From: Streptomyces sp. NL15-2K
Lineage (GTDB): Bacteria > Actinomycetota > Actinomycetes > Streptomycetales > Streptomycetaceae
Assembly (NCBI RefSeq): GCF_030551255.1
Contig: NZ_CP130630.1
Span: forward strand, 2,275,501 to 2,339,500
Reading direction: 5' to 3'
Length of the DNA: 64,000 bases
Position 1 is the stretch's first letter. Each line of letters starts with the position of its first letter. Positions 1 through 64,000 of the stretch are shown here, piece by piece. Below the pieces are notes generated by a model, which was not told where the DNA came from, ran no database searches, and saw only the letters and a list, made by a program, of their open reading frames with translations. Position numbers and translations under genes: made by a program.

Positions 1-375
1 ACGGCCGACATCGACTCCAACGTCCTCGGCCATCTGATGGGCCCCGACGCCTTCGCCCGTCACGACCTCGGCAGCGCCGCCCTCGTGATCATCAGCGCTC
101 TGCACGCACACCGGCATCAGACGGTCAGCGAGCTCGTCGGTCCCTCCTCGGTCTCCCGCGCCACCACCCACCGGACCCTGCAACGCCTCGCCGACCACGG
201 CTTCGTCCAGCACACGGGGGAGACCTGGGCACTCGCGCCGCGGTACACCGGAGGGCTTCGGTTTCCGCCTCCCGGACGCGGACATCGGTCTCGCCGCAGC
301 GCCGGATCCGGTCGTTCACGAGCTCCTTCCCGAAGAAGGCCGCGGCTCTTGCCAAGACCTCGTTCGCCTTCTTGA
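1..375 (+). pseudogene. Truncated winged-helix DNA-binding protein, open at left edge
   Basis: The frame is open from base 1, so the gene starts before the window. About 80 residues look genuine: a winged-helix turn with the run SVSRATTHRTLQRLADHGFV, typical of MarR/ArsR-like or plasmid-type regulators. After the phrase WALAPR (about base 240) the composition turns to arginine/proline-rich nonsense, which is the antisense of the neighbouring IS3 OrfA relic, and a stop follows at 373-375. I read this as a regulator whose 3' end was lost when the insertion-sequence material arrived. The exact family is not determined. Confidence 0.55.
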
Positions 376-661
376 CCTCGGCCGACTCGCGGCGCAGGCA
401 CCGAAGTTCGTCGCACTCATCGCCTGTCAGCGCGCCCGCGGGCCCCTCGCCCCGGTCGATCTCCGCCTGCTTCACCCAGCCGCGAAGCCCTTCGGGGCTC
501 ACCCCCGGTTCCCGGGCGATCTCGGTGACGTTCGCGCAGATCACGTCCGCTTTCTCGGTTTTCCACTGTGCCGTCCACCGCCGCGGCCATCCGGGTCCTG
601 TATCCAAGCTCTCCACGGCCGCTGGGTCGATGGTGTACGGCGCAGCAAGATCGCACCGCAC
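320..661 (-). mobile_element. IS3-family OrfA (helix-turn-helix subunit) relic
   Basis: The minus-strand frame carries an OrfA-type signature: an HTH segment with EPGVSPEGLRGWVKQAEIDR, then the leucine-zipper-like stretch LRRESAEVKKANEVLARAA and the terminal FFGKEL, all characteristic of IS3-group OrfA. Similarity spans roughly 320-560. The normal N terminus (lysine-rich KKYPEEL-type start) is missing, there is no OrfB beside it, and no terminal inverted repeats are visible. It is a dead fragment and marks an old insertion or recombination point. Bases 662-880 show nothing I can identify. Confidence 0.7.
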
Positions 662-880
662 AGTAGAGAGACGGGGCCGCCACCCTGCCCGCCATCTGAG
701 CTGATCAGACCCGCCAGGTCAGATGCTCAGCCGCCAGATCGGCTGCACAGTCACACGGAGACCCGCTTCACACCAGGCTGATCCCGCGCGGGCCGAACTC
801 CGCACTCGGACGCGGCTGGCTGTCGGGCACGCCGCCCACCTCCCCTCATGCCGGGTAACGCGTGGCGGGCGGATCAGGCC

Positions 881-1405
881 TCAGCCCTTGACGGCCTCCG
901 CGATCTGCAGAGCGGCCTGGGCGGGCGTGAGGTGCGTCGTGTCGACGACCTCGGCCTCGTGGTGCAGCCACGTGCGGGCCGCCTCGGCGTAGGGCTCGAG
1001 ATACTTGAGACGGAATGGGGAGTTGGGGCCGAGAACGGTGTCACTCGCGATGCGTCCGCGGAGGGTGTCCTGGTCGGCGTGGAGGACGAAGTGCCGTACC
1101 GGAATGCCATGGTGGGCGAGGCCCGTGCTGATCTCGCGCCAGTACTGCTCGACCAGGACAGTCATGGGCATCACCAGAGTGCCGCCGGCGTAGTCGAGTA
1201 CGCGGCGGGCGGTCTCGACGACGAGCGGCCGCCACGGCGGCCAGTGCTGGAAGTTGTCCGTCTCGGGCAGCCCCGGCGAGATGTCCATGAGTGTCTCGCC
1301 GACTTTCTCGGCGTCGAAGATCCTTGAATCCGGGAGGAGTGGCTGCACGAGTGCGCTGGTCGTCGTCTTGCCTGCGCCGTGGGTGCCGTTGAGCCATACG
1401 ATCAT
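881..1405 (-). CDS. TmrB-like P-loop nucleotide-binding protein (AAA family ATPase)
   Basis: 174 residues. The N terminus MIVWLNGTHGAGKTTTSALV is a Walker A P-loop (G-x4-GKT) in the very N-terminal position seen in the tunicamycin-resistance protein TmrB and related small kinase-like proteins. Further features are the FDAEKVGETL segment and a DTTHLTP motif near the C terminus. TmrB of Bacillus binds ATP and tunicamycin at the membrane; whether this homologue does so is unknown, and many Streptomyces carry such genes without known function. It stands alone, with about 40 bases to the yfhO-like gene on the same strand. A small-molecule kinase (chloramphenicol phosphotransferase-like) is the alternative reading. 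Confidence 0.8.
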   Translation of the reverse strand: MIVWLNGTHGAGKTTTSALVQPLLPDSRIFDAEKVGETLMDISPGLPETDNFQHWPPWRPLVVETARRVLDYAGGTLVMPMTVLVEQYWREISTGLAHHGIPVRHFVLHADQDTLRGRIASDTVLGPNSPFRLKYLEPYAEAARTWLHHEAEVVDTTHLTPAQAALQIAEAVKG

Positions 1406-1447
1406 GGGTCCGACGCTAGCGGTGTGCGTGCCGCGGGCCTGTGCCGA

Positions 1448-4072
1448 TCACGTCACAGAACGGGCATGGAATCGGCGCCGTCGGCGGACGGCGGTGAGGG
1501 TGCCCAGCAGGATCAGGGCCAGGAGGGAGACGCCCCCGGCAGCCGTGCCCAGCCGCAGACCGGGCGGGTGGAACGTGCAGGTGACGCTGGTCGAGGAGCC
1601 GTCGAGGGGCACGGCGATCAGTCCGAGGTGCTGTCCCGCGGGTACGGCGGTGGCGTCGCCCGCGGCACAGCGCCAACCGGCGATCCGGGGGGCCGCGACG
1701 ACGGCGGTCCCCGTGCTGCCGGCGGGGAGTTCCGCCCGGATCGTGCCGCCGGAGACGGTCACCTCGGTGGCGCCGGTGGCCTTGAGCCGCCCGACGGCGG
1801 TGCGCAGCCGTGCGGTGTCCAGGCAGCCGACCGCGCCGTCCGGGACGGGGCCTGTCCCGTTGCGGGACAGTTCGATGCGCAGGCGCCCGGACGCCGGAAC
1901 CGTGCCGAGCCGCTGCATGGCGGCGATCTTGCTGACCGGGTCGGACCTGAACCGCCCGGTCAGGCCGCGTGCGGAGGCGCCGGTGAGCCGTGCGGTGCCC
2001 GCGAAGTGCGGCGCCCACAGGTACACCTCGCTGTCCGCCGGGCACTGGGCCGTGACCGTCCGCCCGCCGGCGCCGGTCCGCACCGTGAGGCGGGGCACGG
2101 TGTAGACACGGGTGCCCAGCAGCAGTTCCTGGTTGCGGTACGGCGAGGACCCGAAGGCAGAAACGTTCGTGCGCGCGGAGGCGCCGGACGGTCGTACCGT
2201 GACCAGGGGTGGTACGGCCTGCCGGGACACGGTCACTCGGCTGCCGTCCTGCGGGAACCAGTTCTGATGCGGGTCCGGCGGGGAGTGCACGCGCGCGCCG
2301 ACGGAGAAGATCACGTCCGTGACGGCGTTGTCCAGGCTCTGCAGACTGCGGCCGCCCGAGGTCCAGCCGCCCCCGAGGGCGGTGAGCATGCGGAAGAGCA
2401 GGTCGGAGGTGTGGCTGCTGTAGTACTGGGCTCCCTGGCCACCCACCAGCAGCGGGTCGTTGCCGACGGTCTGCTCCCGGCCGGGGTCGGTACGGTACCG
2501 GGGCCAGCCGTCGGCCTGTGCGATCGCCTCCGCCTGCTGCTGCCGCCGGTCCCCCCAGGGCGCGTAGTCGTCCATGTGCCCGAGCCGCATCCGGGTGGCC
2601 ACGGCGGAGGTGGCGGTGGCCTCCCCGAGTTGCGTACCGAGGAGCAGCACCACGGCGAGCACGGCCGGCGCGCTGCGGCGCCCGTTGCTGAGGGGACGTT
2701 CACCGTCAGTGCGGCGCAGCAGGGCCAGTCCGGCCAGCGCGCCCACGGCGGCCAGGAGCAGCACCGGCCACGCGAAGGAGCGCACCAGGTCGCTCCGGCT
2801 CGCGAGGGCGGCGATGAGTGCCAGCAGCGCGCCCGCCGCGCACAGCGCGCGCCGGTCGGGCGGGCCGTACGAGAGCGAGTGCCAGGCCGCGATCACCAGC
2901 AGCGCGCACAGCACGAAGGCCTGGCGGTACGAACTGCCCTGCGGTGCGGCGAAGGCGTGCCAGAGCAGTTGGGTCGGGCCCCACTGCATCGACAGCGTCA
3001 CCCCGACCACCAGCAGGGTCCACCCGGTGCGCACCTGCCGGGGCGCTGCCCGGTGGAAGGGCAGGGCGAGGGCGAGCAGCAGCGCCGTGGTGCCCACGTA
3101 GAGGGCCGGGGAACCGAAGCTGTACGTCGTCGGCAGCAGGCGGGCCAGCAGGTCCTCCGTCGCCACCGGCGTGAAGCCCCTGAATCTGCCGGGGGAGGCG
3201 TGGGTGGTGCCGAAGTACACCACCGCCACCAGCGGTGCGGCCAGGCCGATGCCGAGTGCGACGGTCAGGCCGGCCCGGCCCGCCGCGCCGAGCTTCTGGC
3301 GCCGCGGGAGTCCGGAGACCCACAGCCGCAGGAGCAGGACGAGACCGGCGGCGAGGGTGGCCATGTACGCCGTGTAGAAGTTGGCGATCCAGACCGCCGC
3401 CACGACCAACACCCCGAGGACGGGGCGCCGTCCGGTCAGCATCCATTCGCCGACCAGGCACAGCAGCGGCAGGGCGATGAGGCCGTCGAGCCACATCACG
3501 TTGTAGACGGCGCTCGCCACGGTCCAGCCGCACAGGGCGTAGGACGCGCCCAGCAGTCCCGCCGCCCACCAGCGGCCGGGCCGCAGGCTCAGCAGCAGCC
3601 AGGCCATGGCGGCGCCGGCGCACGCGACCTTCAGCACGGTGATCACATACACCGCGAGGTCGATCTCGTCCCGCGGAAACACCGCCACGAGCAGAGCGAA
3701 CGGGCTGGTGAGGTACGTACCGAGATCGGGGAGGAAACTCGCGCCGAATCCGGACTGCCAATTGACGAGGAGACCGCCGTCGGCCTTTCCGTGCAGCAGA
3801 TCCCACAGGTGTGCGTGGAACGGCACGTACTGGTTGCCCAGGTCGTTGACGCTCCGGGTGCGGGGACCGAAGGGGAAGCTGCGGGCGACGACGTCTGCGG
3901 CGCAGAACGCGATGACCGTGACCAGCGCCGCGAGCAGGGCGGCGGCCTGCCTGGGTCCGGCCGGGCGCGGCAGGCGTAAGCGCCGGGAGCGGTCGTGCGC
4001 GGGGCCGGACGGCGGATCGGCGGGCAGGTCCGGCGCGGGTACGGGGGGCCGCAGTCCCTGGTCGGTCGTCAC
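1448..4072 (-). CDS. YfhO-family polytopic membrane protein (putative glycosyltransferase/lipid-linked sugar function)
   Basis: 874 residues from the GTG at 4072 (VTTDQGL). The frame is open further upstream, but that sequence looks non-coding. The N-terminal half has about a dozen hydrophobic segments with the YfhO-type luminal signature NDLGNQYVPFHAHLWDLL and a further helix near the C terminus followed by RRRRR. The large extracellular part lies between. YfhO proteins are GT-C-like membrane proteins implicated in glycosylating teichoic acids or exopolymers in Firmicutes; the substrate here is unknown. Codon 32 is a TTA (plus-strand 3977-3979), so translation should depend on the bldA leucyl-tRNA. 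It is oriented like the arabinofuranosidase gene but 350 bases away, so co-transcription is uncertain. Confidence 0.82.
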   Translation of the reverse strand: MTTDQGLRPPVPAPDLPADPPSGPAHDRSRRLRLPRPAGPRQAAALLAALVTVIAFCAADVVARSFPFGPRTRSVNDLGNQYVPFHAHLWDLLHGKADGGLLVNWQSGFGASFLPDLGTYLTSPFALLVAVFPRDEIDLAVYVITVLKVACAGAAMAWLLLSLRPGRWWAAGLLGASYALCGWTVASAVYNVMWLDGLIALPLLCLVGEWMLTGRRPVLGVLVVAAVWIANFYTAYMATLAAGLVLLLRLWVSGLPRRQKLGAAGRAGLTVALGIGLAAPLVAVVYFGTTHASPGRFRGFTPVATEDLLARLLPTTYSFGSPALYVGTTALLLALALPFHRAAPRQVRTGWTLLVVGVTLSMQWGPTQLLWHAFAAPQGSSYRQAFVLCALLVIAAWHSLSYGPPDRRALCAAGALLALIAALASRSDLVRSFAWPVLLLAAVGALAGLALLRRTDGERPLSNGRRSAPAVLAVVLLLGTQLGEATATSAVATRMRLGHMDDYAPWGDRRQQQAEAIAQADGWPRYRTDPGREQTVGNDPLLVGGQGAQYYSSHTSDLLFRMLTALGGGWTSGGRSLQSLDNAVTDVIFSVGARVHSPPDPHQNWFPQDGSRVTVSRQAVPPLVTVRPSGASARTNVSAFGSSPYRNQELLLGTRVYTVPRLTVRTGAGGRTVTAQCPADSEVYLWAPHFAGTARLTGASARGLTGRFRSDPVSKIAAMQRLGTVPASGRLRIELSRNGTGPVPDGAVGCLDTARLRTAVGRLKATGATEVTVSGGTIRAELPAGSTGTAVVAAPRIAGWRCAAGDATAVPAGQHLGLIAVPLDGSSTSVTCTFHPPGLRLGTAAGGVSLLALILLGTLTAVRRRRRFHARSVT

Positions 4073-4419
4073 CGTGCGTTCCAGTGAGCGATGCCGCTTC
4101 GGAATACGGCTATGTGCAGGGTCGAGCAGTCCATACTCGGCAGGCCCCCCAGAGCATTCGGGACGCACGGCGTCTCATCCGGGGAGGTCACCCCCGCGCG
4201 CGGCGTCGATTCGCCGACTTAGACGGGCCCTGATTCCGATTGGTTGTGCCGCCACCGGAAATAGATGAAGTGAATTCCGAATACACGCGCAGGCCTTTTG
4301 CACGATGGCCGTTACCGCCGGGTGAACAAAGGTCGTCCCGTACATTATCCGGGAGTTAATGAATTGTGGTCGCGCGTGTGGGCCACCGCCGCGACGACGG
4401 TGGCCCACACGGCTACCGG
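4073..4419. other. Intergenic region between yfhO-like and arabinofuranosidase genes
   Basis: 347 bases without a credible gene. The part from about 4200 to 4370 is clearly less G+C-rich (AATAGATGAAGTGAATTCCG-type sequence), as expected of a promoter for the minus-strand yfhO-like gene. The end next to the arabinofuranosidase gene holds the stem-loop listed separately. Confidence 0.6.
4376..4410 (-). terminator. Stem-loop after the arabinofuranosidase gene
   Basis: Thirteen-base perfect arms (GTGTGGGCCACCG and its complement) around a 9-base loop start 10 bases past the stop codon. There is no U-run, as is usual for Streptomyces terminators. Confidence 0.7.
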
Positions 4420-6903
4420 CTACCTCTGCTTGATCCGCAGGAAGGTGACGGAGTTCGCCGGGAAGGTGTACGTGAACTTCCTGGCGACCCCCGAGAAGGT
4501 CGACGTGGCCGGGGCGACCGGCGTCTGAGTCTCGCTGTTGACCGCGTTCGGGTCGGCCGTCAGCGTGGTGACCTTGGCCTTGGACGCGACCTTCGCGCCG
4601 CCGAGGTCGATCGCCGTACGGGCCGCCGACGACTGGGCGTTGACGACCTTGACGATCAGGTCACCGGTCTTCTTGTCCTTGGTGACAACCTGCCGGAACG
4701 GCTCGGCCGGCTTGTCGTCCTTGAAGCTGCCCCACTCCTTGCCGTCGAGGTAAAGGGTGACCTGACGGCCCCGCACCTTGATGTCGATGTCGTAGGCGCG
4801 GCCCGTCTCGATGGACCCGGCCTTGGAGATGAGCGTCGACTTGCCGCCGTCCACGGCCTGTTCGACGGCGGACTGGGTGTTGTTCCAGCCGCCCAGGTTC
4901 CACCAGTAGTAGTTGCCGGTGTCCTTGACGCCGAAGGCGACGAGGAAGCCCTCCTTGCCGGACTTCTTGGTGGCCTTCACGTGCATGTCGTAGTCGCGCC
5001 AGTTCGGGTCTCCGGCCGAGACCATGGTGTTCTCGGCGGCGGCGTCGGTCTGGACGTACTGCCCGTCCTGGATGCTCCAGCTGCCGCCGCCGGTGTGGGT
5101 CCACTTGGAGGCGTCACCGGAGAAGTCGTCGGTGAGCAGCGGGTTCCCGTCGGCGTCGGTCACCCTCACGTCGTCGTACGCCGCGCTGGTCGCCCATGTG
5201 GACAGGCCGACGGCGCCGGTGATGGGGGCCAGCAGCGACGGGGTGCCGGTGGCCTTGGAGGGCACCACGCGATCGCCGACGTTGTTCATGAACAGCTTCT
5301 GGACCTCGTAGTTGGCGGAGTTCCAGGAGGTGTGGTTGTTGAACCACACCATGTCCGGGCTCCACTGGACGTAGTCCTCGTTGGCGAACAGCGGGGCGTA
5401 GGAGGCGAGTTCGACGATGTCGGCGTTGCGCTCCAGGCCGGTCATGAACGCGGCTTCGGCGAGGCCGTTCTTGAAGGCGTTGCCTTGTGAGGCGTACTCG
5501 CCGAGGAAGACCTTCGGGCCGTTCCTGTCGTAGGAGTCGTAGCGGTTGTTGTTCTGCAGGAACCACGACGGGCTGTTGTAGTAGTGCTCGTCGACCATGT
5601 CGACCTTGGCCTCGCGGTTGAGCTGCCAGGCCGTGTCGAAGGTCTGACCGGTGTCGTCCGGGCCGGAGTTGGAGACGACGGTGATGTCGGGGTACTTGGC
5701 TTCGATGGCGGCGCGGAACTGCTTGAACCGGGCCATGAACTCGACCGGCAGGTTCTCCTCGTTGCCGACCCCGATGTGGGTGAGGTGGAAGGGCTTGGGG
5801 TGGCCCATCTGTGCGCGCTTCTTGCCCCAGGTCGACGTCACGGGTCCGTTGGCGAACTCGATGAGGTCGAGGGCGTCCTGGATGTGCCGCTTGAGCAGCG
5901 CCTCGTCGTCGGTGGCCTTGTTCTGGCCGCAGCCGGTCACCAGGGCCGGGACGACGGGCAGGGGCATCGCGCCGATGTCCTCGGCGAAGCGGAAGTACTC
6001 GTAGTAGCCGAGGCCGTAACTCTGGTTGTAGCCCCAGAAGTTGGAGTTGGTGGCGCGCTCCTCGACCGGGCCGATGGTGTCCTTCCACTGGTAGGAGCGC
6101 TTACGCTGCCAGTTGGAGGCCTCGCTGTAGTCCTCCATCGAGCCGGTGTTGACCAGACAGCCGCCGGGGAAGCGCAGGAAGCCCGGGTGGAGGGCCTCGA
6201 CCTTCTCGGCGAGGTCCTTGCGCAGGCCGTTCGGCTGGTGCTTGTAGGTGTCGCGCGGGAACAGGGACACCATGTCCAGGGCCGCCGCGGCGGAGGAGGC
6301 GACGGTGAGGCGGCCGGTGGAGCTGGTGCGGGTGGCGGTGAAGGTGGCGGTGTACTTGGCCCAGCCGTCCGTGCGCACGGTGACCTTGCGGGCGGTGGCC
6401 AGCGGGCCGTCGGCGTCCTGGAGGGTGACGGTGAGGGCGGTGCCGCTCGCCGCGCGGGCCCACACCGAGAAGTCGTACTTCTTGCCCTCGTCCACGTGGA
6501 CGCCGGTGTTGTAGCCGGCGTTCGTGACGGACGAACCGGCGCCCAGGGAGAGGTAGTTGCGGTTGCGCTCGTTGAGCCGCCCGTCGTCGTTCACGACCTG
6601 GCCGGCGCCGTCGACCGTCCAGGAGGTGAGGGGCGTGTACGAGGTGTTGTCGGCGGTGGAGTATTCGAACGACCGGTTCTGCACGAGCTCGGCGTACAGG
6701 CCGCCGTCCGCGGCCCGGTTGATGTCCTCGAAGAAGACGCCGTACATCGTGTCGTCGATCTTCGCGCCCTGGGCACTCGGGTCGACGGTGATCGCGTAGT
6801 CGGTGACGTCCTCGGCGTGTGCGGGGGCCGGGACGAGGCCGGCCGCCACCAGTAAGGCGGTGGCCGTGAGACCTAGTCTCCAGCGGGTGCGCGTGCGTGA
6901 CAT
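4420..6903 (-). CDS. Secreted GH51 alpha-L-arabinofuranosidase with CBM4_9-like and C-terminal sugar-binding domains
   Basis: 827 residues. A signal peptide (arginine-rich start, hydrophobic core, cleavage near APAHA-ED, residue 30) directs export. Residues about 40-80 (YGVFFEDINRAADGGLYAEL) open the GH51 fold. About 85-225 is an inserted carbohydrate-binding jelly roll (SLTSWTV, YDFSVWARA). About 230-550 is the catalytic barrel with acid/base Glu in GVGNEEN and nucleophile Glu in VFLGEYAS. About 575-715 resembles a LamG/DUF1080 beta-sandwich (DDFSGDASKW, NYYWWNLGGWNN). It should release arabinose from arabinan or arabinoxylan outside the cell. Codon 17, in the signal peptide, is TTA (6853-6855), implying bldA dependence. 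A near-perfect 20-bp palindrome lies 61 bases upstream. Confidence 0.93.
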   Translation of the reverse strand: MSRTRTRWRLGLTATALLVAAGLVPAPAHAEDVTDYAITVDPSAQGAKIDDTMYGVFFEDINRAADGGLYAELVQNRSFEYSTADNTSYTPLTSWTVDGAGQVVNDDGRLNERNRNYLSLGAGSSVTNAGYNTGVHVDEGKKYDFSVWARAASGTALTVTLQDADGPLATARKVTVRTDGWAKYTATFTATRTSSTGRLTVASSAAAALDMVSLFPRDTYKHQPNGLRKDLAEKVEALHPGFLRFPGGCLVNTGSMEDYSEASNWQRKRSYQWKDTIGPVEERATNSNFWGYNQSYGLGYYEYFRFAEDIGAMPLPVVPALVTGCGQNKATDDEALLKRHIQDALDLIEFANGPVTSTWGKKRAQMGHPKPFHLTHIGVGNEENLPVEFMARFKQFRAAIEAKYPDITVVSNSGPDDTGQTFDTAWQLNREAKVDMVDEHYYNSPSWFLQNNNRYDSYDRNGPKVFLGEYASQGNAFKNGLAEAAFMTGLERNADIVELASYAPLFANEDYVQWSPDMVWFNNHTSWNSANYEVQKLFMNNVGDRVVPSKATGTPSLLAPITGAVGLSTWATSAAYDDVRVTDADGNPLLTDDFSGDASKWTHTGGGSWSIQDGQYVQTDAAAENTMVSAGDPNWRDYDMHVKATKKSGKEGFLVAFGVKDTGNYYWWNLGGWNNTQSAVEQAVDGGKSTLISKAGSIETGRAYDIDIKVRGRQVTLYLDGKEWGSFKDDKPAEPFRQVVTKDKKTGDLIVKVVNAQSSAARTAIDLGGAKVASKAKVTTLTADPNAVNSETQTPVAPATSTFSGVARKFTYTFPANSVTFLRIKQR

Positions 6904-6963
6904 GGATACTCCGCGGCTCAGTTATGGGAGTTGTCAGGGTGCGGCTGCGTTGCGAGAGTGCAG

Positions 6964-6983
6964 TTGTTCGACATGTCGGACAA
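6964..6983. promoter_or_regulatory. 20-bp palindrome, candidate operator for the arabinofuranosidase gene
   Basis: TTGTTCGACATGTCGGACAA is an inverted repeat centred on ACATGT with one mismatched pair. It sits in the divergent gap between the GH51 gene (start 6903) and the DUF6314 gene (start 7073). The position suits a LacI- or GntR-type repressor. No regulator gene is adjacent, so the partner is unknown. Confidence 0.5.
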
Positions 6984-7072
6984 TGATCAGCACATCGAAC
7001 GGCAAGATAGGTAGGGGACAGGGACGCGTCAATGGTTCGCGCAGCAACGGATGGGACGAGGGACGCAACGGG

Positions 7073-7516
7073 ATGGGCGAGTTCTGGCCGGTGCCGGACG
7101 TGCTGGCGTATCTGGCCGGGAGGTGGCGGGTGGAGCGATCGGTGCGGGATCTGGCGAGTGGCGCCCAGGGCCACTTCAGCGGTACGACGGTTTTCGGCCC
7201 ACTGGACGGAGGCGGGCTGCTGCACCACGAGTCCGGCACTTTCACCTGGCAGGGCGTCCCACGTCCCGCCGAGCGCACGCTGCGCTTCCTGCCCGGAAGC
7301 TCACCGGGCACCGCGGACGTGCGCTTCGCCGACGGCCGCCCCTTCCACGACCTGGATCTGACCTCCGGCCGGCACCTCGCCGACCATCCCTGCTCGGCGG
7401 ACCTCTACCGGGGCGAGTTCACCGTGCGCGACCGGGACCACTGGCGGACCGTGTGGCGGGTGGGCGGCCCCACCAAGGACCTCATCCTGACCACCGAGTA
7501 CGCCCGCGAGGACTGA
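7073..7516 (+). CDS. DUF6314 family protein
   Basis: 147 residues from the ATG at 7073, preceded by GAGGG at a suitable distance; the frame stays open upstream but runs back into the arabinofuranosidase promoter. The sequence MGEFWPVPDVLAYLAGRWRV followed by an SGTTVFGPLDGGGLLHHESG segment and alternating beta-strand pattern (RTVWRVGGPTKDLILTTEYARED at the end) matches small lipocalin-like beta-barrel proteins grouped as DUF6314. No catalytic residues are recognisable. Cytosolic, no signal peptide. It is transcribed away from the arabinofuranosidase gene across the 6964 palindrome. Function unknown; the family assignment is from memory. Confidence 0.72.
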   Translation: MGEFWPVPDVLAYLAGRWRVERSVRDLASGAQGHFSGTTVFGPLDGGGLLHHESGTFTWQGVPRPAERTLRFLPGSSPGTADVRFADGRPFHDLDLTSGRHLADHPCSADLYRGEFTVRDRDHWRTVWRVGGPTKDLILTTEYARED

Positions 7517-7526
7517 GCAGCCATAC

Positions 7527-7862
7527 CGGCTATGACCGTGAGCGCCGGGCGGTCGCCCCTGCTACGACGGGGACGGCCGGGCAGCCATCCCTGCCACGAC
7601 CGCGAGGACCGGACGTCACTCCTGCCACGACCGGCACGGCCGCGCAACCACCCCCGCCACGACCACGAGGACCGGACGTCACTCCTGCCACGACCGGCAC
7701 GGCCGCGCAACCACCCCCGCCACGACCACGAGGACCGGATGTCACCCCCACGACGAACGGCACACCAGACACCCCCCGCCACCACCCGCACAACCCGACA
7801 CCCACCCCGCCACGACCGGCACGACCGGCACGACCAGGCACCCACCCTTGCTACGCCCGGGA
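7527..7862. repeat. Degenerate tandem array with two perfect 63-bp units
   Basis: The 334-base gap between two convergent genes is filled by variations on GCCACGACCG spaced about 30 bases apart. Two 63-bp units (7604-7666 and 7667-7729) are identical, with weaker copies before (from about 7558) and after (to about 7760), then CACGACCGG triplets at about 7813-7835. There is strong strand asymmetry (C-rich, G-poor on plus). Because 63 is a multiple of three, long open frames exist on both strands with a 21-residue period, but they have no start-site context and no known homologue; I do not treat them as genes. The last unit overlaps the stop codon of the next gene. Confidence 0.85.
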
Positions 7863-8444
7863 CGGCTGAGCGGACACCCCGTCGAAGCGGAGGTTCCAGC
7901 GTCCCGCCCGGCCGGTGACGACGGTCGTCGACAGGGGGCGGACGTCGATGTTCCAGTACGTGGAGGGCGGTGCCTTCACGGCGTACACCAGGGCCGCGCG
8001 GATCACCGACGGCTCGGCCACGGCGACGATGCGCCCGCCGTCCTCGACGGGCCGGGTGTCGAGCCAGTTGCCGACGCGGGAGATGAAGGCCCGCAGGGAC
8101 TCACCGCCGTGCGGGGTGGCCTGCGGGTCGGCGAGCCAGGCATCCACGGCCGCAGGTTCGCGGGCCATCGCCTCGCGGAGCGTCAGCCCGTTCCAGCGCC
8201 CCATGTCGCAGTCCCGCAGGGCGAGTTGCACCAGCGGTGAGTATCCGAGGGCGTCCCCCGTGGCGCGGCTGCGCGCAGTCGGCGAGCAGTAGCGCAACTC
8301 GGCCGCCGCGAGCGGGATCAGGTCCTGGGCGACGCGCTGCACCTCGTCCCAGCCGGCCTGGTCCAGCGGACGGTCGTCCGCGAAGCGCTCCGCCAGCAGC
8401 GGGGAGCTGCGCGCGGCGGCGACGAAGGTGACCCGTAGTTGCAT
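7851..8444 (-). CDS. Histidine-phosphatase-fold protein with degenerate active site
   Basis: 197 residues that follow the phosphoglycerate-mutase/histidine-phosphatase plan: N-terminal strand, then CSPTARSRATGDALG (the usual SSPLxRAxQTAxxLG), CDMGRWNGLTL (usually xxExxxGxxEGLT), GGESLRAFISRV and a late strand. The catalytic RHG of the first strand is replaced by AAAR (VTFVAAARSS), and the second histidine motif VSHGG is AEPS. Both catalytic histidines are therefore missing, and phosphatase activity is unlikely. The fold may serve binding or regulation. The stop codon lies inside the last unit of the 7.5-7.9 kb repeat array. Confidence 0.78.
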   Translation of the reverse strand: MQLRVTFVAAARSSPLLAERFADDRPLDQAGWDEVQRVAQDLIPLAAAELRYCSPTARSRATGDALGYSPLVQLALRDCDMGRWNGLTLREAMAREPAAVDAWLADPQATPHGGESLRAFISRVGNWLDTRPVEDGGRIVAVAEPSVIRAALVYAVKAPPSTYWNIDVRPLSTTVVTGRAGRWNLRFDGVSAQPSRA

Positions 8445-8517
8445 GCGGCGATGGTGAGTCGCGGAAGTGCGCAGGTCAAGAGGTGTTGCTCAGGAGCCAC
8501 CCGGGGTGTGTCAGGGC

Positions 8518-8970
8518 TCACCGATCGAGCACGAGTGCCATCCACTGGTCCGGCTTCTCCAGCGGCGCGAACCCGAGCTTCTCGTACACCCCGTGCGCGT
8601 CGTGGGTGGCGAGCAGGATCCGCCGCAGCCCGTACGGCCGCAGATGCTCCCGTACGGCCTCGACGAGAGCCGTGCCGATCCCTTTGCCCCGCACGGACGG
8701 GTCGACGTACACGTCGCACAGCCACGCGAAGGTCGCCCGGTCGGTGATGACCCGCGCATACGCGACCTGATCCCCCGCGACCGTCTCGTACACCCCGAAG
8801 TTGAGCGACCCTGCGACCGCCCGGTCCTGCTTCTCACGGGAGCGGCCGATGGCCCAGTACGCGTCCGTCGACAGCCAGCGATGCACACGCTCGGCGTCGA
8901 TGCGATCGGGATCGGCGGAGATCTCATAGCCTTCGGCGAGGCTGGGCGTGACGGCGGGGGTCTCTGTCAT
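8518..8970 (-). CDS. GNAT-family N-acetyltransferase
   Basis: About 150 residues from MTETPAV at 8970 (an in-frame ATG at 8991 is an alternative; neither has a strong ribosome site). Motif A of the acetyl-CoA fold is plain: LCDVYVDPSVRGKGIGTALV with the R-G-x-G-I-G pyrophosphate loop, followed by ILLATHDAHGVYEKLGFAPL, the typical motif B ending in a Y-x-x-x-GF. The middle part (FGVYETVAGDQVAYARVI) forms the substrate side. The nearest named group is the Streptomyces GNAT set similar to Bacillus YjdJ/SCO-type sugar or small-molecule acetyltransferases; the acceptor substrate is unknown. It stands alone between the phosphatase-fold gene and the divergent DUF6461 remnant. Confidence 0.88.
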   Translation of the reverse strand: MTETPAVTPSLAEGYEISADPDRIDAERVHRWLSTDAYWAIGRSREKQDRAVAGSLNFGVYETVAGDQVAYARVITDRATFAWLCDVYVDPSVRGKGIGTALVEAVREHLRPYGLRRILLATHDAHGVYEKLGFAPLEKPDQWMALVLDR

Positions 8971-9063
8971 GCCGGGAGATTCGCAGGTCATGGGCGAGGG
9001 CGTCGAGCGGTTTTCGGCGCCGGGCACGGGGCGTTGTCAGTGGCGGCTGCGATGCTGCAAGGC

Positions 9064-9332
9064 ATGACTGCTACGACGACCGCGGCCGACTACGCAGGGC
9101 TCGAGGAGCAGTACGCCCATCTGATGGTGGCGTTCTGCGTCACGCTGGTCCGAGGCCTGACGGCCGAGGAACTGCTCCAGCGGCTGGGAGCGGAGCCCGA
9201 GGTGCGCGCCACCGGGGTGGAGCCGCTGAGCGAACCGTCGTACGCCGTACGCGATCCCTACCGGCTGTTCGCCGAGGCCACGTCCGTCGGCGACTGGTCG
9301 CTGGTGGTCGCACCGGACGCCGCTCCTCAACT
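9064..9332 (+). pseudogene. DUF6461 family protein, truncated at the 3' end
   Basis: The start MTATTTAADYAGLEEQYAHL and the following FCVTLVRGLTAEELLQRLGA and GDWSLVV segments match the N-terminal half of DUF6461 proteins, which as I recall run to about 180-220 residues. About 89 native residues remain. At base 9333 the sequence enters a 26-bp palindromic-element end (GGCAAACGTTGCCTG...CACTAG), after which the frame only reads antisense of the next gene until 9471. The gene was therefore cut by the insertion or imprecise excision of an element like that at 28633-28801. Confidence 0.65.
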
Positions 9333-9333
9333 G

Positions 9334-9359
9334 GCAAACGTTGCCTGCCGGGGCACTAG
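9334..9359. repeat. Solo end of a type-B CTAG element
   Basis: GCAAACGTTGCCTGCC followed by GGGGCACTAG matches the right terminus of the element at 28633-28801 with a single difference. Only this one end is present. It lies exactly at the break of the DUF6461 remnant and its CTAG supplies the TAG stop of the minus-strand MocR-type gene. Confidence 0.75.
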
Positions 9360-10789
9360 AGCACCTCGTCACAGGCCCTGCGAAGCCGCCGTACCCCCTC
9401 CGCGATCTCCCCCGTCCCCGCCACCGCCGCGAAACTCAGCCGCACGTGCCCGGCCGAAGGTTCGGCGCTGAAGTACGGGCGGCCCGGAGTGATCGCGACG
9501 CCGGCGCGGAGGGCGGCGGCCGTCAAGGCCACCTCGTCGGTGCCGTCGGGGAGGCGCAGCCAGAGGTGGTAGCCGCCCGAGGGGATGTGCGGAAGGGAGA
9601 GTTCGGGGAGGTCGAGGCGGAGGGCGGAGGTCATCGTGTCGCGGCGGGTCTTCAGCTCCGCGGAGATGGCGCGCAGATGGCGGGGCCAGGCGGGCGAGCC
9701 GACCAGTTCGAGCGCCGCCTCCTGGAGCGGCCGGGGGACGAAGAAGGTGTCGACGATCTGGATGGCGCGCAGCCGCTCCAGCACGGGGCCATGGGCGGCG
9801 AGCGCGCTCACCCGGAAGCTGGGCGAGGTGGCCTTGGTCAGCGAACAGACATGGACGACGACGCCGTCGGGGTCGTCGGCTGCGAGCGGACGCGGCAGCG
9901 GCCCCGCGCTCTCGTGCACGAGCCGTCGTACGAAGTCGTCCTCGATGACGAACGCACCGGCCTCGCGCGCGATGCGGAGCACCTCCGCGCGCCGGTCGGG
10001 GGCGAGCACGGCGCCGGTGGGGTTCTGGAAGAGCGGCTGGCAGACGAAGACCCGGGCGCCGGTCGCCCGGAAGGCGTCGGCGAGCAGGGCCGGTTTCACG
10101 CCGTCCGTGTCCACCGGTACCGGGACGGGTCGCAGTCCGGCCGCGCGGGCGATCGCCAGCATGCCCGGGTAGGTGGGCGACTCGACGAGGACGGGCGCCC
10201 CGGGCGGGGCGAGCGCGCGCAGTGCGGTGGTCAGCGCGGACTGGCCGCCCGAGGTGATCAGCACCTCGGCGGCCGTGATGGCACCGCCGATGCCGCGCGC
10301 GAACCACTCCCGCAGCTCCGGCAGCCCCTCCGTCGGCGGCCGCCCCCAGGCACCGGGGCGGCGGCCGGCCCGGGACAGCGCCGCGGCCATCGCCCGCTCC
10401 GGTTGCAGCGACGGGTGCAGATAGCCGCCGTTGAACTCGACCACCCCGGGCGGCGGGGCGGCGAGGGAGACCAGGACGCCGGAGGCGTCGACCGAGCGCG
10501 GTACGAGATCGACGGCGCCGTCGGCGCTGAGGGTGACCTCCTGCCACGAGGTGTCCCCTACGGCAGCGGCGGCGGGACGCTGCCGGGCACGGAAGGCCCC
10601 GGCGCCGGGCCGGGTGACCACCAGCCCCTCGGCGGCCAACTGCGCCAGGGCCCGCGAGACGGTCACCGGGCTCACCCGGAACCGTTCCACGAGGGCGCGG
10701 CTCGACGGGAGCTTTCCACCTGGAGAGTAGCGATCCAGCTCCCTTCGCAACTGTTCTGCCAGATCACCGACGCTGCTACGCTCTTGCAT
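9356..10789 (-). CDS. MocR-type GntR regulator with PLP-dependent aminotransferase domain
   Basis: 477 residues from the ATG at 10789. Residues about 5-75 are a GntR winged helix (SSRALVERFRVSPVTVSRALAQLAAEGLVV). About 100-470 is a fold-type-I aminotransferase with the PLP lysine in SLTKATSPSF and the conserved NPTG in QPLFQNPTGAVLAP. MocR proteins use PLP or amino-acid adducts as effectors and often control a divergent transporter, here the EamA exporter whose ATG overlaps this ATG. No in-frame alternative start with a better ribosome site is visible. The frame continues upstream into the EamA gene antisense, which I discard. The TAG stop is donated by a repeat end. Confidence 0.92.
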   Translation of the reverse strand: MQERSSVGDLAEQLRRELDRYSPGGKLPSSRALVERFRVSPVTVSRALAQLAAEGLVVTRPGAGAFRARQRPAAAAVGDTSWQEVTLSADGAVDLVPRSVDASGVLVSLAAPPPGVVEFNGGYLHPSLQPERAMAAALSRAGRRPGAWGRPPTEGLPELREWFARGIGGAITAAEVLITSGGQSALTTALRALAPPGAPVLVESPTYPGMLAIARAAGLRPVPVPVDTDGVKPALLADAFRATGARVFVCQPLFQNPTGAVLAPDRRAEVLRIAREAGAFVIEDDFVRRLVHESAGPLPRPLAADDPDGVVVHVCSLTKATSPSFRVSALAAHGPVLERLRAIQIVDTFFVPRPLQEAALELVGSPAWPRHLRAISAELKTRRDTMTSALRLDLPELSLPHIPSGGYHLWLRLPDGTDEVALTAAALRAGVAITPGRPYFSAEPSAGHVRLSFAAVAGTGEIAEGVRRLRRACDEVL

Positions 10790-10805
10790 GAGAGCACAGA
10801 GTAGC
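10772..10805. promoter_or_regulatory. Divergent start region with imperfect inverted repeat
   Basis: The two divergent genes have overlapping start codons (CATG at 10787-10790). The flanks form an imperfect inverted repeat, GCTAC-GCTCT on the left and AGAGC...GTAGC on the right, suggesting a MocR operator. Both genes would have to be leaderless or have transcripts that overlap at the 5' ends. Confidence 0.5.
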
Positions 10806-11705
10806 GCTACCGCGCCGACCCGGATAGCGGTCACCGCCCCGGCCAGGACGACGACCGCCGGCACCCTCCAGGCCGCCCTCGGCGTCGTCGCCTTCTCCCT
10901 CACCTTTCCCGCCACCGCCTGGGGCCTGGAGGGCTTCAGCCCGTGGGCCCTGATCGCGGCGCGCACGGTCCTCGCGGCGGTGATCGCCGGAGGCTGTCTG
11001 CTGGCACTGCGCGTCCCCTTGCCCGGCCGCCGGCACTGGCCGGGCCTCGCGGTCGTCGCCGCCGGGGTCGTGGTCGGCTTCCCGCTGCTGTCCACGCTCG
11101 CCCTGCAGACCTCGACCACCGCGCACGCCGCCGTGGTCGTCGGCCTGCTGCCGCTGACGACCGCGCTCTGCTCCGCGCTGCGCATGGGCACCCGTCCCTC
11201 CCGTACGTTCTGGACGGCGGCGCTCGTGGGCGCCGCGGCGGTGGTCGCCTTCGCGGTGCAGCAGAGCGGCGGTGCCCTCACCGCCGCCGACCTGTACCTC
11301 TTCGGGGCCCTGCTGGTGTGCGCGGCCGGCTACACGGAGGGCGGCCGGCTGGCCCGGCTCATGCCGGGGTGGCAGGTCATCGCCTGGGCGCTGGTGCTGT
11401 GTCTGCCGCTCGCCGTGCCCGCCGCCGCGGTGGCACTGGCGTACGAGCCCGTGCGCCTGACCGCGCACAGCGTGGCCGGGCTGGTGTGGGTCGCGGCGGG
11501 CTCCCAGTTCCTCGGCCTGGTCCTCTGGTACCGGGGCATGGCCGCGATCGGGATCCCGAGGGCCAGCCAGTTGCAGTTGGCCCAGCCGCTGCTCACACTG
11601 GTGTGGTCGGTGCTGCTGCTCGGCGAGCACCTGACGGTGGCTGCCCCGGTGACGGCCGCGGCGGTGCTCGTGTGCATCGCCGTCACCCAGCGGGCGCGGA
11701 GCTGA
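10788..11705 (+). CDS. EamA/DMT-family transporter
   Basis: 305 residues, about ten hydrophobic segments in two EamA repeats, each opening with small-residue helices (GTLQAALGVVAFSLTFPATA; ADLYLFGALLVCAAGYTEGG) and ending near LLTLVWSVLLLGEHLT, the E-H-L-T signature of the family. Drug/metabolite transporters of this type export amino acids, metabolites or toxic compounds. Pairing with a MocR regulator suggests export of an amino-acid-like or amine compound, which is inference. The only plausible start is the ATG at 10788, with no Shine-Dalgarno sequence in front, so translation is probably leaderless. Confidence 0.9.
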   Translation: MRAQSSATAPTRIAVTAPARTTTAGTLQAALGVVAFSLTFPATAWGLEGFSPWALIAARTVLAAVIAGGCLLALRVPLPGRRHWPGLAVVAAGVVVGFPLLSTLALQTSTTAHAAVVVGLLPLTTALCSALRMGTRPSRTFWTAALVGAAAVVAFAVQQSGGALTAADLYLFGALLVCAAGYTEGGRLARLMPGWQVIAWALVLCLPLAVPAAAVALAYEPVRLTAHSVAGLVWVAAGSQFLGLVLWYRGMAAIGIPRASQLQLAQPLLTLVWSVLLLGEHLTVAAPVTAAAVLVCIAVTQRARS

Positions 11706-11798
11706 GCGGCGCGCACGCGTCGGTCCCAACCGGGCCCCCGCGCCGTAAACTCAAGGCCACGGACCGCTGCTCCCGCACATGGTGAGGAGGCCCAACAG

Positions 11799-11999
11799 AT
11801 GCGCGCAACCGTGGGCGACCAGCTTGTCCAGCACGGCAGGGTGGTCGGACAGCACGACAAGGTCGGCGAGATCGTCGAAGTACTCGGCCAGGAGGGCAAC
11901 CCCCCGTACCGCGTCCGCTTCGAGGACGGGCACGTGGGCGTGTGCTCACCCGGCCCGGACACCGAGATCAAGCACCGGGAAAAGGAAACCCGCCGGTGA
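11799..11999 (+). CDS. DUF1918 domain-containing small protein
   Basis: 66 residues with the complete DUF1918 pattern: MRATVGDQLVQHGRVVGQHD, EIVEVLGQEGNPPYRVRFEDGH and a terminal SPGPDTEIKH. These are small SH3-like beta-barrels common in actinobacteria, of unknown function. A strong GGTGAGGAGG ribosome site lies upstream. The stop codon ends one base before the stop of the convergent glycosidase gene at 12001, so the pair shares a terminator region that I cannot separate. Confidence 0.88.
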   Translation: MRATVGDQLVQHGRVVGQHDKVGEIVEVLGQEGNPPYRVRFEDGHVGVCSPGPDTEIKHREKETRR

Positions 12000-12000
12000 T

Positions 12001-13227
12001 TCAGCGCGGGGGCTTCGCCGGCTGCCCGTAGTGGTCGGCGACCACCCGCGCCATCGCCCCGATCCGGTCCGCCGCCACTTCCCTGGCGGCGAAGAAGACG
12101 TGCCCGCGCGCCTGCGGGTAGTCGCGGGCCAGGGTGAGGTGGCGGGACAGCTCGGCCGGGTCCTGCCAGACCGTGGACTGCGCCGGATCTCCCGCCTTGT
12201 ACAAGGCCTCACCCAGGTACAGCTTCGTCCTGCTGCCCCGCGCCACCTCGGCCCACCAGGGCAGCAGCTTGGCGTAGTCGGCGGCGGCCGAGCCGATGTT
12301 CCAGTAGAGCTGCGGGACGATGTAGTCGATCCAGCCCTCGCGGACCCATTTCCGCGTGTCCGCGTGCAGATCGTCGTACGTCTGCACACCCGCCCGGGTG
12401 TCCGAGCCGCGTGAGTCGGTGGCCGCGTTGCGCCACACCCCGAAGGGGCTGATGCCGAAGCGGGTGGTGGAGCGGATCTCCGGGATGCGCCTCGCCATCT
12501 CCTGCACCAGCTTGTCGGTGTTGTCCCGCCGCCAGGCGGCCCGGTTCGGGAAGGCGCCGCCGTAGCGGTCGTAGGCCGCGTCGTCGTCGAAGGTCTGACC
12601 CGCCACCGGATACGGGTAGAAGTAGTCGTCGAAGTGCACGGCGTCCACCGGGTACTTCTTCACCGCGTCCAGCATCGCGTTCTGCACGAAGGCGCGAACC
12701 TCGGGCAGCCCGGGGTTGTAGTAGAGCTTGCCGCCGTAGGCCACCACCCAGTGCGGATGTGTGCGGGCGGGGTGCGCGGCGGCGAGCCTCGTCGGGTCGG
12801 TGTGCATGGCGATGCGGTAGGGGTTGAACCAGGCGTGCAGTTCCAGCCCCCGGGCATGCGCCTGAGCCACGGCCGTACCGAGCGGGTCCCAGCCCGGGGA
12901 CCTGCCCTGAGTGCCGGTGAGATACGACGACCAGGGCTCGTACGGCGAGGGCCACAGCGCGTCCGCCGTCGGCCGCACCTGGAAGATCACCGTGTTGAGG
13001 CGGTTGCGGACCGCCGTGTCCAGGTGGGCGATCAGCTCGGCGCGCTGCTCGGCCGCCGTCAGACCCGGCTGCGAGGGCCAGTCGCGGTTGGTCACGGTCG
13101 CCAGCCACACGCCCCGCATCTCGGTGGTCGCCCTGCGTGGATGCTCCGGCCTGGCCGCCGCACCCGAGGCTGTCGTGAGAGTCGACAGCGCGGCCAGCGC
13201 GAACGCCCGACGTGACAGTCGCCCCAT
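12001..13227 (-). CDS. Exported GHL10-type glycoside hydrolase (YddW/DUF187 family)
   Basis: 408 residues from the ATG at 13227, chosen over a GTG six bases upstream because AGAGGGG lies seven bases before it. The N terminus LSRRAFALAALSTL is a Tat-like twin-arginine signal. The body is the family-10-like hydrolase: EMRGVWLATVTNRDWPS, LNTVIFQVRPTADALWPS, HAWFNPYR, VDAVHFDDYFYPYP (conserved acidic DD pair) and WIDYIVPQLYWNIG. Relatives hydrolyse uncrosslinked peptidoglycan glycan strands (E. coli DigH/YddW), so a cell-wall role is likely. It is transcribed alone, convergent with the DUF1918 gene. Confidence 0.88.
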   Translation of the reverse strand: MGRLSRRAFALAALSTLTTASGAAARPEHPRRATTEMRGVWLATVTNRDWPSQPGLTAAEQRAELIAHLDTAVRNRLNTVIFQVRPTADALWPSPYEPWSSYLTGTQGRSPGWDPLGTAVAQAHARGLELHAWFNPYRIAMHTDPTRLAAAHPARTHPHWVVAYGGKLYYNPGLPEVRAFVQNAMLDAVKKYPVDAVHFDDYFYPYPVAGQTFDDDAAYDRYGGAFPNRAAWRRDNTDKLVQEMARRIPEIRSTTRFGISPFGVWRNAATDSRGSDTRAGVQTYDDLHADTRKWVREGWIDYIVPQLYWNIGSAAADYAKLLPWWAEVARGSRTKLYLGEALYKAGDPAQSTVWQDPAELSRHLTLARDYPQARGHVFFAAREVAADRIGAMARVVADHYGQPAKPPR

Positions 13228-13396
13228 CTGCACACCCCTCTACGCCATGGATCCGCACAGTCACGGATCGTCTCCGCGCCCAAGGATGCCCGACCCGGAC
13301 GATCGATCATCGCTACTTAGAGGTAACGTGCACGATCGGAGCAGGAACCGGACGACGGAACTCCTGCCACCGCCAAGAAGCAGCGAAAGGGACGAT

Positions 13397-14269
13397 GTGA
13401 CCGGTATCTCGGTAGACATTGCGCGCGTCGGAGTGGTGGGCTGCGGCCAGATGGGAGCGGGCATCGCCGAGGTGTGCGCCCGCGCCGGCCTGGACGTGAT
13501 GGTCGCCGAGACCACCGGCGAGGCCCTGGAGATAGGCCGGACCCGGCTGTTCAACTCCCTGTCCAAGGCCGCCGAGCGCGGGAAGATCACCGGAGAGGAG
13601 CTCGACGCGACGCAGGCGCGCCTGACTTTCACCACCGATCTCGGCGAGTTCGCCGACCGCGACCTGGTGATCGAGGCCGTCGTCGAGAACGAGCAGGTCA
13701 AGACCGAGATCTTCCAGGTGCTCGACCAGGTGGTGACCCGGGCGGACGCCATCCTCGCCTCCAATACCTCCTCCATCCCGCTGGTCAAGCTGGCGGTCGC
13801 CACCTCGCGCCCCGACCAGGTCGTCGGCATCCACTTCTTCAACCCGGCCCCGGTGCAGCAGCTGGTCGAGCTGATCCCGGCGCTCACCACCTCCGAGGGC
13901 ACGCTCAGCCGGGCCCAGGTCTTCACCGAGAAGGTGCTCGGCAAGCACTCGATCCGTGCCCAGGACCGCTCCGGCTTCGTGGTGAACGCGCTGCTGATCC
14001 CCTACCTCCTCTCCGCGATCCGGATGTTCGAGTCGGGCATCGCCAGCCGCGAGGACATCGACAACGGCATGGAGATGGGCTGCGCCCACCCGATGGGCCC
14101 GCTGAAGCTGTCCGACCTGATCGGGTTGGACACGGTTGCCTCGGTCGCGTACTCGATGTACGAGGAGTACAAGGAGCCGCTGTACGCCGCTCCCCCGCTG
14201 CTCCAGCGCATGGTCGACGCCGGCCGGCTGGGCCGGAAGTCCGGCTCGGGCTTCTACACCTACGGCTGA
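13397..14269 (+). CDS. 3-hydroxybutyryl-CoA dehydrogenase
   Basis: 290 residues from GTG 13397 (preceded by AAAGGGA). The N-terminal NAD-binding fold reads RVGVVGCGQMGAGIAEVCAR (GxGxMG). Then come the catalytic histidine in VVGIHFFNPAPVQQLVELI, the SNTSSIPL substrate loop and the C-terminal helical domain with DRSGFVVNALLIPYL and NGMEMGCAHPMGPLKLSDLIGLD. This is the monofunctional FadB2/Hbd size. It oxidises 3-hydroxybutyryl-CoA to acetoacetyl-CoA with NAD(P), or the reverse, in fatty-acid or ethylmalonyl/PHB metabolism. It stands alone, followed by a strong terminator at 14300-14329. Confidence 0.95.
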   Translation: MTGISVDIARVGVVGCGQMGAGIAEVCARAGLDVMVAETTGEALEIGRTRLFNSLSKAAERGKITGEELDATQARLTFTTDLGEFADRDLVIEAVVENEQVKTEIFQVLDQVVTRADAILASNTSSIPLVKLAVATSRPDQVVGIHFFNPAPVQQLVELIPALTTSEGTLSRAQVFTEKVLGKHSIRAQDRSGFVVNALLIPYLLSAIRMFESGIASREDIDNGMEMGCAHPMGPLKLSDLIGLDTVASVAYSMYEEYKEPLYAAPPLLQRMVDAGRLGRKSGSGFYTYG

Positions 14270-14299
14270 TCACAGACGGTCAGAATCCAGCCATCGCGC

Positions 14300-14329
14300 G
14301 GGCCCGGCACCGGAGAAGGTGCCGGGCCC
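14300..14329 (+). terminator. Terminator after hydroxybutyryl-CoA dehydrogenase
   Basis: Perfect 12-base arms GGGCCCGGCACC / GGTGCCGGGCCC around GGAGAA, 30 bases past the stop codon. Confidence 0.8.
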
Positions 14330-14461
14330 ACGGCGTTCACACACCGTGTGCGCGCTGGGCTCGCATATGCCCCTCGCACACTCTCCCCACGTGCCCACCA
14401 GGCGAGTTGACTCTTCATGCGCATGCAAGGGATGGGATCGACTACGGAAAGGAGCGGACTC

Positions 14462-14719
14462 GTGACCGCCGACCCCGAACATCCCGTGGTCCATGGAGAA
14501 CTCGCAGAGTTACGGCGCCGCCTCGATGTCGCGTACGCGCGCGTCGAAGGAGGGCTGGCTCTGCTCAACCACCGCACCGAAGAGACGGACAAGGAACTCG
14601 ACGACCTGAGCACCCGGGTCGTCGCCCTGGAGCACGCCCGCTGGCCGCTGCCCGCGGTCGCGGTACTCACCGCCGTGGGCGCGCTCGTCGTGACGATCTG
14701 GCAGGCCCTGGGCCGCTGA
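14462..14719 (+). CDS. Small coiled-coil membrane-anchored protein
   Basis: 85 residues from GTG 14462, which has AAAGGAG seven bases upstream; an ATG at 14417 is in frame but lacks this. The first 60 residues are a charged heptad-patterned helix (GELAELRRRLDVAYARVEGG, TDKELDDLSTRVVALEHAR) and the last 20 form one membrane segment (PAVAVLTAVGALVVTIWQAL) ending in GR. The topology is that of a tail-anchored coiled coil, similar in shape to hemolysin XhlA-type proteins, but the sequence evidence does not assign a function. Codon 17 is TTA (14510-14512), so expression should require bldA. Confidence 0.75.
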   Translation: MTADPEHPVVHGELAELRRRLDVAYARVEGGLALLNHRTEETDKELDDLSTRVVALEHARWPLPAVAVLTAVGALVVTIWQALGR

Positions 14720-14751
14720 AGGACCTGTGGACCAGGACGCCGGTGGGGGAA

Positions 14752-15297
14752 TCAGGGCATGGCGTCCTGCCCGAGCCGGAGATGATGCAGCAGCAGTAAC
14801 GCGGCCGCCATGTTCGCGGCCGGGACCTCGCCGCGGGCGACCATGTCGGGAACGAGTTTGAGGGGGACCCATTCCCGGCGGTCCGACTCGAAGTCGTCCA
14901 CGGGGTGTCCGACGTACTCGCCCTCGTCGGCCCAGTAGATGTGGTGCCGGGCGTCGGTGAGCCCGTTGGACGGCTCCACGCTCATCAGGTGGTGCAGGGG
15001 TCCCGGCCGCCAGCCGGTCTCTTCCTCGAGTTCCCTGGCGGCCGCGCGGGCGATGTCCTCGCCGTCCTCGACGACGCCCGCCGCGAGTTCCCACCCCCAG
15101 CTGTCGGTGATGAAGCGGTGGCGCCACAGGAGGAGGACTTCGTTGGCCGCGTTCACCACCGTGGCCACGGCGACCGGCCGCAGCCGTATGAGGAAGTGGT
15201 CCAGGTGCCGGCCGTCGGGCAGCTCCACATCTGCCAGGTTGACGGTGAACCAGCGGTTTTCATACACAGTTTGTTCGTTCTGTTTCGTCCACTGCAC
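14752..15297 (-). CDS. Nudix hydrolase (ADP-ribose pyrophosphatase type)
   Basis: 181 residues from GTG 15297 (VQWTKQNEQ). The open frame extends far upstream only as antisense of the next gene. The Nudix box is complete: GVVEDGEDIARAAARELEEETGW (G-x5-E-x7-RE-x2-EE-x-G). The preceding LPDGRHLDHFLIRL and WRHRFITDSWGWELAAG are typical of the ADP-ribose/NUDT5-like subgroup. It probably hydrolyses ADP-ribose or related nucleoside diphosphates. Codon 167 is TTA (14797-14799), unusually near the 3' end. It lies 74 bases downstream of the TPR regulator gene on the same strand and may be co-transcribed with it. Confidence 0.9.
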   Translation of the reverse strand: MQWTKQNEQTVYENRWFTVNLADVELPDGRHLDHFLIRLRPVAVATVVNAANEVLLLWRHRFITDSWGWELAAGVVEDGEDIARAAARELEEETGWRPGPLHHLMSVEPSNGLTDARHHIYWADEGEYVGHPVDDFESDRREWVPLKLVPDMVARGEVPAANMAAALLLLHHLRLGQDAMP

Positions 15298-15371
15298 GGT
15301 CCTGCCACCTTCCGTCGAGTAAGTGGCAATATCGCAGCAGGGACGAAGCGGTGTCGGGGGCGGGCGCCGGT

Positions 15372-16712
15372 CTACAGCGGTACGCGCAGGGCCCCGTCGA
15401 TGAGTTCGGCCGCCTCGGACGTGCCCGCGCACCCGCTGCGTACGAGGTGTTCGCGGACCGCCCGGAGTCTGTCGCGCAGGCGCTGGGACTCCATCCCCCT
15501 GGCCTGCTCGGCCATCTGCACCGCGATGGCCACCGCCTTGTCGGCGTTGCCCTGGCGCAGTTCGATGGTGCTGAGCATGGCGAGCCGGTGCACCCGGCCC
15601 CGGTCGTGGGCGGGGTTGTCGACGGCGGCCATGGCGTGCTCCCGGGCCGCCGCGAGCTCGCCGAGGCTCAACAGCGCCTCCGCCACCTGGACGTTGACCA
15701 GTCCCGGCTGGACATAGCCCGTCTCGTCGGGCTCGTATCCGCGCCGGATGCGTTCGGCGGCCTGCTCGGCCCGCCGGATGCACGACAGTGCGCTCGTGCC
15801 GTCGCCGAGGTGTGCGTACGCCTTCGCCTGCATCGCGTACAGGTCGGAGGCGAGGGCGGGGGTGATGTGCTTGCCCGCGGCGCGCAGCGCGGCCTCGGCG
15901 AAGGCGACGGCCTGGCGGTACTCCCGCATGAACAGCGACTGGTTGACCAGGAGCGCGATCACGTACGCCCCCAGTCCCCGGTCCCCGCTGGCCTTCGCCA
16001 GCCGGAGGGCCTGGTGGAAGTAGCGCTGGGCGAGGCCGTGCGCGTCGGAGTCGTACGCGCAGATCCCGGCGACGGCCACCAACCCACCCGTGGCCCGGTG
16101 CAGTTGGCGCCCCGTCTCGTCGGTGTAGCTGCCGCGCAGCAGCGGGGCGGCCTCGGCGTTGAGGAAGCCGACGATCCGGGTGCGGGTCGCTATGCCGCCG
16201 GCCTTGCGGTACATCTGCTCGTAGTGGGTACGGGCCGCGCGCAGCATCTCGATGTCGGCGGGGGTGACCCGCTGCCGGCCGCCACGTGAGACGTCGACGT
16301 CCTCGGGCGGGTTCTCCCACTCCCACACGGGCATGACGGCGGGCGTGCCGGTGACCGCGGGCGCGCCCAGGATGTGCGGGCGCTGCTGCTCGTCGGAGCG
16401 CCACAGGGCGGTGGCCCGCTCGACGAAGCCGGACAGCGACGTGCCGTGCGGGCTGGAGGGCTCGCCGGGCACGCCGAGGCCGATGTCGTCGAGGGTGACG
16501 GGGCGTTGCAGCCGGGCGGCGAGCACCTCGCAGATCAGGTCGGGCACTTGGCCGCGGGGGCGTTGGCCCTTCAACCACCGTGCCACGGCGGTGTGTTCGT
16601 ATCTGAGCGCGAGACCACGTGCCCGCCCCGCCTGGTTCACATGGGCGGCGAGGCCGGCGTGCGAGATACCCGCCTCGTCCAGGATCGCGTCGAGCAGAGT
16701 GTTGGGCTGCAT
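15372..16712 (-). CDS. NsdA-like transcriptional regulator with TPR-type helical repeats
   Basis: 446 residues from ATG 16710-16712. The N-terminal 80 residues are a helix-turn-helix of the Streptomyces type in which the recognition region reads NQAGRARGLALRYEHTAVARWLKGQRPRG. The remainder (about 150-440) is an array of paired helices of TPR character (RYFHQALRLAKASGDRGLGA, AYAHLGDGTSALSCIRRAEQ, VAEALLSLGELAAAREHAMA). Paralogues include NsdA, a negative regulator of differentiation; this copy is not NsdA itself. Co-oriented with the Nudix gene. Ligand or peptide sensing by the TPR domain is the general expectation. The 225 bases upstream to 16937 hold the promoter and no gene. Confidence 0.8.
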   Translation of the reverse strand: MQPNTLLDAILDEAGISHAGLAAHVNQAGRARGLALRYEHTAVARWLKGQRPRGQVPDLICEVLAARLQRPVTLDDIGLGVPGEPSSPHGTSLSGFVERATALWRSDEQQRPHILGAPAVTGTPAVMPVWEWENPPEDVDVSRGGRQRVTPADIEMLRAARTHYEQMYRKAGGIATRTRIVGFLNAEAAPLLRGSYTDETGRQLHRATGGLVAVAGICAYDSDAHGLAQRYFHQALRLAKASGDRGLGAYVIALLVNQSLFMREYRQAVAFAEAALRAAGKHITPALASDLYAMQAKAYAHLGDGTSALSCIRRAEQAAERIRRGYEPDETGYVQPGLVNVQVAEALLSLGELAAAREHAMAAVDNPAHDRGRVHRLAMLSTIELRQGNADKAVAIAVQMAEQARGMESQRLRDRLRAVREHLVRSGCAGTSEAAELIDGALRVPL

Positions 16713-16937
16713 GGGAGGCCCCCCGGTGGCTCGGTGCCGACAGAGTAGTGGGTCCGCCTTCACACGGGGTGTGAACGGAGTACTCGAATCCGCGCTGTGT
16801 GCGCACTGTTGCGGAGAGTTGCCAGCCGGTTGACTGAAATGCCTCGCAAGAGGCCGGCCGGGCCGCCGGCTCCCCCTCGTACAGTGCGGCGGCCCGGGCG
16901 CTGCGCTAGCCAACGCCGGGACCTAATCGCCGTGCCG

Positions 16938-18131
16938 TTAAAGGTGCGTTGTCGGCTGCGGATTCGTTGTGGCTGGTCGCGCCCCCGCGGCGGAGCCGCA
17001 CGTGTCACTGCCCCGCGCCCCTGAGGGACGTCTGCCTTGCCGGTCGTTGCTGAGTACCAGTAGGGCGATGTCGTCCGCTGGTGTGCCGCCCGTGTGACGC
17101 AGTAGTGCCGTGAAGATCGAACCCAATACGACCCGTGGGCCTGCGACAAGGTTGTCGCGTACGGCCTCGGACAGGGCTGTGTGCAGGGAAAAGAACCGGC
17201 CACGCGCGTCCCTCGCGTCCTCGGCACCGTCCGTGTGCAGGACCAGGGTCTCGCCCGGCATCAGGTGGCCACACCGCACGGGCGGCAGGTCGTGCGGAAG
17301 AGGGAACAAGCCGAGGGGCGGGTGAGGCTCCGCATTCGCGAGAGGCTCCACCCTCGTGCCGCTGAGCAGATACGGCCACGGATGGCCGCAGTTGAGGGCG
17401 CGGACCTCCCCGTCCCGGTCGATGTCCAGCAGCAGTACGGTGACGAACTCCTCGGCGACCGGGTTCTCGGGCTCCGGCCCGGCCGAGGGATGTTCCGCGC
17501 GCGCCCGTTCGCGCAGGTGCCGGGCCAGGGCGCGTTCCAACCGGCGCAGCACACCGTCGAGTTCCGCCTCGTCGTGCGCGGCCTCGCGGAAGCTGCCCAG
17601 GACGGCGGCCGCCGTAGCGATGGCGGTGAGGCCGTGCCCGCGTGCGTCGCCCATCACGACCCGGACGCCGTGCTCGGTGGCGACCACGTCGTACAGGTCA
17701 CCGCCGATGGTGGCGCCGTGGTCCGCGGACAGCTGGGCGGCGGCGAGGTTGAGGCCGTCGACGCGCGGGGGCAGCGGCCGGAGCAGCACGCTCTGGGCGG
17801 CGTCCGCGACCTGACGGGCCTTCCTGAGCTCACGCAGCAGACCGTGCCGGACGTAGCAGATCAGCCCGGTGCCGACGGCGAAGAAGACGGCGCTGGAGAC
17901 CGCGCGGGCCCCGAGGCCGTTCTGCTGGGCGAGCGGACAGGCCAGCTTGTAGGTGACGGCGACGGCGCCCCAGGCGGTGGGCAGCCCCAGCGCGAGGGCC
18001 CGCCGCAGCCGCCGGCGACGGGGCCGAGAGGTGCCTCGAAGCCATGAGGGAAGGCCCCGATGACCGGGCGCCCGTGTATCCGTCCGGGGCCGCCCAGCCC
18101 TGCGGGGAACCCCAGCTTTGATGCGGATCAT
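16938..18131 (-). CDS. Membrane-associated PP2C/SpoIIE-type serine phosphatase
   Basis: 397 residues from ATG 18131 (MIRIKAG). The longer open frame upstream crosses the mobile element at 18271-18484 and is not coding. Residues about 40-100 contain two hydrophobic helices (ALALGLPTAWGAVAVTYKLA; AVSSAVFFAVGTGLICYV), and about 120-370 is the SpoIIE phosphatase: GGDLYDVV and VVMGDARGHG provide metal-binding aspartates, later LVLHTDGAEDARD and PADDIALLVL. Such enzymes act on anti-sigma antagonists in partner-switching. No antagonist gene is adjacent. The start has no strong ribosome site. The C-terminal 35 residues are low-complexity. Confidence 0.88.
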   Translation of the reverse strand: MIRIKAGVPRRAGRPRTDTRAPGHRGLPSWLRGTSRPRRRRLRRALALGLPTAWGAVAVTYKLACPLAQQNGLGARAVSSAVFFAVGTGLICYVRHGLLRELRKARQVADAAQSVLLRPLPPRVDGLNLAAAQLSADHGATIGGDLYDVVATEHGVRVVMGDARGHGLTAIATAAAVLGSFREAAHDEAELDGVLRRLERALARHLRERARAEHPSAGPEPENPVAEEFVTVLLLDIDRDGEVRALNCGHPWPYLLSGTRVEPLANAEPHPPLGLFPLPHDLPPVRCGHLMPGETLVLHTDGAEDARDARGRFFSLHTALSEAVRDNLVAGPRVVLGSIFTALLRHTGGTPADDIALLVLSNDRQGRRPSGARGSDTCGSAAGARPATTNPQPTTHL

Positions 18132-18270
18132 GCCGATGGCCCCCCAATTAGGCCCTGACAGCGCAATCGGACCGACCTCGAAAGGCCGGTCCGATTCTGT
18201 CGACCAGATGCCCAGAAAGGGCCAATCACTGGGAGAAGTCACCCTATTGAGTGAGGTGACCGCAACGCCC

Positions 18271-18484
18271 CTAGGCCCTGTCGTCAAATTCCCGCCTGCC
18301 CTGCGACGCCATGCACGCTCCCCCACTGCCTTAAAGGCGTGGGAGGTGCCCCCACTCGCCGCACCGGGCACAGACCCACGTACAACCAGTACGAGGGCCT
18401 GCGCCCGGCACGCCGAGAGCACGCACCTGACGCCGCAGGGCCCGCCCTTCGGGCGGACGACGGGAATTTGACGACAGGGCCTAG
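18271..18484. mobile_element. 214-bp CTAG-bounded MITE-like element, type-A ends
   Basis: Bounded by CTAG on both sides, with 22-bp terminal inverted repeats (AGGCCCTGTCGTCAAATTCCCG). Inside lies a GCCCGCCC-TTC-GGGCGG hairpin next to the right end, and an 82-bp core (18355-18436) that matches 79 of 82 bases of the core at 28669-28750 in inverted orientation. No coding capacity. The right CTAG (18481-18484) is at the same time the TAG stop of pheT. It sits in the pheT 3' / phosphatase 5' gap and may act as the pheT terminator. Confidence 0.82.
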
Positions 18485-20993
18485 CTCCGCAGCACCGCCC
18501 CCGTGCGCTCCCCCGCAAGCGCAACCGCCGCGTCCCGAGCCGCAGAGGCCTCATCCACGGTCAGAGTCCGATCAGCCGCCCGGAACCGCAACGCATAGGC
18601 AAGAGACTTCCGCCCCTCCCCCAGCTGCTCCTCGTTCTCGTACACGTCGAACAGCCGGATGCCCTCCAGCAGTTCACCCGCGCCCTCACGCAGCGCGGCC
18701 TCCACATCGGCATGCGGCACGAACTTCTCGACCACGAGGGCGACATCCTGCGTGGCAACGGGGAACGTGGAGATGCTCGGCGCCTGCGGCGTACCGTCCC
18801 CCACCCGCTCCAGCGCGTCCAGATCGAGCTCCATCGCACAGGTACGCGCGGGCAGCCCCAGCGACTTCAGCACCCGCGGGTGCAGCTCACCCGCATGCCC
18901 GACGACCCGCTCGACACCGTCCGCGATGACCGCCAGCTCGGCGCACCGACCCGGGTGCCAAGGCCCGTACTGCCCGCTGCGGACGACCAGCTCCGCACCG
19001 GCCTCACGGGCCACCACCCGCGCCGCCTCCACCGCGTCGGCCCAGTCGCCCGCACGCCCCTTGCCCCACCAGCCGGCCTGCTCACGGGCACCGGCGAGGA
19101 CAACGGCGACGTGGCGCGGCTGCTCCGGCAGCGCGGCGTTCAGCTCCGCGATCTCCTCTTCGGTGGGTCGCCGGTCGACGGGCAGAGCGACAGCGACGCG
19201 CTGCTCCGCACGCGGCAGGAAGACCAGCCCGGTCTCGAACAACGCCAAGTCGTGCGAGCCCCGGCCGTCGTTGCGCCGCAGGGCACCCAGCAGGCCCGGC
19301 AGCAGCGACGTACGCAGCGCCGGCTCCTCGTCGTTGAGCGGGTTGGTCAGCTTCACGACACGGCGGGCCGGGTCGTCGGCCGCCAGGCCCAGCTGATCGA
19401 AGACCTGCTCGCTGACGAACGGGTAGTTCGGCGCCTCGACGTACCCGGCCCCGGCCAGGGCCCGGCCGACGCGGCGGTGCAGCCGCTGCCGGTGGGTGAG
19501 GCCACGGCCGGACGGCGGCTTGGGCAGGGTGGAGGGCAGGTTCTCGTAGCCCTCCAGGCGGATGACCTCTTCGGCCAGGTCGTTGACCTCGAGGAGGTCG
19601 GGCCGCCAGGACGGCACGGTGACGAGCAGCTCGTCCTGCCCGTACACGTCGCAGCCGATCTCCTGAAGACGTCGTACGACGGTCTCCCGGCCGTACGTGA
19701 CACCCGCGACCTTGTCCGGGTGGTCGGCGGGGACGGTGATGGTGTGCGGCGCGGACGGCGCGATGACCTCGGTGACGCCGGCCTCGGCGGTGCCGCCCGC
19801 GAGCAGCACCAGCAGGTCGACGGTGCGCTGGGCGGCGGCGGCCGCGGCCTGCGGGTCGACGCCGCGCTCGAAGCGGCGGGAGGCCTCGGAGGACAGCTTG
19901 TGGCGGCGGGCCGTACGGGCGATGGAGACGGCGTTGAAGTGTGCCGCCTCGATCACGACGTCCGCCGTAGCGTTCTCGACGTCGTCGTGGTCGGCGATCT
20001 CCGTGTTCGCGCCGCCCATCACGCCCGCGAGGCCGATCGGGCCACGGTCGTCGGCGATCACCAGGTCCTCGGCGTCCAGCGTGCGGACCACGCCGTCGAG
20101 GGTGGTGAGCTTCTCGCCCGGCTCGGCCCGGCGCACGCCGATCGTGCCCTGGACGAGGCCCCGGTCGTAGGCGTGCAGCGGCTGGCCGAGTTCCGTCATC
20201 ACGTAGTTGGTGACGTCGACGGCGAGCGAGATCGGGCGCATGCCGACCTTCTGCAGGCGGCGCTGGAGCCAGATCGGGGAGCGCGCCTCGGGGCTCAGAC
20301 CGGTGACCGTACGGGCGGTGAAGCGGTCGCAGCCGACCGGGTCGGCGACCCGCACCGGGTAGCCGAAGGCGTTCGGGCCGGGCACGTCGAGCAGGGCCGG
20401 GTCGCGCAGCGGAAGGCCGTAGGCGATGGCCGCCTCGCGGGCGACGCCGCGGATGGACAGGCAGTCGCCGCGGTTGGCGGTGACGGCGATGTCCAGGACC
20501 TCGTCGACCAGTTCGAGGAGTTCGATGGCGTCCTTGCCGACCTCGGCCTCCGGCGGCAGCACGATGATGCCCTTGGTGCCGTCGTCGCCCATGCCCAGCT
20601 CGTCGCTGGAGCAGATCATGCCGTGGGACGTCTTGCCGTAGGTCTTGCGCGCGGAGATCGAGAAGCCGCCCGGCAGGGTGGCGCCGGGCAGGACCACGAC
20701 GACCTTGTCGCCGACGGCGAAGTTGCGGGCGCCGCAGACGATCTCCTGGGGCTCGCCGGTGCCGTTGGCCTGGCCTACGTCGACGGTGCAGAAGCGGATC
20801 GGCTTCTTGAAGCCCTCCAGCTCCTCGATGGTCAGCACCTGGCCGACCACGAGCGGCCCCTTGAGGTCGTGGCCGAGGTGCTCGACGGTCTCGACCTCCA
20901 GACCGGCCGAAACGAGCTTGGCCTGGACGTCGCGCCCGGTTTCAGTCGCCGGCAGGTCGACGTACTCCCGCAGCCAAGAAAGCGGGACCCGCA

Positions 20994-20994
<1 letters not shown>
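18481..20994 (-). CDS. pheT: Phenylalanyl-tRNA synthetase beta subunit
   Basis: 837 residues, full length. Domain order is as in bacterial PheT: N-terminal B1 ([18 protein letters not shown]), the EMAP/OB-type tRNA-binding domain (about 45-160, [17 protein letters not shown]), B3/B4 (about 210-400), B5 DNA-binding-fold domain, the catalytically inactive synthetase-like core and the C-terminal ferredoxin-like anticodon domain ([20 protein letters not shown]). With PheS it forms the alpha2-beta2 enzyme that charges tRNA-Phe and edits Tyr. Its ATG overlaps the pheS stop by one base. The TAG stop is shared with the CTAG terminus of the downstream mobile element. Confidence 0.98.
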
Positions 20995-22154
<1,160 letters not shown>

Positions 22155-22253
22155 TCACCGACTCGTGGACAGATCGTCACGGTTTTTGGGACACAAGGGT
22201 GCCAAAGGCCGAGTCTAACGGGGTGGAGGTATACGAATGCGCCCGCGGGCTGC

Positions 22254-23399
22254 TCAGGTCAGATATGCCGGAGTGCTCACGGGCAACGTAAATCGGAACT
22301 CGGCGCCGCCGCCGGTGGCGCGGCCGACCGTGATGGTGCCGCCGTGGGCCTCGACGATGCCCTTGACGATGTAGAGCCCGAGGCCGGTGCCACCGCGCTT
22401 GCTGCCCCGCCAGAAGCGGGTGAAGACGCGGTTCATGGACTCCTCCGGGATGCCGGGCCCCTCGTCGCTCACCGTGACCGACGTGGCTGTGTTGTCGACG
22501 TTCTCGCCTTCGCGCGGGGACGCCGTGGCCGTGATGTCAATGGTGACCGTTCCCTCACCGTGCCGCACGGCATTTTCCAGCAGGTTGCTGAGCACCTGGT
22601 CGATCTTGTCGGGGTCGGCCCACAGAGCGGGCAGGGGCTGCTCGATACGCAGCAGGAACCGGTCGGCGGGCAGGCCGGCCGCGACGTACGCCTGGATGTG
22701 CCGTCCGACGGCGGCGCCGATGTCGACGGGCTGGCGGCGCACCTCGAGCCGCCCGGAGTCGATCCGGGAGATGTCCAGCAGCTCGGCGATGAGCCGGGTG
22801 ACCCGGTCGGCGTCCGCGTCGACGGTCTCCAGCATCAGCCGCTTCTGGTCGTCGGTGAACCGTTCCCACTTGGCGAGGAGGGTCGCGGTGAAACCCTTGA
22901 CGGAGGTGAGGGGCGAACGCAGTTCGTGGGCCACCGTCGCGATCAGCTCGGCGTGGCTGCGCTCGGTGCGGCGGCGGGCCTCGGTGTCGCGCAGGGAGAC
23001 GACGACACGGGCGACGGGCCCGGTGGGCCGTGTCCGCACGTATTTCGCGGAGACGAGCACCTCCCGCCCGCCGGGGAGGAGCAGATTGCGCTCGGGCTGT
23101 CCGACCCGGATGGCGAGCCCGCCGTACGGATCGGTCAGCTGCCACCAGCGCCGCCCCTCCAGGTCCTCTAACGGCAGGGCCTTCTCCAGCCGCTGTCCGA
23201 GGGCTTCCTCGGCGGGGAGGGCGGTGATCCTGGCCGCGGCGGCGTTGAAGCAGATCACCCGTCCGTGCTCGTCCGCGACGACGAGGCCGTCGGGCAGTTG
23301 GTCGGGGTCGATGCCGAGCTCGGAGAGATCACCGGGCCGGGACGCGGGCGGGCACCGTACGTCTCGTGCTCCCGGTGCGCTGCTCGTGCCGACACTCAT
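22254..23399 (-). CDS. Orphan PAS-domain sensor histidine kinase
   Basis: 381 residues, no transmembrane helices, so a cytoplasmic sensor. Residues about 25-145 are PAS-like (LPDGLVVADEHGRVICFNAAAARI). The H-box is VAHELRSPLTSVKGF (about 160-175). The ATPase follows with N-box LSNLLENAVRHG, G1 VSDEGPGIPEE, F-box FTRFWRG and G2 GTGLGLYIVKGIVEAHGG. No response regulator gene is nearby, so its partner is unknown. Codon 77 is TTA (23169-23171), giving likely bldA control. In S. coelicolor the homologue also sits next to pheST, as I recall. Downstream on the same strand is pheS, 138 bases away. Confidence 0.93.
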   Translation of the reverse strand: MSVGTSSAPGARDVRCPPASRPGDLSELGIDPDQLPDGLVVADEHGRVICFNAAAARITALPAEEALGQRLEKALPLEDLEGRRWWQLTDPYGGLAIRVGQPERNLLLPGGREVLVSAKYVRTRPTGPVARVVVSLRDTEARRRTERSHAELIATVAHELRSPLTSVKGFTATLLAKWERFTDDQKRLMLETVDADADRVTRLIAELLDISRIDSGRLEVRRQPVDIGAAVGRHIQAYVAAGLPADRFLLRIEQPLPALWADPDKIDQVLSNLLENAVRHGEGTVTIDITATASPREGENVDNTATSVTVSDEGPGIPEESMNRVFTRFWRGSKRGGTGLGLYIVKGIVEAHGGTITVGRATGGGAEFRFTLPVSTPAYLT

Positions 23400-23450
23400 C
23401 CCCGTACCCCACCTCTCAGACGGCGCAGGGCCCCCGAGCTGGTCACCCTA

Positions 23451-23515
23451 CTAGGCCCTGCCGTCGGATTCCCGTCGTCCGCCCGAAGGGCGGGCGGGAA
23501 TCCGACGGCAGGGCC

Positions 23516-23518
<3 letters not shown>
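23451..23518. repeat. 68-bp solo type-A hairpin (core-less CTAG element)
   Basis: Perfect 22-bp arms (AGGCCCTGCCGTCGGATTCCCG and complement) enclose a GCCCGAAGGGC hairpin. The left 43 bases differ from the reverse complement of the right end of the 18271-18484 element at three positions, each matched by a compensating change on the other arm. The right end reads TTAG, and its TTA (23516-23518) forms the TAA stop of the methyltransferase gene. It probably acts as a bidirectional terminator. Confidence 0.8.
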
Positions 23519-24364
<846 letters not shown>

Positions 24365-24455
24365 GCAACTCACCTTCGGTAACAACTCTCCGCCGCGACG
24401 GCGATCACCTCGACGACGGATTACGGCGGTGCCGAGGCCCGCACCACGCAGCACA

Positions 24456-24485
24456 ACGGACCCGCAGGCGATCCCACGGGTCCGT
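24456..24485 (-). terminator. Terminator after rplT
   Basis: Nine-base arms (ACGGACCCG / CGGGTCCGT) around a 12-base loop, 32 bases past the rplT stop; it closes the infC-rpmI-rplT operon. Confidence 0.7.
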
Positions 24486-24517
24486 CCAGTCACGTCGGCT
24501 CAGGGCCGGCGCCGGTG

Positions 24518-24901
24518 TCACGCAGCCTTCGGCGCGTTCACATCGCTCGGCAGCGCCTTCTGCGCGACCTCGACGAGCGCCGCGAAGGCGTTCGCGTCGT
24601 TGACGGCCAGCTCGGCCAGGATCTTGCGGTCGACCTCGACGTTCGCGGCCTTCAGCCCCTGGATGAAGCGGTTGTACGTGATGCCGTTGGCGCGGGCCGC
24701 GGCGTTGATGCGCTGGATCCACAGCTGGCGGAAGTCACCCTTGCGCTTCTTGCGGTCGTTGTAGTTGTAGACCAGCGAGTGGGTGACCTGCTCCTTGGCC
24801 TTGCGGTACAGGCGCGAACGCTGACCGCGGTAGCCGGAGGCCTGCTCGAGGATCGCCCGGCGCTTCTTGTGGGCGTTGACTGCCCGCTTGACGCGTGCCA
24901 C
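24518..24901 (-). CDS. rplT: 50S ribosomal protein L20
   Basis: 127 residues, standard length for L20. Clear family pattern: [57 protein letters not shown] and [19 protein letters not shown]. It binds 23S rRNA domain I during early 50S assembly and in several bacteria also represses its own operon by binding the leader or an internal site. Third gene of the infC-rpmI-rplT operon, 95 bases after rpmI, with a good AAGGAGT ribosome site. Highly expressed gene composition. Confidence 0.99.
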
Positions 24902-24996
24902 TTTTAACTCCTTGTAGCGGGGCCGCGGTTGGACTCACGCGGCCCGGAAACGATTGGGTCCCGGTCAGAGATCGGGCGCGAGATGCGCGCCGGATG

Positions 24997-25191
24997 TCAC
25001 TTGCCGAGAAGCTTCTTGATCTTCTTGGCGTCGCCCGGGGCCATCTCGGCGTTGCCGGTGAGGCGACGCGTCAGACGGGACGACTTGTGCTCGAGATAGT
25101 GGCGCTTGCCGGCGCGCTCACGGAGCACCTTGCCGGAGCCGGTGACCTTGAAGCGCTTCCTGGAACCGCTGTGCGACTTGTTCTTCGGCAT
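24997..25191 (-). CDS. rpmI: 50S ribosomal protein L35
   Basis: 64 residues from ATG 25191 ([20 protein letters not shown]). The open frame extends upstream but the true start is set by the conserved MPKxKxH N terminus and the GAGGAGAG ribosome site. The C terminus [12 protein letters not shown] is typical of the family. Middle gene of the infC-rpmI-rplT operon, 110 bases downstream of infC. Structural 50S component. Confidence 0.99.
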
Positions 25192-25301
25192 AGCGCCGTT
25201 CTCTCCTCGTCGGTGGCGCTCCGATGCCCGGTCGTGAAACCGGGCACGGTGGAGCGTCGCTCTTGTATCGGTTACGTCCTGGGGACTTGCGTCCCCCGGG
25301 A

Positions 25302-25961
25302 TCACGCGTCGGCGGATGCCTCGGCCGGAGCCTCGACGTCTTCCAAGGCGTTTTCGGACTCCGCGGCGTTCTGCGACTTGCCGGGGTTGGCCTTCGCCTC
25401 GGCCTTGCGGGCTTCCTGCGCCTGGCGAGCCTCGGCCATCGCCTCGGTCTTCTTCTTGTGCGGACCGAGAACCATGATCATGTTTCGGCCGTCCTGCTTC
25501 GGGTTCGACTCGACGAAACCGAGGTCCTGGACGTCCTCCGCGAGCCGCTGCAGCAGTCGGTAGCCCAGCTCGGGCCGGGACTGCTCGCGACCACGGAACA
25601 TGATCGTGATCTTGACCTTGTCGCCCTGCTTGAGGAACCGGACGACGTGACCCTTCTTGGTGTCATAGTCGTGCGGGTCGATCTTCGGCCGGAGCTTCAT
25701 CTCCTTGATGACCGTGTGCGCCTGGTTCTTGCGCGCCTCACGGGCCTTCATGGCCGACTCGTACTTGAACTTCCCGTAGTCCATGAGCTTGCACACGGGC
25801 GGACGGGCGTTCGCCGCGACCTCGACCAGGTCCAGGTCGTACTCCTGCGCAAGCTCCAGTGCCTTGGCCAGGGGGACGATGCCCACCTGCTCGCCACTGG
25901 GACCGACAAGTCGCACCTCGGGAACGCGAATCCGGTCGTTGATGCGGGGCTCGGCGCTGAT
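25302..25961 (-). CDS. infC: Translation initiation factor IF-3, ATC start codon
   Basis: 219 residues if read from the ATC at 25961. IF-3 N-terminal domain begins [20 protein letters not shown], linker near residues 80-90, C-terminal domain with [20 protein letters not shown] and [20 protein letters not shown], then a 40-residue alanine/glutamate-rich actinobacterial tail. The strong GAGGAGG ribosome site lies four bases upstream of ATC. No ATG, GTG or TTG start is in frame between it and the distant upstream frame, and an upstream GTG TGG TGC runs into TAA. IF-3 discriminates against non-standard starts, and an abnormal infC start allows autoregulation (known for E. coli AUU). First gene of the operon; its leader carries a terminator. 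Confidence 0.95.
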
Positions 25962-26280
25962 GGATCCTCCTCGGTTAGCACCACACGGCCATCTGGCGGA
26001 CGGCCGCGTATGTCTGTGTTCGTAAGACCTAACCGCGCCGACGCACAAAAAATGCCCCGGACGATCACAGGCGGGGCTCCATTGCTACCGGAGCACCGCC
26101 GCGATGATCGCGGGGCGCGCTTTCGGGCGACTCCATCGTCCGTACGGAACGATGGTGGCCGCCTGACCGGGTGACCCGCCGTCCCGGAGGACGGTCAGGT
26201 GGGAGATCGGAGCCTCCACTTGTGGGCCGAGCACGCTGCGTACTTCATGGCGCGTCCGGCCGGTCGTTACACAAGGTTAG
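25962..26280 (-). promoter_or_regulatory. Structured leader/promoter region of the infC operon
   Basis: About 320 bases upstream of infC without a gene. In minus-strand order it contains inverted repeats (CTGACCG...CGGTCAG near 26163-26200; CCATCGT...ACGATGG at 26133-26155), then the terminator at 26047-26077, then a five-codon frame ATG GCC GTG TGG TGC TAA (25992-25975) that ends just before the ribosome site. This layout fits transcription attenuation of a ribosomal-protein operon, comparable in principle to L20-leader systems of other phyla. Confidence 0.55.
26047..26077 (-). terminator. Intrinsic terminator in the infC leader (candidate attenuator)
   Basis: On the minus strand GCCCCG...CGGGGC forms a six-pair stem followed immediately by A and six Ts. 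A U-run terminator is rare in this G+C-rich DNA. It lies 86 bases upstream of the infC start in the direction of transcription. Confidence 0.7.
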
Positions 26281-26351
26281 CAGCTCGGTCCGGGAAGGGC
26301 TAACCGAGACCGAATGGGGCGATGCTCCGTGGGGCACCTATCGTGTCCTGC

Positions 26352-26720
26352 ATGAGTGAAACCTCCCCCTCCGGCTCCCCCGAGCAGCCCGACTTCGACG
26401 AGATGACCCGCGACATCGCGGAGGTCCCGGCGGTCGAGGTGATCGTGACGGTCGCCGTCAATCTGATGAGCGCCGCCGCCGTGAAGCTCGGGCTGACCGA
26501 GGAGGGCGACAAGTACAAGGACCTGGACGAGGCCCGCAAGCTGGTGCACGCCCTCGCCGGGCTGCTGGACGCGAGCGCGACCGAGATCAGCTCCTTCCAC
26601 GCGGCGCCGCTGCGCGACGGTCTGAAGTCGCTGCAACTGGCGTTCCGCGAGGCGTCGCTCGTCCCGGACGAGCCGGGCCAGGGACCGGGCGAGAAGTACA
26701 CGGGCCCGATCTACGGCTGA
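26352..26720 (+). CDS. DUF1844 family protein
   Basis: 122 residues from ATG 26352 (MSETSPSGSPE). The core FDEMTRDIAEVPAVEVIVTV, AVNLMSAAAVKLGLTEEGDK and DLDEARKLVHALAGLLDA is the DUF1844 (PF08899) helical pattern; small acidic cytosolic proteins of unknown function conserved across actinobacteria, commonly found beside infC. It is transcribed divergently from infC; the start has no obvious Shine-Dalgarno sequence, so leaderless expression is possible. Its stop is one base from the stop of the convergent SseB gene. Confidence 0.9.
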   Translation: MSETSPSGSPEQPDFDEMTRDIAEVPAVEVIVTVAVNLMSAAAVKLGLTEEGDKYKDLDEARKLVHALAGLLDASATEISSFHAAPLRDGLKSLQLAFREASLVPDEPGQGPGEKYTGPIYG

Positions 26721-26721
26721 T

Positions 26722-27453
26722 TCACGGGCGTACGTACAGGGGCTCGCCCGGCGGCGTCACCCCGGCCGGCAGCAGGGCCAGGTCGAGGCCGCGCACCAGG
26801 CGGGCCCGTAGCGTGTCGTCGGCGGCGAGGCGCTGTGCGACCGCCCGCGCGGCCTCGGCGGGTGGCGTGGCCGGGTCCAGTACGAGCACGAGGGTGCCGT
26901 CGGCCTGCCCCGGTCCGAGGTGGGCGCGCAGCACGGCGGGCTCGGCGGCCACGGCACCGCGGACGGCCTCGACGACGGCCGGGTCGGCGAGCGGGTCGGC
27001 CGTCGTACGCCCCTCGGCGAGCGCGAGCAGCGCGGGCCCGGTCAGCTCGTACGGCACGGGTCCGGCCATGTCCAGCACGATCGTGTCGGCCTTCTCGTGC
27101 GCGGCGGCCTGGAGGGCCTGGTGCAGGGGTACGGCGACGGGGCGGGCCGCCGGGTCCCAGCGGGCCAGCGACTCGGTGGAGGTGAAGGCGGGCAGGGCGA
27201 CGCGGCTGCCGGCCTTCAGGGTCGGTACGGCCATGTCGCTGGTCTTCTCGCGGCGCAAGCCGTTCTCGTCCTCCTCCACCTCGCCGAGCACGGCCACGAC
27301 GGGGACGAGCAGCCGGGCGCCCTTGAGCGCCTCCAGGACGGGTCCCTCGGCGGAGCGGTCCTCGGCCCAGGCGGCGAGCGCCGCGCTCAGCCGGGGGTCG
27401 GCGGAGCCGTCGTCGTCGGAGAAGCCGGAGTCGGGAATGTTCTTGTTCGCCAC
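26722..27453 (-). CDS. SseB family protein
   Basis: 243 residues from GTG 27453 (VANKNIPDSG); the in-frame ATG at 27549 lies in the divergent promoter region and is rejected. Residues about 20-130 are the SseB N-terminal domain (RLSAALAAWAEDRSAEGPVL, GARLLVPVVAVLGEVEEDEN, VALPAFTSTESLARWDPAARPV). A second half with a similar pattern follows (PAVLRAHLGPGQADGTLVLV). SseB-like proteins are cytosolic, with an enhanced-serine-sensitivity phenotype in E. coli but no settled biochemical role. Convergent with the DUF1844 gene. Confidence 0.85.
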   Translation of the reverse strand: MANKNIPDSGFSDDDGSADPRLSAALAAWAEDRSAEGPVLEALKGARLLVPVVAVLGEVEEDENGLRREKTSDMAVPTLKAGSRVALPAFTSTESLARWDPAARPVAVPLHQALQAAAHEKADTIVLDMAGPVPYELTGPALLALAEGRTTADPLADPAVVEAVRGAVAAEPAVLRAHLGPGQADGTLVLVLDPATPPAEAARAVAQRLAADDTLRARLVRGLDLALLPAGVTPPGEPLYVRP

Positions 27454-27603
27454 GGTCACCGACCCTATAGGGGGGATACTGCTGCGCTTGTGCGGGCCCG
27501 GAAATCTGTTCGTGACGCCCTTCACCGCTTTCTCAGATATCTCTGACACACATCTAACATCCGTCTAACAGCCCGCACAGTCGCCGCCCCGAGCATCGCG
27601 GGC

Positions 27604-28551
27604 ATGGACTCTTCCAGAGCCGCCCCCCGCTCCCGTCCTCCCCGGCGCCGCCCCTGGCTGTACACCGCGCTCGCCTCCGTCGCCGTCGTCGGCGGTACGG
27701 CGGGCGGGACCGTGTACGTCAAGGCGCAGGCGCATTCCGGTGGGGGCGCCGTATCGTCGGCGCCGACGCCGTCGGCCTCCCCCTCGGCCCCGGCGATCGA
27801 GGAGGCATCAGTGGAACCGGTGGCGCAGCCGACGGTGGACCATGACGCGGTGCTGGCCGACGCCTTGGAGGCCGTGGGCGCGGAAGACACCGCGGAGGTT
27901 TCGGTGGCGGTGCTCAGCCTGGACTCCGGCGAGAGCGCGAGGTACGGCGACGGCGCCTACGACACGGCGAGCATCGTCAAGGTCGACATCCTGGCGGCGC
28001 TGCTGCTCCGGCATCAGGACGCGGGGACGCGTCTCACGGCCCAGGAGAAGGCCTACGCCACCGCCATGATCGAGAACAGCGACAACGCCTCCGCGACGGC
28101 GTTGTGGCGGATCATCGGGAGGGCGGACGGGCTGGACGCCGCGAACGAGCGGTTCGGGCTCGCCGACACCGAGGGCGGCGACGGCGAGCTGTGGGGGCTG
28201 ACGCAGACGACGGCCGCAGATCAGCTCAGCTTGCTCCAGCAGGTGTTCGGGGACGACTCGGAGCTGAGCGGGGCCTCGCGGTCGTATGTGCGGGGGCTGA
28301 TGGGTGGGATAGCCGTCGGCCAGCAGTGGGGGGTGTCGGCCGCGGCCGACGGTTCCGGGTGGGCTCTGAAGAACGGCTGGCTGCCGCGCAGCACCACCGG
28401 GCTGTGGGACATCAACAGCGTCGGGCGCGTGACGGTGGACGGCGACGACTACCTGGTGGCCGTGCTGTCGAAGGGCAACTCGACGCAGGCGAAGGGGATT
28501 TCGCTGGTGGAGGCGGCTGCTCGGGCGGCTGTGTCGGTGTTCACGCGCTGA
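27604..28551 (+). CDS. Exported serine hydrolase of the class A beta-lactamase fold
   Basis: 315 residues. An N-terminal RPPRRRPWLYTALASVAVVG helix is a signal or membrane anchor, followed by a serine/proline linker to residue about 75. The hydrolase domain shows S-x-x-K as ASIVKV (nucleophile), the SDN motif in IENSDNASA and KNGW in the KTG position (LKNGWLPR). A Glu166-type omega-loop glutamate is not evident, so true beta-lactam hydrolysis is doubtful; a transpeptidase-like or peptide hydrolase role at the wall is more likely. Transcribed alone, followed by a small tandem repeat and a mobile element. Confidence 0.88.
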   Translation: MDSSRAAPRSRPPRRRPWLYTALASVAVVGGTAGGTVYVKAQAHSGGGAVSSAPTPSASPSAPAIEEASVEPVAQPTVDHDAVLADALEAVGAEDTAEVSVAVLSLDSGESARYGDGAYDTASIVKVDILAALLLRHQDAGTRLTAQEKAYATAMIENSDNASATALWRIIGRADGLDAANERFGLADTEGGDGELWGLTQTTAADQLSLLQQVFGDDSELSGASRSYVRGLMGGIAVGQQWGVSAAADGSGWALKNGWLPRSTTGLWDINSVGRVTVDGDDYLVAVLSKGNSTQAKGISLVEAAARAAVSVFTR

Positions 28552-28573
28552 AGCCGCCGTAGCGACCCTCTAA

Positions 28574-28625
28574 CCAGCTCTACTGCTCCAGAACCCGTCC
28601 CAGCTCTACTGCTCCAGAACCTGTC
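28574..28625. repeat. Two tandem 26-bp units derived from the protease gene end
   Basis: The unit CCAGCTCTACTGCTCCAGAA plus CCYGTC occurs twice, with one base difference. A third, diverged copy (28800-28823) is the very 3' end and stop codon of the minus-strand S8 protease gene. The 28633-28801 element lies between the copies. Confidence 0.75.
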
Positions 28626-28632
28626 GTAGCGA

Positions 28633-28801
28633 CTAGTGCCGCGGCAGGCAACGTTTGCCCGTCAAGGAGCGGCGTCCGGTGCGTGCTCTCGGCGTGCCGG
28701 GCGCAGGCCCTCGTACTGGATGTACTTGGGTCTGTGCCCGGTGCGGCGAGAGTGCGTGCCGGGCGTCGCGACGGGGCAAACGTTGCCTGCCGCGGCACTA
28801 G
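28633..28801. mobile_element. 169-bp CTAG-bounded MITE-like element, type-B ends
   Basis: CTAG on both sides and about 26-bp terminal inverted repeats (TAGTGCCGCGGCAGGCAACG, continuing TTTGCC) that are unrelated to the type-A ends. The 82-bp core (28669-28750) shares 79 of 82 bases with the core of the 18271-18484 element. The core itself is an imperfect palindrome (CTCGGCGTGCCGGGCGCAGG against TGTGCCCGGTGCGGCGAG). No coding capacity. Confidence 0.82.
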
Positions 28802-28811
28802 CTGTACTGCT

Positions 28812-30041
28812 CTAGAAGCCGTCGTAGCTGTCGTAGCCCTCGTAAGTGCGCGGTGGGCGGCGGCCGCGCCACAGGACCACCGCGACGATCAGCAGCACCA
28901 CGCCGAAGCCGCCCGCGAGCGGGGCCGCCCAGACCGAGGTGTCGCTGTCCGCCCGGTCGGCGTCCGGGCCGGAGCCGAAGTACCTGTCGCCGTACGCGGC
29001 CGCCTGGAGGCCCTCCGGTTTGAGGCGGTCGGCCTCGGCGAGGGCGGCCGCCGGGTCGATGAAGCCGTAGCCGCGGGAGTCGTCGCGGCCGCCGCTGGGG
29101 GAGTTGCGGGCCGTGTCCTCCAGGAGTTCCTTGATCTGGGCCGGGGTCAGGTCCGGGTGGGCGGCCTTGATGAGCGCGGCCGCGCCGGAGACGAAGGCGG
29201 AGGCGGCACTCGTCCCCCAGCCCTCGTAGTACTTGTGGTCGGGGTCGGCGATGACGACGTCGACGCCCGGGGCGCTGACCGTGGCGTACCAGCGGCGGGT
29301 GGAGAAGGAGGCGCGGGTGCCGTAGCGGTCGACGGCGGTCGCGGCGATCACGCCCGGGTAGGCGGCCGGGTAGGAGATGTGGTCGCCCTTCTCGCCGCCG
29401 TTGCCGGCGGAGGCGACGACGACGGAGCCCTTCTTCAGGGCGTACTGGACGGCCTCGTCCTCGGCGGGTTCGGGGTGGGCGGAGGCGGAGTCGTCGCCGA
29501 GGGAGAGGTTGATGACCTCGGCGCCCTGGTCGGCGGCCCAGCGGATGCCTTCGGCGAGGGCGTTGCCGCGGGTGCTGCGGGCCCTGGCGCGGGACGGGTC
29601 GCCGTCTTCGAGGATCACTCGGACGGGCAGGATCTTCGCCTCCGGGGCGATGCCCATCACGCCGTCGGCGCCGTCGGCGCCGTGTCCGTGGCCGGCGATG
29701 ATGCCGGCCATCGCGGTGCCGTGCCGGGCCCAGGCACGGTCGCCGTCCTTCGCGCCGAAGCCGATCATGTCCTTGCCGGGGAGGACGTTGCCGACGAGGT
29801 CGGGGTGGTCGGCCTCGACGCCGGTGTCGAGGACGGCGACGGTGACGCCCGCGCCCTTGGTCGTACGCCAGGCGTCCTGGGTGTGCATGGCCTCGAGGGC
29901 CCACTGCTGGGCGCGGATGCCGTCGGCGTGGGCGGCGGTGGGTGGGACGAGGGCGACGGAGGCGGCGAGCAGGGCGCTCAGCAGGCCGGCCCTGCGGGTC
30001 CTGACGCTCATACGGCTCACGCGGCTCACGCGGCTGCTCAT
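28812..30041 (-). CDS. Mycosin-like S8 (subtilisin) serine protease, membrane-anchored
   Basis: 409 residues. Signal peptide (RTRRAGLLSALLAASVALVP, cleavage near AHA-DG). The catalytic triad is visible: Asp in VAVLDTGVEADHPDL, His in ARHGTAMAGIIAG and Ser in WGTSAASAFVSGAAALI, with the oxyanion Asn in VVASAGNGG. A single C-terminal membrane helix (APLAGGFGVVLLIVAVVLW) and short cytosolic tail complete the mycosin (MycP) plan of type VII secretion. The start ATG overlaps the stop of the proline-rich gene by four bases, so the two are translationally coupled. No Esx, EccC or EccD gene is present in the window. Confidence 0.92.
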   Translation of the reverse strand: MSSRVSRVSRMSVRTRRAGLLSALLAASVALVPPTAAHADGIRAQQWALEAMHTQDAWRTTKGAGVTVAVLDTGVEADHPDLVGNVLPGKDMIGFGAKDGDRAWARHGTAMAGIIAGHGHGADGADGVMGIAPEAKILPVRVILEDGDPSRARARSTRGNALAEGIRWAADQGAEVINLSLGDDSASAHPEPAEDEAVQYALKKGSVVVASAGNGGEKGDHISYPAAYPGVIAATAVDRYGTRASFSTRRWYATVSAPGVDVVIADPDHKYYEGWGTSAASAFVSGAAALIKAAHPDLTPAQIKELLEDTARNSPSGGRDDSRGYGFIDPAAALAEADRLKPEGLQAAAYGDRYFGSGPDADRADSDTSVWAAPLAGGFGVVLLIVAVVLWRGRRPPRTYEGYDSYDGF

Positions 30042-32200
30042 GAGGGCTTCTCCGTGGGCGAACTGACGGTCCGGCGCAGGCCGCGTTCGATGCGGTCGGC
30101 GAGGCCTTGTGCCTCGTTGCCGAGGCCGGCCTGGGCCGGGGCCGTGGTGGTGGCGGACTCCATGGCCTCCTCCGCGGGCTGCGGATCGTCGACCGTGCGG
30201 CCGTCGGCCCAGCCGGAGACGGCGTAGACGACGACCGGGGCGTCGGTGAGGACGGAGACGGTCCAGGAGGCGCGCTGCTCGGGGCCGAAGTCGGCGGCGA
30301 CGGTGTCCTTCGCGGCGTAGGGGCGGGGCATCAGGTCGGTCCGCTTGTCCAGGCCCTCGGCCTTGAACCGCCTGCTGAGGGAGGCCATGGCGGCGGCGTC
30401 GGCCTTGGTGAAGAGCAGGCCGACGGTGGTGACGTAGCTCCGGGTGGCGTCGGTGTAGGTGGCGCGCAGCAGCCGGTCGCAGCCGACGGAGGTGAGGGCC
30501 TTGCTCAGCAGCGGGTCGAAGGCGGCCTCGCAGCCGCTGTCGGGGGCGACGGCGATCCGGGTCCAGGTCCGGTCGGCGCCGCCGGGGCCGGCGCCCCGGC
30601 CTTCCACGGTCGGCGGGAACAGCTGGTTCACGGGGACGTTGTGCCACAGGCTGCCGGCCGCGGCGAAGGTGTCGCTCGTGCCGTCGTCCCCGGGCTCCCC
30701 GATGAGCCAACTCCCGGTCAGGGCACCGCCGATGAGCCCGAGTCCGAGCACGACACAGGCGGCCGCCGCGACGACCCGGGGCCGCACCCGCACCCCGAGC
30801 GGACGCGGCCGCGCCTGGTCGTCGTAACCCTCGGGCTCCCCGAAGGAGACGACGGGCCGTCCCGCGCCGGGGACCCCGCCGGGCGCCATGGGGGCGCTCC
30901 AGGACAGGGCCGGGTCCGGTGACAGGACGGTGGAGTCGGCGCCGGAGGTGGCGGTGGAGCGCGGCGGGGTGGTGGGCGCGGCGGGGATACGGGGACCGCG
31001 CCTCTCCCCGGCGGACGGCGAGGAGAGGCCCGTACCGCCCGCGGAGGACGCGCGCGAGTCGCTCCCGGCACCGGCGGGCCCTCGCTCGGGGCGGGACGGG
31101 AAGCCCGGCGCGACAGGCGCGGCGGAGCCCCCCGGCCGAGTGCCGGACGGCGCGCCGGACGTGACGGATCCGGGACGGCTGCCGGGCGCGGAGTCCGGAC
31201 GGCCGTCCGACGCACGCGGCCCACCGAGGCCGGGCGACCCCGTCCGTTCGTACGCCTCGGCGTCCCGGCGGCGGCTGTCCGACCCCGACGGAGGGTCCGC
31301 GGGGATCGGACGCAGCCGGAAGGTCGTCTCCGACGCGGTCTCGACGGGCGCGCCGGTCGGACGGGGCGGTATCGGGGGCCGATGACTCGGGCGGGGCGGC
31401 ACGGGGGCCGATCCGGTCGGTTCGCTGCTGGGGCGGGGCGGCATCGGCCCACTGCTGGGCCCGGACCGCGTGGCGCTCGCCGAGGTCGGCCCGGGGCTCC
31501 GACGCGGCGGAACGGAAGCCGACGAGGTCGGGCCGGTGCTCGGGCGGGGCGGTGGGACGCTCGACTCGGAAGTCGGCCCGCTGCTCGGGCGAGGCGGTGC
31601 GCCACCCGGCGTCGTCGGACCGGTGCTGGAGCGCGGCGGTGCCGAGGGCGACGCGTCCGGGCGGGGCGGTACCGCGCCCGGCGAGGCCGTACCGGCGCTC
31701 TCCTGGCGCGGCTCGCGGCCCGCTGCCGGCGGTGTGTCGGGGAAGCGGGCCGAGGCCTTGGGCGGGGGCGGGGAGGCGGTGTTCCGGGGGGACGGGGTTC
31801 GCAGGCTCGGGAAGTTGGGCCGGAAGGGCTGCCAGACGGGTGCCGAGTCGGCCTCGTCGGATGCGTTGTCGCGCCGGGGCGTGGCGGCACCGGGGCGGTC
31901 ACCGGTCGTCGGCGACGCGGCCGGGCCCTGGGCACCAGGACTGTCGTCCGCCGTCGCCGGACGCCTGTCCGACGCCTCGGACGCCACCGCGGGCCCGTCC
32001 GGTGGCGCGCCACCGACCGTCGGCGGCGTCGACCACCGGCCCGCCGCAGCGCTCGACGTCGAGGACCCGTCCGCACCGAACTCCTGACGGCCCGCCGTCC
32101 GAGCTCCCCGCTCGCCCGTCTCGTCGCCGTCCGCCTCGGCCGTCGTCGGCGGCTGGGGCGGGCGTGGAGGAATGGAGGCGCGGCGCGCTTCCGTGCTCAT
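30038..32200 (-). CDS. Proline/serine-rich membrane protein coupled to the mycosin-like protease
   Basis: 720 residues from ATG 32200 (MSTEARRASIPP). Residues 1-about 470 are a disordered proline/serine/arginine-rich stretch with repeated PPRPSxGPT units (SSTGPTTPGGAPPRPSSGPT). One transmembrane helix follows (RVVAAAACVVLGLGLIGGAL, about 495). The external C-terminal domain (about 515-720) contains two cysteines in DSGCEAAFD and SVGCDRLLR and an FTKADAAAMASLSRRFKAEG segment. The long cytosolic linker and one-pass topology suit a scaffold or a secretion-associated protein, and the 4-base overlap with the protease gene implies joint function. No family assigned. The proline-rich part is low-complexity and may vary in length between strains. 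Confidence 0.85.
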   Translation of the reverse strand: MSTEARRASIPPRPPQPPTTAEADGDETGERGARTAGRQEFGADGSSTSSAAAGRWSTPPTVGGAPPDGPAVASEASDRRPATADDSPGAQGPAASPTTGDRPGAATPRRDNASDEADSAPVWQPFRPNFPSLRTPSPRNTASPPPPKASARFPDTPPAAGREPRQESAGTASPGAVPPRPDASPSAPPRSSTGPTTPGGAPPRPSSGPTSESSVPPPRPSTGPTSSASVPPRRSPGPTSASATRSGPSSGPMPPRPSSEPTGSAPVPPRPSHRPPIPPRPTGAPVETASETTFRLRPIPADPPSGSDSRRRDAEAYERTGSPGLGGPRASDGRPDSAPGSRPGSVTSGAPSGTRPGGSAAPVAPGFPSRPERGPAGAGSDSRASSAGGTGLSSPSAGERRGPRIPAAPTTPPRSTATSGADSTVLSPDPALSWSAPMAPGGVPGAGRPVVSFGEPEGYDDQARPRPLGVRVRPRVVAAAACVVLGLGLIGGALTGSWLIGEPGDDGTSDTFAAAGSLWHNVPVNQLFPPTVEGRGAGPGGADRTWTRIAVAPDSGCEAAFDPLLSKALTSVGCDRLLRATYTDATRSYVTTVGLLFTKADAAAMASLSRRFKAEGLDKRTDLMPRPYAAKDTVAADFGPEQRASWTVSVLTDAPVVVYAVSGWADGRTVDDPQPAEEAMESATTTAPAQAGLGNEAQGLADRIERGLRRTVSSPTEKPS

Positions 32201-32478
32201 GCACCCCCCGTTTCCTCGGGCCCGGGCCGTCTCCTCGTACGCGGGCCGTTGTCGCCGACATCCGTGCCGGCGCGGATCGAAGCCGTCCGGGCACGCATAC
32301 CCGCACGGACGGACCGGCATCCCGGCGCGGGCGTGCGACCGGGGGCGGAACGGTCCTCCGTGCGTGCGCGTCACTCTACGGGTTGTTCCTGGGCGAACGG
32401 GAACCAGTCCGCGACGCCGGGGCATCTGCCCGGAACGTCCCCCTACCCTGCGGTAATCCTGTCTGGCAGGCTGCGTTC

Positions 32479-33681
32479 ATGACTGCGCGCGCCGCCGACC
32501 GGGCCCGTTACGACCGGGCCACCGCCCATCTCGACGCCCCCCTCGCGATCGTGGACCTGGACGCCTTCGACGCCAACGCGGACGACCTCGTCCGCCGGGC
32601 CGGGGGCAAGCCGGTCCGGGTCGCCAGCAAGTCCGTCCGCTGCCGGGCCCTGCTCGAACGCGTCCTGGCGAAGGACGGCTTCGCGGGCATCATGTCCTTC
32701 ACCCTCGCCGAGTCCCTGTGGCTGGCGAGGAGTGGTTTCGACGACGTGCTGCTCGCCTATCCGTCCACCGACCGCGCCGGGTACGCCGAGCTGGCCTCCG
32801 ATCCCAAGCTCGCCGCCGCCGTGACCGTGATGGTCGACGACCCGGCGCAGCTCAGGCTCATCGACGAGGCACGCGACGGCGGGCGCGAAGTGATCCGTGT
32901 CTGCCTGGAGTTGGACACCTCGCTCAAGCTGCTCGGGGGGCGGGTGCGGGTCGGGGCCCGTCGGTCGCCGCTGCACTCCCCCGCCCAGGTCGCCGACATG
33001 GCCCGCGTGGTGGCCCGGCGGCCGGGGTTCAAGGTCGTCGGGATCATGGCGTACGAGGGGCATGTCGCGGGCGTCGGTGACGCCGTCGCCGGGCGGCCGC
33101 TGCGCTCGCGTGCCGTACGGCTGATGCAGGCCACCGCCCGCCGGGAACTCGCCGAGCGGCGTGGCGAGGTCGTGCGCGCGGTGCGGGCCGTGGTGCCGGA
33201 CCTGGAGTTCGTCAACGGCGGCGGCACGGGCAGCGTGCAGCACACCGCCGCGGAGGACGCGGTCACCGAGATCGGCGCCGGGTCGGGGCTGTACGTACCG
33301 CGCCTGTTCGACAACTACACGTCCTTCAGCGGCCGTCCGGCCGCGCTGTTCGCCCAGCCCGTCGTGCGGCGGCCGGGGGTCGGGGTCGTGACGGTCCTCG
33401 GCGGCGGTTATCCGGCCTCCGGTGCGGCCGGGCCGGACCGGCTGCCGGTGCCGTATCTGCCGGAAGGGCTGAAGTACGACTCCCAGGAGGGGCCCGGCGA
33501 GGTGCAGACGCCGCTGCTCGGCTCCCCGGCCGACGATCTGCTGATCGGCGACAAGGTGTGGTTCCGGCACGCCAAGGCCGGTGAGCTGTGCGAGCGGTTC
33601 GAGACGCTGCACCTGATCGAGGGGGACGCGGTGACGTCGGCCGTCCCGACGTACCGGGGCGAGGGCCACACGTTCCTGTAG
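32479..33681 (+). CDS. PLP-dependent amino acid deaminase/aldolase (alanine-racemase N-terminal fold)
   Basis: 400 residues from ATG 32479. The fold-type-III barrel begins LAIVDLDAFDANADDLVRRA with the PLP-lysine in VRVASKSVRC. FVNGGGTGSVQHTAAE and EIGAGSGLY follow the phosphate-binding pattern of D-threonine aldolase-like proteins, and the C-terminal domain (GGGYPASGAAGPDRLPVPYL, GDKVWFRHAKAGELCERF) carries the metal-binding histidine and cysteine typical of D-threonine aldolase/D-serine dehydratase (DSD1-like). Likely substrates are D-hydroxy amino acids. Monocistronic; convergent with the DUF2510 gene. Confidence 0.85.
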   Translation: MTARAADRARYDRATAHLDAPLAIVDLDAFDANADDLVRRAGGKPVRVASKSVRCRALLERVLAKDGFAGIMSFTLAESLWLARSGFDDVLLAYPSTDRAGYAELASDPKLAAAVTVMVDDPAQLRLIDEARDGGREVIRVCLELDTSLKLLGGRVRVGARRSPLHSPAQVADMARVVARRPGFKVVGIMAYEGHVAGVGDAVAGRPLRSRAVRLMQATARRELAERRGEVVRAVRAVVPDLEFVNGGGTGSVQHTAAEDAVTEIGAGSGLYVPRLFDNYTSFSGRPAALFAQPVVRRPGVGVVTVLGGGYPASGAAGPDRLPVPYLPEGLKYDSQEGPGEVQTPLLGSPADDLLIGDKVWFRHAKAGELCERFETLHLIEGDAVTSAVPTYRGEGHTFL

Positions 33682-33694
33682 GCCGGCTGGACGG

Positions 33695-34615
33695 TCAGCC
33701 GGCCGGGCCGAGGCTGCTGCCCACGCCGCCGCCCGTGCCCGCGTCGTCGATCGACCGGATCCCCTTGGTGATCCGGTCCATGTCGGCGAGCGGCGGGCCG
33801 TCCGGCCCCGCGTCGAAGACGAACCGCACGAGGACCGGCGACTCGCTGCCGACGCTGGACGGGAAGACCAGCGACTGCACGTAGCCGCCGGGCCCGTCGG
33901 CCGTCGTCACCTGCCAGCGCACGAGGTACCCGGCGCGTCCGGCCACGGCGACCTGCCCGGACTTGACGGTCTTGTGCGACTCGATGCCGCCGTAGAGGCG
34001 CCGGCCGAGGGCGTCGCGGTCGTAGGCGTCGTCCGCGGCATCGGAGATGTCCTGCTGGGCGAGGGCCTGGGGGGACTTCTCGTCGTTCTCGGTCACCGTG
34101 CGCGAGAAGACCGCGCCGTGCCGGCAGATGCCGACGCCGGCCGGGCAGTCGTAGGTGCCGTCCGTGGTCATGACGACGTCGTCCTCGGCGACGTTGTCCG
34201 GCCGGACCCAGCCGTCGGGCAACGGCAGGGTGATGCCGTTGAGTTCGTCGACCACGACGGCCGGGTCGTCGGCGGACGGCTCGGAGGTGGTCGGCGCCGG
34301 GGCGGTGGTGGACGGGGCGGTGGTGGACGGGGTGGGCGGGGCGGACGTCGGCGCCGTGTCAGCCACCGTGCCGCCGCCGTCGTCGTCGTCCCCGCCGAGT
34401 ACGGCCACTCCGGTGACGATCGCGGCGACGAGGACGACCCCGGCGATCGTGAGGGCGACGGCCTTCGCACGTCCGGACGCCCCGCCGGCCGGCTGCGGCG
34501 GCCCGGGTGCCTCGGGGGCACGCCGGTGTTCGGTCCACGCGGTCCCGTCCCACCAGCGCTCCAGGTGGGGAGCGTGGGGGTCGGGGTACCAGCCGGGCGG
34601 GGGCGTCATGCTCAT
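33695..34615 (-). CDS. DUF2510 domain membrane protein
   Basis: 306 residues. The N terminus TPPPGWYPDPHAPHLERWWD with GTAWTEH is the DUF2510 signature (a short domain in actinobacterial membrane proteins). One membrane helix (AVALTIAGVVLVAAIVTGVA, about 50-70) and an acidic/threonine-proline linker follow. The extracellular part (about 125-300) contains two cysteines in TYDCPAGVGICRHG and beta-rich sequence resembling lipoprotein-like stress-bound domains. Function unknown. Convergent with the PLP enzyme gene, 13 bases between stop codons. Confidence 0.85.
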   Translation of the reverse strand: MSMTPPPGWYPDPHAPHLERWWDGTAWTEHRRAPEAPGPPQPAGGASGRAKAVALTIAGVVLVAAIVTGVAVLGGDDDDGGGTVADTAPTSAPPTPSTTAPSTTAPAPTTSEPSADDPAVVVDELNGITLPLPDGWVRPDNVAEDDVVMTTDGTYDCPAGVGICRHGAVFSRTVTENDEKSPQALAQQDISDAADDAYDRDALGRRLYGGIESHKTVKSGQVAVAGRAGYLVRWQVTTADGPGGYVQSLVFPSSVGSESPVLVRFVFDAGPDGPPLADMDRITKGIRSIDDAGTGGGVGSSLGPAG

Positions 34616-34634
34616 TCCGGCACTCTAGGACGCT

Positions 34635-35417
34635 CTACAGCGGTGTGACGTAGGCGCCCGAGATTCCGCCGTCGACCAGGAAGTCGGTGGCGTTCACGAA
34701 GGAGGAGTCGTCGCTGGCCAGGAAGGCGACGGCGGCGGCGATCTCGTCCGCCTCGGCGAACCGGCCGAGCGGAATGTGGACGAGCCGGCGGGCGGCCCGC
34801 TCGGGGTCCTTCGCGAACAGCTCCTGGAGCAGCGGGGTGTTGACCGGTCCGGGGCACAGGGCGTTGACCCGGATGCCCTCCCGGGCGAACTGCACGCCCA
34901 GTTCACGGGACATGGCGAGGACGCCGCCCTTGGACGCGGTGTACGAGATCTGCGAGGTCGCCGCGCCCATCCGGGCCACGAAGGACGCCGTGTTGATGAT
35001 GGAGCCCCTGCCCTGGCGCCGCATGTAGGGGATCGCGGCCTTGCAGCACAGGTAGACGGACGTGAGGTTGACCTCCTGGACGCGCTTCCATGCCTCCAGG
35101 CCGGTCTCCAGGATGGAGTCGTCGTCGGGCGGGGAGATGCCGGCGTTGTTGAAGGCGATGTCGACGCTGCCGTAGGTGTCGTAGGCCGTCTTGAACAGCG
35201 CCTCGACCTGCTCGGGGTCGGTGACGTCGACCTTCACGAAGGTCCCGCCGACCTCGTCGGCGGCGGCCTTGCCGCGGGCCTCGTCGACGTCGCCGCAGAC
35301 GACGTGCGCGCCCTCGGAGGCGAGCCGGCGCGTGGTGGCGAGACCGATGCCGCTGCCGGCTCCGGTGACGACGGCGGTACGGCCCACGAGGCGGCGGCAG
35401 ATGATTTCGTCGGTCAC
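34635..35417 (-). CDS. Short-chain dehydrogenase/reductase of the glutamylation cluster
   Basis: 260 residues, classical SDR: cofactor loop VTGAGSGIGLATTRR, DVDEA after strand 2, NNAGIS, and the active-site pair in SYTASKGGVLAMSRELG (Tyr and Lys) with NTASF in the serine position. The C-terminal DFLVDGGISGAYVTPL is typical. Within the cluster (ALDH, GlnA4-type ligase) the natural reading is oxidation of a gamma-glutamylated alcohol (such as gamma-glutamylethanolamide) to its aldehyde ahead of the ALDH step; this is inference from position. Its start overlaps the ALDH stop by four bases. Confidence 0.92.
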   Translation of the reverse strand: MTDEIICRRLVGRTAVVTGAGSGIGLATTRRLASEGAHVVCGDVDEARGKAAADEVGGTFVKVDVTDPEQVEALFKTAYDTYGSVDIAFNNAGISPPDDDSILETGLEAWKRVQEVNLTSVYLCCKAAIPYMRRQGRGSIINTASFVARMGAATSQISYTASKGGVLAMSRELGVQFAREGIRVNALCPGPVNTPLLQELFAKDPERAARRLVHIPLGRFAEADEIAAAVAFLASDDSSFVNATDFLVDGGISGAYVTPL

Positions 35418-36820
35418 TGTGCTGGGCCCTCCGTGCTGATGAAGACGTTCTTGGTTTCGGTGAAGGCGGTGAGGGCGTCCGGGCCGAGTTCGCGGCCGAT
35501 TCCGGACTGCTTGTAGCCGCCGAAGGGGGTCCAGTAGCGGACGCTGGAGTGGGAGTTGACGGACAGGTTGCCGGCGCGGACAGCACCCGACATCCGCAGG
35601 GCGCGGCCGACGTCACGCGTCCAGATGGAGCCGGAGAGACCGTAGTCGGTGGCGTTGGCGAGCTGGATCGCCTCCGCCTCGTCCTCGAAGGGCAGGACCA
35701 CGGCGACCGGGCCGAAGACCTCCTCGACGGCCACGCGCGCGTGCGGGTCGACGCCGGTCAGGACGGTGGGCGGGAACCAGAAGCCGGGGCCTTCGGGGGC
35801 CTTGCCGCGGATGCCTTCGGCGTCGCCGGAGACGTACGAACGCACGCGGTCCAGCTGGACCTTGGAGATCAGCGGGCCCATGTCCGTCCGCTCGTCCGCC
35901 GGGTCGCCGACGTGGACGGACTCGATCGCGGGGGCGAGGAGGCCGAGGAAGCGGTCGTAGGCGGAGCGCTGGACGAGGATGCGGGTGCGGGCGCAGCAGT
36001 CCTGGCCGGAGTTGTCGAGGAAGGACATTGGGGTGGCCGCCGCGGCGGCTTCGAGGTCGGCGTCGGCGAAGACGATGTTGGGGCTCTTGCCGCCGAGTTC
36101 GAGGGTGACGCGCTTGAGGTGGGCGGACCCCTTGGCCAGCACCTGTTTGCCCACGGCCGTCGACCCGGTGAAGACGATCTTCGCCACGCCGGGGTGCTCG
36201 ACGAGCGCGTTGCCCGCGACGGGGCCGTGGCCGGGCAGTACCTGGAACAGGCCCTCGGGCAGCCCGGCCTCCAGGGCGAGTTCGGCCAGGCGCAGGGCGG
36301 TCAGCGGGGTCGTCTCGGCGGGCTTGAGGATCACCGCGTTGCCTGCGGCGAGCGCCGGGGCGGTGCCCCAGGCCGCGATGGGCATGGGGAAGTTCCAGGG
36401 CGCGATGACGCCGACGACGCCGAGCGGTTCGAGGATCGTGACGTCGAGGCCGCCCGGCACCGGAATCTGTCGTCCGGTCAGCCGCTCCACTCCCCCGGCC
36501 GCGTAGTCGAGCAGATCACGGACGTTGCCCGCCTCCCAGCGGGCGTTGCCGACGGTGTGTCCGGCCTCCCGGACCTCCAGCCGCGCCAGCTCTTCGAGGT
36601 GTTCGTCGACTGCCGTGGCGAACCGGCGCAGCAGGCGGGCGCGGTCGCCGGGCGCCAGGGCGGCCCACTGGGCCTGTGCGCGCGTGGCGCGTACGACGGC
36701 CGCGTCGACGTCGGCCTCGGTGGCGCCGGGGACGGTGGCGACGACCTCCTCGGTCGCCGGGTTCAGTACTTGGAGCTGGTACTCGGGGGACTCGTACTCG
36801 GGGGACAAGAAGGGCCTCAC
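35414..36820 (-). CDS. Aldehyde dehydrogenase of the glutamylation cluster
   Basis: 468 residues. Standard ALDH motifs: GVIAPWNFPMPIAAW, IVFTGSTAVGKQVLAKGS (cofactor loop), catalytic Glu in VTLELGGKSPNIVF, catalytic Cys in LDNSGQDCCARTRIL and the C-terminal NSHSSVRYWTPFGGYKQSGI. It should oxidise the gamma-glutamyl-aldehyde intermediate to the acid. Sandwiched with 4-base overlaps between the GlnA4-type ligase (upstream) and the SDR (downstream), a clear operon. The nearest characterised relatives are PuuC-like or betaine-aldehyde-dehydrogenase-like enzymes; the substrate is inferred only. Confidence 0.95.
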   Translation of the reverse strand: MRPFLSPEYESPEYQLQVLNPATEEVVATVPGATEADVDAAVVRATRAQAQWAALAPGDRARLLRRFATAVDEHLEELARLEVREAGHTVGNARWEAGNVRDLLDYAAGGVERLTGRQIPVPGGLDVTILEPLGVVGVIAPWNFPMPIAAWGTAPALAAGNAVILKPAETTPLTALRLAELALEAGLPEGLFQVLPGHGPVAGNALVEHPGVAKIVFTGSTAVGKQVLAKGSAHLKRVTLELGGKSPNIVFADADLEAAAAATPMSFLDNSGQDCCARTRILVQRSAYDRFLGLLAPAIESVHVGDPADERTDMGPLISKVQLDRVRSYVSGDAEGIRGKAPEGPGFWFPPTVLTGVDPHARVAVEEVFGPVAVVLPFEDEAEAIQLANATDYGLSGSIWTRDVGRALRMSGAVRAGNLSVNSHSSVRYWTPFGGYKQSGIGRELGPDALTAFTETKNVFISTEGPAQ

Positions 36821-38187
36821 AAGCGTTCGAAGGAGCGGCGGAGCTCCCAGTCGGTCACCGCGGCGTCGAAGGCGTCCAGTTCGACGCGCGCCATGTTGCG
36901 GTAGTGCGCGACGACCTCGTCACCGAAGGCGGCCTTGGCGATCGGGCTGTTCTCCCAGAGCTCGGCGGCCTCGCGGAGCGTGGTGGGGACGTGCGCGAAG
37001 TCGGCGGCGTAGGCGTTGCCCGGACACGGCTCGGGCAGTTCCAGCTTCTGCTCGATGCCGTACAGGCCGGCCGCCACAAGGCCGGCCACCGCCAGATGCG
37101 GATTCACGTCGCCGCCGGGCAGCCGGTTCTCGAAGCGCAGGGAGCGGCCGTGGCCGACCACCCGCAGGGCGCAGGTGCGGTTGTCGTAGCCCCAGGCGAC
37201 GGCGGTCGGGGCGAAGGAGCCGGGCTGGAACCGCTTGTAGGAGTTGATGTTGGGGGCGTAGAGCAGCGAGAAGTCGCGGAGTGCGGCGAGCTGTCCGGCC
37301 AGGAAGTACCGCATGACGTCCGACATGCCGCCCGGGTCCTGTGGGGAACCCGTCATCGCGTTGTTGCCGGCGGCGTCCGCGAGCGAGAGGTGGATGTGGC
37401 AGGAGTTGCCCTCGCGCTCGTTGTACTTGGCCATGAAGGTGAGCGAGACGCCCTCCTGGGCGGCGATCTCCTTGGCGCCGGTCTTGTAGATGGCGTGCTG
37501 GTCGCAGGTGACCAGGGCGTCGTCGTAGCGGAAGACGATCTCGTGCTGGCCGGGGTTGCACTCGCCCTTGGCGGACTCCACGGTGAGGCCGGCGCCGGTC
37601 ATCTCGTTGCGGATGCGTCGGAGCAGGGGCTCGATCCGGCCGGTCCCGAGCACCGAGTAGTCGATGTTGTACTGGTTGGCCGGAGTGAGCCCGCTGTAGC
37701 CCGCGTCCCAGGCTTGCTCGTAGGTGTCCTTGAAGACGATGAACTCCAGCTCCGTGCCGACCTGGGCGGTGAAGCCGTGCTCGGCGAGGCGTTCCAGCTG
37801 GCGGCGCAGGATCTGGCGGGGGGCGGCCACCACCGGGGAGCCGTCGTTCCAGGCGAGGTCGGCGACGAGCATGGCCGTGCCCTCGTTCCAGGGGACGCGG
37901 CGCAGGGTGCTCAGGTCGGGGTGCATGGCGAAGTCGCCGTAACCGCGGTCCCAGGAGGACATCGCGTAGCCGTCGACGGTGTTCATCTCGGTGTCGACGG
38001 CGAGGAGGTAGTTGCAGCCCTCGGTGCCGTGGTGGAGGACCTCGTCGAGGAAGAAACGGGCGGCGAACCGCTTGCCCTGGAGCCGCCCTTGCATATCGGG
38101 AAAGGCCAGGACGACAGTGTCGATCTCACCGCCGGCGACGAGGGCGTGCAGCTCCTCGACGCCGAGCGGGGGTGTGCGGTCTGCCAC
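36817..38187 (-). CDS. glnA4: GlnA4-type gamma-glutamylethanolamide/polyamine synthetase
   Basis: 456 residues of the glutamine-synthetase fold: beta-grasp region near the N terminus (DTVVLAFPDMQGRLQGKR), catalytic region with LEFIVFKDTYEQAW, NREGNSCHIHLSLADAAGNN and INSYKRFQPGSFAPTAVAWG plus the terminal RLPGGDVNPHLAVAGLVAAG. The order and context (ALDH and SDR downstream, FadR regulator divergent) match the S. coelicolor SCO1613 locus, whose product was reported as gamma-glutamylethanolamide synthetase rather than true glutamine synthetase. It joins glutamate to ethanolamine (or another amine) with ATP. First gene of a three-gene operon; a candidate operator lies 42 bases upstream. Confidence 0.9.
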   Translation of the reverse strand: MADRTPPLGVEELHALVAGGEIDTVVLAFPDMQGRLQGKRFAARFFLDEVLHHGTEGCNYLLAVDTEMNTVDGYAMSSWDRGYGDFAMHPDLSTLRRVPWNEGTAMLVADLAWNDGSPVVAAPRQILRRQLERLAEHGFTAQVGTELEFIVFKDTYEQAWDAGYSGLTPANQYNIDYSVLGTGRIEPLLRRIRNEMTGAGLTVESAKGECNPGQHEIVFRYDDALVTCDQHAIYKTGAKEIAAQEGVSLTFMAKYNEREGNSCHIHLSLADAAGNNAMTGSPQDPGGMSDVMRYFLAGQLAALRDFSLLYAPNINSYKRFQPGSFAPTAVAWGYDNRTCALRVVGHGRSLRFENRLPGGDVNPHLAVAGLVAAGLYGIEQKLELPEPCPGNAYAADFAHVPTTLREAAELWENSPIAKAAFGDEVVAHYRNMARVELDAFDAAVTDWELRRSFERL

Positions 38188-38228
38188 GGGAAAGCCTCCT
38201 TCGGCTTCTTCGGTCAGCCGGAAGCCCT

Positions 38229-38251
38229 AAGGTATTGGTGAGAACCATTGC
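38229..38251. promoter_or_regulatory. Candidate FadR-type operator 1 (glnA4/regulator divergent promoter)
   Basis: AAGGTATTGGTGAGAACCAT continuing TGC contains a TGGT-N4-ACCA palindrome typical of FadR/GntR sites. It is shared with 39048-39070 (18 of 23 bases) and sits between the divergent glnA4-type and regulator genes. Confidence 0.55.
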
Positions 38252-38272
38252 TTGGGAAGGGGGCACGGCCAT

Positions 38273-39007
38273 ATGTCGGTGGACGCTGACGGCGGCCCGG
38301 ACGACCGGCTGACCCCGGTGCTGCGACCGGTGCGGGCGGGCAACGGCTTCGAGGAGGCGCTGGAGCAGATCCTCCAGGTGGTCCGGCTGGGCCTGGTGCC
38401 GGGCGGCGAGCGGCTGCCCGCGGAGCGGGAACTGGCGGAGCGGCTCGGGATCAGCCGGGTGACGCTGCGCGAGGTGCTGAAGGTGCTCCAGGACCAGGGC
38501 CTGGTGGAGTCGCGGCGCGGGCGGTACGGCGGAACGTTCGTCCTGCCCCGCGCGGACGCGGGCGGCGAGGACGAGCTGCGGCGGCGGATCTCCGAGGTCG
38601 ACATCGAGGACGTCCTGCGCTTCCGGGAGGTCCTCGAGGTGGGTGCGGCAGGACTGTGCGCGACGCACGGTCTGTCCGCGGAGCAGGCGGACCGGTTGCG
38701 GGAGGCGTTGGCCGCGACGCAGGACGCGCCGCTGACCGAGTACCGCCGCCTGGACACACTGCTCCACCTCACGCTGGCCGAGCTGTGCGGCTCGCCGACG
38801 CTGACCGCGCAGTACGCGGCGGTCCGGGCGTCGGTGAACGACCTGCTCGACTGCATACCGCTCCTCGTCCGCAACCTGGAGCACTCGCAGCGCCAGCACA
38901 CCGCGCTGGTCGAGTCGGTGCTCGACGGGGACGCGGACGGGGCGCGGGAGATGATGCGGGAGCACTGCGCGGGGACGGCGGCGCTGTTGCGGGGATTCCT
39001 GGCGTGA
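38273..39007 (+). CDS. FadR-family (GntR) transcriptional regulator
   Basis: 244 residues from ATG 38273 (MSVDADGG; AAGGGGG upstream). Residues about 20-90 are the GntR winged helix (LPAERELAERLGISRVTLRE, then a GRYGGTF wing) and about 110-240 the FCD helical ligand domain (RFREVLEVGAAGLCA, then RRLDTLLHLTLAELCGSPT, with the metal-binding H/D residues). Divergent from glnA4, it most likely represses the cluster until an amine or glutamylated product binds; the S. coelicolor homologue beside glnA4 has been described as a glnA4 repressor (EpuRII, from memory). Followed after 73 bases by the C26 hydrolase gene in the same direction. Confidence 0.92.
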   Translation: MSVDADGGPDDRLTPVLRPVRAGNGFEEALEQILQVVRLGLVPGGERLPAERELAERLGISRVTLREVLKVLQDQGLVESRRGRYGGTFVLPRADAGGEDELRRRISEVDIEDVLRFREVLEVGAAGLCATHGLSAEQADRLREALAATQDAPLTEYRRLDTLLHLTLAELCGSPTLTAQYAAVRASVNDLLDCIPLLVRNLEHSQRQHTALVESVLDGDADGAREMMREHCAGTAALLRGFLA

Positions 39008-39047
39008 GCGGTATGAACGCCCTTGCCGTCCGGGGTGACACTCGGCA

Positions 39048-39070
39048 AAGGTATAGGTGTATTCCATTGC
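39048..39070 (+). promoter_or_regulatory. Candidate FadR-type operator 2 (hydrolase promoter)
   Basis: AAGGTATAGGTGTATTCCAT continuing TGC lies 10-33 bases before the hydrolase ATG and matches operator 1 outside the central spacer. This suggests the same regulator controls both arms of the pathway. Confidence 0.5.
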
Positions 39071-39080
39071 GGGAGGGCGC

Positions 39081-39776
39081 ATGGCGGACAGGCCGTTGAT
39101 CGGGATCAGTACCTACCTGGAGGCCGGGGCGCGCTGGGGCGTGTGGGAGCTGGAGGCCGCTCTGCTGCCCGCCGGGTATCCGCGGCTCGTGCAGCGGGCG
39201 GGCGGTCTGGCCGCGATGCTCCCGCCGGACGCGCCGGAGCACGCCGCCGCGGCCGTCGCCCGCCTCGACGGCCTGGTGATCGCGGGCGGCCCGGACGTCG
39301 AGCCGGTCCGCTACGGCGCCGAGACCGACCCCCGCACCGGGCCGCCCGCGCGCGCCCGGGACACCTGGGAGCTCGCGCTCATCGACGCGGCGCTGACGGC
39401 GGGCGTCCCGCTCTTGGGCATCTGCCGGGGCATGCAGTTGCTGAACGTCGCCCTGGGCGGCACGCTCGCGCAGCACATCGAGGGGCACGCGGAGGTGCCC
39501 GGCGTCTTCGGCCGGCACTTCGTGAAGCCGGTGCCGGGCACGTCGTACGCCGATGTCGTCCCGGAGGAGACGTCCGTACCGACGTTCCACCACCAGGCCG
39601 TGGACCGCCTCGGCACGGGCCTGGTCCCGTCGGCGTACGCGGCGGACGGGACGGTGGAGGCCGTGGAGCTCCCCGGCCCCCACTGGGTGGTGGGCGTGCA
39701 GTGGCATCCGGAGATGGGTGAGGACGTCCGGGTCATGCGCGCACTGGTCGAGGCCGCGTCTCGCACCGCTTCCTGA
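39081..39776 (+). CDS. Gamma-glutamyl-amide hydrolase (peptidase C26, PuuD-like)
   Basis: 231 residues from ATG 39081 (GGGAGGGCGC before it). Class I glutamine-amidotransferase fold: LGICRGMQLLNVALGG supplies the nucleophilic Cys and VVGVQWHPEMGED the His and Glu. DGLVIAGGPDVEPVRYG is the PuuD/C26 oxyanion segment. It should hydrolyse the gamma-glutamyl amide formed and oxidised by the divergent operon (for instance gamma-glutamylglycine to glutamate and glycine), completing the cycle. Its 3' end overlaps the converging phosphotransferase pseudogene by 44 bases. Confidence 0.92.
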   Translation: MADRPLIGISTYLEAGARWGVWELEAALLPAGYPRLVQRAGGLAAMLPPDAPEHAAAAVARLDGLVIAGGPDVEPVRYGAETDPRTGPPARARDTWELALIDAALTAGVPLLGICRGMQLLNVALGGTLAQHIEGHAEVPGVFGRHFVKPVPGTSYADVVPEETSVPTFHHQAVDRLGTGLVPSAYAADGTVEAVELPGPHWVVGVQWHPEMGEDVRVMRALVEAASRTAS

Positions 39777-40699
39777 GCCAGGCCAGGGCCGCTTCGCCCT
39801 GCGCCCGCTGGAAGGCGCGGAGCGTGGGGATGCCCGGGGGCGGCGGCAGGAGCGAGTGCTGGAGGAAGTATCCGGCGAGGCCCGCCAAGGCGGCGGTGAC
39901 GGCGTCCGGGTCGGCGCCGCGGCCCAGCGGGTGGGCCGCGAAGACCTCCTCCGGGTCCGGGCCGCCCTGGGCGCGGACGCAGGGCAGCATGATCAGCAGG
40001 TCGAACCAGGGCGCGGCGCGTACGGCGTGCGGCCAGTCGACGAAGACCACGCGGTCGTCGGCGGTGAGCACCCGGCGGGAGGGCGGCGGCGTTGCGGGCC
40101 TCGGCGCGGTGCATGCCCGGGCTGTGGGGGTTGGTAGCTGCTCGCGAGAGAGTGTCCATGAGGCCGATTTAGCTCGATCGTGTGATGGTCGGCTCGCGAG
40201 CTTGCGGCATGTTGGGCCGACCGGGTTAACGTGATCGTGCGACCTGGGACGCCGGGTACGGCGCCAGCGTGCGGGGCCCCCGCTCCACCAGAGGATGGTT
40301 CGGGGCCTCCCCGTCGCCACTGGCCGTACCCACCTGGCCAGGTCGCGCAGGGAACTGGCCTCCCAGGACCGGACCACGCACAGGATGCGTGTCGCCGCCC
40401 CGGGGCTGAGTACGCCGGGGACCAGTGCGCCCAAGACCGTTCGGGGCGTGCGACTGAACGGGCTCACCCCTGCTCAGTCTTCAGGAACGGTTGGCGTCCC
40501 CGCTGACCGCCTTGACGAAGGCGCGGCGTCCGTCGGCGGTGCGGACGCGGGTGGCCGCGCCGGGCGAGAAGCCGCCGGGTTGGGTGACGGCGTGCACGAC
40601 GGGGCCACCGAGGACGTCCGCGACCGCGTCGCGTACGGGCTCCGGGAGATGCGCCCAGGGGATACGGGTGCCTGTGGCCGGTGGGGCGGAGGGGGACAT
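39733..40699 (-). pseudogene. Aminoglycoside-phosphotransferase-like gene, interrupted and internally deleted
   Basis: The N-terminal piece (40699 down to about 40489, MSPSAPPATGTRIPWAHLPE ... FVKAVSGDAN) and the continuation (from about 40134, NPHSPGMHRAEARNAAAL) are in the same phase once a 360-bp insertion is removed. After AAALP a second lesion, a deletion of the segment that should contain the HxDxxxxN catalytic loop with a frame shift, joins to VLTADDRVVFVDWPHAVRAAP (the metal-binding aspartate region). The 3' part reads to a stop at 39733, overlapping the C26 hydrolase gene. It would have been an APH/choline-kinase-fold phosphotransferase. Non-functional. Confidence 0.8.
40129..40494. 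mobile_element. 360-bp insertion flanked by GGTTGG repeats in the phosphotransferase gene
   Basis: GGTTGG occurs at 40129-40134 and 40489-40494, in the same codon phase of the split gene. The 354 bases between have no terminal inverted repeats I can see and no intact gene. They hold a GCTCGCGAG palindrome near 40139-40149, repeated at 40191-40199, and an ATCGTG repeat. This could be an old insertion-sequence remnant with a 6-bp target duplication, but the family is not recognised. Confidence 0.55.
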
Positions 40700-41145
40700 G
40701 CGGTCATGGTGCGGGACCACTGAGGCGGTGCGCCAAGGGTTTTCACCGCCCGCCCGATCATCGCTCAGGGCCCTCGCGGGCACGGTCAGGATCTGGCCAA
40801 CCACATAGAGCTACGCCACAGCCCGGACTTCGCCGCTCCGCCGCCGGGGGAACGCGACCTCTGACCGCAGACCTGGGGTGCGGGCGGGAACACGGACGAC
40901 CGGTTCGCGCATTGAAATGAACGGCAGGGTTGTTTCGCCGGTCCCTCGGCTGCCCGGCCGGCCCGGGCCGCTGATCCACTGGCGCGAACTGTGAGGTCCG
41001 AGGACACCCAATGTGACATCGATGTGACGGCCGCATGAAACGGTTTGCCGAACCTGCGTAAGGTGCAGACAACTCATCAGAAGCGGTGCGCCACAGCAGG
41101 CGCGCACGGGAACCGGAACGACGAGCGAAGGAAGGAGCCGGAGCC
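40700..41145. other. Long intergenic region, no gene seen
   Basis: 446 bases between the broken phosphotransferase gene and the XRE-cupin gene. The A+T richer stretch near 40995-41080 (CCAATGTGACATCGATGTGA) probably holds the promoter for the regulator. No conserved frame or structured RNA is evident. Confidence 0.55.
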
Positions 41146-41715
41146 ATGGGCGATTACAAAGAGCAGCCCCTTCGGGTGGGTGCGGCTGTACGGCGCCGGC
41201 GCCGATCGCTGGAGCTCACTCTCGCCGTCGTGGCCGAGCGCAGCGGCCTGTCGGTCCCCTTCCTGAGCCAGATCGAGAACGAGCGGGCACGGCCCAGCAG
41301 AAGCTCCCTGGAGAAGGTCGCCGACGCCCTGCGCACCACCGCCGTCGAACTTCTCGCCGCCGCCGACCCGGCGTGCAGCGTCGATGTCGTACGCGCGGAG
41401 GGCGTCGAGTCGGCGCTCGCGCCCCAGGTACGTTCCCTGGTGCGCGGTCACCACCAGATGCACGCCTCGGAATTCACCGGGGACCACGACGCGGGCCGCG
41501 AATTCCAGTACCGCAACGACCAGTTGATGTACGTGGCCGACGGCGGCGTGGAGATCGAGGCGGAGGGCCGCGCCTACCGTCTCGGGCGCGGCGACACTCT
41601 GTATCTCACCGGCGGGGTCCGCCACCGCTGGCGGGCGACGGTGGCGGACACCCGCGTGGTCGTCGTCGCGGTGGCCGAGCACATCGAGGCGGTCCAGGAC
41701 CGGCCACGCCAGTGA
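41146..41715 (+). CDS. XRE-family regulator with cupin sensor domain
   Basis: 189 residues from ATG 41146 (GGAGCCGGAGCC upstream). An N-terminal HTH (VVAERSGLSVPFLSQIENER) is followed by a C-terminal cupin barrel (about 105-175, QLMYVADGGVEIEAEGRAYR then RGDTLYLTGGVRHRWRA, with metal-binding histidine in the GGVRH turn). These two-domain regulators control amine, amino-acid or antibiotic genes and sense small ligands with the cupin. The stop overlaps the GTG start of the metal-receptor gene by four bases; the pair is an operon. Confidence 0.92.
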   Translation: MGDYKEQPLRVGAAVRRRRRSLELTLAVVAERSGLSVPFLSQIENERARPSRSSLEKVADALRTTAVELLAAADPACSVDVVRAEGVESALAPQVRSLVRGHHQMHASEFTGDHDAGREFQYRNDQLMYVADGGVEIEAEGRAYRLGRGDTLYLTGGVRHRWRATVADTRVVVVAVAEHIEAVQDRPRQ

Positions 41716-42434
41716 GGGTCGTCTCGCTCGTCCCGTCGCTCACGGAGGCCTTGGCCGCGACGCTCCCCTCCGCCCTGGTCGGCGCCACCGACTGGTGTAC
41801 GCACCCGGCCGACCTGGACGTCACCCGAATCGGTGGCACCAAGAACCCGAAGGTCGACCGGATCGTCGCCCTCGCCCCCGACCTGGTGATCGCCAACGAG
41901 GAGGAGAACCGCGCCCCCGACCTGGCCGCCCTGCGCGCGGCAGGCGTCGAGGTACTGGTGACCGAGGTACGCGACGTACCGCAGGCCTTCGAGGAACTGG
42001 CGCGGGTGCTTCGGGCCTGCGGCGCGACGGTTCGACCGCGCTGGCTGGACGAGGCGGAGCGGGCCTGGTCGGCGCTGGGGCCGCCGGCGCGCCGTACGGC
42101 AGCCGTCGTACCGATCTGGCGCCGCCCGTGGATGGTGCTGGGCCGCGAGACGTTCGCGGGCGACGTCCTGTCACGCCTGGGTGTCGACCACCTGTACGCG
42201 ACGCACACCGAGCGCTATCCACGCGTCCCCGTCGAGGACCTCCGAGCGGCGGCACCGGACGTGGTCGTCCTCCCGGACGAGCCGTACCGCTTCACGGCCG
42301 ACGACGGCCCGGAGGCCTTCCCGGGCCTGCCGTGCGCGCTGGTCAGCGGCCGGCACCTGACGTGGTACGGACCGTCGTTGGCCGAGGCACCGCGGGTACT
42401 GGGCGAGGCGCTGCGAGCAGCTCGCCCGAGGTGA
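41712..42434 (+). CDS. Helical-backbone metal-receptor/cobalamin-binding-like protein
   Basis: 240 residues from GTG 41712. It has the BtuF-like periplasmic-binding-protein III fold: RVVSLVPSLTEALAATLPSA, GATDWCTHPADLDVTRIGGT, IVALAPDLVIANEEENRAPD and AVVPIWRRPWMVLGRETFAG. No signal peptide is present, so this is a cytosolic receptor-like protein rather than a lipoprotein; such proteins are widespread in actinobacteria and have been proposed to bind cobalamin or heme-like ligands. The 4-base overlap with the cupin regulator suggests it provides or senses the signal that the regulator controls. Confidence 0.82.
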   Translation: MRVVSLVPSLTEALAATLPSALVGATDWCTHPADLDVTRIGGTKNPKVDRIVALAPDLVIANEEENRAPDLAALRAAGVEVLVTEVRDVPQAFEELARVLRACGATVRPRWLDEAERAWSALGPPARRTAAVVPIWRRPWMVLGRETFAGDVLSRLGVDHLYATHTERYPRVPVEDLRAAAPDVVVLPDEPYRFTADDGPEAFPGLPCALVSGRHLTWYGPSLAEAPRVLGEALRAARPR

Positions 42435-42522
42435 CGGACGGCGGTGCCCATGTGTCCACCGTCTCGCCGGTCAACGCCCCCCGACCAGGGGGTATGTCTC
42501 TGTCAGGGCATAAGGTGTCTTT

Positions 42523-43458
42523 ATGAGCGGCCTTGGGGAACAGCGGAACGGCCGGTCAGTGGCCGGTGGCTCGCTGGCACACCGGGTGCCGGATCTCGGG
42601 GCGCTGGAACTGCTGCTGGCGGTGGCGCGGCTCGGGAGTCTCGGCGGGGCGGCGCGCGAGCTGGGCATCACGCAGCCGGCGGCCAGCAGCCGGATCCGCT
42701 CGATGGAACGCCAGTTGGGCGTCGCGCTGGTGGACCGTTCACCGCGCGGTTCCCGGCTCACGGACGCCGGTGCGCTGGTGACGGACTGGGCGCGGCGGAT
42801 CGTGGAGGCGTCGGAGGCCTTCGACGCGGGGGCTCAGGCGCTGCGGGACCGGCGGGACTCGCGGCTGCGCGTGGCGGCGAGCATGACGATCGCCGAGTAC
42901 CTGCTGCCGGGCTGGCTGCTCGCGCTGCGCGCCCAGCGGCCGGACACGGCGGTGTCGCTGCTCGCGGGCAACTCGGCGGCGGTGGCGCAGCGGCTGCTGG
43001 CGGACGAGGCGGACCTGGGTTTCGTGGAGGGGCTCACCGTGCCGACGGGCCTCGACTCCGTGGTCATCGCCCACGACCACCTGATCGTGGTGACGGCCCC
43101 CAAGCACGCCTGGGCACGCCGGCGCCGCCCGCTGGAGGCCTCGGAACTGGCGGTGACGCCGTTGATCCTGCGGGAGAAGGGCTCGGGGACCCGGCAGGTG
43201 CTGGATGCCGCGCTGGGCGGGCTCGCAAGGCCGTTGATCGAGTTGTCGTCCACTACGGCGGTGAAGGCCGCGGCCGTCAGCGGGGCCGGGCCGGCCGTAC
43301 TGAGCGAACTGGCCGTGGGCGAGGAGTTGGCGATGCGCCGCCTGGTGCGCGTGCCGCTGGAGGACGTGTCACTCGCCCGAGACCTGAGGGCGGTGTGGCC
43401 GACGGGGCACCGACCGGTGGGACCGGCACGGGAGTTGCTGTCGCTGACGCGGGGATAG
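42523..43458 (+). CDS. LysR-family transcriptional regulator
   Basis: 311 residues from ATG 42523. HTH near residues 28-85 (LLLAVARLGSLGGAARELGI, TQPAASSRIRSMERQLGVAL), then the two-lobe effector domain (RLRVAASMTIAEYLLPGWLL, DLGFVEGLTVPTGLDSVVIA, AGPAVLSELAVGEELAMRRL). Like CysB-type regulators it binds a coinducer between lobes. In related Streptomyces this gene faces a transporter; here the divergent side is the metal-receptor gene in the same direction, so its target is unknown. An A+T richer 88-base upstream region (GTCTCTGTCAGGGCATAAGG) holds the promoter. Confidence 0.9.
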   Translation: MSGLGEQRNGRSVAGGSLAHRVPDLGALELLLAVARLGSLGGAARELGITQPAASSRIRSMERQLGVALVDRSPRGSRLTDAGALVTDWARRIVEASEAFDAGAQALRDRRDSRLRVAASMTIAEYLLPGWLLALRAQRPDTAVSLLAGNSAAVAQRLLADEADLGFVEGLTVPTGLDSVVIAHDHLIVVTAPKHAWARRRRPLEASELAVTPLILREKGSGTRQVLDAALGGLARPLIELSSTTAVKAAAVSGAGPAVLSELAVGEELAMRRLVRVPLEDVSLARDLRAVWPTGHRPVGPARELLSLTRG

Positions 43459-43488
43459 GGCAGGCGCAAGGGAAGTGTTCCGAGCCGG

Positions 43489-43522
43489 TGGGCCCCACCC
43501 GGGCCGAAGCCGGGTGAGGCCC
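43489..43522. terminator. Bidirectional terminator between LysR and secreted protein 1
   Basis: GGGCCCCACCCGG paired with CCGGGTGAGGCCC around a short loop; it serves two convergent genes. Confidence 0.65.
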
Positions 43523-43532
43523 GCCTCGTCCC

Positions 43533-43967
43533 TCAGGACGCCTTGCCGCCGGTGGCCGGTCCGGCGTCACCGTTGAGCTTCGGCGTGCTGCCGTCGAACT
43601 CGATTCCGCGGAAGGTGATCGTGCGGCTCTCGCCGATGGTGTCGGACCACCCGCAACGGGTCCAGCCGGCCGCCGGTCCCAGGTAGTCGTGGCACTCGTA
43701 GTCCCAGACGTCGGTCTCGCCGTCGCCGAAACCCCAGCCGCCGACGGCGTGGTGGCCGTCCGCCTGTTCGTCCCGCACCCAGATGACGTCTCCCGCCTTC
43801 TGGAAACAGACGGTCACTCCCTTGCCCACCGAGCACGGAGCGCCACTGGGTGGGGCGGAGCCGTCCTTCGCCGTCTGCTTGACGGACTCGGTCGCCAGTG
43901 CGGGCGTGGCGGCCAGGACGACCGCGGTCACCATGGCCCCCGCCACTGTCAGGATCCTGCTGTTCAT
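43533..43967 (-). CDS. Small secreted protein, paralogue 1
   Basis: 144 residues with a signal peptide (RILTVAGAMVTAVVLAATPA, cleavage near ALA-TE). The mature part has four cysteines: CSVGKGVTVCFQKAGDVIWV, then YECHDYL and TRCGWSD. The central motif VCFQKAGDVIWVRDEQADGH is shared with the next gene (GCFAKDGDEIWVRDTRNDGN). Beta-rich, no membrane anchor. No family known to me. The two paralogues lie head-to-tail and probably originate from a duplication. Secreted bioactive or wall-binding role unknown. Confidence 0.8.
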   Translation of the reverse strand: MNSRILTVAGAMVTAVVLAATPALATESVKQTAKDGSAPPSGAPCSVGKGVTVCFQKAGDVIWVRDEQADGHHAVGGWGFGDGETDVWDYECHDYLGPAAGWTRCGWSDTIGESRTITFRGIEFDGSTPKLNGDAGPATGGKAS

Positions 43968-43993
43968 GATTGCCGGTCTCCTCTGCGGGCGGG

Positions 43994-44419
43994 TCAGGAG
44001 GTGGGAGCGATCGTCTGCGGGCTGGCCCCGTTGGGGACGATCTGGTCGCCGTCCATCGTCATGGGCCAGATGGTGATGTTCGAGTTCTCGGCGATGACGC
44101 CGGAGAGCCCGTCACACACGGTCCAGCCGGCGGCCTTGCCGGCACGGTCGTGGCAGATCTTGTCGTCGCTCGCACTGCCACCGGAGAGCCACCAGTGCAC
44201 GGCGGCGTGATTCCCGTCATTGCGGGTGTCCCGCACCCAGATCTCGTCCCCGTCCTTGGCGAAGCAGCCCTCGGCCCAGCCGCCCGTCGCGCACGCCGCC
44301 CCGGCCGGAGGTCCGCCGGCCACGTTCCGTGCCGTGGAACCGCCGGCGCCGAATGCGATTCCCGTGGTCAGAACCGTGGCGAAAAAGGCAGAGCCGATTA
44401 CGGTCGCAATTCTCTTCAA
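43994..44419 (-). CDS. Small secreted protein, paralogue 2
   Basis: 141 residues from TTG 44419, chosen because GGGGGA lies seven bases upstream and the signal peptide (KRIATVIGSAFFATVLTTGI) then begins properly. The mature part has four cysteines (ACATGGWAEGCF, KICHDRA, TVCDG) and the shared motif CFAKDGDEIWVRDTRNDGN. The DG-DxIWVRD and following H-A-x-x-x-W segment are the common core of this pair. The lower-G+C upstream sequence carries the promoter. Function unknown; the pair may form an exported duplicated module. Confidence 0.78.
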   Translation of the reverse strand: MKRIATVIGSAFFATVLTTGIAFGAGGSTARNVAGGPPAGAACATGGWAEGCFAKDGDEIWVRDTRNDGNHAAVHWWLSGGSASDDKICHDRAGKAAGWTVCDGLSGVIAENSNITIWPMTMDGDQIVPNGASPQTIAPTS

Positions 44420-44548
44420 GATGTTTCCCCCAGCATTGGTCGAGCACAGGAGAAACTCCAGGAATATGCGTCCCGGCACCCCCGTGCAGTAATAAGCTCT
44501 CACGCCGGTCGAGAGTCGATCAACCTCTGAAGGGAACGGAACGAAGGA

Positions 44549-44594
44549 GCGGGTGGAATGGTTTCAGGAGCTTCACAGAAACCATTCCACCCGC
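44549..44594 (-). terminator. Strong stem-loop after the betaine transporter operon
   Basis: Seventeen perfectly paired bases (GCGGGTGGAATGGTTTC and complement) around a 12-base loop, 47 bases past the permease stop codon. It separates this operon from the secreted-protein pair. Confidence 0.75.
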
Positions 44595-44640
44595 ACTTCC
44601 GGGGCGTGCCCGGAGGGAAGCAATCCTAAGGAGTCAGGAC

Positions 44641-47265
44641 TCAGGCCACCGGAGCCAGCTTGTCCTCAAGTCCCGGCTGAGCGTCCAGCCACTTCCTCGC
44701 GGACGCCTTCTCCTGCCCGGCGCCTCCCTTTTGTATCTCCACCTCGAGGGAGGCGAGCTGTTCCTCGGTCAGCTTGAAATTCTTCAGCCAGCCGGAGAAC
44801 TCGGGGAATTCCTTGCTGAAGCCCTTGTGCGCGACGGTGTGGATCTGTTCGCCCTTGCCCCAGGCCCCTTCCGGGTCCTTGAGCTTCTTCAGGTCGTACT
44901 TCCCGTACGCCCAGTGCGGCGTCCACAACGTCACCACGACCGGCTCACGCTTCTTGATCGACCGGTCCAGCTCCGCCAGCATCGACGACGTACTCGACGA
45001 CACGACCTTGTACTCGCCCTGAAGCCCATAAGCCTTCAGGACCTTCGAGTTCAACGTCCCCATCATCCCGGCACTCGCCTCAATACCGATGATCTTGCCG
45101 CCGAACTTCTTCCCCTGACCCTTCAGATCCGCCAGCGAATCAATGCCCTTCACATACGACGGAACCGTCAACTCGAGCGACGTCGGCCCGTACCACGAAC
45201 CGAGATCCTCCAACTGGCCTTTGAAGCGGTCCACGTACTGTTTGTGCGTGGTCGGCAGCCAGCCGTCCAGTTGGACGTCCATCTGTCCCTGGGCGAGCGA
45301 GGTGTAGAGGGGGCCGGGGTCGAGCTGCTCGACATTGGCCTTGTAGCCGCGGTCCTCCAGGATGTTCTGCCAGAGGTAGGTGGCGGCGATCGCCTCGTCC
45401 CAGGGGAAGTAGCCCATGTCGACCGTCTTCCCCGCGTCCTTGCCCTGCGCCTTCGCACCCCCGGCAACCGGGGCGAGCTGGTCGACCAGACCGGGGTTCT
45501 TCTTCAGCCATGTGCGCACGCCGTCCTGCTCGGCACCCTCGCCCGCGGCGCGGATGTCGTTCTCCAGGCTGGTCAGCTGCTGCTCGGTGAGCTTGAAGTC
45601 CTTCAGCCACCGCGCGACGACGGGGTCCTTCTGGCTGAAGCCCTTGTGCGCGACGGTGTGGATCTGCTCGCCCTTGCCCCAGGCCCCTTCCGGGTCCTTG
45701 AGCTTCTTCAGGTCGTACTTCCCGTACGCCCAGTGCGGCGACCACAACGTCACCACGACCGGCTCACGCTTCTTGATCGACCGGTCCAGCTCCGCCAGCA
45801 TCGACGACGTACTCGACGACACGACCTTGTACTCGCCCTGAAGCCCATAAGCCTTCAGGACCTTCGAGTTCAACGTCCCCATCATCCCGGCACTCGCCTC
45901 AATACCGATGATCTTGCCGCCGAACTTCTTCCCCTGACCCTTCAGATCCGCCAGCGAATCAATGCCCTTCACATACGACGGAACCGTCAGCTCCAGTGAC
46001 GTCGGCCCGTACCACGAACCGAGATCCTCCATCTGAGAGCCGTACTTGTCCCAGTACGCCTTGTGCGTCGTGGGCAGCCAGGCATCGGTCTGGAAGTCGA
46101 TGTCCCCCCGGGCCACGCCGGAGTAGAGCGGGCCGGGGTCGAGCTGTTTGACGTCCGTCTCGTAGCCGCGCTCCTCCAGGAGCTCCTTCCACAGGTACGT
46201 CGTGGCGGTCCCCTCGTCCCAGGGGATGTAGCCCATGTTGATCTTCTTGCCCTGGCCGACGTTCGTGCCGGCCCCTGCGGCCTGCTGGGAGTCGTCGGAG
46301 CCGGCCAGGTTCATGCCGCCCGCGACGAGGGCGAGAACCACGACGCCGACGACCGCGACCGCGGCGTTCGGCTTGTATCGCGTGATCTTCACGCGCCCCG
46401 CGGCGACGGCGGCCGCCTTGGCCGCCGCCCGGCGGCCGAGCGGGGAGACCCGCTCGCCCAGCGCTCCGGTCATGCGGTCCAGGTACATGGCGAGGATGAC
46501 CACCGCCACGCCGCTCTCGGCGGCCAGGCCGACCCGGAGCTGGGTGATCGCGGAGTAGACCTGCTCACCCAGGCCGCCCGCCCCTGCCATGCCGCCGATG
46601 ACGACCATGGACAGGGACAGCATGATGACCTGGTTGACCCCGGCCATGATCGTCGGCAGTGCCAGGGGCAGCTGCACCCGGGTCAGGGTGGTGCGCGGGC
46701 TGGTGCCGAACGCGTCGGCCGCCTCGATCAGTTCGCCGTCCACCTGCCGGATGCCCAGTTCGGTCATCCGGACGCCCGGCGGCATCGCGAAGATGATCGT
46801 CGCGAGGAGACCGGGGGTGGTGCCGACGCCGAAGAACATGACGCCGGGGATGAGGTAGATGAAGGCCGGCATCGTCTGCATGACGTCGAGCACCGGCCGC
46901 AGCTGGGCACTGACCCGATCGCTGCGGGCGGCCCAGATGCCCAGGGGAACCGCGATCACGACGGTGATGACCGCGGCGACGAGGACAAGGGACAACGTGT
47001 CCATCGCGTCGTCCCACAACCCGAGTGAGTCGATCAGGGCCATGCCGACGAAGGCGAGGACACCCGGCAGCAGGCCGCGCAGCCAGCACGCGATCACGGC
47101 GAGGATGCCCGCCATCAGCAGCGGTTCTCCGCCGCCGAGTACGGCGTCGACGCCGTCGTACATGCCGCCGAGCACGGCCTTGACGACATCGAACAGGAAG
47201 CTCAGATGGGACTGCAGCCAGTCCACCAGGTCTTCGACCCAGTCACCGAAGTGGAGTCTAGGCAT
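44641..47265 (-). CDS. Betaine/choline-type ABC transporter: permease fused to two substrate-binding domains
   Basis: 874 residues. About 1-295 is a ProW-type permease (LTSRVQLPLALPTIMAGVNQ-like EAA loop, six helices), then a linker helix, then two OpuAC-type substrate-binding domains: SBD1 about 338-600 (KINMGYIPWDEGTATTYLWK) and SBD2 about 612-874 (TVDMGYFPWDEAIAATYLWQ), each with several tryptophans suited to an aromatic cage for quaternary ammonium ligands. The middle of the two domains is nearly identical at DNA level (see repeat). Most relatives carry a single fused domain, so tandem domains are unusual. Partner ATPase gene is the upstream overlapping gene. Imports betaine, choline or ectoine-like osmolytes. 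Confidence 0.9.
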   Translation of the reverse strand: MPRLHFGDWVEDLVDWLQSHLSFLFDVVKAVLGGMYDGVDAVLGGGEPLLMAGILAVIACWLRGLLPGVLAFVGMALIDSLGLWDDAMDTLSLVLVAAVITVVIAVPLGIWAARSDRVSAQLRPVLDVMQTMPAFIYLIPGVMFFGVGTTPGLLATIIFAMPPGVRMTELGIRQVDGELIEAADAFGTSPRTTLTRVQLPLALPTIMAGVNQVIMLSLSMVVIGGMAGAGGLGEQVYSAITQLRVGLAAESGVAVVILAMYLDRMTGALGERVSPLGRRAAAKAAAVAAGRVKITRYKPNAAVAVVGVVVLALVAGGMNLAGSDDSQQAAGAGTNVGQGKKINMGYIPWDEGTATTYLWKELLEERGYETDVKQLDPGPLYSGVARGDIDFQTDAWLPTTHKAYWDKYGSQMEDLGSWYGPTSLELTVPSYVKGIDSLADLKGQGKKFGGKIIGIEASAGMMGTLNSKVLKAYGLQGEYKVVSSSTSSMLAELDRSIKKREPVVVTLWSPHWAYGKYDLKKLKDPEGAWGKGEQIHTVAHKGFSQKDPVVARWLKDFKLTEQQLTSLENDIRAAGEGAEQDGVRTWLKKNPGLVDQLAPVAGGAKAQGKDAGKTVDMGYFPWDEAIAATYLWQNILEDRGYKANVEQLDPGPLYTSLAQGQMDVQLDGWLPTTHKQYVDRFKGQLEDLGSWYGPTSLELTVPSYVKGIDSLADLKGQGKKFGGKIIGIEASAGMMGTLNSKVLKAYGLQGEYKVVSSSTSSMLAELDRSIKKREPVVVTLWTPHWAYGKYDLKKLKDPEGAWGKGEQIHTVAHKGFSKEFPEFSGWLKNFKLTEEQLASLEVEIQKGGAGQEKASARKWLDAQPGLEDKLAPVA
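44817..45211 (-). repeat. Near-identical 395-bp block, copy 1 (SBD2)
   Basis: It repeats at 45636-46030, offset exactly 819 bp (273 codons), with about four differences. It encodes the central part of the binding domain (SWYGPTSLELTVPSYVKGID through GEQIHTVAHKGFS) with a single Ser/Thr change. The domain ends outside the block are clearly diverged. Confidence 0.9.
45636..46030 (-). repeat. Near-identical 395-bp block, copy 2 (SBD1)
   Basis: Partner of 44817-45211. The block also has a less G+C-rich codon choice (runs such as GAATCAATGCCCTTCACATA on the plus strand) than the flanking parts of the same gene, compatible with gene conversion from one source. Confidence 0.9.
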
Positions 47266-48346
47266 TCTCGATCACCTTCCCGTCGCGGGTTCCGCGCGGG
47301 TTGTCGCAGGGCACGGGCTCGCCCTGCTGGTCGCCGAGGAAGCCCACGAGGCGTTGCCTGGGAACGCGACCGACGAGTTTCCGTTTCGCGTCGACGACTG
47401 CCACGGGGTGCGTCACGCGGGCGCTGATCGCACAGAGTTCGGTGAACGGTGTGTCCGGCGTCGCGGTCTCGCAGCCGCAGCTGACCTCGTCGCCGCGTAT
47501 GTCCTTGTCCATGACGGCGGACGCGGTCAGGACGCGGGAGCGGTCGACGTCCTTGATGAAGGAGGCGACGTAGTCGTTCGCGGGGCGGATCAGGATGTCC
47601 TCCGCGGTGCCGATCTGGACGATACGGCCGTCGCGCATGACGGCGATGCGGTCGCCCAGGCGCATGGCCTCGTTGAGGTCGTGGGTGATGAAGACGATGG
47701 TCTTCCTGAGCTTGCGCTGGAGCTCGATCAGCTGGTCCTGCATGTCGCGGCGGATCAGCGGGTCCAGCGCGCTGAAGGACTCGTCCATGAGGAGCAGGTC
47801 GGCGTCGGTGGCCAGGGCGCGGGCCAGGCCCACGCGCTGCTGCATACCGCCGGACAGCTCGTCCGGCCAGGACTTCTCCCAGCCGGCCAGTCCACACATG
47901 GCCAGTGCCTCGGTGGCGCGCTCCTCGCGCTCGGCGCGGGGGACGCCCTGGACCGCGAGGCCGTAGGCGGCGTTGTCGAGGACGCTGCGGTGCGGGAAGA
48001 GCGCGAAGTGCTGGAAGACCATGCTGATCTTCTTCGCGCGCACCTCGCGCAGTTCGCGGTCGGTGAGCGCGGTGAGGTCCTGGCCGTCGAAGCGGACGTG
48101 CCCGGCGGTCGGCTCCAGGAGGCCGTTGAGCATACGCAGCAGCGTGGACTTGCCGGAGCCGGACAGCCCCATGACGACGAAGATCTCGCCCGGTTCCACG
48201 GTGAAGGAGGCGTCGACCACCGCCGCGGTGGTGCCCTCGGCGCGTAGTTCCTCCCGGTCGGCCCCCTTTTGGACCTGCTCGACTGCGTCGTCCGGTCGTT
48301 TTCCGAACACCTTGTAAAGCCGTTCGGCCTCAAGTCTGGCTGACAC
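47258..48346 (-). CDS. ABC transporter ATP-binding subunit (betaine/choline, ProV/OpuAA-like)
   Basis: 362 residues from GTG 48346 (AGAGGT upstream). Walker A GLSGSGKSTLLRMLNG, signature ELSGGMQQRVGLARALA, Walker B LLLMDESFSALDPLIR and the H-loop FITHDLNEAMRLG. The C-terminal 80 residues (ASAVMDKDIRGDEVSCGCE... VAVVDAKRKLVGRVPRQRLV) form CBS-like modules as in OpuA, which sense ionic strength in other systems. It overlaps the permease start by eight bases (ATGCCTAG). The divergent gap to the exonuclease gene holds the promoter. Confidence 0.95.
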   Translation of the reverse strand: MSARLEAERLYKVFGKRPDDAVEQVQKGADREELRAEGTTAAVVDASFTVEPGEIFVVMGLSGSGKSTLLRMLNGLLEPTAGHVRFDGQDLTALTDRELREVRAKKISMVFQHFALFPHRSVLDNAAYGLAVQGVPRAEREERATEALAMCGLAGWEKSWPDELSGGMQQRVGLARALATDADLLLMDESFSALDPLIRRDMQDQLIELQRKLRKTIVFITHDLNEAMRLGDRIAVMRDGRIVQIGTAEDILIRPANDYVASFIKDVDRSRVLTASAVMDKDIRGDEVSCGCETATPDTPFTELCAISARVTHPVAVVDAKRKLVGRVPRQRLVGFLGDQQGEPVPCDNPRGTRDGKVIENA

Positions 48347-48538
48347 GCGTACCTCTTGTCTCGACGGCAGAAAAGGAGACGAAGGGCCGCAAACTGTTGA
48401 ATGCGCAACCGGTATCGCTCCGAGGCGGCGCCTGCCCGCATGCCTTCAGGTCAAACGCACGCGTGCTCCAGTTCACATGACGTTTACCTCCGCCCATAAG
48501 GTCGCCGTCGACGGCCGGTGTCGGTGCCGTACGGCATG

Positions 48539-49468
48539 ATGCGAGGCGTGACCGGACGACTGATGCTCCTCGACACCGCCTCGCTCTACTTCCGCGCCTA
48601 CTTCGGCGTGCCGGAGTCCGTGAAGTCCCCGGACGGCACACCGGTGAACGCCGTGCGCGGGCTGCTGGACTTCATCGACCGCCTGGTCAAGGACCATCGT
48701 CCGGACCATCTGGTGGCGTGCATGGACGCGGACTGGCGGCCGCAGTGGCGGGTCGAGTTGATCCCCTCGTACAAGGCGCATCGCGTCGCCGAGGAGCACG
48801 AAGCGGGCCCGGACGAGGAGGAGGTGCCCGACACGCTGTCGCCGCAGGTGCCCGTCATCGAGTCCGTCCTCGACGCGCTCGGCATCGCGCGCGTGGGCGT
48901 GGCGGGATACGAGGCGGACGACGTGATCGGCACGTTCACCGCGCGGGCCAAGGGCCCGGTCGACATCGTCACCGGCGACCGCGACCTGTATCAACTGGTG
49001 GACGACGCACGGGGGGTGCGCGTTCTCTATCCCCTCAAGGGCGTCGGCTCGTTGCAGCTCACCGACGAGGCCGTGCTGCGTGAGAAGTATGGGGTCGACG
49101 GCAAGGGGTACGCGGATCTGGCGCTGCTGCGCGGCGATCCGAGCGACGGCCTGCCGGGCGTGCCCGGAATCGGCGAGAAGACGGCGGCCAAGCTGCTGGC
49201 CGAGTTCGGTGACCTGGCCGGGATCATGGCCGCGGTGGATGATCCGAAGGCCAGGCTCACGCCGTCGCAGCGCAAGCGCCTGGACGAGTCACGGCCGTAT
49301 CTGGCGGTGGCGCCGAAGGTCGTCAAGGTGGCGGACGACGTCCCGCTGCCGGACGTCGACACGGTCCTGCCGCGTACGCCGCGCGATCCCGCGGCACTGG
49401 AGGCGTTGGCGGCTCACTGGGGACTGGGGGGATCCTTGCAGCGACTGCTCGCGACTCTTGTGGCGTAA
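48539..49468 (+). CDS. 5'-3' exonuclease (PIN/H3TH domain)
   Basis: 309 residues from ATG 48539 (ATG 48536 or GTG 48548 are alternatives). The N-terminal part has LMLLDTASLYFRAYFGVPES (first metal-binding Asp), MDADWRPQWRVELIPSYKAH and GYEADDVIG, then VTGDRDLYQLVDDARGVRVL. The helix-3-turn-helix is GLPGVPGIGEKTAAKLLAEF. This is the stand-alone flap-exonuclease related to the N-terminal domain of DNA polymerase I, used in replication/repair. Downstream is a direct repeat and a terminator. Confidence 0.93.
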   Translation: MRGVTGRLMLLDTASLYFRAYFGVPESVKSPDGTPVNAVRGLLDFIDRLVKDHRPDHLVACMDADWRPQWRVELIPSYKAHRVAEEHEAGPDEEEVPDTLSPQVPVIESVLDALGIARVGVAGYEADDVIGTFTARAKGPVDIVTGDRDLYQLVDDARGVRVLYPLKGVGSLQLTDEAVLREKYGVDGKGYADLALLRGDPSDGLPGVPGIGEKTAAKLLAEFGDLAGIMAAVDDPKARLTPSQRKRLDESRPYLAVAPKVVKVADDVPLPDVDTVLPRTPRDPAALEALAAHWGLGGSLQRLLATLVA

Positions 49469-49499
49469 TCGAAGATCTCGTGGCGCAATCGAAGATCTC
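49460..49499 (+). repeat. 20-bp tandem duplication spanning the exonuclease stop codon
   Basis: GTGGCGTAATCGAAGATCTC is followed immediately by the same unit with TAA changed to CAA. The first copy includes the stop codon, so the duplicate lies in the trailer. Confidence 0.75.
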
Positions 49500-49545
49500 G
49501 CCGTCGCCAGCGACATGCGCGGCCAGAAGAAGCAAACTTCTGCCC

Positions 49546-49565
49546 AAGAGGTCGAGAGACCTCTT
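49546..49565 (+). terminator. Terminator after the exonuclease
   Basis: AAGAGGTC-GAGA-GACCTCTT: eight-pair stem with a GNRA-type loop. Confidence 0.75.
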
Positions 49566-49599
49566 CTGTGGGGGGCTTTACCGAGGGGGAAGGTGCTAA

Positions 49600-49615
49600 C
49601 TTAGGTAAGCCTAAG
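49600..49615 (+). promoter_or_regulatory. Iron box (DmdR/IdeR-type operator)
   Basis: CTTAGGTAAGCCTAAG resembles the DtxR-family consensus TTAGGTTAGGCTAACCTAA. It is placed 22 bases before the ATG of the siderophore-interacting protein, in a local A+T-richer patch, as expected for an iron-repressed promoter. Confidence 0.8.
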
Positions 49616-49637
49616 CACAGGGACCAGGGAGGCCGCC

Positions 49638-50483
49638 ATGGCAGAACGACCGGGACGCACGCCGCGGAAACCCCACTCCGCGCAGGTCATCCGTACCGAA
49701 CGGCTGACACCTCACATGCAGCGCGTGGTGCTGGGCGGCGAGGGCCTGGCCGACTTCTCGGCGGACACCTGCACCGACCACTATGTGAAGCTGCTGTTCC
49801 CGGCCGGAGGCGCGACCTATCCCGAGCCGTTCGACATGGAGCGCATCCGTGAAGAGTTCCCGCGCGAGCAGTGGCCCGTGACGCGGACCTACACGGTGCG
49901 TGCCTGGGACCCCCGACATCGCGAGCTGACCCTCGACTTCGTGATCCACGGCGCCGAGGGGCTCGCCGGACCGTGGGCCCTGCGCGCCCAGCCGGGCGAG
50001 ACCGTGTGGTTCATGGGCCCCGGCGGCGCCTACGCCCCCGACCCGGCCGCCGACTGGCATCTGCTCGTCGGTGACGAGAGCGCGCTGCCCGCGATCGCCC
50101 GTTCCCTGGAGGCGCTGCCCGACGGCGCCCGCGCCCATGCCTTCGTCGAGGTCGCCGGGCCGGAGGAGGAGCAGAAGATCGACTCCGATGTGTCGGTCGT
50201 CTGGCTGCACCGCGGCGACCGGCCCCTCGGCGAGGCCCTGGCCGAAGCGGTACGGGCGCTGGAGTTTCCCGAAGGGCGCGTGCACGCGTTCGTGCACGGC
50301 GAGGCGGCCTGGGTGAAGGAGCTGCGCCGGCTGCTGCGGGTCGAACACGGGATCCCGCGCGAGGACCTGTCGATCTCCGGCTACTGGCGTCTCGGCCACA
50401 ACGAGGACGGCTGGCAGGCCACCAAGCGGGACTGGAACGCGCGGATCGAGGCGGAGCAGGAGGGGGCGGCACCTGCCGCCTGA
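49638..50483 (+). CDS. Siderophore-interacting protein (flavin ferric-siderophore reductase)
   Basis: 281 residues from ATG 49638 (GGGAGGCCGCC upstream). The N-terminal FAD-binding barrel includes PVTRTYTVRAWDP (R-x-Y-T-x-R FAD motif). The SIP domain has WHLLVGDESALPAIARSLEA (nicotinamide site) and a final SGYWRLGHNEDGW. It uses NAD(P)H or ferredoxin to release iron from ferric siderophores in the cytosol. The iron box in front gives iron-dependent control. Transcribed alone between two terminators. Confidence 0.96.
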   Translation: MAERPGRTPRKPHSAQVIRTERLTPHMQRVVLGGEGLADFSADTCTDHYVKLLFPAGGATYPEPFDMERIREEFPREQWPVTRTYTVRAWDPRHRELTLDFVIHGAEGLAGPWALRAQPGETVWFMGPGGAYAPDPAADWHLLVGDESALPAIARSLEALPDGARAHAFVEVAGPEEEQKIDSDVSVVWLHRGDRPLGEALAEAVRALEFPEGRVHAFVHGEAAWVKELRRLLRVEHGIPREDLSISGYWRLGHNEDGWQATKRDWNARIEAEQEGAAPAA

Positions 50484-50514
50484 ACAGGATTTAAGCCACC
50501 TGAACAGGCTTTAA

Positions 50515-50543
50515 GGGGCGGCACCCGCAAGGGGTGCCGCCCC
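50515..50543 (+). terminator. Terminator after the siderophore-interacting protein gene
   Basis: GGGGCGGCACCC / GGGTGCCGCCCC with a GCAAG loop. Two short direct repeats (CCTGAACAGGNTTTAAG) precede it. Confidence 0.85.
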
Positions 50544-50637
50544 TTCACTGTGCCCAGCCGGCCCGAGCGGCGCAGAGCGTGAGGACTTGGGCCCGCACCG
50601 GACACGGCGACGTGACGCGAGCGAAACAGCCTCTCCC

Positions 50638-50663
50638 TAATTTCTGTCACTCGACAGGAATTC
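50638..50663 (+). promoter_or_regulatory. Imperfect copy of the TetR-type palindrome before the APC permease gene
   Basis: TAATTTCTGTCA and the right arm TCGACAGGAATT follow the 58886-58911 palindrome with a few changes. It is located 42 bases upstream of the permease GTG. This links the permease to the regulator beside the urea carboxylase operon. Confidence 0.65.
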
Positions 50664-50704
50664 TGTTTCCCTCCCGCTCCCCTGCGCCGAAGGCAGGTGC
50701 CGCC

Positions 50705-52252
50705 GTGACCACCACCACCCCCTCCGACGTGCGTCCCGACCCGCCGCACTCCCCCGACGACCGCTCGCTCACCGCGTTCGGCTACCGCCAGGAACTGCAC
50801 CGCAGCCTGGGCCGGTACGCGTCCTTCGCGGCCGGGTTCTCCTTCATCTCCGTTCTGACCACCGTCTTCCAGTTCTTCGCCTTCGGGTACGCGTTCGGCG
50901 GCCCCGTCTTCTTCTGGACCTGGCCGGCGGTACTGGTCGGGCAGCTCCTGGTGGCCGCCTGCTTCGCCGAACTGGCCGCCCGCTACCCGATCTCCGGCGC
51001 CATCTACCAGTGGTCGTCGCGTCTTTCGAACCTCACCTTCGGCTGGTTCGCCGGCTGGATCATGGTGATCGGGCAGATCGTGGTGGTCGCCGCGGCGGCA
51101 CTGGCACTGCAGCTGGTGCTGCCCGCGATCTGGTCCGGCTTCCAGCTGATCGGCACCGACTCGGCGGTCACCTCGGCCGACGGCGCGGCCAACGCGGCCG
51201 TCCTCGGCGTGATCCTGCTGGCGCTGACCACCCTGGTGAACGTCCTGGACAACCGCGTGATGTCGGTGATCAACCGCGTCGGCGTCACCGCCGAGATCAT
51301 CGGCGCGATCCTGATCGTCGTCCTGCTGCTCACCCACTCCGAGCGCACCCCCGGCATCACCTTCCACACCGAGGGCGCCGCCCAGTCCGGCCTGTTCGGA
51401 GCCCTTCTCGTGGGCTCGTTCGCGGCGGCGTACGTGATGATCGGCTTCGACAGCGCGGGCGAGATGAGCGAGGAGACCCACCACCCGCGGCGCACCGCGC
51501 CCCGCACCATCCTGGTCGCGCTCGGCGCGGCCGGCCTGCTCGCCATGCTGATCGTCCTCGGCGGCCTCCTCGCCGCTCCCAGCCTCACCGACGGACATCT
51601 CGCCGTCGACGGCCTGAGCTACGTCCTCACCAGCAGCCTGGGTGACGGTGTAGGCCGCGTGCTGCTGGCCGACGTGGTGGTCGCGATCGCGGTGGCCACC
51701 CTGGCGATCCAGACGGCGGCCTGCCGGATGCTCTTCTCCATGGCCCGCGACGGCCAGCTCCCCTTCTCCCGCCGTCTCGCCAAGGTCAACCCGCGCACCG
51801 GTATGCCCAGCGCCCCCGCCCTGGTGGTCGGAGTCCTCGCGGCGGCCCTGCTGCTGCTCAACTTCGGCTCCCCGGAGGCGTTCCTGGCCATCGGCACGAC
51901 CTGCATCGTGATGCTGTACCTGGCCTACGCGATGGTCACCGGCCCGCTGCTGGTCAGCCGCCTGCGCGGGCGCTTCACCACCGACGGCACGGACGAGACG
52001 GGCGCCCGGCTGTTCTCCCTCGGCCGGTGGGGTGTTCCGGTCAACGCGCTGGCCCTGCTGTACGGCCTGTTCATGACCGTCAACCTGGCCTGGCCGCGCG
52101 CCGCGGTGTACGACCCGGCGGGCGGGCACTGGTACTTCCAGTACTTCACCGTCCTCTTCCTGGGCATCACCATCGTCCTGGGCGTGGCCTACCGGGCGTA
52201 CAAGGCCCGTACGGTGGTCGCACCCGAAGCTCCCGAAGCCGTCCCGGTCTGA
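50705..52252 (+). CDS. APC-family amino acid/amine permease
   Basis: 515 residues from GTG 50705 (VTTTTPSDVRP); the frame is open upstream but contains the operator. About twelve membrane segments. The N-terminal consensus LGRYASFAAGFSFISVLTTV and the conserved AARYPISGAIYQWSSRLSNL of the APC superfamily (basic/GABA-type permease group) are clear, as is IGFDSAGEMSEETHHPRRTA. The substrate is unknown; because a copy of the urea carboxylase palindrome lies before it, uptake of a nitrogen source degraded through urea (guanidine, urea-derived or amino acid compounds) is a reasonable inference. Confidence 0.9.
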   Translation: MTTTTPSDVRPDPPHSPDDRSLTAFGYRQELHRSLGRYASFAAGFSFISVLTTVFQFFAFGYAFGGPVFFWTWPAVLVGQLLVAACFAELAARYPISGAIYQWSSRLSNLTFGWFAGWIMVIGQIVVVAAAALALQLVLPAIWSGFQLIGTDSAVTSADGAANAAVLGVILLALTTLVNVLDNRVMSVINRVGVTAEIIGAILIVVLLLTHSERTPGITFHTEGAAQSGLFGALLVGSFAAAYVMIGFDSAGEMSEETHHPRRTAPRTILVALGAAGLLAMLIVLGGLLAAPSLTDGHLAVDGLSYVLTSSLGDGVGRVLLADVVVAIAVATLAIQTAACRMLFSMARDGQLPFSRRLAKVNPRTGMPSAPALVVGVLAAALLLLNFGSPEAFLAIGTTCIVMLYLAYAMVTGPLLVSRLRGRFTTDGTDETGARLFSLGRWGVPVNALALLYGLFMTVNLAWPRAAVYDPAGGHWYFQYFTVLFLGITIVLGVAYRAYKARTVVAPEAPEAVPV

Positions 52253-52273
52253 GCAGCGCTTACGCTGGCGGTG

Positions 52274-53236
52274 ATGAGACGCAAGACCCGGATCCCGCCC
52301 TCTCCCCTGCCGCAGCGCGAGGGGGTGGATCCGGTGCGGGTGCGGCTGCCCGTCGAGGGGGCATGGACCACCGTGCGGGAGCATCTGGTGGAGCGGCTGT
52401 CCGGAGCGGGTGACGGCGTCGTCGACAGGATGCTCGACGCGGGGCAGGTCGTCGGGGCGGACGGGCGGGCGGTGGCGCCGGACGCGGCGTTCGTGCCGGG
52501 GATGTTCGTGTGGTTCCACCGGGAGCCGGCGGCCGAGGTGCGGGTGCCGTTCCCGTTGGGGGTCGTGCATCGCGACGAGCACATCGTCGTCGTCGACAAG
52601 CCACACTTCCTGGCCACCACCCCGCGCGGCAGCCACGTCACCGAGACCGCGCTCGCCCGGCTGCGCCGGGAGCTGGGCCTGCCCACACTCAGCGCGGCGC
52701 ACCGCCTTGACCGGCTCACCGCCGGACTCGTGCTGTTCACGGTGCGGCCCGAGGAACGCGGTGCGTACCAGGTGCTGTTCCGCGACCGGCGGGTGCGCAA
52801 GGAATACGAGGCCGTCGCGCCGTACGATCCCACGCTCACCCTGCCCCGGACGGTGCGCAGCCGGCTCGTGAAGGAGCGCGGAGTGCTGGCCGCGTACGAG
52901 GTGGAGGGTGAGCCGAACGCCGTCAGCCGCGTCGAGCTGGTCGAGCACCGCGAGAACGGGGCCGACGGGCTCGGCCGGTACCGGCTGGTGCCCGCCACCG
53001 GGCAGACCCATCAGCTGCGCGTCCACATGAACGCGCTCGGCGTGCCGATCCTCGGCGATCCGCTGTACCCGGTGGTGACCGGCCCCGTGCCGGCCGGTGA
53101 CTTCCGGCGTCCGCTCCAACTGCTCGCGCGGAGCCTGGAGTTCACCGACCCGGTCACGGGGGCGGAGCACCGGTTCCGCAGCGGTCGGGTCCTTCAGGCG
53201 TGGACGTCGTACGACGCCTGGGCCGCCGGTCAGTAA
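52274..53236 (+). CDS. RluA-family RNA pseudouridine synthase
   Basis: 320 residues from ATG 52274 (a GTG three bases earlier is possible). The catalytic motif is AAHRLDRLTAGLVLFTVRPE (HRLD with nucleophilic Asp). Further family signatures are VVDKPHFLATTP, RLVPATGQTHQLRVHMNALG and PILGDPLYP. An N-terminal S4-like part precedes the catalytic domain. It isomerises uridines in rRNA or tRNA. Twenty-one bases after the permease stop, so possibly read through from it. Converges with rarE, overlapping by seven bases. Confidence 0.93.
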   Translation: MRRKTRIPPSPLPQREGVDPVRVRLPVEGAWTTVREHLVERLSGAGDGVVDRMLDAGQVVGADGRAVAPDAAFVPGMFVWFHREPAAEVRVPFPLGVVHRDEHIVVVDKPHFLATTPRGSHVTETALARLRRELGLPTLSAAHRLDRLTAGLVLFTVRPEERGAYQVLFRDRRVRKEYEAVAPYDPTLTLPRTVRSRLVKERGVLAAYEVEGEPNAVSRVELVEHRENGADGLGRYRLVPATGQTHQLRVHMNALGVPILGDPLYPVVTGPVPAGDFRRPLQLLARSLEFTDPVTGAEHRFRSGRVLQAWTSYDAWAAGQ

Positions 53237-54717
53237 CCGCGCAACCAACGCAGGAAGCGCCGCCAGGCGCCCTGGGGCCGGGCCGGTTCCGGGGTCGGCG
53301 CGGGCTGCGTCGGGACGGCGGCCGGCTGGGGCTCCGCGACCGCCGCGGGCGCCGGCTTCGGCTCCGGCTGGTGGGTGCCGATCTGCCAGGCGGGCCGCTG
53401 GGGCGGGACCGCGGCAAGCCCCGGCTTGGCCTTCACGTCCTGCTGCGGCTTCGGCTCGAACCGGACCGGCAGTTCCACCAGGTGGCGGGAGGCGATCGAC
53501 TCCGTCCAGGTCAGCTCGTCCTCGTCGCAGTCGAGCTCGACGTCGGGCAGCCGCATCAGCAGGGCGTCGACGCCGGTGTCGGCGATGGCACGGCCGATGT
53601 CCTGGCCGGGGCACTCGTGCGGGCCGCCGCCGAAGGCGAGGTGGGAGCGGTTGCCCTGCATGTGGGCGGACAGGTCGGGACGCACCCGCGGGTCGACGTT
53701 GCCCGGGGCGATGCCGAGGAGCAGCCCGTCGCCCTTGCGGATGCGCTGGCCGCCGAGCTCCGTGTCCTGCTTGGCGTAGTAGCCGAGGACCGTGCTGAAC
53801 GGCGGCTCGTTCCACAGAGACTGCTCGACCGCCTCCGGCACCGTCATCTGGCCGCCGTTCAGCTGGGCGCGGAAGCGCGGGTCGGTGAGCACCATGCGCA
53901 GCACGTTGGCGATGAGGTTGGCGGTGGCCTCGTACGCGGCGATCAGCACGAGCCGCAGGTGCTCCCTGACCTCGTCGTCGCTGAGCCCCGCCGGGTGGTT
54001 GATGAGGTGGGAGGTGAAGTCGTCCTCGGGCCGGGCGCGGCGGCGGGAGGTGAGCCGGCCGAGGGCCTCCATGATGTAGGCGTTGCTGGCGATCGCGGTC
54101 TCGGTGCCCCGGAGCATGTCCCGGGCGGCCTGCACGATCCGGTCGTTGTACTCGTTGGGCATGCCGAGGATCTCGCACATCACGGCCATCGGCAGGTGCT
54201 CGGCGAACTGGCTGACGAGGTCGGCGGCGCCCTCTTCGCAGAACCGGTTGACCAGGCGCTGGGTGTGCCGGTTGATGTGGCGGCGCAGGATCCGGTGGTC
54301 GATGGTCGACGTGGCGCCGGTGACCGCGCCGCGCAGCCGAAGGTGCTCGTCGCCCTCCGCCATGGCGCAGATGGGCTGCCAGGCGAAGTGCGGCATGAGC
54401 GGGTGGTCGGGCTTGACCATGCCGTCGACGAGCGGCGCCCAGGTGCGGCTGTCCCGGCAGAACTGCGCGGGCGAGCGCACCATGTGCAGGTTCTCGGTGT
54501 GGCCGAGTACCACCCAGATGGGCACGTCGTCGTGGAGCAGCACGGGCGCCACCGGGCCGTGTTCCGCCCGGAGTTTCTCGTACAGGGACCGGAGGTCCTC
54601 CGCCTCGGGGCCGTAGAGCCGTGTCAGTCCGCCGGGGCCGCGGCCGTGGGCGGGACAGCCGGGCGGCGGTCCGAGGCTGGGGTCCGTACCGGTCGGGGAG
54701 TGGGATTCAGGCGTCAC
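53230..54717 (-). CDS. rarE: Cytochrome P450 of the rar conservon (CYP157-like, lacks ExxR)
   Basis: 495 residues from GTG 54717 (GGAG eight bases upstream; an ATG 21 bases earlier is an alternative). The heme ligand is in FGGGPHECPGQDIGRAIA. The I-helix region reads LVLIAAYEATANLIANVL, without the usual acid-alcohol pair. In the K-helix the invariant ExxR is replaced by EQSLW (VEQSLWNEPPF), exactly the feature reported for CYP157 proteins such as S. coelicolor CYP157C1. The C-terminal 60 residues are proline-rich. Last gene of the rar operon, 82 bases after rarD with a TG-rich low-complexity spacer. Redox substrate unknown. Confidence 0.93.
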   Translation of the reverse strand: MTPESHSPTGTDPSLGPPPGCPAHGRGPGGLTRLYGPEAEDLRSLYEKLRAEHGPVAPVLLHDDVPIWVVLGHTENLHMVRSPAQFCRDSRTWAPLVDGMVKPDHPLMPHFAWQPICAMAEGDEHLRLRGAVTGATSTIDHRILRRHINRHTQRLVNRFCEEGAADLVSQFAEHLPMAVMCEILGMPNEYNDRIVQAARDMLRGTETAIASNAYIMEALGRLTSRRRARPEDDFTSHLINHPAGLSDDEVREHLRLVLIAAYEATANLIANVLRMVLTDPRFRAQLNGGQMTVPEAVEQSLWNEPPFSTVLGYYAKQDTELGGQRIRKGDGLLLGIAPGNVDPRVRPDLSAHMQGNRSHLAFGGGPHECPGQDIGRAIADTGVDALLMRLPDVELDCDEDELTWTESIASRHLVELPVRFEPKPQQDVKAKPGLAAVPPQRPAWQIGTHQPEPKPAPAAVAEPQPAAVPTQPAPTPEPARPQGAWRRFLRWLRGY

Positions 54718-54799
54718 AGTGGTCGCTCCGCGGTGCATCCGGTGTCTGTGTGTGTCTGTGGCTGTGGCTGTGTCTGGGGACGAGGAGTGGGTACGGCGG

Positions 54800-55420
54800 T
54801 CACCTCAGCGCGCCCGTCATGGCGAGGCCGTGCAGGAAGCGCATGAGGGTCATCAGGGTGTCCCGGCTGGAGGCGCGGCGGCGCGCGTCGCACTCGACGA
54901 TGGGGATGTCCTCGCTCAGGTCGAGCGCGGTGCGCAGCTCCTCGATGGGGTAACGGGGCGCGTCCGGGAAGGAGTTGACGGCGACGACGAAGGGCACGCC
55001 CCGCTCTTCGAGGCGGCCCATCACGTCGAAGCTGACCTCCAGCCGGCGGGTGTCGATCAGCACGACGGCGCCGAGCGCGCCCTCGAACAGCCCGTTCCAC
55101 AGGAACCAGAAGCGCTCCTGCCCGGGGGTGCCGAAGAGGTACAGCACGAGCTGGTCGGTGATGCTGATGCGGCCGAAGTCCATCGCCACGGTGGTGGCCG
55201 TCTTGGACTCGGAGCCGTAGTTGTCGTCGACGCCGACGCCGGCCTGCGTCATGGTCTCCTCGGTGGTCAGCGGTTTGATCTCGCTGACCGAGCCGACCAT
55301 GGTCGTCTTGCCGACGCCGAAGCCGCCGACGATGACGATCTTCACCGCGGCCTCGGCGGTGTGCGGAAGGTGGTCCTCGGTACGTGGACCCGTGATGGTG
55401 TCAGAGCTTTTGAAGTCCAT
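54800..55420 (-). CDS. rarD: Small Ras-like GTPase of the rar conservon
   Basis: 206 residues. G1 GGFGVGKTTMVGS, switch II LFGTPGQERFWFLWNGLFEG (G3, Gln replaced pattern of the MglA/Rab-like clade), then VVAVNSF (G4 position, NSF). The N-terminal 25 residues are acidic. It hydrolyses GTP and switches between partners in the conservon signalling unit (Roadblock RarB as likely regulator). It overlaps rarC by 20 bases. Translation coupled. Confidence 0.96.
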   Translation of the reverse strand: MDFKSSDTITGPRTEDHLPHTAEAAVKIVIVGGFGVGKTTMVGSVSEIKPLTTEETMTQAGVGVDDNYGSESKTATTVAMDFGRISITDQLVLYLFGTPGQERFWFLWNGLFEGALGAVVLIDTRRLEVSFDVMGRLEERGVPFVVAVNSFPDAPRYPIEELRTALDLSEDIPIVECDARRRASSRDTLMTLMRFLHGLAMTGALR

Positions 55421-55829
55421 GCATCACCGCTTCGAGGAGGGAACGGTCGGCCAGCGCCTGGCGGATGATCGGGGCGCGCGCCGTCACCAGTTCGGCCGTC
55501 AGCAGCTCGGTGACCAGGACGCTCACCACGCTGAACGGCAGGCTCAGATAGGCCGACAGCTCGGCCACGGACAGGGGGGCCGTGCACAGCCTGAGCAGCG
55601 CCGCCTGCTCGGGCGTGGCGGAGCGCGGCGGGTCGGCGCGCGCCACGATTAACGTGACCAGGTCGAGTTCGGTGCGCTCGACGCCGTCGGGCCCGGTGAT
55701 CACGTACAGCCGCTCGGGGTTCTTCTTCTGGCCCTCGGGCGGTTGATCCCCGTCCTGCGCGGGTTGCTGTGGGGGCTGAGGTTCCGGTTCCTGCTTGGCG
55801 TAGCGCCGCCTGCGTTGCGGAGGAGTCAT
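55401..55829 (-). CDS. rarC: DUF742 protein of the rar conservon
   Basis: 142 residues. DUF742 core: RLYVITGPDGVERTELDLVT, LLRLCTAPLSVAELSAYLSL and VLVTELLTAELVTARAPII (a winged-helix-like module) after a charged N-terminal 45 residues. Codon 60 is a TTA (55650-55652), so bldA could limit conservon expression, a notable link to development because rar genes affect aerial mycelium formation in S. griseus. It overlaps rarB by four bases and rarD by 20. Confidence 0.95.
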   Translation of the reverse strand: MTPPQRRRRYAKQEPEPQPPQQPAQDGDQPPEGQKKNPERLYVITGPDGVERTELDLVTLIVARADPPRSATPEQAALLRLCTAPLSVAELSAYLSLPFSVVSVLVTELLTAELVTARAPIIRQALADRSLLEAVMHGLQKL

Positions 55830-56233
55830 ACGCTCTGCCCGTTACGCCTCGGCGGGCTGGTCAGATGCGCGCCGATCCGGACCACCAGGTCGCTCATGCG
55901 GGCGCTCATGAAGCCGGGTTCGGCGCGCACGTCGGAGAGCACCGCGAGAAAGGCGTTGGGGCCCGCGGCCATCAGGTAGAAGTAGCCCCTGTTGATCTCG
56001 ATGAGGACCATCTTCATCTCGCCGTCGCTGCCCGGGATCTCCTGGGCGACGGCGCTCGCCAGGCTCTGCAGGCCCGCGCAGGCCGCGGCGACGCGGTCGG
56101 CGGTGTCCGGGTCGCCGCCGTGGCGGGCGATGCGCAGGCCGTCGGCGGAGAGCACCACGATCATCTGGATGCCCGGTACGCCTTTGGCGAGGTCCGTGAG
56201 CATCCAGTCGAAGTTGCCTCGCTGCTGGATCAC
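55826..56233 (-). CDS. rarB: Roadblock/LC7-domain protein of the rar conservon
   Basis: 135 residues from GTG 56233, whose GTGA overlaps the rarA stop. The Roadblock/LC7 pattern is complete (WMLTDLAKGVPGIQMIVVLS, DRVAAACAGLQSLASAVAQE, GEMKMVLIEINRGYFYLMAA, PNAFLAVLSDVRAEPGFMSA). Relatives (MglB-like) act as GTPase-activating or scaffold proteins for the neighbouring small GTPase. Central gene of the conservon. Confidence 0.97.
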   Translation of the reverse strand: MIQQRGNFDWMLTDLAKGVPGIQMIVVLSADGLRIARHGGDPDTADRVAAACAGLQSLASAVAQEIPGSDGEMKMVLIEINRGYFYLMAAGPNAFLAVLSDVRAEPGFMSARMSDLVVRIGAHLTSPPRRNGQSV

Positions 56234-57825
56234 TTGAGGTCCCCCTCGTTGTCGGCCTCGGCGTGGGCCGTTTCGTTGGTCGGCTGGGTGTATTTGCTCG
56301 GGTTCTTGAGTCCGTCGAAGAACGCCTGGACCCAGAGGCCCGGTGGGGGTTCGGGTGCCTTGTCCTCGGGCTCCGGCTCGGGCTCGGGCTCGCGCTTGGC
56401 GGTCGACCAGATGGTCGGCTGGCCCTCCCGTTCGGCCTGTTCGATGGCTGCCTGCTCGGCGTACCGCTGGGTGAGCGAGGTCTTGACCCGGCTGCGGCGC
56501 TGCGGCAGACCGTTGGCGGTCCACTCGGTGACCTCGGGGACGTCGTCCTCCAGGGAGACCGGCGTCACGAACTTGGGGCTGGTGGGGCGGCGCAGCTTGG
56601 GCCTGCGCTTGGGACCCGGGAGGGCGCCGGGTTCGGGGGTGGGCAAGGCCGTGGCGCCGATGCCGTGGGCGAGTCCGACACCGGGCTCGGAGGTGAGCAT
56701 GTTGCTCGGCACGACGAGGACGGCACGGACTCCGCCGTACGCGGAGGAGCGCAGGGAGACCTTCATGTCGTACGTACGGCAGAGCCGGCCGACGACGGCC
56801 AGGCCCAGTCGCGGGGATTCGCCGATGTCCTGCAGGTCGACGCCCGCCATGGCGCGCTCCAGCATGCCCTCGGCGCGGGCGCGGGCCTCCTCGCTGAGGC
56901 TGACGCCGGAGTCCTCGATCTCGATGGCGACGCCGGTCTGCACCTCGGTGGCGGTGACGTGCACCTTGGTCTGCGGCGGCGAGTAGCGGGTGGCGTTGTC
57001 GAGGAGTTCGGCCGCGGCGTGGATGACGGGTTCGACGGCGGTGCCCTTGACGTTGACCTTGGCGATGGAGGTCAGGTCGATGCGGCCGAACTCCAGGATC
57101 CGGGACATGGCGCCGCGCAGCACGCTGTACAGCGCGACGGGCTCGGGCCACTGGCGGCCCGGGCGGCCGCCGCCGAGCACGGAGATGGAGTCGGCGAGGC
57201 GGCCGATCAGCGCGGTGCCGTGGTCGATGCGCAGCAGGTCGTCGAAGACCTCGGGGTTGCGGCCGTGGTCCTCCTCCATCTCGCGGAGTTCATTGGCCTG
57301 CTGGTGGACGATCGCCTGGACGCGCCGGGCGATGTTGACGAAGGAGCGCTGCGTGGCGTCGCGCAGTGTCTCTTCCTGGTCGACGATGTCGAGCACCGTC
57401 CGGATCAGCGACACCTGGGCTTCGGGGAGGTCGCGCCAGGCGGGGTCCATGTCGCCGAGTTGGAGAATCACCTCTCTGGGGGAATGCCCACCGCGCAGAT
57501 AGTGGAGCGCGGTCGGCGCGATCTCCTTCGCGAGGCGGGTCATCTCGTCGTCGTGGGCGGCGATGCGCCGTTCCAGATACGCGGTGTGACGGGCGTGGTC
57601 CGCTCGCTCCTTCCGCAGGGTGCGGCCGCGGCGCACCGTTTCGGCTGCCGTCGCGATCACCATGAGCGTGGCGACGGCGCCGCACCAGCCGACAGCCACC
57701 CGGGCCGGCTCCGTCACCACGGCGACGGCGGCCCCGGTCGCCGCGGCCATCACTATGCCGGGCAGCAACAACACGCGCGCGTAGGAAAGTTCACGGCGAC
57801 CTGGAGGGGATTGAACACTCACCAT
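56230..57825 (-). CDS. rarA: Histidine-kinase-like ATPase of the rar conservon
   Basis: 531 residues from ATG 57825 (AGAGGG upstream; the upstream frame extension is rejected). Two membrane segments near the N terminus (VLLLPGIVMAAATGAAVAVV; AVGWCGAVATLMVIATAAET) are followed by a coiled-coil (RRGRTLRKERADHARHTAYL) and a nitrate-sensor-like helix domain. The HATPase domain has the N-box AAAELLDNATRYSPPQTKVH and DSGVSLSEEARARAEGMLER, then GLAVVGRLCRTYDMKVSLRS. No H-box substrate histidine as in normal kinases. The C-terminal about 130 residues are proline/glutamate-rich. Start of the five-gene rar operon. Confidence 0.96.
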   Translation of the reverse strand: MVSVQSPPGRRELSYARVLLLPGIVMAAATGAAVAVVTEPARVAVGWCGAVATLMVIATAAETVRRGRTLRKERADHARHTAYLERRIAAHDDEMTRLAKEIAPTALHYLRGGHSPREVILQLGDMDPAWRDLPEAQVSLIRTVLDIVDQEETLRDATQRSFVNIARRVQAIVHQQANELREMEEDHGRNPEVFDDLLRIDHGTALIGRLADSISVLGGGRPGRQWPEPVALYSVLRGAMSRILEFGRIDLTSIAKVNVKGTAVEPVIHAAAELLDNATRYSPPQTKVHVTATEVQTGVAIEIEDSGVSLSEEARARAEGMLERAMAGVDLQDIGESPRLGLAVVGRLCRTYDMKVSLRSSAYGGVRAVLVVPSNMLTSEPGVGLAHGIGATALPTPEPGALPGPKRRPKLRRPTSPKFVTPVSLEDDVPEVTEWTANGLPQRRSRVKTSLTQRYAEQAAIEQAEREGQPTIWSTAKREPEPEPEPEDKAPEPPPGLWVQAFFDGLKNPSKYTQPTNETAHAEADNEGDLK

Positions 57826-58151
57826 GTGGGCCCTCTGAAACAAATCGGCTGGGAGTCGGGGGAGCTTGCAGGGGGGTACGTCATGGATCTGTCGGATCTT
57901 CGGTATTTTCGGGAACAAACGCACGAATACATCTCAACTCGGTGCGCTGCGGGCGAGCTTAGTCCGACAGGATCATCGCCGTGTCATATTCAGCAAGCGC
58001 CTGAAATGGGGCGGACGAGGCGAGTACGCTCAGCTCATTTACACGCTCGGGGTTCATTCGCACACGCTGCGTCTCGGCGTACAGGCATGCGAAAACCACT
58101 CACCGTGACGGGTGAAGAAGCCCGGAACCGGGCTCTGGATCGTTACCCCGC
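57826..58151. other. Promoter region of rar operon and trailer of TetR gene
   Basis: 326 bases with no gene. The 57880-57960 section is distinctly A+T-richer (GGTATTTTCGGGAACAAACG) and is the likely rarA promoter. A short AGCCCGG-AA-CCGGGCT hairpin (58119-58134) may terminate the TetR transcript. Confidence 0.6.
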
Positions 58152-58787
58152 TCAGACCCCGGCGATGCGCGAGGCCGCGTCCGCCGCCGCTTCCGCGAAC
58201 GCCGACACGGGCCGCTCGGGATCGGAGCGGTGCACGAGGATGACTCCCTCGATCAGCCCGAACACCAGGTCCGTCCGCAGGTCGAGCTCGCTCTTGGCGA
58301 GCGCGCCGCCGGACCGCGTCGCGGCGAGCAACTGCCGGTAGGCGTCCTTGAGTTCGGCCCGTACGGCATGGAAGCCGGCGAACCGCTCGGCGCGCACCTC
58401 GGGCAGCAGGTACAGGACGCCGAGGTTGTGCGGCCCGCCGCACAGCACCTCCACGTCGGCCCGGCACAGCTCCCACAGCCGGTCCTCGGCCGGGGCCGTG
58501 TCGTCGGCGAGGAGTTCACGGGCGTACGCCAGCGAGGGCGTGACGGTGGACTCCAGGAGCTCGGCGAGCAGCTCCTCCTTGCCGGAGACGTAGTGGTACA
58601 TGGACGCCTGGCGCATTCCGGCACGCTCGGCGACGGCACGGGTGGACGTGGCCGCGTAGCCGAGGGTGGTGAACAACTCCGCGGCGGCCGCGAGGAGCTC
58701 CTCGCGCGGCTCGAGACCGCTGTCCGGCCGCTGCGCGGCCCGCGGCCTGCCGACCCGCCGGCTCCGGTCTCCACCCGCTGTCCCCAT
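58152..58787 (-). CDS. TetR-family regulator beside the urea carboxylase operon
   Basis: 211 residues. Three-helix TetR HTH: REELLAAAAELFTTLGYAAT, STRAVAERAGMRQASMYHYV, SGKEELLAELLES. The C-terminal ligand domain includes VEVLCGGPHNLGVLYLLPEV and LVFGLIEGVILVHRSDPERP. It is divergent from the UAAP operon, with a 26-bp palindrome between (58886-58911). A second copy of the palindrome lies before the APC permease at 50.6 kb. Likely a repressor responding to a urea-cycle or guanidine-type metabolite. Confidence 0.9.
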   Translation of the reverse strand: MGTAGGDRSRRVGRPRAAQRPDSGLEPREELLAAAAELFTTLGYAATSTRAVAERAGMRQASMYHYVSGKEELLAELLESTVTPSLAYARELLADDTAPAEDRLWELCRADVEVLCGGPHNLGVLYLLPEVRAERFAGFHAVRAELKDAYRQLLAATRSGGALAKSELDLRTDLVFGLIEGVILVHRSDPERPVSAFAEAAADAASRIAGV

Positions 58788-58885
58788 GTGTTCGATCCTC
58801 GCACACCGCCCCGTACGGCGATCTTGGTGAGGGTCCGGTAACCGAGCGGCAACCGGTCGGCAATGCCCGCGACCTGCCCCACCCC

Positions 58886-58911
58886 TAATTTCTGTCGAGC
58901 GACAGAAATTA
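58886..58911. promoter_or_regulatory. 26-bp palindrome, operator for the TetR regulator
   Basis: TAATTTCTGTCG and its complement, separated by AG, form a perfect palindrome (12 + 2 + 12). It lies 29 bases upstream of the UAAP1 start and about 100 bases from the TetR start, so it can control both. A related site precedes the APC permease gene. Confidence 0.8.
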
Positions 58912-58939
58912 GCAGAGACCGACTGCCGGAGGTGCCGGT

Positions 58940-59764
58940 ATGGCGACAGAGACCACGTACGGAGCCCGCGCCCATGCGCGAGCCCAGGAGGGCACGCGCA
59001 CCGAGGCCATGCCCGTCGTGCCGGCCGCGAACTGGCCGGCCCCGCCCTGCGAGGCGGGCCACCTGGTGTGGGCCGAGACGGTGGCGGGCGGCAACTACAC
59101 GCACCGGGTGCTGGCCCGCGGAACCGAACTGCGCCTGACCGACCTGCGCGGCGACGCCTGCGCGCATCTGCTGCTGTACGCGGCCGACCGGCCCTGGGAG
59201 CGGCTGAACGTCGCCGACACGGTGAAGGTGCAGTGGAACGCCTACCTGGGCGAGGGCCAGTTGCTGCTGTCCGACCAGGGCCGGGTGCTCGCCTCGGTGG
59301 TCGCCGACACCTCCGGCCGGCACGACGCCCTCTGCGGCACCTCCACCCTCGTCCGCAACACCGAGCGGTACGGCGACGGCACCCCTCAGGGCCCCTCCCC
59401 CGCCGGGCGCGAGCTGTTCAAGCTGGCCGCGGCGAAGAACGGCCTGGAACCCCGCGACCTGCCGCCGTCCCTCTCCTTCTTCCAGGGCGTGGAGGTCCGC
59501 GAGGACGGCGTCCTCGACTTCACCGGCTCGGCCGGCCCCGGCGGCAGCGTGACACTGCGCGCCGAACAGGACGTCACGGTGCTCGTCGCCAACGTGCCCC
59601 ACCCGGCCGACCCCCGCCCCGAGTACGTCAGCACCCCGCTGGAGGTGCTCGCCTGGCGTGCGGAGGCCACCCGGCCCGGCGACTCGCTGTGGGACGCCAC
59701 ACCCGAGGGCCGCCGCGCCTTCCTGAACACCGCCGAATTCCTTGCCGCGAGGGGGCTCTCATGA
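58940..59764 (+). CDS. Urea amidolyase-associated protein 1 (UAAP1, DUF1989)
   Basis: 274 residues. The DUF1989 double-psi-like pattern: VLARGTELRLTDLRGDACAH, DTVKVQWNAYLGEGQLLLSD, ASVVADTSGRHDALCGTSTL and PSLSFFQGVEVREDGVLDFT. UAAP1 and UAAP2 accompany urea carboxylase/allophanate hydrolase genes and, in guanidine-induced operons, form a carboxyguanidine deiminase. The ATG has a fair ribosome site. Its stop overlaps the UAAP2 start (ATGA). First gene of the operon. Confidence 0.95.
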   Translation: MATETTYGARAHARAQEGTRTEAMPVVPAANWPAPPCEAGHLVWAETVAGGNYTHRVLARGTELRLTDLRGDACAHLLLYAADRPWERLNVADTVKVQWNAYLGEGQLLLSDQGRVLASVVADTSGRHDALCGTSTLVRNTERYGDGTPQGPSPAGRELFKLAAAKNGLEPRDLPPSLSFFQGVEVREDGVLDFTGSAGPGGSVTLRAEQDVTVLVANVPHPADPRPEYVSTPLEVLAWRAEATRPGDSLWDATPEGRRAFLNTAEFLAARGLS

Positions 59765-60390
59765 AGTCCGTCGTTCCCGCCCGCGCCGCCTGGTCGTCCG
59801 TGATCCGCGCCGGCGAGACCCTCACCATCACCGACCTGCACGGCAACCAGGCCGTCGACTTCCTCGTCTACGACGCCCACGACACGTCCGTGCGCTACAG
59901 CGCCCCCGACACGATCCACGCGCAGGGCGGCATCTTCCTCACCACGGGCAGCGTGCTGCTGTCGAACGAGCACACTCCCCTGATGACGGTCGTCGCGGAC
60001 GACGTGGGCCGGCACGACACGGTCGGCGGCGCCTGCTCCAAGGAGTCGAACACCCTCCGCTACGGCCACCACACGTGGTCGCAGCACGCGTGCGTGGACA
60101 ACTTCCTCGCCGAGGGAGCCAAGCACGGCCTCGGCAAGCGCGACCTCGTCTCCAACATCAACTGGTACATGAACGTGCCGGTCGAGAAGGACGGCACGCT
60201 CGGCATCGTGGACGGCCTCTCGGCGCCGGGCCTGTCGCTCACGCTCCGCGCCGAACGGGACGTGCTGGTCCTGGTCTCCAACTGCCCCCAGATCAACAAC
60301 CCGTGCAACGGCTTCGAGCCGACGGCGGTGGAGATGACGATCACCGAGGCGGCGATCGACGAGGCGGCGATCAGCGAGGCGGGCGCATGA
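59761..60390 (+). CDS. Urea amidolyase-associated protein 2 (UAAP2, DUF1989)
   Basis: 209 residues. The same DUF1989 core: VIRAGETLTITDLHGNQAVD, DTIHAQGGIFLTTGSVLLSN, TVVADDVGRHDTVGGACSKE and SNINWYMNVPVEKDGTLGIV, with a conserved cysteine motif in SNCPQINNPCNGF. Partner of UAAP1. Two ATGA overlaps couple it to both neighbours, so all three proteins are made in fixed ratio. In guanidine-type operons these subunits convert carboxyguanidine to allophanate. Confidence 0.95.
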   Translation: MKSVVPARAAWSSVIRAGETLTITDLHGNQAVDFLVYDAHDTSVRYSAPDTIHAQGGIFLTTGSVLLSNEHTPLMTVVADDVGRHDTVGGACSKESNTLRYGHHTWSQHACVDNFLAEGAKHGLGKRDLVSNINWYMNVPVEKDGTLGIVDGLSAPGLSLTLRAERDVLVLVSNCPQINNPCNGFEPTAVEMTITEAAIDEAAISEAGA

Positions 60391-63300
60391 CCTTCGACAC
60401 GCTGCTGGTCGCCAACCGGGGCGAGATCGCGGTCCGGATCATCCGTACGGCCCGTGAGCTGGGCCTGAGGACGGTCGCCGTGTACTCCGACGCCGATCGC
60501 TCCGCGCCCCACGTCCGGCTCGCCGACCAGGCGGTACGGCTCGGCCCGGCGCCGGCGAAGGAGTCGTACCTCGACGCCGACCTGGTGCTGAAGGCGGCCA
60601 AGGACACGGGCGCGGGCGCGATCCACCCCGGCTACGGCTTCCTGTCCGAGGACGCCTCGTTCGCGCGGCGGTGCGAGGAGGCCGGGATCGTGTTCGTGGG
60701 CCCCACGCCCGAGCAGCTGGACCTGTTCGGTGCCAAGCACACGGCACGGGCGGCGGCCGAGGCGGCGGGAGTGCCGCTGGCACCGGGGACGGGGCTGTTG
60801 CCGTCTGTGGCGGAGGCTCTTTCCGAAGCGGCGCTCATCGGCTACCCCGTCATGCTCAAGGCCACCGGCGGAGGCGGCGGTATCGGCATGTCGGCATGTC
60901 GTTCCGCCGACGATCTGACAGAGGCCTGGGAGCGGGTGCAGCGCGTCGCCGCCGCTTCCTTCTCCTCCGCCGGCGTCTTCCTGGAGCGTCTCGTCGAACA
61001 CGCCCGCCATGTCGAGGTGCAGGTCTTCGGCGACGGCGAGGGCCGGGTCGTCACTTTCGGCGACCGCGACTGCTCCCTCCAGCGCCGCAACCAGAAGGTG
61101 CTGGAGGAGGCGCCCGCGCCAGGGCTGCCCACGCACGTGCGTCGGCAACTCGCTTCCAGCGCCCGCGACTTGTGCGCCTCCGTCGGCTACCGCTCCGCCG
61201 GAACCGTCGAGTTCGTCTACGACGCCGCCCGCGAGGAGGCGTACTTCCTGGAGGTCAACACCCGCCTCCAGGTCGAGCACCCCGTCACCGAGGAGATCTA
61301 CGGCGTCGACCTGGTCGCCTGGATGATCCGCCTGGCCCTCGGCGAGACGGACGTCGTCCGCGAACCGGGCCCACCGCACGGCCACGCCGTCGAGGCCCGC
61401 CTCTACGCCGAGGATCCCTCACGCGAACACCGGCCCAGCGCGGGCCTGTTGACGCGGGTCGAGTTCCCGCCGGGCGTGCGTGTGGACGGCTGGGTGGAGA
61501 CGGGCACCGAGGTGACGACGTCGTACGACCCGATGCTCGCGAAGGTCGTCGCGTACGGCCCGGACCGGGCGCACGCCCTCGCGCGCCTGGACGAGGCCCT
61601 GGCCCGCACCCGGGTCGACGGCATCGAGACGAACCTGGGCCTGGTGCGGGCGGCGCTCGCGGACCGGGACTTCACGCGGGCCGCGCACTCCACGGCGACG
61701 CTCGCCTCCGTGAGCGATCCGACCCCGCGCATCGAGGTCGTCTCCGGCGGAACCCTCACCACGGTCCAGGACTGGCCGGGCCGCACCGGCTACTGGCAGG
61801 TCGGCGTGCCGCCGTGCGGCCCGATGGACGATCTGTCCTTCCGGCTGGGCAACCGGGCGCTCGGCAACCACGAGGGGGCGCCGGGGCTCGAGTGCACGCT
61901 CCAGGGGCCGTCCTTGAAGTTCACCCACGCCACGACCGTGTGCGTGACGGGTGCGCCGGCTCTCGTCACCGTGGACGGTGCGCCGGTCGCGCGGTGGGAG
62001 CCGGTGACGGTGCCGGCGGGGGCCGTACTGGAGATCGGCGCACCCCATGAGCACGGCCTGCGGACGTACGTGCTCTTCGCCGGAGGGCTCGACGTTCCGG
62101 CCTTCCTGGGCAGCGCGAGCACCTTCACGCTGGGCCGGTTCGGCGGGCACGGCGGGCGGGCGCTGCGCACGGGGGACGTCCTGCACAGTGGGACGGTCGT
62201 CGCGGGCACGCCGGTGTCTTGCGAGGACCGCCCTGATTTCGCTGCCGTGTGGCACGTCGGCGCCGTCGAAGGCCCGCACGCCGCACCGGAGTTCTTCACC
62301 GAGGACGACATCCACGACTTCTACGCCGCCGACTGGAAGGTCCACTTCAACTCCGCACGGACAGGCATACGGCTCGTCGGCCCCAGGCCGCGCTGGGCAC
62401 GCACCGACGGCGGCGAGGCGGGCCTGCACCCGTCCAACATCCACGACACCCCGTACTCCGTCGGCGCCGTCGACTACACCGGCGACATGCCGGTGCTGCT
62501 CGGCCCGGACGGGCCGTCGCTCGGCGGGTTCGTGTGCCCGGCGACGGTTCTGAGCACCGAGCGATGGAAGCTGGGGCAGCTGCGCCCGGGCGACACGGTG
62601 CGCTTCGTGCCGGTCGATGTGTCGGGCGGAAGGCGGCCCGCCATCGTGGACGGCGGCATCCTCGCCCAGGACGGCGACGTGACGTACCGCCGCAGCGGCG
62701 ACGACAACCTGCTGGTCGAGTTCGGCCCGATGCAGCTCGACCTGGCCCTGCGCATGCGCGTCCACGCGCTGATGGAGGCGGTGGCCGAGCAGGGCCCGGA
62801 CGGGATCACCGACCTGACCCCCGGCATCCGCTCCCTCCAGATCCGGACGGACCCGAACCGCCTGCCGCAGCACGACCTCCTCGCCGCCGTACGGGAGATC
62901 ACCGCGGCCCTCCCGCCGTCCGACGAACTGGTCGTCCCCTCCCGCACGGTCCACCTCCCCCTGTCCTGGGACGACCCGGCGACCCGCGAGGCGATCGCCC
63001 GTTACATGGCGGGCGTCCGCGACGACGCGCCGTGGTGCCCGTGGAACATCGAGTTCATCCGCCGCGTCAACGGCCTGGAGTCGGTCGAGGACGTCCACCG
63101 CACGGTCTTCGACGCGGAGTATCTGGTCCTGGGCCTGGGTGACGTGTACTTGGGCGCCCCCGTGGCCACCCCGCTCGACCCCCGCCACCGCCTGGTGACG
63201 ACGAAGTACAACCCGGCCCGCACCTGGACGGCCGAGAACTCGGTCGGCATCGGCGGGGCGTACCTGTGCGTCTACGGCATGGAGGGCCCGGGCGGCTACC

Positions 63301-63899
63301 AGTTCGTGGGCCGTACGACCCAGGTGTGGTCGGGCTGGCAGCAGCGCGGCGCGTTCGAGCCGGGCTCGCCCTGGCTGCTGCGCTTCTTCGACCGCATCAG
63401 GTGGTATCCGGTGGACGCGGACGAACTCCTCGATCTGCGCGCCGACATCACCTCCGGGCGTTTCGTGCCGCGCATCGAGGAGGGCACCTTCTCCCTCGCC
63501 GAGTACCAGGGCTTCCTCGCTGAGAACGCCGAGTCGATCGGGGAGTTCAGGTCCCGGCAGCAGGCGGCCTTCGCGGCGGAGCGGGACGCGTGGGAGGCGG
63601 CGGGCGAGTTCACGCGCGCCGAGGCGGCGGCCGCACCGGCGGCTCCTGCGGCGGAGGTGACCGTGCCCACGGGCGGCCGTCTGATCGAGGCCGAATTCGC
63701 CGCGTCCGTATGGCAGTTGAACGTCGAGCCGGGCGACGAGGTCACCGCCGGGCAGCCGCTGCTCGCCCTGGAGGCGATGAAGATGGAGTCCAGGGTGCAC
63801 GCGCCGATGGACGGCGTGGTGGCTCAGATCCTGGCCAGGCCGGGCGACCAGGTGGAGGCGGGGACGGCGCTGGTCGTCCTGGCCCCGGCCGCGAACTGA
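60387..63899 (+). CDS. uca: Urea (guanidine) carboxylase, biotin-dependent
   Basis: 1170 residues from ATG 60387, overlapping UAAP2 by four bases. Order: biotin carboxylase N domain (LLVANRGEIAVRIIRTAREL), ATP-grasp (about 115-320, MLKATGGGGGIGMSACRSAD), C domain; KipA/AHS2 (about 450-740, LTTVQDWPGRTGYWQVGVPP); KipI/AHS1 (about 770-980, YRRSGDDNLLVEFGPMQLDL); and the C-terminal biotinyl domain with the biotinylated lysine in EAMKMES. ATP- and bicarbonate-dependent carboxylation of urea or guanidine. UAAP1/2 next to it favour guanidine as the true substrate in many bacteria; the sequence alone does not decide. Confidence 0.96.
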   Translation: MTFDTLLVANRGEIAVRIIRTARELGLRTVAVYSDADRSAPHVRLADQAVRLGPAPAKESYLDADLVLKAAKDTGAGAIHPGYGFLSEDASFARRCEEAGIVFVGPTPEQLDLFGAKHTARAAAEAAGVPLAPGTGLLPSVAEALSEAALIGYPVMLKATGGGGGIGMSACRSADDLTEAWERVQRVAAASFSSAGVFLERLVEHARHVEVQVFGDGEGRVVTFGDRDCSLQRRNQKVLEEAPAPGLPTHVRRQLASSARDLCASVGYRSAGTVEFVYDAAREEAYFLEVNTRLQVEHPVTEEIYGVDLVAWMIRLALGETDVVREPGPPHGHAVEARLYAEDPSREHRPSAGLLTRVEFPPGVRVDGWVETGTEVTTSYDPMLAKVVAYGPDRAHALARLDEALARTRVDGIETNLGLVRAALADRDFTRAAHSTATLASVSDPTPRIEVVSGGTLTTVQDWPGRTGYWQVGVPPCGPMDDLSFRLGNRALGNHEGAPGLECTLQGPSLKFTHATTVCVTGAPALVTVDGAPVARWEPVTVPAGAVLEIGAPHEHGLRTYVLFAGGLDVPAFLGSASTFTLGRFGGHGGRALRTGDVLHSGTVVAGTPVSCEDRPDFAAVWHVGAVEGPHAAPEFFTEDDIHDFYAADWKVHFNSARTGIRLVGPRPRWARTDGGEAGLHPSNIHDTPYSVGAVDYTGDMPVLLGPDGPSLGGFVCPATVLSTERWKLGQLRPGDTVRFVPVDVSGGRRPAIVDGGILAQDGDVTYRRSGDDNLLVEFGPMQLDLALRMRVHALMEAVAEQGPDGITDLTPGIRSLQIRTDPNRLPQHDLLAAVREITAALPPSDELVVPSRTVHLPLSWDDPATREAIARYMAGVRDDAPWCPWNIEFIRRVNGLESVEDVHRTVFDAEYLVLGLGDVYLGAPVATPLDPRHRLVTTKYNPARTWTAENSVGIGGAYLCVYGMEGPGGYQFVGRTTQVWSGWQQRGAFEPGSPWLLRFFDRIRWYPVDADELLDLRADITSGRFVPRIEEGTFSLAEYQGFLAENAESIGEFRSRQQAAFAAERDAWEAAGEFTRAEAAAAPAAPAAEVTVPTGGRLIEAEFAASVWQLNVEPGDEVTAGQPLLALEAMKMESRVHAPMDGVVAQILARPGDQVEAGTALVVLAPAAN

Positions 63900-63916
63900 A
63901 AGTCGAGGAACCCCCG

Positions 63917-64000
63917 ATGTCCAGCATGTCCACCACCCTCTCCCGAGTCCGCGCCGCCTACGCCCGCGTCGAGGCCACAGGCCGCCCCGAGATCTGGATC
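63917..64000 (+). CDS. atzF: Allophanate hydrolase, N-terminal fragment (runs off the window)
   Basis: 28 codons visible: MSSMSTTLSRVRAAYARVEA continuing TGRPEIWI, the typical start of AtzF-type allophanate hydrolase (amidase signature family). GAGGAA precedes the ATG. Its place directly after urea carboxylase, 17 bases away, supports the call. The enzyme converts allophanate to ammonia and CO2, finishing urea breakdown. The remainder is outside the window. Confidence 0.85.
   Translation, partial: MSSMSTTLSRVRAAYARVEATGRPEIWI

What the first reader, a model, noticed from the sequence alone, without database searches (positions are those of the whole stretch)
18271..18801. Two small mobile-looking elements share an 82-bp core but carry unrelated terminal repeats
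Element A (18271-18484) and element B (28633-28801) are both bounded by CTAG and lack genes. Their cores (18355-18436 inverted, 28669-28750) agree at 79 of 82 bases, while their terminal inverted repeats are different sequences. This mosaic implies that a palindromic core is passed between end-types, or that two element families mobilised by different transposases have picked up the same cargo. Both lie at 3' ends of genes. The core can fold as a long hairpin, so it could be an RNA or protein target. I know of no described family with this exact arrangement, but I cannot search. The range given covers element A; the second element lies at 28633-28801.
Basis: partly seen in the sequence, partly recalled or inferred. 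Interest (0 to 1): 0.72.

Follow-up and report, generated by a model that had tools for sequence, protein, structure and literature searches.

The report
One hairpin core, many transposon ends
Small gene-less mobile elements in Streptomyces share one long hairpin-forming core but carry the end sequences of different transposons, pair better on one strand than on the other, and mostly sit in one direction relative to DNA replication.

Summary
Elements A (18271-18484) and B (28633-28801) have cores differing at 3 of 82 bases. They are two of 104 located elements with such tips in this 12.4 Mb genome, 87 with both core arms; the core was found in 174 of 295 sampled genomes of the genus. By inner motif ten tip classes surround it. 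B tips belong to IS630; C/D tips closely match an IS5-family element; A tips only resemble IS5 tips. These are MITEs whose core has been joined to ends of two transposase families. Both use CTAG, about 14-fold depleted in the window.

Two features were unexpected. Arm differences on one strand are mostly G.U wobbles and seldom A.C: 1,644 against 45 cells in 197 cores, 349 against 43 where Watson-Crick is commonest. And 77 of 101 copies here, and 114 of 149 in 12 other genomes, share one polarity relative to dnaA. The cause is open: I favour a one-strand fold (RNA or single-stranded DNA) used in spreading plus loss of wrongly oriented copies; a pure replication effect is close behind.

The parts
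18271..18484 (-). Element A (IS5-like tips, 214 bp); its '+' (better pairing) strand is the window's minus strand
18271..18294 (.). Tip of element A, CTAGGCCCTGTCGTCAAATTCCCG
18461..18484 (.). Tip of element A, inverted copy; its CTAG (18481-18484) contains the stop codon of pheT
18355..18436 (-). Shared 82-bp core in element A
18318..18354 (.). Extra hairpin module M4 (TGGGGGCACCTCCCACGCCTTTAAGGCAGTGGGGGAG in '+' sense), present in some copies of each end type A, B, C, D, D2
18441..18456 (.). Subterminal small hairpin CCCGCCCTTCGGGCGG, typical of A/C/D elements
28633..28801 (+). Element B (IS630 tips, 169 bp); '+' strand is the window's plus strand
28633..28660 (.). Tip of element B, CTAGTGCCGCGGCAGGCAACGTTTGCCC
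28774..28801 (.). Tip of element B, inverted copy
28669..28766 (+).
18481..20994 (-). pheT (phenylalanine--tRNA ligase beta), ends in element A's CTAG

Best explanation
These are non-autonomous miniature elements (MITEs): a roughly 80-100 bp hairpin core wrapped in the tips of CTAG-targeting ISs, IS5-family tips in some copies and IS630-family tips in others. Shown: one core with many tips; an IS630 element with B-type tips and an IS5 element with C/D-type tips; CTAG at the ends; modules shared across end types; elements, and an IS5, abutting at one shared CTAG; one 69-bp piece with two different tips. Inferred: as CTAG is rare, an element's own edges are a sizeable share of landing sites for other CTAG elements, and recombination or deletion in such end-to-end stacks, perhaps helped by palindrome-templated copying of one end to the other, puts new tips on an old core. 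Shown: on one ('+') strand the arms pair through Watson-Crick and G.U pairs with few A.C, and about three quarters of copies have that strand running 5'->3' towards the origin. Inferred: the '+' fold is needed as a single strand (RNA or single-stranded DNA) at some step of spreading, while the hairpin of the other strand, which in the common orientation is the lagging-strand template, costs stability. G.U wobbles keep the first and weaken the second, and copies in the other orientation are lost more often.
For: Tips: 94 distinct sequences here; 86 of 89 foreign loci with ends; 86 with ends of 97 examined, from 115 stretches; motif classes in 92. IS630: 1,237-bp IS, tips differ from B at 2 and 3 of 28 bases; DDE_3; NF033545 148.4, cut-off 100; decayed IS630, 76% identical over 273 of 377 residues, one TGA inside, beside an orphan tip with 27 of 28 B bases. 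IS5: 948-bp IS in L078, tips differ from C at 1 and 2 of 20; DDE_Tnp_1; NF033580 126.4, cut-off 110. Modules. Abutting: five pairs; L235, L237, L048. Hybrid: (L057). Target. Pairing: 90 of 94; 86 of 86; 86 of 86; 8 of 42 pairs have G.U commonest, none A.C; among the 34 others 349 G.U against 43 A.C cells; unique one-sided events 41 to G.U against 16 to A.C (sign test p 0.001). Polarity: 77 of 101; convergent sites 27 of 34; 71 of 95 after flank de-duplication; 114 of 149.
Against: No IS with exact A tips was found. L078's protein covers NF033580 positions 115-257 of 258 only, so its transposase may be split or incomplete. End exchange is inferred, not observed. The pairing contrast is carried largely by eight inherited G.U pairs; copies were found by similarity to one core, so cells are not independent. 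Where Watson-Crick is commonest, other mismatches (315 cells) are nearly as many as G.U (349), and 44 unique one-sided changes go to other mismatches: pairing on '+' is not strictly kept. Slid controls also show 6-13 covarying pairs against 16. The empty-site comparison is not base-precise. Flanking tandem genes here mostly read the poorer strand (26 to 8), which suits no RNA job in cis; in named drafts there is no bias (14 to 13). G040 (2 of 5), G267 (4 of 7) and G103 (7 of 11) show no clear excess. Private mutations were too few to test.
Confidence: 0.68

Rival explanations
1. Pure replication effect: hairpins on the lagging-strand template are cut or deleted, so copies with the weaker hairpin there survive; G.T on the other strand follows as a by-product, without any RNA or single-strand role.
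For: Polarity splits at dnaA; the minus strand, the lagging template in the common orientation, pairs worse. Other mismatches are nearly as frequent as G.U where Watson-Crick is commonest (315 against 349 cells), as this view allows. Orientation-dependent loss of asymmetric palindromes is known from E. coli (recalled).
Against: Compensatory changes occur (18 unique Watson-Crick to Watson-Crick double events), and 94% of cells still pair on '+', which pure weakening would not keep.
Confidence: 0.33
2. The core acts in cis as a portable terminator or 3'-end mRNA hairpin, so insertions at stop codons are harmless or useful, and RNA selection at each site keeps G.U pairs.
For: 72 of 104 copies lie within 100 nt of a predicted gene 3' end, 25 within 100 nt of a 5' end; very strong RNA hairpin.
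Against: 3' location follows from the CTAG target. In tandem genes the better strand is antisense to the genes 26 to 8 here, unbiased elsewhere (14 to 13). Polarity is seen at convergent sites too (27 of 34).
Confidence: 0.14
3. Strand-biased mutation alone: '+' strands in the common orientation lie on the slightly G/T-richer strand and collect C-to-T and A-to-G changes.
For: Flank skews have the matching sign (GC +0.004 left, -0.011 right) and element '+' strands are G/T rich.
Against: Flank skews are about 1%; does not explain compensatory changes or the orientation bias itself. Not testable with the private changes seen (25 once one divergent copy is left out).
Confidence: 0.1
4. A polar DNA motif: both arms carry direct repeats (CCGGTGCG, GCGTGCCGG) read by a strand-polar protein, as KOPS or Chi are (recalled), so orientation is selected through the motif.
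For: TG recurs in both arms (pairs 11-12 with 88-89, 26-27 with 73-74); replication polarity.
Against: Does not explain coordinated change in the inner stem (pairs 32-68, 35-65, 37-63).
Confidence: 0.1
5. Two independent MITE families picked up a common host sequence (gene or RNA) as cargo.
For: Ends differ, interior is shared.
Against: No Rfam match at gathering level in either element; the core lies inside such tips in most sampled foreign copies (inverted ends found in 86 of 89 loci), and modules are shared across tips.
Confidence: 0.05

Closest known systems
MITEs (non-autonomous IS derivatives) of bacteria
   Same: Short, no gene, inverted tips equal or close to IS tips, CTAG at both ends, about a hundred copies.
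   Different: One core with ten tip classes by motif, from at least two transposase families; pairing better on one strand; polarity relative to the origin.
IS630 family (Tc1/mariner-like; TA target, recalled)
   Same: B tips match those of an IS630 element (25 and 26 of 28 bases, L031).
   Different: Elements encode no transposase; interior differs from the IS.
IS5 family (CTAG-type target, recalled)
   Same: C tips match those of an IS5 element (18 and 19 of 20 outer bases, L078).
   Different: No transposase; an IS with exact A tips was not found.
IS200/IS605 elements (IS608, ISDra2)
   Same: Folded single strands and orientation that follows replication (PMC5371812, passages read).
   Different: Here the tips are IS5/IS630 type; no search for a Y1 transposase was made.
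IS families oriented by replication through the sliding clamp (Gomez et al. 2014, seen only as cited in PMC5371812; itself not held)
   Same: Orientation follows replication direction.
   Different: Here both tips are nearly identical, so polarity should come from the asymmetric interior.

Membership tests
MITE | Short and without a transposase gene | tested here: met
   169 and 214 bp; longest stop-free stretch 56 and 70 codons
MITE | Inverted terminal repeats | tested here: met
MITE | Many dispersed copies | tested here: met
   104 elements located; 146 B-tip and 59 A/C-tip sites
MITE | Target duplication shown against an empty site | tested here: inconclusive
   CTAG at both ends of most copies; in 2 of 17 inspected relatives (L316, L317) pheT ends in CTAG without an element and both flanks align fully, but 28 and 15 extra bases lie between them
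MITE | IS with the same tips that could supply transposase | tested here: met
   met for B and closely for C/D; not found for A
IS630 derivative (B elements) | Tips equal to those of an IS630-family IS | tested here: met
   L031, 25 and 26 of 28 bases; NF033545 above cut-off
IS5 derivative (A elements) | Tips equal to those of an IS5-family IS | tested here: inconclusive
   A tips share CTAGG(G/C)CCTGT with IS5 tips; 18 outer bases match L074, where the two proteins scanned gave no transposase
Known structured RNA (Rfam 15) | Match at gathering score | tested here: not met
   only a sub-threshold mir-H2 match to element B, 29.4 bits against 92 (window 17800-29300)

The most novel reading that the evidence does not exclude
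The core itself is the selfish unit: a hairpin that must fold as one particular single strand (RNA or single-stranded DNA) to spread, that changes its transposon tips over evolutionary time to borrow successive IS5 and IS630 transposases, and that is sorted by replication forks into one chromosomal orientation.
Probability: 0.22. Interest if true: 0.88.

Novelty: new variant of a known kind. Interest (0 to 1): 0.72.

Why it matters
It suggests that a non-autonomous element can outlive its mobilisers by changing ends across two transposase families, through a shared rare target (CTAG). It also offers a natural experiment, in 174 of 295 sampled genomes of the genus, on how replication treats hairpins: a strand-asymmetric palindrome with a three-to-one orientation bias makes an old question about palindrome stability in vivo directly testable. 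The core can serve to annotate these elements, many of which sit at gene stop codons.

Tried and rejected
Looked for a coding or known-RNA core: none found. Looked for an IS with exact A tips by plasmid BLAST, annotated regions, own-genome IS5 search and script: IS5 elements with related tips, none exact. Terminator role: weakened by orientation counts. Private-mutation spectrum: uninformative, 63 singletons, 38 from one divergent copy. Module M1long used a loose pattern and is not relied on. Literature searches (seven searches, open-licence full texts) listed no paper on such elements as far as titles and abstract starts show; passages were read of PMC5371812 and PMC3189936 (P. syringae MITEs, nothing of this kind in the passages).

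Rows dropped before counts: 3 of 104 elements under 100 bp for orientation; 30 of 104 with unclear or distant gene context, 180 matches were tallied, 150 listed, 149 used (one on contig C2 dropped); 3 of 89 loci without ends, where 11 of 86 outer borders (length over 240) are probably misplaced, 11 of 97 without ends and others too near a locus edge; 44 of 161 tips unclassified.

Mended on re-check: the orphan B tip is 27 of 28, not exact; the G.U/A.C contrast is split into inherited and variable pairs. This weakened the case against the pure replication rival, so I lowered the main confidence from 0.72 to 0.68 and the novel case from 0.25 to 0.22, and raised that rival from 0.30 to 0.33 (terminator 0.15 to 0.14).

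Full report
What is there. The window is C1:2275501-2339500 of a 12.4 Mb, three-contig genome; named relatives of the elements are nearly all Streptomyces, so I take the host to be one. The core gives about 41 places by BLAST (40 of 216 candidates scored, a lower bound). Tip patterns give 146 sites (B) and 59 (A/C), with reversed-pattern controls of 0 and 2. A script located 104 elements by tips: 87 hold both core arms, 13 one arm (often split by a hairpin insert, my reading), 4 neither. In the genus the core was found in 174 of 295 genomes at E up to 1e-5, with only three candidates scored per genome.

Tips. Here the core sits between tips A (GGCCCTGTCGTCAAATTCCCG), C (GGGCCTGTTGCGAAAGTCCCG), D (..AAAGTGGCG), D2 (GGGCCTGTGTCGAAAGTGGCG) and B (TGCCGCGGCAGGCAACGTTTGCCC). 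Elsewhere further tips appear, such as CTGACAATTCCCG, CCGCAAAGTCCCG, TTTCGAAAGTCCTG, CTTCTGATGGATCTCCG and CCGGCGGATCTTCGC. Sorted by inner motif, 161 foreign and named tips fall into A 39, B 24, G 16, I 9, F 9, C 8, D 6, E 3, K 2, J 1 and 44 unclassified (75 foreign copies with plausible borders plus 86 named). A, C, D, F, G and I look like variants of one IS5-like tip; B is unrelated to them, and E, J and K share a GGATCT motif. Modules recur across tips: M4 in some copies of A, B, C, D and D2, the alternative centre in B and D2. A's core is 1 mismatch from a C-ended element and 7 from the nearest A-ended one; but of 30 non-B cores compared, 26 are nearest to their own tip type, 2 tie and 2 are nearest to another. 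Exchange is thus real but rare beside copying.

Who moves them. A 1,237-bp IS on a named Streptomyces plasmid has tips differing from B at 2 and 3 of 28 bases and an IS630 transposase. This genome keeps a decayed relative, 76% identical over 273 of 377 residues with an internal TGA, beside an orphan tip with 27 of 28 B bases and no partner tip in the 3.7 kb fetched. A 948-bp IS in L078 has tips differing from C at 1 and 2 of 20 bases and an IS5-family protein, above cut-off but covering only positions 115-257 of the 258-position model. Six IS copies here carry CTAGGGCCTGTGTGACGTTG tips; the one scanned (L235) is IS5 family (136 against 110). No IS with exact A tips was found; A's mobiliser is inferred.

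How ends may change. CTAG occurs 12 times in the window against 169 expected from base composition: four are element edges (positions), four lie at predicted stop codons (18481 is both), none lies elsewhere inside a predicted gene. Of 104 elements, 43 have a predicted gene's TAG stop in their CTAG, 72 lie within 100 nt of a gene 3' end and 25 within 100 nt of a 5' end (my own codon-usage caller, not an annotation). Five pairs of elements overlap at one CTAG (one member of one pair is a degenerate 60-bp piece), IS5 copies abut a B element (L235) and a D2-tipped piece (L237), and two small elements with different tips abut (L048). A 69-bp piece has an A-like tip at one end and a D2 tip at the other (L057). 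These are the intermediates expected if recombination or deletion in stacks swaps tips; the swap itself is inference. In relatives, 17 pheT loci were inspected: two (L316, L317) end in CTAG without an element, with both flanks aligned but 28 and 15 extra bases between them. The six tips tested gave only two weak matches in the 17, both elsewhere in the locus and not tip-like.

One-strand pairing. Orientation '+' was set by the core or the subterminal sequence, not by folding. Element B folds at -159 kcal/mol as '+' RNA and -122 as '-' RNA (z -17.6 and -12.0); with DNA parameters -90 and -72. '+' is the more stable strand in 90 of 94 copies here (of the four others, L101 has no core, and L060, L114 and L126 appear to have been turned the wrong way by the 22-base key when compared), in 86 of 86 foreign copies with ends and 86 of 86 named ones. 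Over 42 pairs in 197 distinct cores there are 1,644 G.U, 45 A.C and 438 other-mismatch cells. Much of this is inheritance: in 8 pairs G.U is the commonest state (A.C in none). In the 34 pairs where Watson-Crick is commonest there are 349 G.U, 43 A.C and 315 other cells. As unique one-sided events between nearest neighbours, Watson-Crick with G.U is 41, with A.C 16 (p 0.001) and with other mismatches 44; Watson-Crick to Watson-Crick double changes 18. Pairs such as 8-92 (CG/AT/TA), 32-68 (GC/CG) and 37-63 (GC/AT) change on both sides. Slid controls give 29-53% paired cells against 94%, and 6-13 covarying pairs against 16, so the count of covarying pairs is only supportive. Asymmetry between strands is firm; strict conservation of '+' pairing is not.

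Polarity. Scanning splits, orientation divides best at 5.7-5.9 Mb (40 + / 15 - left, 9 + / 37 - right, Fisher p 1e-7, not corrected for scanning), and dnaA lies at 5.767 Mb. With dnaA as split 77 of 101 share one polarity (p 1e-7): A 12 of 15, C 6 of 7, D 4 of 4, D2 9 of 11, B 38 of 56, B-variant 8 of 8; by context convergent 27 of 34 (p 8e-4), tandem on the leading strand 22 of 27, tandem on the lagging strand 4 of 7, divergent 5 of 7, unclear 19 of 26. After dropping copies with shared flank words, 71 of 95. In 12 other genomes, picked for few contigs and a good core match, 149 of 180 matches could be used and 114 share the polarity (p 6e-11). For G244 the dnaA match is a below-cut-off fragment at the record start and for G007 dnaA lies near the start, so a circular layout was assumed for both; without them it is 99 of 133 (p 1.5e-8). 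Singly, G172, G228, G244 and G284 reach p below 0.05; G040, G267 and G103 show no clear excess. Orthologous sites shared between species were not removed. By geometry the better-pairing strand is the leading-strand template in the common orientation.

Gene context. Here tandem genes read the poorer strand more often (26 to 8; 74 of 104 usable); among named drafts they do not (14 to 13; 67 of 86 usable). That, with the convergent sites, favours replication over gene direction, though replication direction is unknown in the drafts and lagging-strand tandem sites here are few (7).

Reading. Established: a MITE family with one core and several tips, its IS630 and IS5 links, strand asymmetry and polarity. 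The cause of the last two is not established. I favour a needed '+' fold as RNA or single-stranded DNA together with loss of copies whose better hairpin lies on the lagging template; a pure fork effect is the close rival. SbcCD, NucS and the E. coli palindrome work are recalled.

Known or new. Seven literature searches listed nothing that describes these elements; subscription papers and ISfinder were not covered. MITEs, IS5, IS630 and replication-linked orientation of transposable elements are known (the last from passages of PMC5371812). New as far as I could see: the many-tips-one-core family, its strand asymmetry, and polarity in an element whose two tips are nearly identical.

Noticed in passing
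window 26047-26268, minus strand: Rfam match to Scr1601, a Streptomyces sRNA (193.5 bits, gathering 100).
   Followed up: no
whole window: CTAG about 14-fold depleted (12 against 169 expected), none inside predicted genes except at stops.
   Followed up: partly
G000:C1 823386/823551, 1063797/1063852, 3656757/3656922, 4423329/4423539, 5191721/5191899: Pairs of elements overlap at one CTAG, several with different tips.
   Followed up: partly
L235 (914-2018 and 2015 onward); L048 (422-886); L237 (1358-2532): An IS5 copy abuts a B element; two small elements with different tips abut; a D2-tipped piece abuts an IS5 copy.
   Followed up: partly
L037/L072, G000:C1:12223240-12224144: Decayed IS630 copy with an internal stop beside a single orphan B-like tip.
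   Followed up: partly
window 18318-18354 and many elements: G-rich hairpin inserts (TGGGGGCACCTCCCACGCC..., GGGGGTCCCCCC...) at fixed positions in elements of several tip types; they might be mobile on their own.
   Followed up: no
L210, L392, L401: Core copies whose palindrome continues outward without a CTAG tip, possibly decayed or domesticated.
   Followed up: no
L400 (Kitasatospora paracochleata); plasmid matches in Embleya, Streptantibioticus, Kitasatospora and Rhodococcus: Related elements or B-like tips outside Streptomyces.
   Followed up: no
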